This document shows positions 1 through 40,132 of a stretch of 40,132 nucleotides of DNA, piece by piece. This DNA is from Candidatus Scalindua sp. Its GTDB lineage: Bacteria > Planctomycetota > Brocadiia > Brocadiales > Scalinduaceae. Made by a program: the position numbers and the translations under genes. The stretch covers positions 1-40,132 of the forward strand of contig JAIQZU010000013.1 in assembly GCA_021776915.1 (NCBI GenBank). The letters run 5' to 3'. Each line of letters opens with the position of its first letter. Position 1 is the first letter of the stretch. The notes beneath the pieces are model-generated. The model was not told the DNA's origin. It did no database searches and worked only from the letters and a program-made list of their open reading frames with translations.

Positions 1-75
1 ATGTACAATCTGTTAAACACTTCGAAGATTCATCTTGACCAAACAATGAGAGCATTTGGGAGGAAGAGAGTTAAT

Positions 76-1437
76 TTATTTTAGACTGTACTTTTCCAAT
101 CTGTATATAAGAGTATTTCTTGTAATGCCCAAAAGTTCTGCGGCCCTTGTCTGATTTTGCCTGGATTTTTTCAAGGCATTTATTATCAGCCCCTTTTCTA
201 CTTCCTCAAGTTTAATACCTTCCTCAGGGATTTCCAGTGACATTGGACTATAGAACTGCTTAGTTTTTATGTGTTCAGGTATGTCCTCAGACCCAATCAG
301 ATGGTCTTTTTTCTTTAATACAATTGCCCTTTCAATAATATTTTCAAGTTCTCTTACATTCCCCGGCCAATCATAGCGATTAAGGATCTCAAATACTTCG
401 GGTAGCATCTTACAATTTTCGCTACCATGTTTACTCAAAAAATGTTGTGCAAGTAATGGAATATCATCTTTTCTGTCCCTCAACGGAGGCAGGAGAATAG
501 GTATTACACTAATTCTATAAAATAGATCCTCTCTAAATTTACCCTCTTTAATAGCAGTTTCCAGGGAAATATTGGTTGCTGTAATAACACGTACATCCAC
601 AAAGCTGTTTTGTGTCGCACCAACCTTGTCTATAGACTTTTCCTGAAGTACTCTGAGTAATTTCACCTGCAAGTCCTTATCCATGTCTCCAATCTCGTCC
701 AGGAAAATAGTACCACCATCTGCAGCTTCAAACTTTCCCAATTTATCTTTAATCGCGCCGGTAAAAGCACCTTTTACATACCCGAACATCTCACTCTCCA
801 TTAAATTTTCAGGTATTGCCGAACAATTTACTGTTATAAAAGGCTTCTTTGCCCTTAAACTATTAAAATGTATGGCCCTTGCAATGAACTCCTTGCCAGT
901 CCCGCTCTCTCCCTGCAAATGCACACTGGAATCACTCTTAGCAACTCGTGCAACCAGATCGAAGATACTCTTCATCTTTGAACTGTCACCAATAACATTA
1001 TCAAGTTTAAAACGGTATGCTAGTTCCTGTTTCAGCCTTAAATTTTCTGACATCAAGTTTTGTAAATTCAGGCCCTTCTCTATCATAATTTGCAGCTCAT
1101 CCCTGTCAAAAGGTTTTGTAAGATAGTCATACGCACCCAGTTTCATAGCCTTTACGGCTGTTTCTATGCTACCATAAGCAGTTGTCATAATTACCAGGGC
1201 ATTACTATTAAGTCTTTTTATATTCTCCAATAGTTCTAAGCCATCCATCTTTTCCATCTTTATATCAGTAACCACGATATCCACATCTTCACTCTTAAAA
1301 GTATTCAATGCATCTTCACCATTACTCGCAAGAAGTAATCTATATCCTTTATTGCTAAGGTTATATTCGATGACTCTTCTCAGGCTTTCATCATCATCGG
1401 TTATCAGTATTGTCTTTTTATTTGATGTCACTTTCAA
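76..1437 (-). CDS. NtrC-family sigma54-dependent response regulator
   Basis: This 453-residue protein is a full-length bacterial enhancer-binding activator. An N-terminal receiver domain (about 8-125) has the acidic cluster D14-D16, the predicted phospho-acceptor D58, T85/T86 and K108. The central AAA+ domain (about 147-375) keeps Walker A GESGTGKE (176-183), the sigma54-contacting GAFTGA loop (223-228) and Walker B ending in D247-E248. The C-terminal Fis-type helix-turn-helix lies around 415-452. With every catalytic motif intact it should activate sigma54 promoters when phosphorylated. It lies 43 bases downstream of a histidine kinase on the same strand, its obvious partner, and both follow a metal-efflux pump. 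I infer that the pair controls that operon, but the inducing signal is not visible. The family call is firm; the target genes are inference. Confidence 0.95.
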   Translation of the reverse strand: MKVTSNKKTILITDDDESLRRVIEYNLSNKGYRLLLASNGEDALNTFKSEDVDIVVTDIKMEKMDGLELLENIKRLNSNALVIMTTAYGSIETAVKAMKLGAYDYLTKPFDRDELQIMIEKGLNLQNLMSENLRLKQELAYRFKLDNVIGDSSKMKSIFDLVARVAKSDSSVHLQGESGTGKEFIARAIHFNSLRAKKPFITVNCSAIPENLMESEMFGYVKGAFTGAIKDKLGKFEAADGGTIFLDEIGDMDKDLQVKLLRVLQEKSIDKVGATQNSFVDVRVITATNISLETAIKEGKFREDLFYRISVIPILLPPLRDRKDDIPLLAQHFLSKHGSENCKMLPEVFEILNRYDWPGNVRELENIIERAIVLKKKDHLIGSEDIPEHIKTKQFYSPMSLEIPEEGIKLEEVEKGLIINALKKSRQNQTRAAELLGITRNTLIYRLEKYSLK

Positions 1438-1480
1438 CCTTTACCTAAAATTACTTTGAAATAACAAAAATTACACATGA

Positions 1481-2560
1481 TTATAGATTCCCAATTGGCA
1501 AACTTATGGTAAAACGCGTCCCTTTGTTTTCCTCAGATGTAAATTTAATCTCACCTTTATGACCTTCAAGTATCCTGTAAACGATTGCAAGTCCCAAACC
1601 CGTACCATCCTTCTTGCTGGTATAGAATGGAGTAAACAGGTCATTCTGTTGCTCATTGCTGATTCCTATTCCTGTATCAGATAATGTACATACAATTTCT
1701 GAAGAATTTCGATGAGATTCTACCTCCAGCTCCCCCCCATCAGGCATAGCTTGGACCGCATTAATAATAAGATTCAGAAAAACCTGCTTCATCTGCTCAG
1801 GATCAGCATACACAGATGGAAGATTATCGCCTAAACGTGTCTCAATATTAATCCCGGATCTTTCTATCTGATGTTCGGTTAATTTAAGCACTGATAGGAT
1901 AATGTCATTAATATTTGATAATGTCAGTTTTGGCGGTTTGGGTTTTGCAAAATCGAGAAATCCAACAATAACAGCATCTAATCGATTAACCTCTTTTATG
2001 AGTATCTCTACAAACTCATATTCTTTATCCCCTGGCTTAAATTTATCAGATAAAATCTCAGCAGTCCCTTTAATTGAAGCAAGAGGGTTCCTGACTTCAT
2101 GCGCGATTCCTGCGGAGAGTTTGCCTAACGCGGACAGACGATCTGCATGTCTTAGTTGTTCTTCGGCTTGAGCAAGTACGCCGGCTTGATGCCTCAATTT
2201 AGCAGTTGCATTCATTTGCTCCTGTGAAAGGAAGCCTGTTACAACACCTATTATATGATAAAGAACTATTTCAAGTGTCTTTGGAAGATCATTAGTGAGA
2301 AAACTACCACCCCATTGAAAAATAACATGAGGCAGATAAAAAAAACTTACAACTATCGCACAAGATATGCCACCCTTTAAACCAAACCAGAAGGCAGAGA
2401 GAATAATGGGAACATAATAAAGCCTTCTGTAAATCTCATGGAGACCATGATATTTATGTTCCGTACCCGTAATGTAATGGAAAAGGCTCACACATATAAT
2501 ACATAAAGCCAGTACCGTAATCTTCCAATAATATTTATAATCAACAGTCTTTGAAATCAT
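1481..2560 (-). CDS. Membrane sensor histidine kinase (partner of the NtrC-type regulator)
   Basis: About 359 residues. Roughly four hydrophobic segments in the first 115 residues form a membrane sensor with no large periplasmic domain. A short coiled linker and a HisKA domain follow, with phospho-acceptor His in the motif AGIAHEVRNPLASIKG (H154 from this start), then an HATPase domain with N box (NLIINAVQAM), DTGIGI and GTGLGLAI motifs. No receiver is attached, which fits the separate NtrC-type regulator 43 bases downstream. An in-frame ATG at 2626 would add 22 residues, but that stretch lies inside a dispersed palindromic repeat and reads like repeat-encoded sequence. I therefore prefer the ATG at 2560, which has a weak GGAA upstream. 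The signal sensed may be metal or envelope stress, inferred only from the neighbouring pump genes. Confidence 0.9.
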   Translation of the reverse strand: MISKTVDYKYYWKITVLALCIICVSLFHYITGTEHKYHGLHEIYRRLYYVPIILSAFWFGLKGGISCAIVVSFFYLPHVIFQWGGSFLTNDLPKTLEIVLYHIIGVVTGFLSQEQMNATAKLRHQAGVLAQAEEQLRHADRLSALGKLSAGIAHEVRNPLASIKGTAEILSDKFKPGDKEYEFVEILIKEVNRLDAVIVGFLDFAKPKPPKLTLSNINDIILSVLKLTEHQIERSGINIETRLGDNLPSVYADPEQMKQVFLNLIINAVQAMPDGGELEVESHRNSSEIVCTLSDTGIGISNEQQNDLFTPFYTSKKDGTGLGLAIVYRILEGHKGEIKFTSEENKGTRFTISLPIGNL

Positions 2561-2589
2561 ATATATTCCGCAAGTATAGTATAGTAAGT

Positions 2590-2705
2590 AGGTTGGGTGA
2601 AGCGAAGCGCCTACCCGACTCGTCATTCAGGCGGGCACCCAACAAAACAATCACGATGGGTTCACTTCGTTTCCCCGGTCAAAAAACGCCGAGGACTTTA
2701 ACCCA
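2590..2705. repeat. Composite palindromic repeat carrying two tiny nested repeats
   Basis: The spacer between the pump and kinase genes is built from repeats. A REP-like hairpin sequence (GGTTGGGTGAAGCGAAGCG at about 2591-2609, CACCCAAC at 2636-2643, GATGGGTTCACTTCGTTT and AACCCATCCTACG on the far side) is broken twice. One break is a GC-rich 28-bp element at 2610-2637. The other is a 27-28-bp element at 2673-2700 whose reverse complement begins AAGTCCTCGGCG and ends CCGGGGA. Removing the second element restores a continuous GGATGGGTTA-AACGAAGTGAACCCATC arm. Both inserted elements recur elsewhere in the window. The block could affect mRNA stability between pump and regulator genes. Confidence 0.7.
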
Positions 2706-2707
2706 TC

Positions 2708-5700
2708 CTACGCATGCCCGGTGAATTTGGCATCTTTAATATGATGTTTGATCTTCCACTCCTGAACAGAACAATAGAGTACAGGGACAATGAGCATGGT
2801 CATGATTTCGATCAACATGCCCCCGAAACTGGGAATGGCCATCGGCACCATAATATCAGAGCCGCGTCCGGTTGAGGTCAGGACGGGAATCAATGCAAGG
2901 ATTGTAGTTGCAGTCGTCATCAAGCAGGGACGCACCCTCCTTAATCCAGCCGCAATAGTAGCCTTTCTGGCATCTTCACGTGAGGTAATATCCCGTTTCC
3001 AGAAACTCTGATCCAGGTATGTTGTAATTACCACTCCGTCATCGGAGGCAATCCCAAACAGGGCAAGAAACCCCACCCAGACAGCAACGCTCATGTTAAT
3101 AGTGTGTACCTGGAATAGTTCTCTCATGTTCGTTCCAAACACTTCAAAGTTTAAGAACCATGGTTCCCCGTACATCCAGAGCATCAGGAATCCACCTGAC
3201 CAGGCAATCAATATGCCGCTGAAAACAAGTGAAGTGGTGATGGTAGATTTGAACTGAAGATATAAAATTATAAAGATAATGAACAGTGCCAATGGCAAAA
3301 CAATTGAAAGTGTTTTCTGTGAGCGTATCTGATTCTCGTAACTTCCCGCGAACGTGTAACTGACCCCGGGTGGGATGATAAACTCTCCGCTTTCAACCTT
3401 CTGTCTCAAATAACGTTGGCACTCTTCGACGACATCCACTTCGGGACGCCCCTCTTTCATATCGAAGAGCACATAACCCACAAGAAAGGTATCCTCACTC
3501 TTTATTACCTGGGGTCCCCGCACATAATTAATGTCCGCAACCTGTTCTATCGGGATCTGCGTGCCATCCGGAGCTGCGACAAGGATACGGCCGAGTGTCT
3601 CTATTTGATCCCGCAATTCCCGCAAGTATCGGACTCTAACCGGATACCGCTCACGTCCCTCAACGGTTGTCGTAATGCGGCGTCCACCGATAGCAATCTC
3701 GATCACATCCTGAACCTGACGTATTTTGAGTCCGTAACGCGCAATAGCCACTCTATCAAAATCAATCTCGATGTACGGCTTACCGACTATGCGGTCCGCA
3801 ATGACTGCCGGAGCTTCGACACTGGGCACTTCCTTCAAAAATCGTTCAACATCCAGAGAAACCTTCTCAATTGTCTCGAGGTCAGGACCCTTGACCTTGA
3901 CGCCCATCGGGGCCCGCATACCACTCTGAAGCATCACAATCCGTGCAGCAATAGGCTGAAGCTTCGGTGCAGAGGTAGTGCCGGGAATCTGCGCCGCATC
4001 GACTATCTCTTTCCATATATCGTCCGGTGACTTGATGTGTTCGCGCCATTGCCGATACGGTTTTCCCTTCGGATCTGCGATCAGTTTTCCATCATGATCG
4101 CGGACAAACTCCTGCCTATTCTCATCAAATCTGAATTTGATGCGATGGCCCTCTTTATCGGTAATGTACTCCGGCTTATAATTGATTACGGTTTCGATCA
4201 TTGAAAGTGGAGCCGGGTCCAACGGGCTTTCAATCCTGCCCAGCTTGCCCACTGCCGTATCCACTTCCGGAATAGAAGAGAGTTGCTTGTCCTGAAACTG
4301 CAGAACATCAAGAACCTCACTTATAGAGGCATGCGGCATAGTGGTCGGCATGTAGAGGTATGATCCTTCATCCAGCGGGGGCATGAATTCCTTACCGAAC
4401 CCTGGAAATACGTTAGATGCACTCTTCCATATTGTTGTACTACGAATTGTGCCCGGAACGAAACCGAACACACGATCAAATCCCATCCATGCACAGACTC
4501 CCAATAGCATGATAAACATTGGCGCTAACAAGAAAAGCTTCTTATGATTCAGGCACCATCTGAGGATAGGGGCGTACAGGAATTGTTGAAATATCTGAAA
4601 AAAGATTAACAAACCTCCTATCAGAGTCACAACGAATACAAGATTACGCAACATGCCTTTTTCCGGGCCAAGTGGAAGCCAGTGATTAGACAGGATAATC
4701 CCTACCAATAGGGCTGAGGCAATAATGACTACCCATTTCCCATAACTTCTCATGTGAGCCGGCAAGTAGTCTTCTGCCAGATGATAGGCCCCCAGGGCAA
4801 CAATGATAAGACCGGCCCACCAGGCAAACCAGATACCGATGACTACACCGACGGCAATCAGTCCAGACAGGAAGAATTGTTTCAGCCTTTTAGACCGAAT
4901 ACGAGCTGAGAAAAGGATGTGGGCTGCCGGGGGGATGATGGTTAACGCTACTATAACCGAAGAGAAGAGAGCAAAGGTCTTGGTAAAAGCCAGTGGTTTG
5001 AACAATTTTCCTTCGGCGCCGATCATCGCAAAAACAGGCAGGAAGCTGACGATTGTAGTAGAGACAGCAGTCAGTACAGCGCCAGAGACTTCCCTGGTCG
5101 CCCGGAATATTACTTCCAGCCGATCCTCATCAGGATCGGCCTCTTCCAGGTGTCTAAGTATATTTTCACACATGATGATACCCATATCGACCATGGTGCC
5201 GATGGCTATGGCTATACCGGACAGGGCTACGATATTGGCATCCACGCCAAAGGTCTTCATAGCAATGAAGCACATCAGCACGGCAATTGGAAGCAGAGCG
5301 CTGATCAAGATGGAGCTCCGAAGATGCATCACCAACACAATCACAACGATGATTGTCACGAGGATTTCCTCGGTAAGCGCTGTATTTAATGTGCCCAGCG
5401 TCTCATAGATAAGGCCTGTGCGGTCGTAGTATGGCACCACGGTTACGTGACTGGTATTTATCCAGGCAGGCCAATCCTCGCGTGGATTTGTATGCAGCCA
5501 CTTCAGCCAATCCTCATTGTTCAATTCTACGCTGTTGAAGGCGTCAAAACCTTTGGCAGACGCAAAGGCTTCAATCTCAGCACGCGTTGTCTTTTTATAG
5601 TCAACAACCGCCTTAGTCGGGAGGCCGGGTGAAATTTCATCAATCTTTTTCTTGACGTTCTTTATGGCCTGCAACGGGTTGAACCCGTAGCGAACTACAA

Positions 5701-6664
5701 CGCTGCCACCGCTTGCCTCTGCCCCTCCTTTGTCAAGGGCGCCTCGACGCAGAGCGGGTCCCAACGTAACCTTCGCGACATCCTTGACGTAAATGGGAAT
5801 ATTCTCGTTGACCGTAACTACTGACATTTCTATGTCACTGACCTTTTCGATGAAACCCAGACCGCGTATTATATACTCTACCTTGTTTACTTCAATAGTA
5901 CGGGCGCCAACATCAATGTTAGACATGCGGACCGCCATGAAGATGTCTTCCAGGGAGACCCGGGCAGCCCGCATAGCGTCCGGGTCTACGTCGATCTGAT
6001 ACTCCTGCACATAACCGCCAATAGAAGCCACCTCACTGATTCCCTCGGCAGCCAGCAGAAAATACCTGACATACCAGTCCTGGATTGTCCGAAGCTCATT
6101 CAAATCCCATCCGCCAATCGGATTCCCATCGGGATCACGCCCTTCGAGTGTATACCAGTAAATCTGGCCTAACGCGGTAGCATCAGGCCCAAGGGCCGGT
6201 TGAACCCCTTCAGGCAGGGTCCCCGCAGGAAGGCTGTTCAGCTTTTCAAGCACCCTTGTTCTCGACCAGTAGAATTCAATGTCTTCTTTGAAAATGATGT
6301 AGATAGAGGAAAACCCGAAGAATGAGTAACTACGGATGGTCTTAACTCCCGGAACACCAAGCAGAGAAACGGTCAACGGATAGGTAATCTGGTCTTCGAC
6401 GTCTTGCGGTGAACGCCCTATCCATTCAGTAAAGACAATCTGCTGATTTTCACCGATATCAGGGATGGCGTCAACCGGAACCGGATTTCGCGGCAGGCCG
6501 CCAATCTTCCAATCGAACGGCGCCACCAACACGCCCCATCCTATTACCGCAAGCACAATTAAAGCCACAATGAGTTTATTCTCAAGACAGAATCGAACTA
6601 TTTTGTCGAGTATCGTTATCTTTTCCCCGGAAGCAGGTTTCACTGGCGGACGGTGATCACTCAT
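2708..6664 (-). CDS. cusA: CusA/CzcA-family heavy-metal RND efflux pump (oversized)
   Basis: Inner-membrane proton-driven RND transporter of the heavy-metal efflux class, likely exporting Cu(I)/Ag(I) given the CusB-like partner. From the chosen start it has 1318 residues, against about 1040-1050 for E. coli CusA. Visible family features are an N-terminal TM helix, the porter segment with AIPDIGENQQ, the TM4 stretch IAIAIGTMVDMGIIMCEN with its intramembrane acid, and a second-half GIASDDGVVITTYLD motif. Extra length comes from inserts near residues 365-415, 600-715 (about four added hydrophobic segments) and 840-895. Start choice: ATG at 6664 has AAGGGGG about 8 bases upstream and overlaps the adaptor stop as ATGAGTGA, typical of translational coupling. 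TTG 6691 and ATG 6688 are alternatives. No outer-membrane channel gene lies nearby. Metal specificity is inferred. Confidence 0.93.
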   Translation of the reverse strand: MSDHRPPVKPASGEKITILDKIVRFCLENKLIVALIVLAVIGWGVLVAPFDWKIGGLPRNPVPVDAIPDIGENQQIVFTEWIGRSPQDVEDQITYPLTVSLLGVPGVKTIRSYSFFGFSSIYIIFKEDIEFYWSRTRVLEKLNSLPAGTLPEGVQPALGPDATALGQIYWYTLEGRDPDGNPIGGWDLNELRTIQDWYVRYFLLAAEGISEVASIGGYVQEYQIDVDPDAMRAARVSLEDIFMAVRMSNIDVGARTIEVNKVEYIIRGLGFIEKVSDIEMSVVTVNENIPIYVKDVAKVTLGPALRRGALDKGGAEASGGSVVVRYGFNPLQAIKNVKKKIDEISPGLPTKAVVDYKKTTRAEIEAFASAKGFDAFNSVELNNEDWLKWLHTNPREDWPAWINTSHVTVVPYYDRTGLIYETLGTLNTALTEEILVTIIVVIVLVMHLRSSILISALLPIAVLMCFIAMKTFGVDANIVALSGIAIAIGTMVDMGIIMCENILRHLEEADPDEDRLEVIFRATREVSGAVLTAVSTTIVSFLPVFAMIGAEGKLFKPLAFTKTFALFSSVIVALTIIPPAAHILFSARIRSKRLKQFFLSGLIAVGVVIGIWFAWWAGLIIVALGAYHLAEDYLPAHMRSYGKWVVIIASALLVGIILSNHWLPLGPEKGMLRNLVFVVTLIGGLLIFFQIFQQFLYAPILRWCLNHKKLFLLAPMFIMLLGVCAWMGFDRVFGFVPGTIRSTTIWKSASNVFPGFGKEFMPPLDEGSYLYMPTTMPHASISEVLDVLQFQDKQLSSIPEVDTAVGKLGRIESPLDPAPLSMIETVINYKPEYITDKEGHRIKFRFDENRQEFVRDHDGKLIADPKGKPYRQWREHIKSPDDIWKEIVDAAQIPGTTSAPKLQPIAARIVMLQSGMRAPMGVKVKGPDLETIEKVSLDVERFLKEVPSVEAPAVIADRIVGKPYIEIDFDRVAIARYGLKIRQVQDVIEIAIGGRRITTTVEGRERYPVRVRYLRELRDQIETLGRILVAAPDGTQIPIEQVADINYVRGPQVIKSEDTFLVGYVLFDMKEGRPEVDVVEECQRYLRQKVESGEFIIPPGVSYTFAGSYENQIRSQKTLSIVLPLALFIIFIILYLQFKSTITTSLVFSGILIAWSGGFLMLWMYGEPWFLNFEVFGTNMRELFQVHTINMSVAVWVGFLALFGIASDDGVVITTYLDQSFWKRDITSREDARKATIAAGLRRVRPCLMTTATTILALIPVLTSTGRGSDIMVPMAIPSFGGMLIEIMTMLIVPVLYCSVQEWKIKHHIKDAKFTGHA

Positions 6665-9104
6665 GATGATGTTCCCCCTTATGCTCATCAACTTTTTCGC
6701 CTGTCTGCGTGCCAGCCTGTGTTTCGGGCGCAGACAGGCTACGCACAGGCAGGTCAGAGATTAATTCTACCCTGTCAGCACACTTCAGCATAGCCTGGCC
6801 AAAATATGGATTGCTGACCTGTTTTTGCTCCTGCAACCACATTGCTCCTTTGCCGCCAAAAACCATTGGACAATGCATCTGGTAAACGGTCCCGAATCTA
6901 TCCGGACCAAAGGTGTTAATCAACAACAAAAGTTCATCGGAAAGTAAGGAAAAGTTTTCACGAATCGATTCCAGATCCTCCGACTGACCCATGCGTTGCA
7001 ATATCTGAACGAGATTGGAATATTCTTTCTTCCATACCTGATAAACATCTTCAACAAGGGGTTCAGAGTTTACCGAGGATAAAGATGTTTGAAAATGTGC
7101 AATAGATTGCTGTGCGGATGAAAAATTATCACTGGCAAGGGTCTGTTGAAGTGATAGATATGCCTCCCATAGTTTGACGAGTTGTGACTGAAACGCAGCG
7201 GGAACTTCCAGATGCTGAGATAGTTGCGGCCTTTGAGCATCATGCGATGTCCCGAACTGTTCACGCACTCGACTCATATTCTTTGTCAACACCTTAAACA
7301 CACGGTTAGCATCTCTAAACGTTTTTACATCACGGCCTTCCACGGCATCGTTGTTCAATAGCATAGAAAGCTCATCCCACAGCATGCGAAGGTGTCCGGA
7401 TAGAATACTCCCGTCAACTTTATTGAGGATTTCACCAAAAACTTGAAACTCCTCGTGAAAAAGGTTAATGTCATTCAATTTGACTACCTTTGCTATTGCC
7501 TCGTAGGCCGATTCCAGCTTCTGCAACTGACTGAGGAATTCTGCCGGGACACCACCAGGAGCCATCGTTTTCTCCTGTCCGGTTTCGGCGGGTTTTGCAC
7601 CGGCGCCATGCTGATGCCCTCCGCCTCCGCCTCCCTCCGGCGTCATCATGCTTGGTTTAGCCTGGATCTGGACGGCGCTGTCGATCTTGAAATTTCCATT
7701 GGTAACTACCATTTCGCCTTCTTTCAACCCGCTTCGAACCAGGTAATAATCGCCGGCCCGCGGCCCAAGTACTATCTCTCGCCCTTCGAAAGTGGGCTGG
7801 TCAGTACCGGGAAGCTCTACATATACAATAGCCCTGGTACCGGTCACCAATGCGGCTGTGACAGGAATTACTAAAGGCTTAGACTTATCATCAGCATCAA
7901 CTGCAACATAACCAAGTGATTCAGCGCGCACCAGTGGCATGCCGCAAATATCACACTCACCTGGGTTATCTTTGACAATCTCCGGGTGCATTGGAGATAT
8001 CCATTTTCCGACCAAATGCGGATCTACAACTCTTCCACCGGTTGAAATCTGTGTTCGAACAACTCCATTCACAAACATTTCAGGTTTAAGTTTGCCTGAA
8101 AGGTTGGGCACATTAACCCTCACTTTCACTGTACGGGTTTTTTCATTCAGTACCGGTTCGATAAAGGCTATCCTCCCAACAAACTCCTCGCCTGGATAAG
8201 CCACTGTTGTAAAAATGATTTCCTGGCCATATCTTAACCACACGAGATCTGACTCATAAGCATCCAGCATAACCCATACTTGATTCAAATCGGCAATCTT
8301 GTAAATACGGTCACCTACATTAACGTAATCTCCTTCCTGGCGGTTTTTCTGAATCACAATACCGCTCATGGGGGAGTATACCGTTAAATGGTCAAACGGC
8401 TTTTCACTCTCCTCAATTTCCTTTATCTGCTCCTTACTCATTCCCCACAACCGCAATCTTTCCCGAACAGGCTCAACCAAATCAGCAACATCAGGAAAGA
8501 TTGAATTATCTCCTACTCGTCCTCGTACCCGTTTCAAAACCTGGATCAACTCATCCTGTGTGGAGTAGAGATCAGGACTGTAAATGTAGACCATATGGTC
8601 GCCTTTCTTTACCGCCACACCGGTATAGTCCACGTAGAGACGATCTAAACGGCCTGATATCCAGGCAGTAATATATCCCAGCCTGGTCTCATCAAAATCA
8701 ACCTTCCCCACCATCCTTACCTCGGCAGTTGCGTAGCGCCGTTCAACAGGCGTAGTCTGTATATTCATCATTGCGCGAGCGGCATCACTGATCACGATCT
8801 GCCGCGAACCTTCAGTTTTCTTTTCCTTTCTTGTGGAAGTAACCGGAATAAGGTCCATCCCGCATATTGGACATTTCCCTGGATTTTGCTTCTGAATATT
8901 TGGATGCATGCTGCAAGTCCAGAAAAGTATCTTGCTGTCAGGTGTATCAATTGATACCGTCGTCTCACCGGGACCTCCACCACTCTTTATGAGCAGGCCG
9001 ATAACTAATCCTGTTATAAAGATAGCAGCAAAAACTGAGACAACTCCCCATCTTGTCTTTAAGATATTACCTTTGTCCTTTGATGAATTTGATAGGTTTC
9101 TCAT
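6657..9104 (-). CDS. cusB: CusB-like periplasmic adaptor with two heavy-metal-binding motifs and DUF3347-type tail
   Basis: An 815-residue membrane-fusion protein for the adjacent RND pump, twice the usual adaptor length. A TM anchor lies at about 18-40. A YHS-like heavy-metal-binding motif follows (C64-S-M-H-P ... C78-P-I-C81-G-M). The adaptor core with barrel-sandwich and beta-barrel segments runs from about 100 to 350. A second metal motif (SPMHP ... C384-D-I-C387-G-M) interrupts the C-terminal adaptor part. A Gly/His linker at 491-500 leads to two tandem helical repeats (about 522-570 and 635-685), then a DUF3347 signature (C745-P-M, WL, NPYFG 765-769, C775) and a His-rich end. The start has AAGGA 8 bases upstream. 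The stop overlaps the pump start by 8 bases. The multiple Met/Cys/His sites suggest periplasmic Cu/Ag capture and hand-off; this is inferred from family knowledge. Confidence 0.93.
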   Translation of the reverse strand: MRNLSNSSKDKGNILKTRWGVVSVFAAIFITGLVIGLLIKSGGGPGETTVSIDTPDSKILFWTCSMHPNIQKQNPGKCPICGMDLIPVTSTRKEKKTEGSRQIVISDAARAMMNIQTTPVERRYATAEVRMVGKVDFDETRLGYITAWISGRLDRLYVDYTGVAVKKGDHMVYIYSPDLYSTQDELIQVLKRVRGRVGDNSIFPDVADLVEPVRERLRLWGMSKEQIKEIEESEKPFDHLTVYSPMSGIVIQKNRQEGDYVNVGDRIYKIADLNQVWVMLDAYESDLVWLRYGQEIIFTTVAYPGEEFVGRIAFIEPVLNEKTRTVKVRVNVPNLSGKLKPEMFVNGVVRTQISTGGRVVDPHLVGKWISPMHPEIVKDNPGECDICGMPLVRAESLGYVAVDADDKSKPLVIPVTAALVTGTRAIVYVELPGTDQPTFEGREIVLGPRAGDYYLVRSGLKEGEMVVTNGNFKIDSAVQIQAKPSMMTPEGGGGGGHQHGAGAKPAETGQEKTMAPGGVPAEFLSQLQKLESAYEAIAKVVKLNDINLFHEEFQVFGEILNKVDGSILSGHLRMLWDELSMLLNNDAVEGRDVKTFRDANRVFKVLTKNMSRVREQFGTSHDAQRPQLSQHLEVPAAFQSQLVKLWEAYLSLQQTLASDNFSSAQQSIAHFQTSLSSVNSEPLVEDVYQVWKKEYSNLVQILQRMGQSEDLESIRENFSLLSDELLLLINTFGPDRFGTVYQMHCPMVFGGKGAMWLQEQKQVSNPYFGQAMLKCADRVELISDLPVRSLSAPETQAGTQTGEKVDEHKGEHHHE
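6699..6739. repeat. Perfect 11-bp inverted repeat inside the adaptor coding region
   Basis: GCCTGTCTGCG at 6699-6709 is matched exactly by CGCAGACAGGC at 6729-6739 across a 19-base loop. Partial extra copies of the arm (GCCTGT 6715-6720, ACAGGC 6745-6750) lie beside it. It encodes the low-complexity part of the adaptor tail just after the DUF3347 region. This looks like a small palindromic repeat tolerated within a gene, not a conserved protein segment. Confidence 0.6.
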
Positions 9105-9125
9105 TTTTTTATCCTTAAAAATGTC

Positions 9126-9146
9126 ACCCTGAACTTGATTCAGGGT
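9126..9146. repeat. Short hairpin repeat
   Basis: ACCCTGAA (9126-9133) and TTCAGGGT (9139-9146) form a perfect 8-bp stem around a five-base loop just upstream of the adaptor gene. There is no T-run on either side, so a rho-independent terminator is unlikely. Hairpins of this type are common dispersed repeats in many genomes. Confidence 0.6.
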
Positions 9147-9179
9147 ATCTTAACATATTGATATATATAGGTTCCGAAA

Positions 9180-9208
9180 CCTGTCCGACTCAGCCACTCA
9201 GGCGGGCA
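9180..9208. repeat. GC-rich tiny repeat, family B (copy 2)
   Basis: A 29-bp GC-rich stretch in AT-rich surroundings that starts CCTGTCCGACTC and ends CAGGCGGGCA. It aligns almost base for base with the element at 2610-2637, with one base longer spacing. Related, more diverged copies lie at 29090-29116 and 39016-39042. Confidence 0.6.
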
Positions 9209-9699
9209 AGTGCAGATCATAGTGTTTTTGTTGCTAGAAAAAATTTCTTAAATAGTAATGTTAAATATGTATAAACAATTTACATGCCAACTAAATTGTC
9301 AGTAAAAATTAGTTATTATGAATAAAGGGAAATTTTTGGCGCCCAAATTTAGAGTTTTATGAATACTGTGGCAATATAACATACTGAAGACAAATATCTT
9401 ATTATAATAACGGTTTGTGCTCAGGTTGTGAAGGATTTAAATAGTTTTTTTAGAAATGCCACATAACCGTTTATCAAATATTTTAAATTCAGGTTTTGTT
9501 AAGCTTTAGCAATACATCTTTTGTTTGTTATGCCACAACGAATAGTAGCATATCAAACTCTTAAATTCTATAATTGAATGTGGCAAATTAAAATGCTAAA
9601 ATGATGACATATAATCACAGAAGATGAGGAATTATGATTCAGGAATTCTTTAATCTTTTCAATTCCTTAATTCTTAAATTTACTAAGGACGAAGGACTA

Positions 9700-10764
9700 A
9701 TGAGTAAAGATAAAACCCGCAGAGAGTTTATCAGAGAAACATGCACAAATACATTACTGGGCGGTATGTTTCTGTCTCAAATACCATTACCCCCTGACCT
9801 CTTACCAGATGACCTCGAAACAGATTCAGGATTAACAAACACATTAAACCCGCAATCCCTCGTCGTAGACGTTAAAAGCAGGAAAGATATTATACAGGGA
9901 GTTACCGCAAATATCTCACTGGTCAAGCAGATGGTTAACTCCGGCATAACTTCACTTACAGGCAAAAGCAATCCAAAAGATGCATGGAAATCACTATTTC
10001 ACGAGGATGAAAGGATAGGCATAAAGATAAACGGTCTTGGCGCCCACATCCTTGCCGGTAATTATCAAATCTGCTGGGCTATTGTTGACGCACTCAAAGA
10101 TATCGGGGTAAATGAAAATAATATCATCGTATGGGATCAATATCAGCATCATCTGCTATCATCAGGCTTTAAGCTGAATATGTCCTTCAAAGGTGTAAAG
10201 GTTTACGCAACAGATAGAGGTGGGGGACAAAAAGCCCTGGATGCAGGCAGTTCACATAAAGAATACGACAGTGGATACGGAGCGGTACGAATAAGTAAAA
10301 TATGGGCTGAAGATGTTGATTCAGTCATAAATCTGGGCTTGTTAAAAGACCACGGCATTGCAGGCGTAACCATTGCGCTTAAAAACATATCTCACGGCGT
10401 GGTCAGCCATCCGGAAATCTTTCATGATGATTCATGTGACCCTTTCATTGCCGCCATAAATTCAATACCGATAATCAAAGACAAGATAAAGCTCCACATC
10501 TGTAATGGGATACTTGGCCTTTACGATGGCGGGCCAATGCCTAAGAAAAGGCACGTGTGGAGCAATAACGGAATTATTCTGAGTAAAGACCCTGTAGCGC
10601 TTGATACTATAGGCTTAAACATTATTGAGGAAAAGAGAAAAGAGAGAGAGCTTCCTTCTCTATTTAACCGTCCGAACCTGCCAAAGCATATCGAAACAGC
10701 AGGTAGATACGGGCTTGGCGCAAGCGATTTAAATCTGATAAATCACAAAACAGTTCTGATTTAA
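9700..10764 (+). CDS. Tat-exported DUF362 family protein
   Basis: About 354 residues of a DUF362-type protein. The region around the motif NLGLLKDHGIAGVTIALKN is diagnostic, and an INGLGAHILAGN stretch lies earlier. From the ATG at 9700 the protein opens with MSKDKTRREFIRE and a short hydrophobic stretch, a plausible twin-arginine signal. That start has AAGGA six bases upstream. An in-frame ATG at 9634, which also has GAGGA upstream, would bury the twin arginine 22 residues inside, so I prefer 9700. DUF362 proteins are of uncertain function; some carry ferredoxin domains, but none is seen here. The gene is divergent from the metal-efflux operon and precedes the cyclase, so it may belong to either neighbourhood. 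Confidence 0.82.
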   Translation: MSKDKTRREFIRETCTNTLLGGMFLSQIPLPPDLLPDDLETDSGLTNTLNPQSLVVDVKSRKDIIQGVTANISLVKQMVNSGITSLTGKSNPKDAWKSLFHEDERIGIKINGLGAHILAGNYQICWAIVDALKDIGVNENNIIVWDQYQHHLLSSGFKLNMSFKGVKVYATDRGGGQKALDAGSSHKEYDSGYGAVRISKIWAEDVDSVINLGLLKDHGIAGVTIALKNISHGVVSHPEIFHDDSCDPFIAAINSIPIIKDKIKLHICNGILGLYDGGPMPKKRHVWSNNGIILSKDPVALDTIGLNIIEEKRKERELPSLFNRPNLPKHIETAGRYGLGASDLNLINHKTVLI

Positions 10765-10949
10765 CCATGGGTAATATTCCCCAATCATTCCACAAAGGAG
10801 ATTGATTTTTTGTGTAAGATTTGTGCGGCATCCTTATATAGTTACTACCCAAATATTATGTCCACGTCTACCCTGAAGTTATACTCATTTTAAAATTTAT
10901 TTATGACTCAGTCTTCATGTCGTTAAGACAAACTTTAAGGAACTAATTT

Positions 10950-13364
10950 ATGAAACTGTTTCCCTCGCTTTCTAAATTTTCAAAATTAGTAAAGAGAATT
11001 ACTCCTATCCTGATCTCAATCCTGATCTTCATCATAGTAATTACAATCTATAATCTTGAAGACCGTGATGTATTTAAGGCGTTACGTATATTCAAAGCCA
11101 TTGAGCAGAAATCCATGGACGTCAGATTTCAGATAAGGGGGAAACGCGACCCCGGTGACGAGATTGTAATAGTTGCGATAGATGAAAACAGCATAAAGAA
11201 GCTCGGGCGTTACCCATGGCCAAGACGTCATATTGCAGAATTTGTAGATAAGATAACTGACGCGAAGGCAAGGCTTCTCGCCCTGGATGTTATGTACACT
11301 GAGGCACAAAACGTTGATATATTAGCAGCCATTGACACCCTGACCAGTGAGTATAACAACTCCCCGCTATGGCATTACTTACCGGAAGGAGCCAACAAAG
11401 AAGAATTTCTGACATCATTAAATAAAGAGAAAAACCGGTTTGATGAAGACCGCAAACTTAAAGATGCATTTAAAAGGGCTGTGGTTGAAAATGGCATTGA
11501 TATTATTTCCTCGATTAGATTTATTGATACAGCACAAAGAGAGCTTGCCGGCTTTACCGGGAAAGAGGTCTCTGAACTCGGCAAGGAATTGCTGAAGGAA
11601 TCCGCTTATTTTCCGGTCATGGTGGGCACAGGAACCAAAGCTAAAAAAAGAAGTTCCGACGGTGAAAAATTAACTGTCCTGACATCAAAGAATAGAAATG
11701 AAATAATGGAAAACCTCCTGGCACGATATCGGCCAAAGAGGGCCGTTGGAGTGTTAAACATGATTGACCAGTTTGCGGAATGGGTAACTTATCAAGGGTT
11801 TGTAGATACAAATGTTGACTATTCCGGCATAGTCAGGAGAGAGTATATGGCTATTCAATTTGAAAATGAGTTTTATCCCCCACTCGGCGTCCAGGTAGCC
11901 AGAGTATATAAAGGCCTCGAATACGGCGAGTTAAAACTATTACTGACAGAAAAACTTGTATTTAAAGAAACAGAAATCCCCATTGATAGCTGGAACAGGA
12001 TGGTTATCAATTACTGCGGCCCTGAAGCCACATTTAAATATTATTCTTTCTGTGACGTCATAGAAGGCAAAATACCACCTGAAGCATTCAGTGACAAGAT
12101 CGTCTTTCTCGGTGCTACAGCGTCCGGCCTGGGTGATTTCATAGCAACTCCATTCTCATCACAAACACCAGGTGTGGAGAAACATGCCACCGTCACAGAA
12201 AACATTTTACACGAAAAGTTCCTGGTAAGGGGAAATAGAGAAGTGTTTCATAACGTAATAACAATTCTGTGCATATGCCTTGCAATGGGTATGTTTCTTC
12301 CTTTGCTGCCCTCAATATGGGGCGGGGTGGCAAGCGCATCATTATGGCTTGGATACAACTATTATGTTTATACAGAATTCGTAAATGACGGAACATGGTT
12401 AAACGTGACATATCCCAGTATGGCCGTAATTGCATGCTTCACGGCAATCACCTTGTACCGCTTTATGTCTGAGGAGAAGATGAGAAAAGGGGTAAGATCT
12501 GCATTTGAAAACTTTATGGACCCGAAGGTCGTCCATGAGATATTGAAAGAACCTGACAACATAAAGCTTGGCGGTGAAGAAAAGGAAATAACAGTCTTTT
12601 TCACAGATATTGAAAAATTCAGCACTATATCGGAAAAGTTGTCACCAACCGAATTAATTGAATTACTTAATGAGTATCTAAGCGAGATGACAGATATAAT
12701 ACTCAGCCATGGCGGATATCTGGATAAATATATAGGTGATGCGATTGTCGCAGTGTTTGGCGCTCCATTACCACAGCCGGATCACGCCGTGAAGGCATGT
12801 ATGGCAACTATTGACAATCAGAAAAGATTATGTGAACTAAACAGGAAATTTAAAGAATCAGGAAAACTGGAAATAAAGGCCAGGATAGGTCTGAACTCAG
12901 GCCTTGCACTTGTGGGTAATGTGGGTTCAACCAACAGGCTTTCGTACACTGTAATCGGGGATGAGGTTAATCTTGGCGCCAGACTGGAGGCTGCCAATAA
13001 GTATTATGGCACCTACACCATGATAAGTGAGAGTACTTATGAACTGGCTAAGGACCGGATAGAGACCAGAGAGCTGGATATGATCCGGGTAGTTGGCAAG
13101 AAAAAACCGGTTAAGGTATACGAACTGATTGATAGAAAAGGAGAAATACCGGAAGCAAAGCGAGATGTATTAAATATTTATGAAGATGGCCTGAGAGAAT
13201 ATAGAAAGAGAGAATGGCAAAAGGCAATAATATTATTTCAAAGAGCCCTGGGCAAAGACCCGCATGACGGGCCTTCACTGACATACATAGAAAGATGCAA
13301 AATCTATGCACAGGATTCACCTCCGGAAAATTGGGATGGAGTCTACACATTGACAGCAAAATAA
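10950..13364 (+). CDS. CHASE2-domain class III adenylate cyclase
   Basis: An 804-residue membrane cyclase. TM helix about 17-34; extracytoplasmic CHASE2 domain about 45-425 (opening MDVRFQIRGKRDPGDEIVIV, DENSIKKLGRYPWPR); three TM segments about 432-505; class III cyclase domain about 540-725; short TPR-like tail 745-785. Catalytic residues are present: metal-binding D553 (FFTDIEKF) and D597 (YIGDAIVAVFG), and transition-state N674 and R678 (NLGAR). The purine-selecting pair appears to be K593/T667, a Lys/Thr combination known in bacterial adenylate cyclases, so cAMP is the likely product. AAGGA lies 9 bases before the ATG. The next gene begins 22 bases later and carries a cyclic-nucleotide-binding-like domain, so the two are probably co-transcribed as producer and receiver. 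Confidence 0.93.
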   Translation: MKLFPSLSKFSKLVKRITPILISILIFIIVITIYNLEDRDVFKALRIFKAIEQKSMDVRFQIRGKRDPGDEIVIVAIDENSIKKLGRYPWPRRHIAEFVDKITDAKARLLALDVMYTEAQNVDILAAIDTLTSEYNNSPLWHYLPEGANKEEFLTSLNKEKNRFDEDRKLKDAFKRAVVENGIDIISSIRFIDTAQRELAGFTGKEVSELGKELLKESAYFPVMVGTGTKAKKRSSDGEKLTVLTSKNRNEIMENLLARYRPKRAVGVLNMIDQFAEWVTYQGFVDTNVDYSGIVRREYMAIQFENEFYPPLGVQVARVYKGLEYGELKLLLTEKLVFKETEIPIDSWNRMVINYCGPEATFKYYSFCDVIEGKIPPEAFSDKIVFLGATASGLGDFIATPFSSQTPGVEKHATVTENILHEKFLVRGNREVFHNVITILCICLAMGMFLPLLPSIWGGVASASLWLGYNYYVYTEFVNDGTWLNVTYPSMAVIACFTAITLYRFMSEEKMRKGVRSAFENFMDPKVVHEILKEPDNIKLGGEEKEITVFFTDIEKFSTISEKLSPTELIELLNEYLSEMTDIILSHGGYLDKYIGDAIVAVFGAPLPQPDHAVKACMATIDNQKRLCELNRKFKESGKLEIKARIGLNSGLALVGNVGSTNRLSYTVIGDEVNLGARLEAANKYYGTYTMISESTYELAKDRIETRELDMIRVVGKKKPVKVYELIDRKGEIPEAKRDVLNIYEDGLREYRKREWQKAIILFQRALGKDPHDGPSLTYIERCKIYAQDSPPENWDGVYTLTAK

Positions 13365-13386
13365 TGCACAAAGCAATAAATAAGCT

Positions 13387-15966
13387 ATGGCAGAAAAACT
13401 GATAACACCAGAAAAAGACAGAGAAGAAATACTGAAGTTCTTAAGTGAAGCTTCAATTTTCAAAGATCTTCCTGATGAATCATTAGAAAAGATCCCGGAA
13501 ATAGTACAAATAGATTACTTTGCCAAAGATCATATCATTATCAAGAAAGGATCACCCGGGGTTCGTCTATATTTGATCAAATCAGGAAGCGCCAGAGTTG
13601 TCTCTGAATCAGAAGAGGATGAATTTATTATTGCAACTATACCTGCCGGAAAATGCTTTGGTGAAATGTCTCTGCTTACAGGCGAACCTTGCTGTGCCAC
13701 CGTAAAAACAAATGAAAATTCCCTTATTTACTTTATCACAAAGAGCGATTTTGACAGCATCATTTCAGAAAATCCCCAGATATACAAACATTTCAATAAA
13801 TTGCTTGCTGAACGTATTAACAAGCAGAATATTAAAAATATTGATCTTCAAAAATATGAAATTGCCTTAAGCAGCTACCTTCAAAAGACGAAAGAATATC
13901 AGTACAGTAGTGTGGTATGGAAATGCAAGAAAATGAGGGAAATCGTAGAGGAGGCTGAAAGGCTTTCAAAGACAGATGACCCTGTTACCATCATATCCGA
14001 AGACGGCGCAGGAAAAGAAACCATGTCCAGAAAGATACATTCGGAAAGCTCAAGGGCTAAATTTCCTGTCATTGAAGTTATACTTGCCAAAGAAAGAAGG
14101 AATGAAAAATTACCTGTCCATAATGAGAGAAGAAAACGTGATCAGATTGAATGTGAATTGTTCGGCAGCGAAAGAATAGTATTTATTGAGGAAGAGGCAG
14201 GAAGGGTTGGCCGTTTAGAATTGGTAAATAACGGAACGCTGGTTATTAAAAATATAGAAAACATGTCCTTAAACACACAAGAAGCTTTCTTGAAATTCCT
14301 GGAAAGCGGCAAATTCCAAAGATTAGGAGGAAGCGAATACGTACATGTTAATGCAAGGATTATTGTTACTACTACAGATATCAGCTTAATGCAGGAAAAA
14401 CTAAACCAGAGATTATTCCATATATTAAGCGCACATAAATTAGAGATCCCGCCATTAAGAGACCGCAAAAAAGACATCCCTGCCCTTATGGTGCATTTTG
14501 TCGATAAAACAAGCAAGGCAAGACACATACATGCAAAAAAGTTTTCAAAGGCCGCTACAAACAAATTATTAAAATATGATTATCCTGGTAACGTAAAGGA
14601 ACTGGAAAATGTGATAGAACGCGCAATTACATTATCAAAAGGAGATGCTGACATTGAAGAAGAAGAAATCTTCCTTGGTGATACAACAAAGATAGAGGAT
14701 GAAAGGCGAATTAATCTCCTGAATATACCCCTTATTAGAATATTATGTGAAAGCCCCAGGATAATTTTAGCAGCTAAAATAGCTACCTTAATCGTTTTTA
14801 TTTCTGTGCTTTGTTTGTTGGCAACACAAGCTGACATTTCAATAGGCGGGAGAAAAATTGCCCTGATTCTATGCTGGCAGGTAAGTTTGCCGCTTTTATT
14901 TATAGTATTTCTTTTTGCTGCCCGTTTTGGGTGCGGTCTTTGTCCTATATACACTATCTCTAATTTTTTTAATAAACATATTAATCTAAAAATATCTATC
15001 CCATCTTTTGTAAAGAATAATGATGTCTGGTTCACGGGTGTAGGTTTTATATCCATTTTATTCCTGGAAAAGTACACCCATATGGCCTATTCAATCAACA
15101 AAACGGCCTATTTAATATTCAGCATCCTGCTCGCAGCTATAATCATAGATTTTGTTTTTGAAAAATCTGCCTGGTGCCGTCACCTTTGCCCACTGGGCGG
15201 GTTAAGTGGGCTTTTTTCCATGTCTTCCATGATAGAAATACGTTCAAACAGAAATACATGTACCACGATTTGTACAACACATGATTGCTATAAGGGATCT
15301 GAAAGAGCAGCCCCCTGCCCGACGTATTTGCATCTTCAGTTTTTGTCGGATAATAGAAACTGCAAGGTCTGTCTGAATTGTATTAAAAACTGTACTCATA
15401 ACGCAACACGTTTAAACCTCCGAATCCCTGGTGCAGAAATAAGCTCGTTGAGGCAACCAACTCTGGCTGGAGCTTTGTTCTCAATTATACTTTCAGGTCT
15501 ATTATTGGCTGAAATCCTTTCTCAATCAAGTGTCGGTCAGGCAGGTTTTCCTCTCGTATTCTCTGCTTCCATATGTTTTGCACTGACCCTGAACCTTGCT
15601 GGTAATTTTTTCACCACGCTAATATCGAAAGAAACGATAATTGAACATATTAAACATTTTGGCTACGCGCTTCTTCCACTTACTCTATTCGGCTTTACGG
15701 CCCATAAGGCTGTTGATGTCTTTGGAAACGTGGAAGGATCTTTAATGATATTTAAAATCTATAAATTAAATTTCAATTTTACAACTGCCTTCCAATTGCT
15801 CATTATACTCACAGGACTTTTCATAACTGAATATCTCATTTACAAAATTATTTTGAACAAAATCACAAAAGACAAGCATCCCCTGGTATTTGCCATTCAG
15901 GGAATAGTACCATTGATAATCGCAATCCTTTATATTTTGTTATTTTACAACGCTGATAACTTTTAA
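13387..15966 (+). CDS. CNB-like / degenerate AAA+ / NapH-NosR-like Fe-S membrane fusion protein
   Basis: An 859-residue three-part protein. Part one (about 18-145) is a Crp-type cyclic-nucleotide-binding fold with FGEMSLLTGEP (91-101). The usual phosphate-binding Arg is replaced by Cys in C102-C103. Part two (about 175-435) is clearly an NtrC-type AAA+ domain but degenerate: the Walker-A-like SEDGAGKE (204-211) lacks the first Gly, GAFTGA is replaced around 263-269, and Walker B reads TLVIKNI instead of ending in DE. PLRDRKKDIP and YPGNVKELENVIERA remain. No Fis HTH follows. Part three has about nine TM segments, C516-x2-C519-P, C597-x3-C601-P, Cys 625/629/634/644, and a canonical 4Fe-4S set C659-x2-C662-x2-C665-x3-C669. 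It resembles polyferredoxin-type quinol or electron-transfer proteins. Ligand-gated control of electron flow is inference. Confidence 0.85.
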   Translation: MAEKLITPEKDREEILKFLSEASIFKDLPDESLEKIPEIVQIDYFAKDHIIIKKGSPGVRLYLIKSGSARVVSESEEDEFIIATIPAGKCFGEMSLLTGEPCCATVKTNENSLIYFITKSDFDSIISENPQIYKHFNKLLAERINKQNIKNIDLQKYEIALSSYLQKTKEYQYSSVVWKCKKMREIVEEAERLSKTDDPVTIISEDGAGKETMSRKIHSESSRAKFPVIEVILAKERRNEKLPVHNERRKRDQIECELFGSERIVFIEEEAGRVGRLELVNNGTLVIKNIENMSLNTQEAFLKFLESGKFQRLGGSEYVHVNARIIVTTTDISLMQEKLNQRLFHILSAHKLEIPPLRDRKKDIPALMVHFVDKTSKARHIHAKKFSKAATNKLLKYDYPGNVKELENVIERAITLSKGDADIEEEEIFLGDTTKIEDERRINLLNIPLIRILCESPRIILAAKIATLIVFISVLCLLATQADISIGGRKIALILCWQVSLPLLFIVFLFAARFGCGLCPIYTISNFFNKHINLKISIPSFVKNNDVWFTGVGFISILFLEKYTHMAYSINKTAYLIFSILLAAIIIDFVFEKSAWCRHLCPLGGLSGLFSMSSMIEIRSNRNTCTTICTTHDCYKGSERAAPCPTYLHLQFLSDNRNCKVCLNCIKNCTHNATRLNLRIPGAEISSLRQPTLAGALFSIILSGLLLAEILSQSSVGQAGFPLVFSASICFALTLNLAGNFFTTLISKETIIEHIKHFGYALLPLTLFGFTAHKAVDVFGNVEGSLMIFKIYKLNFNFTTAFQLLIILTGLFITEYLIYKIILNKITKDKHPLVFAIQGIVPLIIAILYILLFYNADNF

Positions 15967-16081
15967 AGATACCTGATATGGTTATTGACTTTTCTCAATA
16001 AATTCTCTAAATTTAAGAAACTTAACCTAAGAAACATTTGTAATCCTATCTCGAAGAGTATTGATATCAGATTAATCATCT

Positions 16082-16103
16082 AAGCTGGGAACGCCAGCTT
16101 TTT
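16082..16103 (+). terminator. Possible rho-independent terminator after the Fe-S fusion gene
   Basis: AAGCTGG (16082-16088) and CCAGCTT (16094-16100) make a 7-bp stem with a five-base loop, followed directly by a short T-run. It lies about 115 bases after the stop codon of the fusion gene and before the next gene. The stem is modest and could equally be a dispersed palindromic repeat. Confidence 0.45.
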
Positions 16104-16172
16104 CAAATTACAGGTTGTTTTGCAACACTAACTTAAAAGGGCACTACATATACGCCTGGGTGTGGATTTAAA

Positions 16173-18332
16173 ATGATTAAACCTTCAGACTACATACAGA
16201 AAACGCTGAATCCTTTTGACCGCTTAGGGGATATACTGGTTAATCTGGGCTACATTGACAGAAAGATTTTAGAAAAATTCGTTTACCAGAAACAGGATGA
16301 AATCCAGAAAAGTAACAAGCTTCGCTCTTCCATCGAAGAACTGGTATCTGAAGATCGTGGACAATTCCTCGCCAGCTACCATTCACATTACCTGGGTGAG
16401 GTTTTGGTAGAAGCTAATCTGATTACCCATACGCAATTGCAAGAAGCGCTTCATCTACAAGAAGATATAAAATTTCCAAATATCCCCAAGAATAAAATAG
16501 TCCTTCTCTCTGAGATTTTGCATAAAATCTCCCGTTCTAGAAACCTGTACAGCGTTCTAAATCTCGTTATGAATTATTGTAATAAGGTTGTTGATGCTGA
16601 AGCAAGTACACTTTTTCTTCATAATAAAGAAAAAAACGTCTTAGTCTTTAATGTAACCACCGGAGATAAGAAAAACATGGTAATCGAAAAAAAGATGCCA
16701 GTAAACGAAGGGGTAGCCGGGTGGGTCTTTCAAAATGACAAAAGTGCTATTGTAAATGATGCAGCAAGTGATAAGCGTGTATGTAAGAGTTTTGATAAAC
16801 AGACTGGTTTCAAGGCAAGAAATGTCCTTTGTGTGCCGGTTAGAGTAAATTACAAACCAGAAGGTGCATTAGAAGTGCTTAATAAGATTGGCAACAAATC
16901 CTTTAGTAAAAAAGATGAATGCCTTTTGAACATACTATCCAACCAGATTGGCGTTCACATGGAAAACCGAATACTTGTAGAAGAGCTGGATTATAGGGCA
17001 AAACAAGTAGGAAAAGAAAAAAATAAATACCAGAAACTTTACTCAGAAAAGGAAAATTTACTAAATCAATTGTCACAAGCTTACGAACAACTTAAATCAC
17101 ATCAAAAAGAACTCCTTGAAGCAAGCCGTTTCAAAGGTATTGGGGTGCTAGCTGCTGGTGCTGCCCACGATTTCAATAATACCCTTACTGCAATCTTAGG
17201 TCAGGTAGAAACCTTTACGCATAAAGAGTTAAAGAAGCGTAATCAACTTTCAGAAAATGGAGTTGAAGTGCTCCGTAAAACATTTAAAGGAATTGTTGAA
17301 CTCTGTATACAGGCAAAACACTTGACATCCAGTCTTTTAAGGTTGGGCAAGCGGGAAGTCATAAAAAAGGAATCTGTCAATATTGAATCCTTTTTATTGG
17401 AAGTAATCAAACCTTTAGAACGACAATTTTCAACCAGAGGTATTCATCTTAAAAAGGTATTTCTTTCTGATATTCCAACCATTATATTGGACAAAGGCAA
17501 TATAAATGACTTGATCACGAACATTGTAGTAAATGCCCTGAACGCTATCGAAGAAAGACAGCTTCGCCTCAGAGAACTTCACCAGAACCCAGAAATGAAC
17601 TTTACTATTGAAGTGAACCAAAAGGACAATTTTCTGATTTTAGAGTTTATCGATACAGGAATTGGTATTTCACCAGTTAATATTGAGAAAGTTTTTGACC
17701 CCTTCTTCTCAACCAAGAAACAAACTATGGAAAGAGGTACTGGCCTGGGGCTTACTATGGTAAGGCGTATTGTAGGCTTACATAATGGCCACATAAACAT
17801 TCATTCAGTCACACAGGAAATGATTGACAGTGATCCTGAAACTTACTCAAAAAAGCAGTGTGGTACTACTATTACCATCCAGATACCAATGGTAAAAGCT
17901 ACACAAGGACAATTAGAAACACAAGAAGAAACAAAATCTTTCACTCAAAACAAGGAAACTCTTGTTTATATCGCAGAAGACGAAGAATATATTAAGGACT
18001 TTCTCTGTACTGTGATACCTGAGTTAGGTTTTTATCAGGTTGAAGGATTTGACAACGGCCAATTACTTCTAGACGCTATTAAGGTTAAAATACCTGACTT
18101 AATCATAACAGACATACAGATGCCCAAAATGGATGGACTTACATTATGCCGTGAAATTAATCGGATTTGCCATGCAAACAAGCCAACAATAATTATTTCA
18201 ACAGGTAAATCAGAAAAGGATAATCTAGAGCCATTTTTCGCATTGGGGATACAAGAAGTACTGGAAAAACCATATCAAATAAAAGAGTTAATGAACAGAA
18301 TTAACCAAGCCCTATTCAGAAATGCGCAATGA
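16173..18332 (+). CDS. Cytosolic hybrid histidine kinase with MshEN-like repeats, GAF and receiver domains
   Basis: A 719-residue protein with no TM segment. N-terminal region: two copies of a motif like the type II secretion/MshE N-domain (RLGDILVNLGYIDRKILEKF, about 17-40, and LGEVLVEANLITHTQLQEAL, about 74-93). That family includes c-di-GMP-binding members, so a nucleotide input is possible but unproven. A GAF domain spans about 110-268, then a coiled coil about 270-318. HisKA has H332 in AAHDFNN, and HATPase has N450/N454, DTGIGI 494-499 and GTGLGLT 522-528. A C-terminal receiver (about 596-715) has D647 in LIITDIQMPKMDG and K699. Without a DNA-binding output it presumably passes phosphate to another protein or acts by phosphotransfer. 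GTGTGGA precedes the ATG. Confidence 0.9.
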   Translation: MIKPSDYIQKTLNPFDRLGDILVNLGYIDRKILEKFVYQKQDEIQKSNKLRSSIEELVSEDRGQFLASYHSHYLGEVLVEANLITHTQLQEALHLQEDIKFPNIPKNKIVLLSEILHKISRSRNLYSVLNLVMNYCNKVVDAEASTLFLHNKEKNVLVFNVTTGDKKNMVIEKKMPVNEGVAGWVFQNDKSAIVNDAASDKRVCKSFDKQTGFKARNVLCVPVRVNYKPEGALEVLNKIGNKSFSKKDECLLNILSNQIGVHMENRILVEELDYRAKQVGKEKNKYQKLYSEKENLLNQLSQAYEQLKSHQKELLEASRFKGIGVLAAGAAHDFNNTLTAILGQVETFTHKELKKRNQLSENGVEVLRKTFKGIVELCIQAKHLTSSLLRLGKREVIKKESVNIESFLLEVIKPLERQFSTRGIHLKKVFLSDIPTIILDKGNINDLITNIVVNALNAIEERQLRLRELHQNPEMNFTIEVNQKDNFLILEFIDTGIGISPVNIEKVFDPFFSTKKQTMERGTGLGLTMVRRIVGLHNGHINIHSVTQEMIDSDPETYSKKQCGTTITIQIPMVKATQGQLETQEETKSFTQNKETLVYIAEDEEYIKDFLCTVIPELGFYQVEGFDNGQLLLDAIKVKIPDLIITDIQMPKMDGLTLCREINRICHANKPTIIISTGKSEKDNLEPFFALGIQEVLEKPYQIKELMNRINQALFRNAQ

Positions 18333-18545
18333 CAAATTGTCCGGCTTAATTAGATTGTAAACTTCCTAAACTCTATGGCACAGAGTCATATCATATGTAA
18401 CTAATACAGCTTACGTATTTATTTACAGTATTTTCATCAGATTTTTTTATGGAATTTCTACTGCTGGCAATGTACTATTACGCACAAATGTTTATTTAAA
18501 AGCAGACAAATTCTTTAAATCTATATTAAAAAAAAGAAAATACTG

Positions 18546-19592
18546 ATGAACCTTATTAGTAATTCAATCAAAGGGCTGCATCCGGCCTATTTTGCGATGG
18601 TAATGTCTACAGGGATAATTTCCATTGCATCCAATCTATCAGGTTTTACGGGTATTGCATGTGTGCTTTTTTACATTAATATCATTGCATACGCAATTCT
18701 TTTGCCTATGCTGATATTGCGTATGTTTATGTTCTGGGACTGTTTATACAAAGACCTTTCCAATCCGAAACTAAGCTTTGTCTTTTTTGCTGTTGTTGCA
18801 GGCACAAATGTACTGGGCTCCCAATTTGTTTCTATCGTAGACCAACCGGCAATTGCGAAAATCTTCTGGTATTTCGGTATCTTTCTCTGGACTGTTATCT
18901 CACTATCCACGTTCAGCATACTCTTTATGGAATGTACAGAGGGTATCGAAAAGGTAGTGCATGGTGGCTGGCTGATAGCTACTGTTGGAACACAATCCTT
19001 AGCTGTTCTGGGAGGCATACTTGCGCCTCAATTTGGGAGCTATGGCAGCTTTGTGATGTTTACCTCTTTTGTATGGTGGATGATTGGCGCCTTCCTTTAT
19101 ATGATTTTGATTACGTTGCTTTTCTACAGGCTTGTATTCTTCAAGTTTACGCCGGAGGCTTTTGTGCCGCCATACTGGATTAATATGGGAGCGCTCGCCA
19201 TTACAACTCTGGCCGGCGCCGTACTATGCCAGAGCATACCGAAAATAGGCGGCGCTTTTTCAGACTTCTCGGCATTTACAAAAGGATTCACACTGTTTTT
19301 CTGGTCATTTGGCACATGGTGGGTGCCTCTCCTGTTTATTCTGGCATTCTGGAAGTATGTTTTCAGCAAAACAGCATTTACATACAGCCCTCTATACTGG
19401 GGTATGGTCTTTCCATTAGGCATGTACACCGCCTGCACAATAAAACTTTCACAGGCGCTGGAACTTCCGTTCCTTATAAATATACCAAAATATTTTATCT
19501 ACATTGCTTTCACGGCCTGGACAATTATATTTGTCAGCATGATAATCTCCATGCTGAAGGCAGCTACTGCAAAAGAAGCCGCTAAAACCTAG
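18546..19592 (+). CDS. TDT-family (TehA/SLAC1/Mae1-like) transporter
   Basis: A 348-residue, very hydrophobic protein with about ten TM helices and almost no soluble part. The opening GLHPAYFAMVMSTGIISIA is the hallmark of the tellurite-resistance/dicarboxylate transporter (TDT) family, which includes TehA, the plant anion channel SLAC1 and the yeast malate permease. Substrates in the family include C4-dicarboxylates, sulfite, nitrate and chloride; the one carried here cannot be read from sequence. No clear Shine-Dalgarno precedes the ATG. It stands about 210 bases after the hybrid kinase with no overlap, so co-transcription is uncertain. A strong dyad follows the stop codon. Confidence 0.9.
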   Translation: MNLISNSIKGLHPAYFAMVMSTGIISIASNLSGFTGIACVLFYINIIAYAILLPMLILRMFMFWDCLYKDLSNPKLSFVFFAVVAGTNVLGSQFVSIVDQPAIAKIFWYFGIFLWTVISLSTFSILFMECTEGIEKVVHGGWLIATVGTQSLAVLGGILAPQFGSYGSFVMFTSFVWWMIGAFLYMILITLLFYRLVFFKFTPEAFVPPYWINMGALAITTLAGAVLCQSIPKIGGAFSDFSAFTKGFTLFFWSFGTWWVPLLFILAFWKYVFSKTAFTYSPLYWGMVFPLGMYTACTIKLSQALELPFLINIPKYFIYIAFTAWTIIFVSMIISMLKAATAKEAAKT

Positions 19593-19920
19593 TTTGATAT
19601 TCTTCAATTATATCACAGCATGTGCAATTTGAGGCATGTGCTGTGATATAAGTTCCTCAAACTCCTATCGCCTGTAGAGTTTATCAGGTCTTGACACTAA
19701 TTCACTAATTCAAATAAGGTTAAAAAAACACTAGATATTAAGGTGTTATACCTATTTGTTTTTATGGGTTAATGTATTATAAATAAACAAAGAAAAAATG
19801 TTTTGAAAATCTGTACCATCTGTGAAATTTGTAGTTTCAAAATAGAAATTTCTATATATAATTGAATCAATGAAGAAAGTCAAATGACTGATACACTTTT
19901 CAGAAAGGATATGATTAGAA
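19593..19920. other. Intergenic region with a dyad, no gene seen
   Basis: These roughly 330 bases between the TDT transporter and the CBS gene hold no credible ORF. An FNR-like sequence (TTGAT-N4-TTCAA, one mismatch from TTGAT-N4-ATCAA) lies at 19594-19607, directly after the stop codon. The strong dyad at 19608-19651 follows it. The remainder is AT-rich leader. Confidence 0.5.
19608..19651. promoter_or_regulatory. 13-bp perfect inverted repeat with internal direct repeats
   Basis: TTATATCACAGCA (19608-19620) pairs exactly with TGCTGTGATATAA (19639-19651) across 18 bases. Within and beside the loop the 8-mer GCATGTGC occurs twice in direct orientation (19618-19625 and 19634-19641). There is no T-run after it, so it is not a standard intrinsic terminator. 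It may be an operator or an mRNA 3' stem for the transporter gene. Confidence 0.5.
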
Positions 19921-20469
19921 ATGTACGATTATAAAGCCAGCGACATAATGACAAAGAACGTAATCTGTGTTAATCCTGATATGAGAATTAATGAGTTGGA
20001 CAAGGTCTTTATCAAGCAAAAGATTAATGGCGCTCCGGTTGTCGATGAGAATGGAGAGCTCATGGGTGTTGTATCTAAAAGCGACATTGTAAATTATGAT
20101 TTTAAGAAGGGCATGCATGCAAGCAGCATAAGCGACTACTACCATTCGACAAGCATCGAATCACAGCAGATGACAGAAGACTCTATAGGGATAGACACCT
20201 CAAACATAGAAAATACAGAGGTAAAGGACATAATGATCTCTAACGTGATTACCGGCAAACCGGATGACAGCGTTCACAGCCTTGCAAACACAATGTGCGA
20301 CAAGAAGATCCACAGACTCATAATTGTTGAGGGGAAAAAAGTAGTTGGCATCGTAGGCACTTTAGACCTTTTAATGGTATTCGGGAAAATGGAAGCTGAG
20401 AAGAACGAAGCAAAGCAGAAGCTGGATATCGCTTTTAATGCAATTGAAGATTTAAGAAAAAAGATGTAG
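19921..20469 (+). CDS. Two-CBS-domain protein
   Basis: 182 residues with paired CBS motifs. The first (about 1-62) contains ASDIMTKNVICVNPDMRINE and GAPVVDENGELMGVVSKSDIV. The second (about 105-158) contains VKDIMISNVITGKPDDSVHS and IHRLIIVEGKKVVGIVGTLDLL. A roughly 40-residue loop separates them and a basic coiled tail ends the protein. CBS pairs bind adenine nucleotides (AMP, ATP, SAM) and act as energy or ligand sensors. With no fused output this one probably works through a partner. AAGGA lies about 13 bases upstream of the ATG, rather far. The gene converges on the DUF4340 gene, whose stop lies only about 40 bases away. Confidence 0.9.
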   Translation: MYDYKASDIMTKNVICVNPDMRINELDKVFIKQKINGAPVVDENGELMGVVSKSDIVNYDFKKGMHASSISDYYHSTSIESQQMTEDSIGIDTSNIENTEVKDIMISNVITGKPDDSVHSLANTMCDKKIHRLIIVEGKKVVGIVGTLDLLMVFGKMEAEKNEAKQKLDIAFNAIEDLRKKM

Positions 20470-20508
20470 CATTGAATTTGCCATGAAGCAGTGTTCAGGA
20501 AAAGCAGG

Positions 20509-21585
20509 TTATTCCTTCTCTGTTGCTTTATTTTTTTCATCCTCAAATAATTCAGAAAGCTTCTTTGTGAGATGCGCGGCGCCACTCTGTGAAATCTCAT
20601 ATATCCAGTTGCCGTGTCTTGAAGAAAACTCTTCCGCTTTGTCCCTGGCAAGCAGTTTTGCTTCCTTTTTCTTAAGATCGTCTTCAGACTCAACGATCCC
20701 TTCCTCCTTCGTCACAGGAGTTTTATCTGTAAAGTCGGCCTGACAGGTCACAAAAACTTTGTCATCCTTCTGTGCGATTTTCATTGTATAAACAGTTGAG
20801 TCTTTCAGTCTGCAGACAAACTGTCTGTTGAAAGTTAATCCTCTGCCTGTTGCAGGCGCTTTCATTACATCTTCAAAGCTCAGATTATTTAATGCAGTAA
20901 AAACACTCTCGCAATCACCGTCCTTCAATTTCATGTCTGGAGGCTGATTTTCCAGTATTATACCTTCTCCATCATCTTTTGCCTTCAGTGTATAAGTCTC
21001 ACCCGATGAACTGACTGTTACCGATTCAATATCTTCACGGTCTACAGAAACAAGTTCCCTGTCAATATAATCCATAGCCTGGTCTTCAATCAACGGACGT
21101 TCCGGGGTAACATATACCTTGTTACCCGGAATCATCCTTACAAAGGCGCCTTGTCCATAGTCTCTGCCCTTTCCTACTGTAACACCAACCATTAGCCCTG
21201 AACCCTGTTTAAGAAACTTAACAACGTATTTGGCATCTTCTTCTGTCACGCCAAGATCTTTATGATTTGAAGGGTTATCTGTAAAGATTTCATCAACCTT
21301 TATATCCAGGCAGGATGCGATAAGGCTGTTTATGCCGTCCGGTTCAGCCGGATAGTTATCCTTGTTAGTTACAACAAAGCGACTACCATTACGTTTCAAG
21401 GTAACCTCATTTTCGCCTGTACCGAGAACTATACTATCTATATTCGCGGGGTCAAGTCCCTGGATAAGAGAAGCTGATTTCTCTGCTTCTGTCCTGGGTT
21501 TGTTAGCGATATGTGTCTGAACTATAGCCCATGCAATCATGCAGATGGTTATAATACCCAATATGATAAGTTTTCTGTTACTCAT
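20509..21585 (-). CDS. DUF4340 protein, last gene of a Gld-type ABC cluster
   Basis: 358 residues: an N-terminal TM anchor (about 6-22), then an extracytoplasmic region built from two similar beta-rich parts typical of DUF4340 (LDPANIDSIVLGTGENEVTLKRNG, DREDIESVTVSSSGETYTLKAKDD). The C-terminus is charged and Lys/Glu-rich. DUF4340 genes regularly lie beside GldG-type ABC auxiliary proteins, as here. Function is unknown; it is presumably an envelope component of the exporter. No clear ribosome-binding site precedes the ATG. The 235-bp gap to the upstream GldG-like gene contains two palindromic repeats, so transcription may be partly uncoupled. Confidence 0.87.
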   Translation of the reverse strand: MSNRKLIILGIITICMIAWAIVQTHIANKPRTEAEKSASLIQGLDPANIDSIVLGTGENEVTLKRNGSRFVVTNKDNYPAEPDGINSLIASCLDIKVDEIFTDNPSNHKDLGVTEEDAKYVVKFLKQGSGLMVGVTVGKGRDYGQGAFVRMIPGNKVYVTPERPLIEDQAMDYIDRELVSVDREDIESVTVSSSGETYTLKAKDDGEGIILENQPPDMKLKDGDCESVFTALNNLSFEDVMKAPATGRGLTFNRQFVCRLKDSTVYTMKIAQKDDKVFVTCQADFTDKTPVTKEEGIVESEDDLKKKEAKLLARDKAEEFSSRHGNWIYEISQSGAAHLTKKLSELFEDEKNKATEKE

Positions 21586-21623
21586 TGTGACAAGTTAGGT
21601 CGCTATCGCGACAAAAGACTATC

Positions 21624-21667
21624 CTTCGACTCCGCTCAGGATGACGCCACACTGAGCGGAGTCGAAG
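21624..21667. repeat. Perfect 16-bp inverted repeat (dispersed hairpin element)
   Basis: CTTCGACTCCGCTCAG (21624-21639) is matched exactly by CTGAGCGGAGTCGAAG (21652-21667) with a 12-base loop. Its GC content is well above its surroundings. It has no T-run for the minus-strand transcript, so termination is unlikely. Hairpins with this core are widely dispersed repeats in bacterial genomes. Confidence 0.75.
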
Positions 21668-21736
21668 TGTTATAAACATTGAAATTCCTATGCATAAATT
21701 TATTAGAAATTAAAATTAAGTGATTTTTTCATACCA

Positions 21737-21764
21737 GTAGGGGCGTATTGCAATACGCCCCTAC
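21737..21764. repeat. 28-bp perfect palindrome
   Basis: GTAGGGGCGTATTG is followed without a loop by its exact reverse complement CAATACGCCCCTAC. A second copy of the same palindrome, split by a 27-bp insertion, lies at 24535-24590. This copy therefore serves as the empty-site reference. Confidence 0.8.
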
Positions 21765-21820
21765 ATTTTTTGTGTTAAACATTTAAATCCCTTTTCATTC
21801 AATTTATGAATTATTCCACT

Positions 21821-23782
21821 CTACGCATCGCTTGCGTGGCTGATATAATGTCTCTTTCTTATTGACCGGCGAATACCCAGCACTATGGCTATTATCAGTA
21901 TGATTGCAGGTGTCATCAGCATATTAAAGTTTTGAAGTATCTTGCCAAGGCTCTCAATCTGCTCGCGTTTCTTCATTTTTACACCACGCAGCTTTCGCTG
22001 TGCATCATGCAGTTTTAACTCAAGATCCTTTTTCTTCTGAATAATAGAACTTCCTATAATGTCCTCTTCTCCCTCTTTGGCAGAAGCTATAATATTGTTT
22101 AATTCATTTTTAAAACCTGCTATTTCTGCATTAATCCTGGCCTCTTCCGCAGCAGTTGCTCTTTCTGCCTGTGCTTCAATATTATCAACTACTATAAAAG
22201 GACGCCTGAAGTTTCCGCGTGATCTGATAGAAATCAGGTCACTGGACCCTCTCAATTCGTCGATTGTGTTCAGCATTAAAGTCGCATTATCACCAATGGG
22301 TATGCTTCCTATAAAAGTTCTTTGATACGCCACCATGTCACTTATAAAATCAACATCTGCAAAGACTGCTACTGTGCAATCTTCTGCTGCCCCTGTTATG
22401 CCTGTTACTCTCTTTTTTTCGGTTTCCTTTTCTTCTTCGCCTGTCTCCACTTCTACCTCAATACCTTCCGGAAAGCTGCTTTTGAACTTGCCGGTAAGCA
22501 GATAACCCATAGTTACCGGCTCTGTTCCGTCAACAAATTTCTGCATGAGTTGCGATGGATTCAGCATCATTAATTCGTAAGGGCTGCTTAGCGTCCAACT
22601 ATTTCCGCTACCGGTGGTGAGCAGAAGCGGCCTTCTGTCAATCTTTATGTCACCTTCTTTGTTGTCTGAATTGTTTACTTCCTTCAATACACCCGGGAAC
22701 AACATTCTGATCTGGTTAAGATCGGCAGTGACCACACTATCAGGATTAAAGCATTTTGAGGTCAGGGCCAGGAAGCCGATTATCTGTTCCGGCCTCTGGT
22801 TCTCCATTATTGATGCCTTCAGCGCCAGGTTACGGTCACCGGCAAAGGTCTTTGGAGGCATCTCTACGCCCCAATTATGTAAGAGGCGGTTCAGGTCTGA
22901 ATTTTGTGAGGGCGGTACACTTCTCTGCATTGCCATTTGATCAGGCGGATCTGCAAAGCAATAAGGGTCAACACAAACTATGGTCCTCCCCCCTTTGAGC
23001 ACAAACTGGTCAATTGCAAACAATGTCTTCTCCGGTAAATCTTTTGGATGAATAACAAGCAGAATATCAACATCCTGAATATCATCTACATCGGCTGCAA
23101 TGCCCTTAACTTCATATTGTCTGCGTAATTGTTCAACAAATGTCCAGGCCGGTTTGGAACGCTGTCCCTGCATCTGCATCATCTGTGCCATATAGCCGCT
23201 TACATCACTGCCCATTACCGGCAACGAGCTTAAGACACCTATTTTCGTTTTCTGCCTTGTTATGGCGGTGTCTATCAGGTAGCTTATATCGTACTCAATA
23301 AAACTTTGCCGTTCAGGGGAGAACAATGGTATAACCTTTTCTACTCCAAACTGTGTTTGAACCACAAGCCCGAAAAAGAAACTCTCTTCTTCGGTTATTG
23401 GAAATCTTTTCAGACCATACCGCAGAGTCTGTACCTCATCTTCAGAAAAGGGTCTTGGATCGATTATCTGCAGATCAATCATCCCATTGGCCTCTGAAGC
23501 ATACTCTTCCAGCAATGCCTTGACAAACCGGTAATAATTATTGAAATACTGGATTTGATCAGACCCTTTCAACGCAGCAGTCTTTGCATAGTAGAGCTTT
23601 ACTTTAACCGGTTGGTTCAGTCTTGCTAATATCGCTCTTGTCCCATCTGAAAGCGTGTAAAGGTTCTGTTCTGTAACATCAATCCTTAATGATTTACCCA
23701 TATTCTGACAGATACTTATTGCGCAGAAGGTGATTACCAGAACAAGTATAATACCGACAATAACTCTTACAGTCCTGTTCAT
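21821..23782 (-). CDS. GldG-like ABC transporter auxiliary protein
   Basis: 653 residues. An N-terminal TM helix (about 7-25) and a C-terminal TM helix (about 620-640) flank a large extracytoplasmic domain of the ABC_transp_aux/GldG type. Typical blocks are LYTLSDGTRAILARLNQPVKVKLYYAKT, IDPRPFSEDEVQ, and IDQFVLKGGRTIVCVDPY. A coiled coil (about 535-612) precedes the last TM. The start overlaps the permease stop by one base (TAATG), so the two are translationally coupled. GldG is needed for gliding in Flavobacterium, but homologues occur with ABC-2 exporters in many non-gliding bacteria. The transported substrate is not known. Confidence 0.9.
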   Translation of the reverse strand: MNRTVRVIVGIILVLVITFCAISICQNMGKSLRIDVTEQNLYTLSDGTRAILARLNQPVKVKLYYAKTAALKGSDQIQYFNNYYRFVKALLEEYASEANGMIDLQIIDPRPFSEDEVQTLRYGLKRFPITEEESFFFGLVVQTQFGVEKVIPLFSPERQSFIEYDISYLIDTAITRQKTKIGVLSSLPVMGSDVSGYMAQMMQMQGQRSKPAWTFVEQLRRQYEVKGIAADVDDIQDVDILLVIHPKDLPEKTLFAIDQFVLKGGRTIVCVDPYCFADPPDQMAMQRSVPPSQNSDLNRLLHNWGVEMPPKTFAGDRNLALKASIMENQRPEQIIGFLALTSKCFNPDSVVTADLNQIRMLFPGVLKEVNNSDNKEGDIKIDRRPLLLTTGSGNSWTLSSPYELMMLNPSQLMQKFVDGTEPVTMGYLLTGKFKSSFPEGIEVEVETGEEEKETEKKRVTGITGAAEDCTVAVFADVDFISDMVAYQRTFIGSIPIGDNATLMLNTIDELRGSSDLISIRSRGNFRRPFIVVDNIEAQAERATAAEEARINAEIAGFKNELNNIIASAKEGEEDIIGSSIIQKKKDLELKLHDAQRKLRGVKMKKREQIESLGKILQNFNMLMTPAIILIIAIVLGIRRSIRKRHYISHASDA

Positions 23783-24513
23783 TAACTGGTTTTCCTCTCG
23801 TCTAAAATAAAACTACATGCAGCGACCCAGCCAGTTATTAACAATATGAAATATGAGATGTCTTTAAATTCAATGACCCCCTTCTGGAGAGATTCGAAAT
23901 GCGACTTCAGGCTTATATCTCCGATTGCTGAAACCAGACCTGCCGGTAAAAACGTTGAAAGATAATTCAGGGTTGACGGCAATCCTGCATATACAAGTAT
24001 TGCACAGACAACTACTGAAAGTACAAAGCTAATAACCTGGTTTTTGCTGACGGCAGAAAAGAAGCATCCAACGGCAAGAAAACCTCCAACCATTAAAACG
24101 CTGCCCAGGTAACCTGTAATTATTAAGCCGATATCAGGGTTGCCCAGAAAACTTACGGTTATAACCATGGGAAAGGTTAATGCCAATGCTATTATGAGAA
24201 AAAGCCATGCCGCAAAGAATTTACCCAAGACGGCCTGGGTTACTGTAATCGGTAAAGTCAGGAGAAGTTCAATAGAGCCAATCCTGCGTTCTTCAGACCA
24301 GAGACGCATTGATGTCGCCGGCACCATGAAAACAAACAGTAGCGGCATATTCATGAAGAATGTCTGCATGTCTGCCTGTCGTATTTCAAAGAAGCCCTGC
24401 TTGAATGTCAGATATCCCGAGAAAAACAGGAAAACGACAAGAAAAACATATGCAACAGGAGTAGTGAAATAAGATTTTAGTTCTCTTTTGAATACCGTAC
24501 AAAAACTATTCAT
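23782..24513 (-). CDS. ABC-2 type permease (GldF/NosY-like)
   Basis: 243 residues with about six TM helices. It opens FCTVFKRELKSYFTTPVAYVFLVVFLFFSGY and continues with MRLWSEERRIGSIELLLTLPIT, both characteristic of ABC-2 permeases of the GldF/NosY group. AAGGAAG stands about 9 bases upstream of the ATG. The stop shares a base with the next start. It should form the membrane channel with the upstream ATPase and the downstream GldG-like protein. Confidence 0.92.
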   Translation of the reverse strand: MNSFCTVFKRELKSYFTTPVAYVFLVVFLFFSGYLTFKQGFFEIRQADMQTFFMNMPLLFVFMVPATSMRLWSEERRIGSIELLLTLPITVTQAVLGKFFAAWLFLIIALALTFPMVITVSFLGNPDIGLIITGYLGSVLMVGGFLAVGCFFSAVSKNQVISFVLSVVVCAILVYAGLPSTLNYLSTFLPAGLVSAIGDISLKSHFESLQKGVIEFKDISYFILLITGWVAACSFILDERKTS

Positions 24514-24534
24514 TTATTATAACTTCCTTTTAAA

Positions 24535-24590
24535 TGTAAGGGCGTAAAGTCCTCGGCGCAGTTTGTCCGGGGATTGCCATACGCCCCTAC
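24535..24590. repeat. Palindrome split by a 27-bp tiny repeat (family A)
   Basis: The arms GTAAGGGCGTA and TTGCCATACGCCCCTAC are the two parts of the palindrome found intact at 21737-21764 (two mismatches in 28). They are separated by a 27-bp element starting AAGTCCTCGGCG and ending CCGGGGA. The same element in reverse orientation splits a different repeat at 2673-2700. In both cases the element directly follows TA in its own orientation. It sits between the ABC ATPase and permease genes. Confidence 0.75.
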
Positions 24591-24674
24591 TTAAAAAATA
24601 TTTCGAAAATCTGTGGTTATAAAAGATTTTAAACCCTACTAAGAAATGTAACTCAAACCTTTAGGTTTCAAAGC

Positions 24675-25394
24675 TCATGCTGCTTTTGTACTCGTAATCT
24701 TACGGAAAATCTCATCAAGGCTGCATTTGTAATCTTCCTTCAGTTTTTCAGGCGTAGAATCCACCAGTATTTCTCCCTTGGATATTATTATGGCTCTGGA
24801 ACATACGGCTTCCACCTCTTCAAGAATGTGAGTAGACACGATAATACACTTGTCTTTAGACATATTATCAATAAGCTCCCTGACCTCGTGTTTCTGATTC
24901 GGATCAAGACCATCGGTAGGTTCATCGAGTATAAGGACTTCCGGATCGTGTATGAGGGTTTGTGCCAGTCCTACTCGGCGTTTATACCCTTTTGAGAGGG
25001 TTTCGATTGTCTGGTGGTATACAGATTCGATAGAGCACATTGGAACAATGCGGTCAAGCGACTGTTTTCGGTCTTTGTTTTTAATATTCCTTGCATCACA
25101 TACAAAGTTTAAGAAATCTCCAACCGTCATTTCATTGTATAAAGGAACGTTTTCAGCCAGGTAACCTATGGATTTTCTCACCTCTACAGGATTTTCTAAA
25201 ATGTCATATCCGCAGATAGTGGCTGTACCGCTGTCAGGTTTTAGAAAACAGGCCAACATTTTCATTAATGTACTCTTACCTGCTCCATTAGGCCCCAGGA
25301 AACCTAACACCTCTCCCTTTTCAACGTTGAATGATACACCGTCGACTGCCACTATCGACCCAAAATTGCGTCTTAGTTCCTTTATGCTTATCAT
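24675..25394 (-). CDS. ABC transporter ATPase (Gld/Nos-type exporter)
   Basis: A 239-residue cytosolic ATPase with complete motifs: Walker A GPNGAGKST (34-42), Q-loop region YLAENVPLYNEMTV, signature LSKGYKRRVGLAQ (133-145), Walker B VLILDEP (153-159), and a switch His in STHILEE. AAGGGA lies about 6 bases upstream of the ATG. It is first in the same-strand order ATPase, permease, GldG-like, DUF4340, although 161 bases with a split palindrome separate it from the permease. It powers the exporter; the substrate is unknown. Confidence 0.94.
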   Translation of the reverse strand: MISIKELRRNFGSIVAVDGVSFNVEKGEVLGFLGPNGAGKSTLMKMLACFLKPDSGTATICGYDILENPVEVRKSIGYLAENVPLYNEMTVGDFLNFVCDARNIKNKDRKQSLDRIVPMCSIESVYHQTIETLSKGYKRRVGLAQTLIHDPEVLILDEPTDGLDPNQKHEVRELIDNMSKDKCIIVSTHILEEVEAVCSRAIIISKGEILVDSTPEKLKEDYKCSLDEIFRKITSTKAA

Positions 25395-25771
25395 GTTTTT
25401 CCCTTAGTATTAAAAGGCGTTATTGCTAAAACACAGCTTGAGCCTTTTTGGTTCCCATATATCCAGAATTTCCCCCAGTTAATTACAAATTCTTATCATC
25501 TGGTCAGATATCGTTGTTCCGGCTTTAAATCTCATTTAATTTTAGTCTAAATTGAGCGATTTCGTAGCCGCAACCTTGAGGTTGCGTAACTTACGTAAAC
25601 CCATCAAGTGATGAAAAACGTCCGCCTAGGCGGACGGCTACAACGGCATGTAATATAAAATCGCTCAATTCAGGTTTAGGTAATTTAATAATTATCGTTT
25701 CTCCATCCTGTTCCATTGGCGGTTTATACTCCGGCTTACCAGCCGAAGGAATTCTATCTATTTCTGAACAG
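25395..25771. other. Intergenic region dominated by a MITE-like element
   Basis: No gene is visible in this 377-bp gap between the TPR gene stop and the ABC ATPase start. The repeat at 25546-25674 fills its centre; the rest is AT-rich. The ATPase promoter should lie in the left portion, but I see no convincing -35/-10 pair. Confidence 0.5.
25546..25674. mobile_element. MITE-like element with terminal inverted repeats
   Basis: AATTGAGCGATTT (25550-25562) and its exact complement AAATCGCTCAATT (25658-25670) bound a GC-richer interior of nested palindromes. These are CGCAACCT/AGGTTGCG (25569-25576 and 25579-25586), GTAGCCG/CGGCTAC (25564-25570 and 25635-25641), and GTCCGCCTAGGCGGAC (25620-25635). 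TTTAG on each side (25541-25545, 25675-25679) could be a target duplication, giving a 129-bp unit with 15 of 17 matching end bases. It encodes nothing, so mobility would depend on an outside transposase. Confidence 0.6.
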
Positions 25772-27469
25772 TCACTTCAGTTCCTGTATTTCGTTCCTGA
25801 TAATATCAGCGACAGGTGAGTCCGGTACAATCTCTAAGAACATTTTAAAATCTTCGATGGCTTTCTTAAACTGTCCATTCTTTTTAAATGATTCACCCCT
25901 ATACCTGAAAGCAACCGGATTCAGTGGAAACAGTTCAAGTGATTTATCAAAGTCTGTTATAGCTTCGTCAATCCTGCCTGTCTGAAGCAAAAGAATTCCT
26001 CTTTCAGTATACAATCCTGCGTAGGAAGGCCTGATAGTTATTGCCTTACTGTAATCCTGAATGGCATTCTCTGCTTCATCCATTTCTCTATACATTTTTG
26101 CTCTCAGGTAATAGGCAAATGTTTTGTTTGGAGACAAGCTGATGCATTTCCCAAAATCTTCAATTGCCTCTTCAGGTTTTCCTATATCAGCAAAGAATAT
26201 AGCCCTGGAGAAATATGCATCACTGAGATTTGGATCCAAATCTATTGCTTTATTAAAGTCATTAATTGCATCATCAAGCCTGCCTGTTTCTGTAAAAGCA
26301 ACGCCTCTGTTGCAATACGCCTGTGCATGACTGGGGTCTATATCAATCACTTTATTGTAATCCTGTATAGCCTTATCTATTTCACCCGCCTTCTTTAGAG
26401 CTATCGCTCTATTAAAATAAGAAAGTGTAAACGCCGGATTAATCGAAATGGCCTCGCTGAAATCTTCTATTGCTTTACCATAATCACCTTTTACTCCAAA
26501 TAGTGAACCCCTGTTATAATATGCAGAAGCGTATTTATAATTGAGAGATATTGCCAGGTTATAATTTTTTATTGCCTCGGAAATCATTTCCATTTTCTCG
26601 AATACTACACCTCTGTTACAATAGGCGCCAGGATTCTTAGGGTTTAACAAGATGGCCTTATTGCAATCGTTCAACGCTCCCCTGTTATTTCCTCCTTCTT
26701 TTCTTATTTTAGAACGATTTAGAAATACATTTGAAATCACTTCCTTCTTATTCAAATTCATTAGAAAGCAACCATTGTCTACACTTTTTTTGTCAAACCG
26801 CTCTATACTATGTGTTGCGTAAAAGGTATCAGAAAGGCTCATTCCACTGTGTCCCATTTCAATATTTATCCTCTGTTTGCCGTCATCATATCTGACAAAG
26901 ATATGTTCAGGAACGTTTACACCAAACAATGGCAACTTCAACCTCTCCGCTATGGACAGATAAAGAACAGAGAGTCCTATGCAGTTTCCTTTTCTTCCAT
27001 CCATTACCTTATTTAAATATAAATCTTCCAGATTACCGGTCGGTACATAAGTAAATCCAAGTTCATCAAACAAAAATTCATTAATAGTATTTACTATCGT
27101 TTCAGGTTTATCACTTTCCATGATTCGCGCCTTTATCATCCTGGCGTACCAATCAATGCATTCCACATAATCACTTATCTTAATTTCTGAATATTCCTCT
27201 TTTGCTATAAGTAATGATGTCTCAGCAATATCAATAAGCTGCTCGTCAATATGAATTAAATCCTGAAACAGCTTATTACCTGAATGTTGTACCTGGCCAT
27301 GTTGGATGACCTGTAAATTTTCAGTTATGTTGTTTTCTGCAAATGTTATTGCTGGATCGCCGGGAACCAGCAGAACACATACCAACACCTTCATAAGCCA
27401 GACAACTTTTATTCTGCTATTAGTATTCTTCTTAATGGGTTTCACGGTATAAAATCGCACTTTGCTCAC
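25772..27469 (-). CDS. Exported transglutaminase-like (SirB1-type) protein with C-terminal TPR repeats
   Basis: 565 residues. A basic N-terminus and hydrophobic stretch (about 21-45) suggest a signal peptide. An in-frame ATG at 27394 would leave a shorter, more normal one; the listed start is GTG and neither has a clear ribosome-binding site. Residues about 70-225 match the transglutaminase-like core of the SirB1 type: C163 in GRKGNCIGLSVLYLSIAERL, H189 in VPEHIFVRYDDG, and acidic E204 in INIEMGHSG, a plausible catalytic triad. From about 255 to 560 there are eight or nine TPR units (e.g. AYCNRGVVFEKMEMISEAIKNY). It probably acts in the envelope as a protein-interaction scaffold with peptidase or ligase-like potential; activity is not proven. 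Confidence 0.85.
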   Translation of the reverse strand: MSKVRFYTVKPIKKNTNSRIKVVWLMKVLVCVLLVPGDPAITFAENNITENLQVIQHGQVQHSGNKLFQDLIHIDEQLIDIAETSLLIAKEEYSEIKISDYVECIDWYARMIKARIMESDKPETIVNTINEFLFDELGFTYVPTGNLEDLYLNKVMDGRKGNCIGLSVLYLSIAERLKLPLFGVNVPEHIFVRYDDGKQRINIEMGHSGMSLSDTFYATHSIERFDKKSVDNGCFLMNLNKKEVISNVFLNRSKIRKEGGNNRGALNDCNKAILLNPKNPGAYCNRGVVFEKMEMISEAIKNYNLAISLNYKYASAYYNRGSLFGVKGDYGKAIEDFSEAISINPAFTLSYFNRAIALKKAGEIDKAIQDYNKVIDIDPSHAQAYCNRGVAFTETGRLDDAINDFNKAIDLDPNLSDAYFSRAIFFADIGKPEEAIEDFGKCISLSPNKTFAYYLRAKMYREMDEAENAIQDYSKAITIRPSYAGLYTERGILLLQTGRIDEAITDFDKSLELFPLNPVAFRYRGESFKKNGQFKKAIEDFKMFLEIVPDSPVADIIRNEIQELK

Positions 27470-27590
27470 ACTGATAAAAAAAACAAATCAAGGTATAAAT
27501 TCCTTGACTCATGGGTATATTTTCAATAGCATTAAACTAGTTAGAATTGTTCGATAATTATAGAATTTTGCTACGAAAAACATTAAAATT

Positions 27591-29069
27591 ATGATAAACA
27601 GAAAAAACAGTATACTCTTTATATCAGGAATTTTATCTTCCATTCTCTTCATATCAACACTTATTTTTGCAAAGGAAGGAACTTCTCTCTTATTTGATGA
27701 TTTTAATTTTCCAACAGGGAATGCGGCAGAAGAGTTTGTAACTATTTCATTTGATGATTTATTTAATATTCTTGGTAATTACAGCACCCTCACAGACTCT
27801 CAGAAAGAAGACTCATGGCGTGAATATAAGGGTAAGTATGTAAGATGGGAAGGAATTGTCAATTATAAAGGCTCAAGCAAGGACGATTGGAACAGAATCG
27901 GCATTAGACACAACGTCAATACAAATGTTGAGTTAATGTTTGACGAAGACAAGAAAGGCATGATTAAGGTAATAAAGAAAGGGGATAATGTTACTTATAC
28001 AGGGAAATTATCATTATTATTCGAAAGAGATCTGCTGTTCAGACTGGAAGATGCAAATATTGAAACAATTAATGGTATAACAGCCGACGACTTAAATAGT
28101 AAACTTGAGGAGGATGCCGCATTATCATTACAGTCCTCTCAGATATCAGAAACATCTATTGATTCGGAATCAGTGGAGTCTCCGGAAGGAGAAGCTATTT
28201 TATCTTTTGATGGCCTGAACAAAATTTTTGGCAAACACAGCAGTATTACTCAAGCAAGAAAAGAAGAGCTATGGAAGCAATACAGAGGAAAGTACATAAG
28301 ATGGCAAGGTACCGTTAATTACAGGGGTTTAGGCGGAAATGATTTGAGACGGGTCGGTATCCGGCATACAACAGGTACAAATGTGGAATTAAGATTTGAT
28401 GAAAAGAAGAATGATTTGGTTCAGATGATAAAAAGAGAAGATAATATAACTTATACCGGTAAACTGTCAGAACTGTTTGGAAGAAACCTTCTATGCAGTA
28501 TTGAGGATGTTGACATAGAGAAAATTGGTGATAAGACAATCACTGAAATTCATGAAGCCGCATCAGCAGTTTCAGATACCGACTCAGCCACGGAAAACGC
28601 AATCGACAATGATGTAATTAAAGAACCTGAGATTGTAATGGCAGAATCAATGGCGCCAACGGTTATTCAAAAAGATGAAATAGAAATTACGGAAACACAG
28701 GATGGATTCATAAAACTATCCTTCGATGAGCTTGATGAAATCTTTGGTAAGAAAAACAAAATGACAGAATCGCAAAAGGATACACTGTGGGAAAAATACA
28801 ATAACAAGTACGTCAGATGGACCGGAGAGATTATGTCCAGAGGAAAAGGCAGGGTCAGCGGCCTGAGAATGGGAATAAAGCACAAAAAAGGTACTGATGT
28901 TGAATTAATCTTCGATAACGAAAAAGAAGAAGCAGTTCTGCAAACAGAGAAAGACGATAAAATCATTTATACAGGCAAGCTCGTTACCAGGCGTGGATAT
29001 ATCCTTCCTTATAAATTAGAAGATGGAAATATAGAAAATATTGTAAAAGCCCAGTCAACTACAGAATAG
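27591..29069 (+). CDS. Secreted protein with three copies of a ~110-residue OB-like module
   Basis: 492 residues with a signal peptide (about 1-27, ending FAKEG). Three repeats follow at roughly 48-160, 198-310 and 378-488. Each has the plan [FI]-x-x-[SL]-F-D-x-[LI]-x-x-I-[LF]-G, then KYVRWxG, then GIRH/GIKH-x-x-x-T-x-VEL-x-FD, then a closing ITYTGKL and LED-x-[ND]-IE. Acidic low-complexity linkers join them. The small beta-rich units around KYVRWxG and YTGKL resemble an OB-fold such as the tRNA_anti-like group, but I cannot assign a family. It is divergently transcribed from one TPR gene and followed by another. No clear ribosome-binding site precedes the ATG. Confidence 0.75.
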   Translation: MINRKNSILFISGILSSILFISTLIFAKEGTSLLFDDFNFPTGNAAEEFVTISFDDLFNILGNYSTLTDSQKEDSWREYKGKYVRWEGIVNYKGSSKDDWNRIGIRHNVNTNVELMFDEDKKGMIKVIKKGDNVTYTGKLSLLFERDLLFRLEDANIETINGITADDLNSKLEEDAALSLQSSQISETSIDSESVESPEGEAILSFDGLNKIFGKHSSITQARKEELWKQYRGKYIRWQGTVNYRGLGGNDLRRVGIRHTTGTNVELRFDEKKNDLVQMIKREDNITYTGKLSELFGRNLLCSIEDVDIEKIGDKTITEIHEAASAVSDTDSATENAIDNDVIKEPEIVMAESMAPTVIQKDEIEITETQDGFIKLSFDELDEIFGKKNKMTESQKDTLWEKYNNKYVRWTGEIMSRGKGRVSGLRMGIKHKKGTDVELIFDNEKEEAVLQTEKDDKIIYTGKLVTRRGYILPYKLEDGNIENIVKAQSTTE

Positions 29070-29089
29070 TTTATTGTAGCCGGAGGCTT

Positions 29090-29116
29090 CCTGCCCGAAT
29101 AGGTACAGGCGGGTAG
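29090..29116. repeat. GC-rich tiny repeat, family B (copy 3, diverged)
   Basis: This 27-bp GC-rich stretch begins CCTGCCCGA and ends CAGGCGGGTAG, matching the ends of the elements at 2610 and 9180 with a different middle. It lies between the triple-repeat gene and the TPR gene and contains no ORF. Confidence 0.5.
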
Positions 29117-29211
29117 TCTGCGTTTCCCGGCATTTAATGAGACCATGTAAGGTTCTCAACCTCAAAATTGCTTAATTTTATCCTAACTATTACAGAAAAG
29201 TGAGGCACTCT

Positions 29212-31050
29212 ATGTTGAAAAAAGCATTTTTCTCATTTTTTATCCTGTTTACACTTTTCTGTTTCAATAACATTGTTTTAACCGCTGAGGACATTCCCAG
29301 GCATGACGAGCTTATTGTCAAGGGAAACAGGCTGCTTGTAAAAAAGAAGTATAACGAAGCGCTTGAAGCATACGACGAGGCAATAAAGTTAAAATTTGAT
29401 TCCTTCAAAGGATGGTACAATAAAGGCATAACCCTTGATTTACTTGGCAGGTACGATGACGCCGTAGCAGCGCTTAATCAGGCAGTCAGGATAGAACCAA
29501 ACAATCATGAAGCATGGTTTGTTAAGGGTAATGCATTAGATCATAATACAAAATTTGAAGAATCAGTTTCTGCATTCGACAGGGCATTAAGTCTCAAACC
29601 AGATTATATCGAAGCGCTCTATAAAAAAGGAAATGTGCTTGACCATATTGGTAAATATGATGATGCGATTGAGATATACAACAGGATTATTGAATTAAAG
29701 CCATATTCACATGAAGCATGGAACAATAAGGGGCTTACACTCGCGAGAATACCGGAAAGAAGAACGGAGGCAATTGAGGCGTATGACAGGGCAATCGAAA
29801 TAAAGCCCGACTACTACGAAGCGTGGATTAACAAAGGAAATGCCTATGTCCGCATAAGAAATTATGAAGATGCTGTCAAATCCTATGACAAGGCAATAGA
29901 GATAAAACCGGGAGAGCATGCGGCATGGGCTGACAAAGGTTTTACACTGGCAGATCTTGGAGAGAATGAGAAGGCCGCAGAGGCATTTAAGAAGGCCGTA
30001 GAACTTAAACCCAATTCCTACGCTTCATGGAACGGTATGGGCCTGGCGCTTGACAAGCTGGATAGATACGAGGAATCAGTAACTGCCTATAAAAAAGCCT
30101 CCGAAATAGATCCCAACTCATACGGTGCCTGGACAAATCTGGGACTTGCCTACTCCCGTGTAAACAGGCACAACAAAGCCATAAATGCATACACACATGC
30201 CATCAAACTGCAACCGGATTCATACGAAACAATAACAAATAAAGCCCTTGAGTTTTTAAAGCTCGAAAAGTATTCGGAGGCGTTTACTACAATTGAAAGA
30301 GCCATAAACCTCAAACCCGATTATCCCCAGGCCTGGAATACTAAAGGAGAGGTGCTTACGAATTTAGGAGAAATTGATGAAGCAATTAAAGCCTACAATA
30401 TGACAACAAAAATTATCTCTGATCAGGAGGCTTACGAGATTCCACGTCTGGGCAAGATCAAATATCAGGCTTTGAATAAGAAGGGCCTTGCTTTCGTCCG
30501 GATTGAAAAATTTAAAAAAGCGACTGAAGAGTTCGATAAAGCCCTGGATATAGACCCTAACTCCCACGCAACCTGGATGAACAAAGGACTCGCACTCGCA
30601 AGAATCGGTGAACTTGAAGAATCTCTAAAGGCATTTGACAGGGTAACAACACTGAAACCGGATTCGTATGAGGTATGGAATTACAAAGGTTTTGCGTTAG
30701 AAGATCTTGGAAGATTGCAGGAGGCCATACTTGCATTTGACAAGGCAGTAACTGTCAACCCGAATTTCTTTGCGGCTCTTAACAATAAGGGCCTCGTCCT
30801 TGATAAACTTGGAAAGCATGAAGAGGCAATTGAGGCATATAACAAGTCCATACAGACAAATCCTGAGTTTGATGCCGCATGGTTCAACAAGGCCTGTACG
30901 TACGCCCTGTTGAAAGAAAAGGATAAAATGCTGAGTTCATTAAAAAGAGCAATAGGCTTAAACCCTCAGTACAAGATGGCACTGAAACAGGTTCCCGACT
31001 TTGAAGGCTACAGAAATGACCCTGACTTTATAAAACTGACGGGAAGATAG
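29212..31050 (+). CDS. Exported TPR-repeat protein
   Basis: 612 residues from the ATG at 29212, which has GTGAGG seven bases upstream. A GTG at 29200 is an alternative start. A signal peptide (MLKKAFFSFFILFTLFCFNNIVLTA) precedes about 15 or 16 consecutive 34-residue TPR units with the pattern AWxNKGxxLxxLGxxEEAIxAYDKAIEIKPxx. Almost the whole mature protein is repeat. Such solenoids are protein-protein scaffolds in the envelope. No partner can be named, although the triple-module and transglutaminase-TPR proteins beside it suggest a shared envelope role. Confidence 0.92.
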   Translation: MLKKAFFSFFILFTLFCFNNIVLTAEDIPRHDELIVKGNRLLVKKKYNEALEAYDEAIKLKFDSFKGWYNKGITLDLLGRYDDAVAALNQAVRIEPNNHEAWFVKGNALDHNTKFEESVSAFDRALSLKPDYIEALYKKGNVLDHIGKYDDAIEIYNRIIELKPYSHEAWNNKGLTLARIPERRTEAIEAYDRAIEIKPDYYEAWINKGNAYVRIRNYEDAVKSYDKAIEIKPGEHAAWADKGFTLADLGENEKAAEAFKKAVELKPNSYASWNGMGLALDKLDRYEESVTAYKKASEIDPNSYGAWTNLGLAYSRVNRHNKAINAYTHAIKLQPDSYETITNKALEFLKLEKYSEAFTTIERAINLKPDYPQAWNTKGEVLTNLGEIDEAIKAYNMTTKIISDQEAYEIPRLGKIKYQALNKKGLAFVRIEKFKKATEEFDKALDIDPNSHATWMNKGLALARIGELEESLKAFDRVTTLKPDSYEVWNYKGFALEDLGRLQEAILAFDKAVTVNPNFFAALNNKGLVLDKLGKHEEAIEAYNKSIQTNPEFDAAWFNKACTYALLKEKDKMLSSLKRAIGLNPQYKMALKQVPDFEGYRNDPDFIKLTGR

Positions 31051-31146
31051 TCAGCATAAACGAGTATAAAAGTAAGGCCAAAGGTTTGCCCCACGGCTTA
31101 ATTCAATAACATTGCAGGCAAGCAGGATAAAGTTTCCATAGAAAAA

Positions 31147-31548
31147 ATGAATATCCAGGTAGCTGTATTATGCGATTCGGCAACAGAGTATCAGAACAGG
31201 CTTTGCATCCTCGGCATCTTCGACACAATAAGAACTCACCAACTCCCAGCCACCAAACCTCAATGTTCGATAGCATTACAAATATTATGGGCCAGGATTG
31301 AAGAGGGCCCTCACACAATAAAGACTAAATTTATGGATGATGATGGTAATCCAACGCTGAAACCCGTTAACTCCTCCGTTGTGGTGTTAATACCTCCAAC
31401 GTCTTCATTCGTTACTACTAATCATATCCTCAATATTCAACAATTGAAATTTACGAAGACCGGTAATTATCTGGTCGTTATTGATATTGATGGAAAAATG
31501 GTAACAGAGATTCAGCTTCAGGTCTTATTGATAGAGCAAAAAACGTGA
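31147..31548 (+). CDS. Small protein resembling DUF6941
   Basis: 133 residues without signal peptide or TM. The opening (IQVAVLCDSA) and the block LCILGIFDTI followed by a Pro-containing segment resemble the DUF6941 family of small beta-rich bacterial proteins of unknown function. I base this on pattern memory only. The gene lies about 100 bases after the TPR gene on the same strand, with no obvious ribosome-binding site, and converges with the small exported-protein gene. Confidence 0.7.
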   Translation: MNIQVAVLCDSATEYQNRLCILGIFDTIRTHQLPATKPQCSIALQILWARIEEGPHTIKTKFMDDDGNPTLKPVNSSVVVLIPPTSSFVTTNHILNIQQLKFTKTGNYLVVIDIDGKMVTEIQLQVLLIEQKT

Positions 31549-31583
31549 CAACGGCATTTGTGCTGACGCACTAAAGCCTATGG

Positions 31584-31934
31584 TTATTTATCATCCGGCC
31601 CACTGAAGTTTAATTCCTCATGGCTTGTAAGTATGTTTGGATGGATATACCAATCCCCTGTAAAAGCCTTTGTAGCGATCCTGTGTGCAGTCTCAGATTC
31701 TTTTGCCATGGTAACACCATAGGTTAGCCCGCTCGTAATTCCACCCAGAATAGCATAAGCCGCCTTAAATGGGAAATAAGCCGCTGATGTAACTACGCTG
31801 GCAGCAACCAAACCTGTCTTTCCCGCACCAGAATGCTCTGCATACGTCTTTGCATCCACATCCCTCAGAAAACTCCCCTGAACGATAAAACCAATACAAG
31901 AAACCAGTGCAAGTATTATGAATATATTTCTCAT
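31584..31934 (-). CDS. Small exported protein of unknown function
   Basis: 116 residues from the ATG at 31934, chosen because AGGAGG stands just upstream. An in-frame upstream start at 32015 lacks one. An N-terminal signal sequence (MRNIFIILALVSCIGFIVQGSF) is followed by a Gly/Ala-rich hydrophobic stretch (about 42-72) that may be a membrane hairpin, and a conserved-looking end (FTGDWYIHPNIL ... LNFSGPDDK). Comparable short envelope proteins occur in other anaerobes, but I do not recognise a named family. Confidence 0.75.
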   Translation of the reverse strand: MRNIFIILALVSCIGFIVQGSFLRDVDAKTYAEHSGAGKTGLVAASVVTSAAYFPFKAAYAILGGITSGLTYGVTMAKESETAHRIATKAFTGDWYIHPNILTSHEELNFSGPDDK

Positions 31935-32355
31935 TTTCTCCCTCCTATAATAAGATTTGATATTTTCATATTTAAAGGAAATGTCCACATAAATATGAAA
32001 CACGTAGTGCGGCATAGCCGCAACTAAATTTAAAATAATTTAGAGATGTAGGGATTTAGAAATTCCTCTTTCCCTTAATTTCTCAATTCTTACTGTATTT
32101 TTACAAAGACTTCCTGAATATTGCCGGAAGAGTGAACAGTCAGACTGGTTATAGGTGTAAATGTACACCATTAAACTCGATGAGTATTTAAATAATGTGG
32201 ATGATGGTTTGAACAACCTGACAAATATGATACTTTGACACCTTATATTCAATTTGTTATATAGCACAGATGCCTGAAACTTTCAAGCTTAAAAAACCCC
32301 CTTCATCAGAATAGAACCTGACAATATGGCAAGAACATCTTTTCCTGCTTTATTG
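31935..32355. other. Gene-poor stretch
   Basis: About 420 AT-rich bases between the small exported protein and the isomerase. A 75-codon minus-strand ORF (32040-32267) has no ribosome-binding site and an unconvincing composition, so I do not call it. I see no repeat or hairpin of note. Confidence 0.4.
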
Positions 32356-33267
32356 TTACTCTAACCCAATTTTCTTCAGGAAATCGACTCCATCCATCAA
32401 ATCCTTTTCTGTCTCTCTTGGGTGAATTTCTAAAATCTTTATAGTATCTTTTTTCAGATATTTCTTTAGCAAATCAAAATCAACCCCACCTGTCCCTGGT
32501 ACATGGTGGTCTGAATATCCATTTACATCATGAAGATGAACGCCAACCAGTAGTTTGCCATAAGCGTCAAGCAGTTCCTTTGTCCCTACTATACCTAAAT
32601 TCTCCTGAACCTTTGCATGGCCCACATCATGCCAGTAGCCGATTCTCCCGCCTCCAAACTTCTCGAATATCACAGACATCTCTTCAAAATCTGGACACTC
32701 CCTGAAGTGGTATCTATTCTCAATGCCAATATCAACATCATACTTCTCTGCAGCCTTTTGAATTTCATCCATGCTCAGTAACATCATATCAAGCGTCTTC
32801 CCTTTCTTCCTGTCCCTGAGCATCCTGAACTCCCCAAGCTTCCTTTTATGTTCATCTGAACCTACCTTCCCGGCATCATACAGACTGAAGAGTTCCTCAC
32901 TCACAGTATCCATCGGTACCATCCCAAGATGCAAGACTACAGCCCTTGCTCCAAGCTCTGAGGCAATCTGTATCGTCTTAACGGCATATTTTACTGCCAA
33001 AGACCTTTCTTCCCTATCTTCAGATGAGAAATGAAATACATCGGCTCCGCCGGTTTCAAGAATATCCGGAACCGGGAAAAAGTTATGTATACTGACTATC
33101 TTTAAATCTTTCGTCTTATTCAGGAACTGTTTGATTTGTTTGAATGTATCTCCCGAAATTCTGTATTCCAGTTCCACCTCTCTAAACCCGAGTCCGGCAA
33201 AACACTCCATGAGTTTCTGCCCGTCTTTTAACTCCCCGGATTTCCATACAGTCGAAATTCCCAGCAT
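32356..33267 (-). CDS. Sugar phosphate isomerase/epimerase-like TIM-barrel protein
   Basis: 303 residues of the xylose-isomerase-like TIM barrel (AP endonuclease 2 superfamily). It opens MLGISTVW with barrel strands through VSIHNFFP and AVVLHLGM. The likely metal ligands are in GIENR (Glu), WHDVGHA (Asp and His), GVHLHDVNG (His and Asp) and ILEIHP (Glu), the usual divalent-metal set. The family includes isomerases, epimerases and dehydratases of sugars and inositols, and the substrate is not predictable here. The gene stands alone, with gaps of several hundred bases on both sides. Confidence 0.88.
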   Translation of the reverse strand: MLGISTVWKSGELKDGQKLMECFAGLGFREVELEYRISGDTFKQIKQFLNKTKDLKIVSIHNFFPVPDILETGGADVFHFSSEDREERSLAVKYAVKTIQIASELGARAVVLHLGMVPMDTVSEELFSLYDAGKVGSDEHKRKLGEFRMLRDRKKGKTLDMMLLSMDEIQKAAEKYDVDIGIENRYHFRECPDFEEMSVIFEKFGGGRIGYWHDVGHAKVQENLGIVGTKELLDAYGKLLVGVHLHDVNGYSDHHVPGTGGVDFDLLKKYLKKDTIKILEIHPRETEKDLMDGVDFLKKIGLE

Positions 33268-33604
33268 AAAGTATATATTCTCTTTTCCTTCAAATAACTA
33301 ATTTTTGCCAGTATATCATATATCTACATGCTTGTTAATTATGATTATTATACTATCTGGCAAGTTAATATCTTTTGCGAAGTGAAGACGGTTAATACAA
33401 TGATACGGCAGGATAGAATGAAAATTTGTAAGGGATAGAAAATTTACTAATTAACCATAGTCAGGTGTGCACATAACGTTCTGCATAAGCAACCACAACC
33501 TGTGCGTCATACTTACAAGAGAGGCTAGAAGCGGCAGCCTCGATAAATGTTAAATCGCATTGTTATTTGTGGTTGGCTTCATGCGCTTGTTCGACAGTCT
33601 TTAA
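33268..33604. other. Intergenic region containing an attC-like site
   Basis: This 337-bp gap holds the isomerase promoter side on the left and the attC-like structure at 33471-33595 on the right. No gene is seen. It marks the left boundary of the accessory island. Confidence 0.5.
33471..33595 (-). other. Candidate integron attC site (~125 bp)
   Basis: Read on the minus strand, the site opens with GTCGAAC (33595-33589) ten bases beyond the stop codon of the Nudix-like gene and ends with CGTTATGT near 33471. The arms at 33483-33498 and 33567-33584 pair through CAACCACAA/TTGTGGTTG and on to GCATAAG. Two unpaired bases on one side look like the extrahelical bases of attC. An inner hairpin GAGGCT/AGCCTC (33521-33526, 33536-33541) occupies the centre. 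Length and layout resemble long Vibrio-type attC sites. The outer boxes match the consensus only in part. Confidence 0.55.
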
Positions 33605-34168
33605 TCATTTATTTCCGAATATTGATTTTATCTTTTCTCTTTCTACAAATTTCCATGTATGAATAATTTCTTCATTTTGTTCAATTTCTATTGTTGTAAA
33701 TTTACTTTCAAGCCTTATTTTCAAATGACACTCACATTCATAAATTTTATATGAAGACAATAAGCCTGGATAAGAGGGTGATTTCATGACTTCTGTATAA
33801 GGGTCTTTAATACAATAATTTTCAACTTGATCAGGTATTATATTTAGCTCCTCTTTTAGTCCTCTATAAAAAGCGTCTAATGGTTTTTCATTAGAAAACA
33901 TTTTTTCAGCTGGAGCAGTACTTCTTAATTGATGTTTATTCGAAGATGAAGTAATTTCTTCTTCAACTAATATTTTTCCATCTTGGCAAATAAATATCTT
34001 TACAATTGCTATAGACCTGCTCAAAGGAGAAGTATTTAGGGTTGTTTCATTCCTTTCTATTTCTTTATATAGGTCTTCAACTGTATTGCAATTAGGGCGT
34101 TTCCATAAGTTAATGTCAACCTTGTCTTGAAGAAAATCTCTTAATTCTCTGACATTGTTAAAGTACAC
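33605..34168 (-). CDS. Nudix-like protein of the cassette gene pair
   Basis: 187 residues, starting at GTG with AAAGGAG six bases upstream. A partial Nudix box is visible: E94-x7-R102-x-L-x-E106-E107-x-x-I (in EKPLDAFYRGLKEELNI). It differs from the consensus at two places: the Glu after Arg is Gly, and the Gly before the last hydrophobic is Asn. Strand VKIFICQDGKILVEEE precedes it, as in Nudix folds. It may hydrolyse or bind nucleotide diphosphate derivatives, or be a binding-only relative. The gene lies 10 bases downstream of a 325-residue partner and is followed by an attC-like site, so the two genes probably moved as one cassette. Confidence 0.7.
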   Translation of the reverse strand: MYFNNVRELRDFLQDKVDINLWKRPNCNTVEDLYKEIERNETTLNTSPLSRSIAIVKIFICQDGKILVEEEITSSSNKHQLRSTAPAEKMFSNEKPLDAFYRGLKEELNIIPDQVENYCIKDPYTEVMKSPSYPGLLSSYKIYECECHLKIRLESKFTTIEIEQNEEIIHTWKFVEREKIKSIFGNK

Positions 34169-34178
34169 ATATTCTCCT

Positions 34179-35156
34179 TTAACTATTAAAATAATCGTTT
34201 ATAAATTTAATAAGCCTAGCATAACCCCAACCTATCACAATCCATTTAGATTTTAACATTAGAATATCATTTAACGAAGGCAAAGAATTTGTCTTTCTAT
34301 TCTTTTTAGTAATCAAATTAAGATATTTGTATTTAATCTTATCTTTATCTAAAATAATTTCGCTTTTTTCAAAATATTCATGGTTAGTATCCTTAACAAC
34401 TTTCTTGTGTGGATAGTAAACAGATATACCTCTAGTGATATCAGTATATTTATCACTATTAAAATTGTCTTTCATTGCCTTTAATATACACCTGTCTATT
34501 GCGCCGTCAAAACAAACAATCTCGTTCTCTTCTGTTCGTGGATTATAATAAGGATGACCAAATGAATGATCATGTTCATTATAGCTATTTGGGTTAAGCC
34601 ATTCTACGAATTGATCTACCATGGAATTTTTATCATTTAGTGTAGAAAGTTTCCCTTCCTCGTCTATCTTAACCGTATAAACAATAAAAATATAATATGG
34701 GGCTACTGGTTTTGTTGCATCGTGAGTATTTATATTTGTATATGCTATTCCATTATCTTCAAAATGAAAGTTTGAATGTGTGTTTATTAGTATTTTTTCA
34801 CTCAGGCTTTCTAACATATCATCATCTGAAAAGCTTTTCGGAGGCCAAGCTTTTAAAATAGTAAATTTAGATGTGAGGTTTATTCTTTGATTTTTGTCAT
34901 ACTTTGATCTTTTAAATACAGCGACTTTTCCATTACAAACAAAGAATACACCAATTTGCAAATTACAAAAAAGAGACTTTGCGGCAATATTAATATATTC
35001 ACGTTTGAGTAATTTTTTTTTAGTCAAGTATATATCAGTACATTTGAAGTTTTTCATTAACAATGATAATTTAATGTCTCCTTGATTTAGTTCTCCTTCA
35101 AAGCTTTTCCTAAAATTTCGACCTATACAAGTTTTTGTATCAACTTTTTCTTTCAT
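34179..35156 (-). CDS. Uncharacterised protein paired with the Nudix-like gene
   Basis: 325 residues, Lys/Asn/Ile-rich, no signal or TM. I do not recognise it with confidence. The part around 68-165 (VFFVCNGKVAVFKRSK ... YYIFIVYTVKIDEEGKL ... FVEWLNP) has the strand pattern of a Nudix fold but lacks a Nudix box. The C-terminal part (LPSLNDILMLKSKWIVIGWGYARLIKFI) looks helical. It is first in a two-gene unit, with the next start 10 bases after its stop. The strong AT bias and position between attC-like sites suggest recent horizontal transfer. Confidence 0.6.
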   Translation of the reverse strand: MKEKVDTKTCIGRNFRKSFEGELNQGDIKLSLLMKNFKCTDIYLTKKKLLKREYINIAAKSLFCNLQIGVFFVCNGKVAVFKRSKYDKNQRINLTSKFTILKAWPPKSFSDDDMLESLSEKILINTHSNFHFEDNGIAYTNINTHDATKPVAPYYIFIVYTVKIDEEGKLSTLNDKNSMVDQFVEWLNPNSYNEHDHSFGHPYYNPRTEENEIVCFDGAIDRCILKAMKDNFNSDKYTDITRGISVYYPHKKVVKDTNHEYFEKSEIILDKDKIKYKYLNLITKKNRKTNSLPSLNDILMLKSKWIVIGWGYARLIKFINDYFNS

Positions 35157-35197
35157 TAGTTTTTCAATTGTGTCCTGAAAAATATCTTTTTACAGTT

Positions 35198-35263
35198 GTC
35201 GAACGCAAAGCTAAGGGGCGCGGCAGCCTTTTTGCCGCGTCCCTCTTGAGTGAATGGTTAGAC
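35198..35263 (-). other. Candidate integron attC site (66 bp)
   Basis: On the minus strand the site runs from GTCTAAC (35263-35257), which fits the R'' consensus RYYYAAC, to GTTCGAC (35204-35198). Between them AGGGGCGCGGCA (35214-35225) and TGCCGCGTCCCT (35233-35244) form a 12-bp stem with one mismatch. The sequence CTCAAGAGGGAC in the R''-proximal arm is strongly like that of Vibrio/Pseudomonas-type attC sites. It lies about 20 bases past the stop of the ATPase-DUF4062 gene, where the attC of that cassette is expected. This is the clearest of the three. Confidence 0.68.
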
Positions 35264-35283
35264 GTTAATCTTTTTAGCCGTGC

Positions 35284-37272
35284 CTATTTCCATCGCTTAG
35301 AAAGCACTGCGATTCTTTCAACAATATCTTTGTCAAATCTGTCCGCAATATCTGAATGTTTTACCCTATCACCTCTTGCATAACCTAATTCATTATGACA
35401 TTGGATTTTATTTGCAAATTTCTTCTGTTTATCATCCCATTGATCTATATTTCCTTCCGAAATATAAACGATGATTTTTTGAGGGTCTTTGGAGTAAGCT
35501 GCATCAAATTCATGCTCGCAAAAAGATTTTCCATCAATTTCTTCACCATATCTATCACCAAGAATGGCAACGAAATATGTGCAATCTTTGGCTGATTCTC
35601 TGCTTTTTCTTAAAGAATCTGGGCTATTGAAAGTCTCGCTTCTTATAGCCGCAAAATTCTTACTGGTTATCACTTTCTCTATCGCATCTCTATATTGGCG
35701 CATGTTGATAGTAGAGCTTATGAATATTGTTGGACGGAGAATACTTGCTGCTGGTATTTCTTTAGCATTTTTCCATAACCTGTCATAGCCAATGATATTT
35801 ATATCATTAATTTGGTGCTTGTATTTTTTATTTTTTTGTCTAATCAAGTCATCTAAAATTGGGTGTATCAGATAATGTGGTGAATCTGGTAAAAGCCTAA
35901 CTTCATGAAATGTTTTTTCTCCAATAGGAACAAACTTCTGAAAATAGTGCTGCTTTTCCGTCGGTATCATATCAACATAACCCAATAGACCAATTTTATA
36001 GAGCTCACAGAAAATATGCGTTTTATCTGCACACTCTTTGCATTTGCTTTTCATACATTCAGCATTATTACCATTGAATTCCATACATATTTCCTTTAAT
36101 TTTGTCTGTTCGAATGCATTGGAATCAATTAGTTCAAAGACTTTATCTAAATCCTCTCTTTTGATTGTTAAATGTGGCAGAACCTCATTGATATATTGGG
36201 TAGCGATGGTTGTTGCGGCGGAGTTAACAAGAGATTTAAATTTTCCCAATCCATTTTCTGTTTCCGGATTTCTTAAGGATGGGTTGCATCTTGAAATTTC
36301 TCCCCCAATCTCCATAAGATCCCGAGGTCTTTGCAAAGTATGTCTAAATATATAGTCGAATGCATCTTCTGTTGTATTAGCGACAATACCATGATGAACT
36401 TGGTCAGTACCGAGAAAGGCAATCATGGGGTTGCTCTTTATGGATTGTGGCTTCATTAAGTTGCCTACATTATCTTTCGTGATATTTTTGATAAATATAT
36501 CTTTTAATTGCTCTTTAGAATATGATAGATCAAGGGATACACCTTTATATTGCATAACCATCTCGGTATCTAACTTTTTAAAAGCCTCTTTTCTAATCGA
36601 CGCAAATAGCTTAAGTTTGCTGCTAATCCTACATAAATCATATATGGTTTTTATTAAAGAATTTTGCGCGATATACCAAACCTCCCTGTATTTTTCAAAG
36701 CATTCATCAACATTGTCTATAAAAACAGCAATAGGTATTTTTATACCTCTTATAATGGGCAGAAGGGTTTTATTGTAATCATAAACTAAGCCCTCATAAA
36801 ATTGCCTTCTATTCATCTCCACTATTATAAAGTTGAAAATATTTGAAACGGTATTGCATCTTGGATTGTTCAATATATCTTGAAGCGCAGCGGAAGCATT
36901 TTGTTTTTCTGTATCTGTAATTTCGTTTAATCTTTTGATAATTGCAATAGTTATTGATAATGACCATATTAATGCAAAAGCATCCTCATTTTTCAAAAGA
37001 AATAGTGACTCTTTTTTTAAGGTATCTATCCTGACAGATGGAATATCCAAAGGTTCATGTTCAGGTATAAGATGTATACCACAGCATTTCTTTCTTTTGG
37101 TCAACAATAACAATGACTTTCCAAAACCCTTTGTCGCTATTGCAAAACGAATTTGATCTTCATCTAAGAATTTTTTTATCAGGGGAGTTTGTTCGATAAG
37201 CTCGACATTAATTCCCTCGACTTTTTCTAGGTCATTTACTGATTCTCTTGCATCAATAGTCCATGAAATCAT
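35284..37272 (-). CDS. P-loop ATPase with C-terminal DUF4062 domain (putative defence protein)
   Basis: 662 residues. Residues about 25-320 form a P-loop ATPase of the Sll1717/STAND-like kind: Walker-A-like ATKGFGKS (46-53, first Gly replaced by Ala) and Walker B IAVFIDNVDE (181-190). A Cys cluster (C406, C411, C414, C422) may bind zinc. The C-terminal DUF4062 domain (about 513-607) contains RPTIFISSTI, SRESAKDCTYFVAILGDRYG and FCEHEFDAAY, a fold related to TIR and nucleoside deoxyribosyltransferases. ATPase plus DUF4062 is the sensor-effector plan of several antiphage NTPases. AGGAGG stands six bases before the ATG. attC-like hairpins lie on both sides, so this is probably a cassette-borne defence gene. 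That function is inference. Confidence 0.8.
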   Translation of the reverse strand: MISWTIDARESVNDLEKVEGINVELIEQTPLIKKFLDEDQIRFAIATKGFGKSLLLLTKRKKCCGIHLIPEHEPLDIPSVRIDTLKKESLFLLKNEDAFALIWSLSITIAIIKRLNEITDTEKQNASAALQDILNNPRCNTVSNIFNFIIVEMNRRQFYEGLVYDYNKTLLPIIRGIKIPIAVFIDNVDECFEKYREVWYIAQNSLIKTIYDLCRISSKLKLFASIRKEAFKKLDTEMVMQYKGVSLDLSYSKEQLKDIFIKNITKDNVGNLMKPQSIKSNPMIAFLGTDQVHHGIVANTTEDAFDYIFRHTLQRPRDLMEIGGEISRCNPSLRNPETENGLGKFKSLVNSAATTIATQYINEVLPHLTIKREDLDKVFELIDSNAFEQTKLKEICMEFNGNNAECMKSKCKECADKTHIFCELYKIGLLGYVDMIPTEKQHYFQKFVPIGEKTFHEVRLLPDSPHYLIHPILDDLIRQKNKKYKHQINDINIIGYDRLWKNAKEIPAASILRPTIFISSTINMRQYRDAIEKVITSKNFAAIRSETFNSPDSLRKSRESAKDCTYFVAILGDRYGEEIDGKSFCEHEFDAAYSKDPQKIIVYISEGNIDQWDDKQKKFANKIQCHNELGYARGDRVKHSDIADRFDKDIVERIAVLSKRWK

Positions 37273-37288
37273 TATGCCTCCTCATTAC

Positions 37289-37352
37289 GTCTAGCGTCTG
37301 TATGAGCTACCGCCAAATCGCTTTTGTATAGGCGGTTAGCTCCATACACTTG
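37289..37352. other. attC-like imperfect hairpin (third candidate)
   Basis: GTATGAGCTACCGCC (37300-37314) pairs with GGCGGTTAGCTCCATAC (37331-37347). The right arm has two extra unpaired bases, the extrahelical-base layout of attC sites. An outer box GTCTAGC at 37289-37295 is one base from GTCTAAC, but the opposite end lacks a clear match. It may close a cassette upstream of the ATPase gene. Confidence 0.4.
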
Positions 37353-37369
37353 ATACTAATTTTAAAACC

Positions 37370-37555
37370 ATGAATATAAAAGAACGAGCTAAACAAAGAT
37401 ACAATGCGAAAGGCAGAGATCATTTATTTGGTTGTTTGCGAATATTAGAAGAAAAAATTAAAAAACTGAACAAGTCTAATATTAACGAAATTAAGCCAAA
37501 ACTTGAAAAATATATATTTAAGGCATTATCTTGGGAATCGGCCTCTCTTGAGTAA
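37370..37555 (+). CDS. Possible small basic protein
   Basis: A 61-codon ORF encoding a Lys/Glu-rich, probably helical protein (MNIKERAKQRYNAKGRDHLF ...). The composition is protein-like and it runs opposite to the surrounding genes, as occasional cassette genes do. No ribosome-binding site is seen and I recognise no family, so the call is weak. Confidence 0.25.
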   Translation: MNIKERAKQRYNAKGRDHLFGCLRILEEKIKKLNKSNINEIKPKLEKYIFKALSWESASLE

Positions 37556-37728
37556 GGATATATATTCTTGATGTGGCAATGAATTGTCAGCATAAGTTCC
37601 GCTTGAATTTTTCTCAAATTGCCATTCACCAAGCCTGCCGTTGGCTTTTCTGCTTGAACGTTTCTCGTTAATATCAATAACTTAGTTCAATGCGAACAGA
37701 TTAAATTCACCAAGAAAAAGCCTAAAAC

Positions 37729-37944
37729 TTAACCAACCTCAAGATTTTCTGTTATCGGATGCAAAACAAGTAGATTATTTAGATGTATCGGTAATTGCTC
37801 ATAAACTTGTCCTTCACTGTCTGAAAACTCAACCAGGAAATGAGTATCTGAAAGTTTGGAAACAACCGTTCCTGTAGTCCCTCGTGTGACAGGTGTGTTT
37901 TCAATCCCTACTAATACTGCAATATAATCATGAATTTCTATCAT
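37729..37944 (-). CDS. DUF4926 protein (possible antitoxin partner)
   Basis: 71 residues from the ATG at 37944, which overlaps the upstream stop as ATGA. The sequence (IHDYIAVLVGIENTPVTRGTTGTVVSKLSD ... FLVEFSDSEGQVYEQLPI) matches the DUF4926 pattern of a small beta-barrel-like protein. DUF4926 genes often sit directly after DUF6883 genes, as here. The pair is organised like a toxin-antitoxin module, but neither activity is established from sequence. Confidence 0.85.
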   Translation of the reverse strand: MIEIHDYIAVLVGIENTPVTRGTTGTVVSKLSDTHFLVEFSDSEGQVYEQLPIHLNNLLVLHPITENLEVG

Positions 37945-38297
37945 TTCTTTCCCTTTCTTGTCTTGACAAAACACGATGTTAAATATGGTATGTCTTCACC
38001 CTTGTGTACTATCCATAATGTACACAAAATTTCTTTTTGATTAATCCCTTCAACTTCATATTCAACACGATATATTTTCCCAAAATTATTTTCTAGTTCG
38101 TTCATTACTTCACAAGATTCAGCGGATTGCAAAACTAATTTCTTCAGCTTTACGCTATTTTCTTGAGTAATTCCAAGTGCTTTCTGAAATACCCTAGCTT
38201 TATGTTTTCCATCAGGATGAAATGGATTTAAGCAATAATCTACCAACTTTCCATCGGGAACTACAGCTTTTGCTCCGTTAGGTAATTTCATTATCAT
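37941..38297 (-). CDS. DUF6883 protein (possible toxin partner)
   Basis: 118 residues. MKLPNGAKAVVPDGKLVDYCLNPFHPDGKHKARVFQKALGIT is the characteristic DUF6883 opening, and the end holds LWIVHKGEDIPYLTSCFV. A second ATG at 38291 could be the true start; neither has a good ribosome-binding site. It overlaps the DUF4926 gene by four bases (ATGA), so the two are translated together. DUF6883 is found in mobile, toxin-like contexts; the biochemical function is unknown to me. Confidence 0.85.
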   Translation of the reverse strand: MIMKLPNGAKAVVPDGKLVDYCLNPFHPDGKHKARVFQKALGITQENSVKLKKLVLQSAESCEVMNELENNFGKIYRVEYEVEGINQKEILCTLWIVHKGEDIPYLTSCFVKTRKGKK

Positions 38298-38411
38298 TAA
38301 TATGTTTAAAGTTTGCTACCCCTCCAAACAGAATTTAATTTGATGTATGAGGAATTTCGATATTGTATTTGTGCCGTCTCCAATAAACCCCTAAAGGGTA
38401 AATTCCGAAAA

Positions 38412-38444
38412 GGAGTTAAGGCTTTGGCCTTTTAATTTAACTCC
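38412..38444. terminator. Hairpin, possible terminator of the following minus-strand gene
   Basis: GGAGTTAA (38412-38419) pairs with TTAACTCC (38437-38444), with an inner AAGGC/GCCTT stem, giving a long AT-rich stem about 25 bases beyond the stop codon of the 70-residue gene. The T-run typical of an intrinsic terminator is weak on the minus strand. It may instead be a dispersed palindrome. Confidence 0.4.
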
Positions 38445-38469
38445 AAGTATTCTCTGATCTTCTTGGTTC

Positions 38470-38682
38470 TTATGCTACCAATGCCTTTTCTGCCGCCTTG
38501 GGCAATTTTATTGGTACAAAATATTCATTTGGGAATAAATAATCTTCACCTGATTCGTCAATAACCCGGGCTAGATTATGTTGGGATGCTTTTTCATCGT
38601 TGAGCACCCTGTAAACTTTACCCCTTTCCAGAGATACTTCGTAACCCTTATTATTAATGCATATCACAAACTTCATATCCAT
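38470..38682 (-). CDS. Small conserved hypothetical protein
   Basis: 70 residues (MDMKFVICINNKGYEVSLERG ...) with the motif RVIDESGEDYLFPNEYFVPI. I recognise the pattern as a short conserved protein found scattered in cyanobacteria and other bacteria, often in accessory regions, without known function. There is no signal or TM. A hairpin follows the gene. Confidence 0.75.
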   Translation of the reverse strand: MDMKFVICINNKGYEVSLERGKVYRVLNDEKASQHNLARVIDESGEDYLFPNEYFVPIKLPKAAEKALVA

Positions 38683-39051
38683 CGCTTAATGACAGCAAAG
38701 GTCAGCAAAAGCAAAGAGGCAAGTCTTGATAGACAAAATGAAACTTTATTTAAGATAACTATACCACCTCACTCTATGCAGTATAGTTATTTTGCTTGAT
38801 AAATTGAATGAGATGTAATGTTAAAACTACATATCATTAAAGTCAAGGAAATATGTTTGCAGAAATGGCTTGCAGGAAAAATGGATAAGGAAGTATCTCT
38901 TTTTTTAAGAAAAGGATATTCTATTTTGAATTCAATGGGAAAGGCACATAAGCTCTAAGTAAGTGGAATGAAAAATGGAAAAAAGAGCGCATATCTGCGG
39001 TTATCTTTGAAAATCCCTGCCCGACGGAAAGTTTGGCGGGTGTGTCCTGAC
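38683..39051. other. Intergenic region at the right border of the accessory island
   Basis: About 370 bases. A 46-codon plus-strand ORF (38818-38958; MLKLHIIKVKEICLQKWLAG ...) has no ribosome-binding site and may be a gene remnant. The GC-rich tiny repeat at 39016-39042 lies just beyond the stress-protein gene stop. Nothing else is apparent. Confidence 0.4.
39016..39042. repeat. GC-rich tiny repeat, family B (copy 4, diverged)
   Basis: A 27-bp stretch beginning CCTGCCCGACGG and ending GGCGGGTG in AT-rich surroundings, related at both ends to the copies at 2610, 9180 and 29090. It lies ten bases beyond the stop of the stress-protein gene. Confidence 0.45.
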
Positions 39052-40132
39052 TCAAGAATAATCCATTGAATCAGACCATTTAGCCTTGACAGTTTCAACT
39101 ATTTCCCGAGTAATCGCACTGCTGCCCTTCGCCCTGGCATAGCTCTCAACCTCGCTGACAACCATAGGCCTCACAAATGCAGGCGCACGCAAGACTAAAG
39201 ACCTGGCATCATCATCCCAGGAAAGCTCTCCTGCCTTCACTGTTCGATTCACAGGCTGTAGCTGATCGATCTTTATATTCTCTTCTTTCTCAAAAAAAGG
39301 ATTTACCTCAGCACTCTTCCCGCTTTTTGTTATCAGTACATTGCATTCAGCATTGCGCAATATGTTTTCTGTTGAACTACCCATATCCAAACCGTTAACT
39401 GCATGTATACCGGTTCGGCCCAAAACCAACAGAGATGGCTTCACCTTATCAACATACTTCAATATCTCGTTATATGGCTTGCCTTCAAGAAGTGTAGTCT
39501 CTGCATCAAGACCCAGATTCCTTACCTTATTTAAGGCAATCTCAAGATGTCCGTCATAAATCTTTTCCAAACCTTTGTCTATGACATCTTCATGCAGCTT
39601 CTCCTGCTCTTCCGACTTAAACACGTCGCCCATTTCACCGGAGAGGATTTTAGCGATACCATCAAAAGCAACCCTGTGATAATGAGGATCAAATACCGAC
39701 AACAACTCTATCTTCATATTATACTTTGCCGCTAATCCGCTTGCCATCTCCACAGCCCTTAAAGATTGCTCACTTCCGTCAACGGTAACGATTACTTTAC
39801 CTTCAAGTGACCTGTCATTCTTAACAACTAATACATCGGTATTAATCCTTCTGACAACTCTCTCGCAGACACTGCCAATCAGATTGCCATTTACTTCGCC
39901 AAGACCCAGGACGCCTATAATTACCAGATCGTAATCATTGGCTTTTATATCTTTTACTAACTCAAGATAATTCTTACCCTCAATGATGTTCCTTTTAAAA
40001 GGGACATTTGACTCACGGCTTCTCTTTTCCGTACTGTCCAGATAAGAATCTGAGATCATCCGAAGCCCTTTGCCTATGAGCGTGTTGTGAAACTCTCTCT
40101 GCTTCTTAAGCTCGCTTTCTTCTCTGTACTTT
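39052..40132 (-). CDS. Double universal-stress-protein with C-terminal PCP_red domain (5' end outside the window)
   Basis: At least 359 residues. The reading frame stays open from the ATG at 40059 to the window edge, and those 24 extra codons fit the first domain, so the gene is truncated by the edge. The first USP domain is partial and ends with LVIIGVLGLGEVNGNLIGSVCERVVRRINTDVLVVK. A second, complete USP domain follows, with VTVDGSEQSLRAVEMA and LVLGRTGIHAVNGLDMGSSTENILRNAECNVLI holding the G-2x-G-9x-G-S/T-like ATP loop. The last 50 residues (LSWDDDARSLVLRAPAFVRP ...) match PCP_red, the small domain also found in protochlorophyllide reductase subunits. This points to a stress or redox-linked nucleotide-binding protein. 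Tandem USPs are common; the PCP_red fusion is less so. Confidence 0.9.
   Translation of the reverse strand, partial: KYREESELKKQREFHNTLIGKGLRMISDSYLDSTEKRSRESNVPFKRNIIEGKNYLELVKDIKANDYDLVIIGVLGLGEVNGNLIGSVCERVVRRINTDVLVVKNDRSLEGKVIVTVDGSEQSLRAVEMASGLAAKYNMKIELLSVFDPHYHRVAFDGIAKILSGEMGDVFKSEEQEKLHEDVIDKGLEKIYDGHLEIALNKVRNLGLDAETTLLEGKPYNEILKYVDKVKPSLLVLGRTGIHAVNGLDMGSSTENILRNAECNVLITKSGKSAEVNPFFEKEENIKIDQLQPVNRTVKAGELSWDDDARSLVLRAPAFVRPMVVSEVESYARAKGSSAITREIVETVKAKWSDSMDYS

Follow-up and report, generated by a model that had tools for sequence, protein, structure and literature searches.

A CHASE2 adenylate cyclase and its operon-like partner in one Scalindua clade: a NapH-like Fe-S membrane protein with N-terminal CNB and non-catalytic AAA+ domains

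Does a second messenger meet membrane electron transfer in anammox bacteria, and if so, which controls the other? The question is raised by two adjacent genes in a stretch of 40,132 nucleotides (hereafter the window) from a Scalindua-type anammox planctomycete, one encoding a CHASE2 cyclase and the other a protein in which a cyclic nucleotide-binding (CNB) domain and an AAA+ domain are fused to an Fe-S membrane module. A sequence-only reading had proposed that cAMP from the cyclase switches electron flow through the fused protein. Among named organisms, its nearest relatives are Candidatus Scalindua and Brocadiaceae metagenome-assembled genomes. The host genome (3.79 Mb, 89 contigs) carries five class III cyclases and 13 CNB proteins. 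An open reading frame check placed both genes at the coordinates given in Table 1, with a gap of 22 bases (13365-13386) between them; a promoter and terminator scan gave hits at chance level only. Every domain of both genes is under purifying selection, with dN/dS of about 0.03-0.27, values that are approximate because synonymous divergence is high in some pairs. Neither the pair nor the architecture is thus a product of chance, and the architecture is real and conserved. We describe the partner as a redox module of the NapH kind in the membrane, topped by regulatory CNB and non-catalytic AAA+ domains, which a CHASE2 cyclase accompanies in a single clade of Scalindua. Literature searches on anammox with cyclase or cyclic nucleotide-binding, on Scalindua with cyclic AMP, and on the fused architecture returned nothing relevant; they likewise returned no experiments on any member of the CNB/AAA+/Fe-S family.

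Table 1. Coordinates of the cyclase-partner unit, its domains, and the upstream neighbour in the window
Feature	Coordinates	Strand	Evidence or remark
DUF362 protein	9634..10764	+	Pfam; neighbour, probably not part of the unit
Two-gene unit: CHASE2 cyclase, then 859-aa fusion gene	10950..13364, then 13387..15966	+	
CHASE2 class III adenylate cyclase, 804 aa	10950..13364	+	Pfam, catalytic residues, dN/dS; C-terminal tail after the catalytic domain
859-aa CNB / non-catalytic NtrC-type AAA+ / NapH-like 4Fe-4S membrane protein, clade A (partner)	13387..15966	+	Pfam, AlphaFold2, structure matches, 83-member motif tally
CNB domain, residues 19-150	13441..13836	+	Pfam, alignment, motif tally
Phosphate cassette of the CNB, CFGEMSLLTGEPCCATVK, residues 90-107			Cys102-Cys103 at the CRP Arg82-Ser83 positions
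Long helix joining CNB to AAA+, residues 130-168	13774..13890	+	DSSP on the model
Non-catalytic AAA+, residues 176-445	13912..14721	+	Motif reading, 83-member tally, fold match to FlrC/NtrC1
NapH-like module, residues 457-690, four predicted TM helices	14755..15456	+	Invariant Cys, NapH model match, AlphaFold2
Module cysteines: Cys516/519 (CX2CP), Cys597/601 (CX3CP), Cys625/629/634/644, Cys659/662/665/669			
C-terminal membrane bundle, residues 691-859, about five more helices	15457..15963	+	Model, dN/dS; least conserved part

The upstream gene encodes a class III CHASE2 cyclase in which the residues of an adenylate cyclase are intact, and it is predicted to make cAMP. Both domains lie above their curated cut-offs: CHASE2 (E 4.8e-56) scores 190.6 bits vs. 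26.3, and the class III catalytic domain (Guanylate_cyc, E 1.5e-24) 87 bits vs. 21.9. D553, D597, K593, T667, N674, and R678 are invariant across all seven cyclase orthologues; we take them to be the metal-binding aspartates (D553/D597), the Lys/Thr pair for the adenine of ATP (K593/T667), and the Asn/Arg transition-state pair (N674/R678). The catalytic domain has dN/dS of 0.04-0.07. The description of this gene as a catalytically intact CHASE2 adenylate cyclase therefore holds. In Sinorhizobium, the CHASE2 cyclases CyaD1, CyaD2, and CyaK work with the regulator Clr (PMC13001267). These enzymes, like that of the window, combine CHASE2 with a class III cyclase, and their output is a CNB protein; however, the Sinorhizobium receptor is a canonical CRP-family transcription factor, whereas the operon partner in Scalindua is a membrane Fe-S protein.

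Four Pfam families are recognized in the partner: cNMP_binding (44-129, E 4.5e-19), Sigma54_activat (179-351, E 3.5e-27), AAA_lid_14 (358-420), and Fer4_5 (574-611, E 9.1e-8). The AlphaFold2 model of the full-length protein has a mean pLDDT of 86, and the membrane part reaches 90.8. The helices of the module are predicted at residues 457-480, 491-511, 546-563, and 570-590. All 12 module cysteines listed in Table 1 are invariant in a 62-member alignment, as are W596 and R598. Models of NapH weakly match every one of the 59 family membrane parts that were scanned; the window protein itself scores 40.5 bits (E 2.2e-10) against NCBIfam TIGR02163 (NapH), well under the cut-off of 213.05. The earlier assignment of a polytopic 4Fe-4S module of the NapH kind is upheld by these cysteines and matches, the clusters being predicted ones. 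Given a cytoplasmic CNB and AAA+ part and the predicted helices, all cysteines of the module would lie on the cytoplasmic side of the membrane. In comparisons with the window, the Fe-S part has a dN/dS of 0.09-0.15; in the C-terminal helices the ratio is 0.20-0.27. Searches of solved structures with the isolated membrane part yielded no Foldseek match at E 0.001 or better and no VIA-align match over Z 7.4, an absence that does not show a new fold.

NapH, NosR, and RdhC carry two CX3CP motifs, and the membrane segments of NapH and NosR have been placed at the quinol pool (PMC5928378). The partner shares with NapH/MauN, and with the wider kin NosR and RdhC/PceC, a four-helix membrane module, two Cys-Cys-Pro motifs, and cytoplasmic ferredoxin-like 4Fe-4S cysteines. 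Its second motif is likewise CX3CP, but the first is CX2CP. Unlike NapH, it has no NapG partner and possesses extra C-terminal helices. NosR and RdhC have an extracytoplasmic N-terminal FMN domain, in place of which the partner carries CNB and AAA+; the Pfam scan detected no FMN-binding family in it. The genes next to the pair include none for NapG, a periplasmic reductase, or any other evident electron acceptor. The host genome also encodes a stand-alone 475-aa membrane protein (L011:4167-5594, contig C87) with a similar cysteine pattern and a CX2CP first motif, lacking a regulatory N-terminus.

Is the fusion tied to the cyclase wherever it occurs? An alignment of 11 members was searched against one genome per species and recovered 399 stretches encoding a relative. 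The best 80 of these include fusions in Desulfobacterota, Nitrospirota, Armatimonadota, Elusimicrobia, Bacillota, Acidobacteria, and others. According to custom domain profiles, the order in most of these 80 is CNB, AAA+, Fe-S, with the CNB lost, replaced, or truncated in a few. The motif tally used below covers 83 non-redundant members from many phyla that have both the AAA+ and the Fe-S parts. The cultivable Desulfosediminicola flagellatus has two copies (L080 and L096). Strong matches were found in 16 of 62 genomes of the order and in 10 of 392 drawn from the phylum. The libraries searched hold no name for this family. By length, domains, and sequence, the Scalindua-group proteins fall into three clades: A (854-867 aa), B (883-898 aa), and C (1056-1065 aa), the last with a GAF domain between CNB and AAA+. 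Clades A and C sit on long branches, and their tree position is not used as evidence. The host carries both; its clade C paralogue of 1056 aa (L009:5955-9125, contig C63), with GAF between the CNB and the dead AAA+, is kept in Scalindua beside FHA-trypsin and other genes and has no cyclase. No functional neighbourhood conserved across phyla was found; when 89 neighbours were sorted by Pfam family, none of the families turned up in more than two of them. One group, Desulfobulbaceae and kin, has the fusion downstream of housekeeping genes that read as hisD-rsmG-leuB-prs.

In clade A, the cyclase lies directly upstream of the partner and on the same strand at all seven loci; the two genes are 5-297 bases apart or overlap slightly. 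At one of the seven (G052), close to the end of a contig, the partner gene is truncated. Beyond this clade, 50 fusion loci have flanks of at least 2.5 kb on each side; a class III cyclase adjoins the fusion at none of them, and at three there is one on the opposite strand no more than about five genes away. As a control, the cyclase profile recovered the four other class III genes of the host genome (E 1e-60 to 5e-7). The pairing is therefore operon-like and conserved in one Scalindua clade and absent from the 50 loci outside it. For the fusion as such, checking cyclase neighbours genome by genome thus speaks against the sequence-only reading, and the cyclase is ruled out as the defining partner. 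The fusion itself is not unique to Scalindua; many bacterial groups carry such fusions without a cyclase.

In a close relative, G047, the unit is partly lost. The DNA of this relative is about 88-89% identical over the partner gene and 83-90% in matching stretches. In this genome (L042, 8643-10432), the DUF362 gene runs straight into the partner start, the entire cyclase being deleted. The partner is reduced to remnants, with several internal deletions and much of the N-terminal half missing, and the hybrid histidine-kinase gene that follows the pair in the window is also gone. This joint decay of cyclase and partner suggests that the two are coupled, as seen in a single draft genome. The coupling is not absolute: G057, which is 94% complete, retains a cyclase of 78% identity that no clade A gene adjoins, and it encodes a clade B protein elsewhere. 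More distant cyclase copies in G060 and G051 have no adjoining fusion. Across its domains, the partner has dN/dS of 0.09-0.27. On the other side of the cyclase, two clade A genomes have FecR-like genes: that of G048 is above the Pfam cut-off and is followed by an Alginate_exp gene, and that of G052 is just below the cut-off. Such neighbours fit an envelope signal passing into CHASE2.

The proposal that cAMP from the cyclase binds the partner CNB and so switches electron flow draws on adjacency and on the intact cyclase residues. The closest structural matches of the CNB model are CRP-family proteins with cAMP bound (Z 19.9 over 143 residues), and Glu93 of the cassette is retained. The domain evolves with dN/dS of 0.14-0.21 relative to the window. 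Its fold is common to CRP/Clr-type cAMP receptors (Z about 20), and the linker helix to AAA+ is placed in the model like the CRP dimerisation helix, so that it may serve dimerisation. The partner differs from these receptors in having no DNA-binding domain and a Cys for the phosphate-binding Arg: the cassette reads PCCATV instead of the canonical PRxAT/S. At the CRP Arg82 position, there is Cys in 6/6 clade A members, Tyr in 8/8 of clade C (Tyr-Leu where clade A has Cys102-Cys103), and Arg in 4/4 of the cyclase-free clade B. Outside the three clades, 27 of the 62 members having a residue there keep Arg, and so do at least eight of the 13 CNB proteins of the host genome. CNB-fold domains without the phosphate-binding Arg exist and bind other ligands or none. 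Direct gating of the partner by cAMP is thus possible but not favoured. The earlier term Crp-type sensor stands as to fold and Pfam match but not as to the phosphate-binding Arg, and the mechanism built on it, though a live option with an intact cyclase next door, is not the best supported in its details; we regard it as unlikely.

The signal may instead run the other way, with the Fe-S protein sensing the quinone or cytoplasmic redox state and setting the cyclase, and cAMP then acting via other, canonical CNB proteins. The loss of Arg in the partner and the presence of canonical CNBs elsewhere in the genome agree with this, as do the membrane location of both proteins and their co-conservation. 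The vicinal Cys102-Cys103 pair, which among the members tallied is confined to clade A, is a clade-specific oddity that could be a thiol switch. However, contact between cyclase and partner is hypothetical, and the cyclase has a CHASE2 sensor of its own. This direction, too, we regard as unlikely.

What, then, does the AAA+ domain do? The earlier label NtrC-like is correct for the Sigma54_activat match and for the fold, but the catalytic parts and the HTH are missing. In common with NtrC-family activators (NtrC1, FlrC, FleQ, VpsR), the partner has the AAA+ core and lid fold (Z up to 28); its model superimposes on FlrC and NtrC1 with Z of about 28 and 2 Å rmsd over 243 residues. It differs from them in being membrane-anchored and in its motifs. 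In the window protein, Walker A reads SEDGAGKE, Walker B is GTLVIKN (KN, not Asp-Glu), and there is no GAFTGA. GAFTGA and the Walker B Asp-Glu are missing from every one of the 83 members, whereas Walker A retains its Lys in 61 and has Arg in 17. The Pfam scan finds no HTH in the window partner, and the same scan detects HTH_8 in the intact NtrC-type protein of the window. A conventional sigma-54 activator is therefore rejected. With dN/dS of 0.13-0.15 relative to the window, the domain is under purifying selection and thus still needed, dead as it is. That it assembles with intact sigma-54 activators and modulates them as a transcriptional redox sensor, the cyclase being an operon passenger, appears improbable: the fold, lid, and Walker A Lys (61/83) are kept and intact NtrC-type proteins are numerous in the genome, but the domain is membrane-tethered, the ATPase and sigma-54 loops are lost family-wide, and the cyclase pair is conserved across the clade.

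We come back to the pair as a unit that couples a cyclase to a membrane redox protein. The CHASE2 cyclase would sense an extracytoplasmic signal and produce cAMP. On the cytoplasmic face, the NapH-like module would bind two 4Fe-4S clusters and hold two Cys-Pro motifs, and the partner probably exchanges electrons with quinones. The CNB and the dead AAA+ would not activate sigma-54; they may form a conformational scaffold through which the Fe-S module is coupled to the CNB and to its ligand or redox state. Cyclase and partner would act on one pathway, either by cAMP acting on the partner CNB or by the redox protein tuning the cyclase. This coupling, with signalling in either direction, is in our judgement evenly balanced between right and wrong. 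It builds on the adjacency at all clade A loci, the decay in G047, the loss of GAFTGA and of the Walker B Asp-Glu throughout the family, the invariant cysteines, dN/dS, the NapH matches, the placement of NapH and NosR segments (PMC5928378), and the clade B context described below. Counted against it are the G057 cyclase without a partner, the missing Arg, the 0/50 elsewhere, and the lack of an electron acceptor beside the pair. The more specific version, in which the cyclase and a quinone-linked Fe-S protein control each other through a CNB and dead AAA+ relay, with the vicinal Cys pair as a redox or new-ligand switch, is tentative, and we would lean against it.

The clade B genes of G057 and G059 are divergent from an operon for a Rieske protein, cytochrome b, an FAD/Fer4 oxidoreductase, a multihaem cytochrome, and a c554-type cytochrome. 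As read from the sequences, this operon encodes one of the anammox Rieske/cytochrome b complexes. Such a neighbour speaks for a connection between the family and quinol chemistry, in the sister clade and not in clade A. Loci L045 and L046 (focal genes at 8372 and 8432) show clade B members divergently beside the Rieske/cytochrome b operon. The DUF362 protein, in contrast, was considered as an electron partner and dropped as not specific. It directly adjoins the pair only in the window and is one gene further off in G056; orthologues occur in relatives without the pair (G050, G055, G059) or distant from the cyclase (G057). The link to it that the sequence-only reading had suggested is therefore unlikely.

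If such mutual control of cyclase and partner is real, a second-messenger circuit would be joined directly to membrane electron transfer, and the wider family would form a class, so far without a name, of redox proteins in the membrane that are gated by ligands. Ligand gating of membrane electron transfer, if shown, would provide a direct non-transcriptional path from second messengers to respiration. The many-phyla family combines a strictly conserved Fe-S module with a CRP-like sensor and a family-wide dead AAA+. Only in the Scalindua pair do the neighbouring genes hint at the messenger that may be involved, and the context of clade B directs attention to a Rieske/cytochrome b complex of anammox that oxidises quinol.

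Other genes of the window deserve mention in their own right. Directly downstream of the pair (16173-18332) lies a hybrid sensor with GAF, histidine kinase, and receiver domains; in relatives, no such gene was seen next to the pair. An intact NtrC-type response regulator and a histidine kinase (76-2626) are next to a heavy-metal RND pump with its adaptor (2708-9104), whose lengths of 1327 and 815 aa are unusual. At 39052-40059, a universal stress protein is fused to a PCP_red domain.
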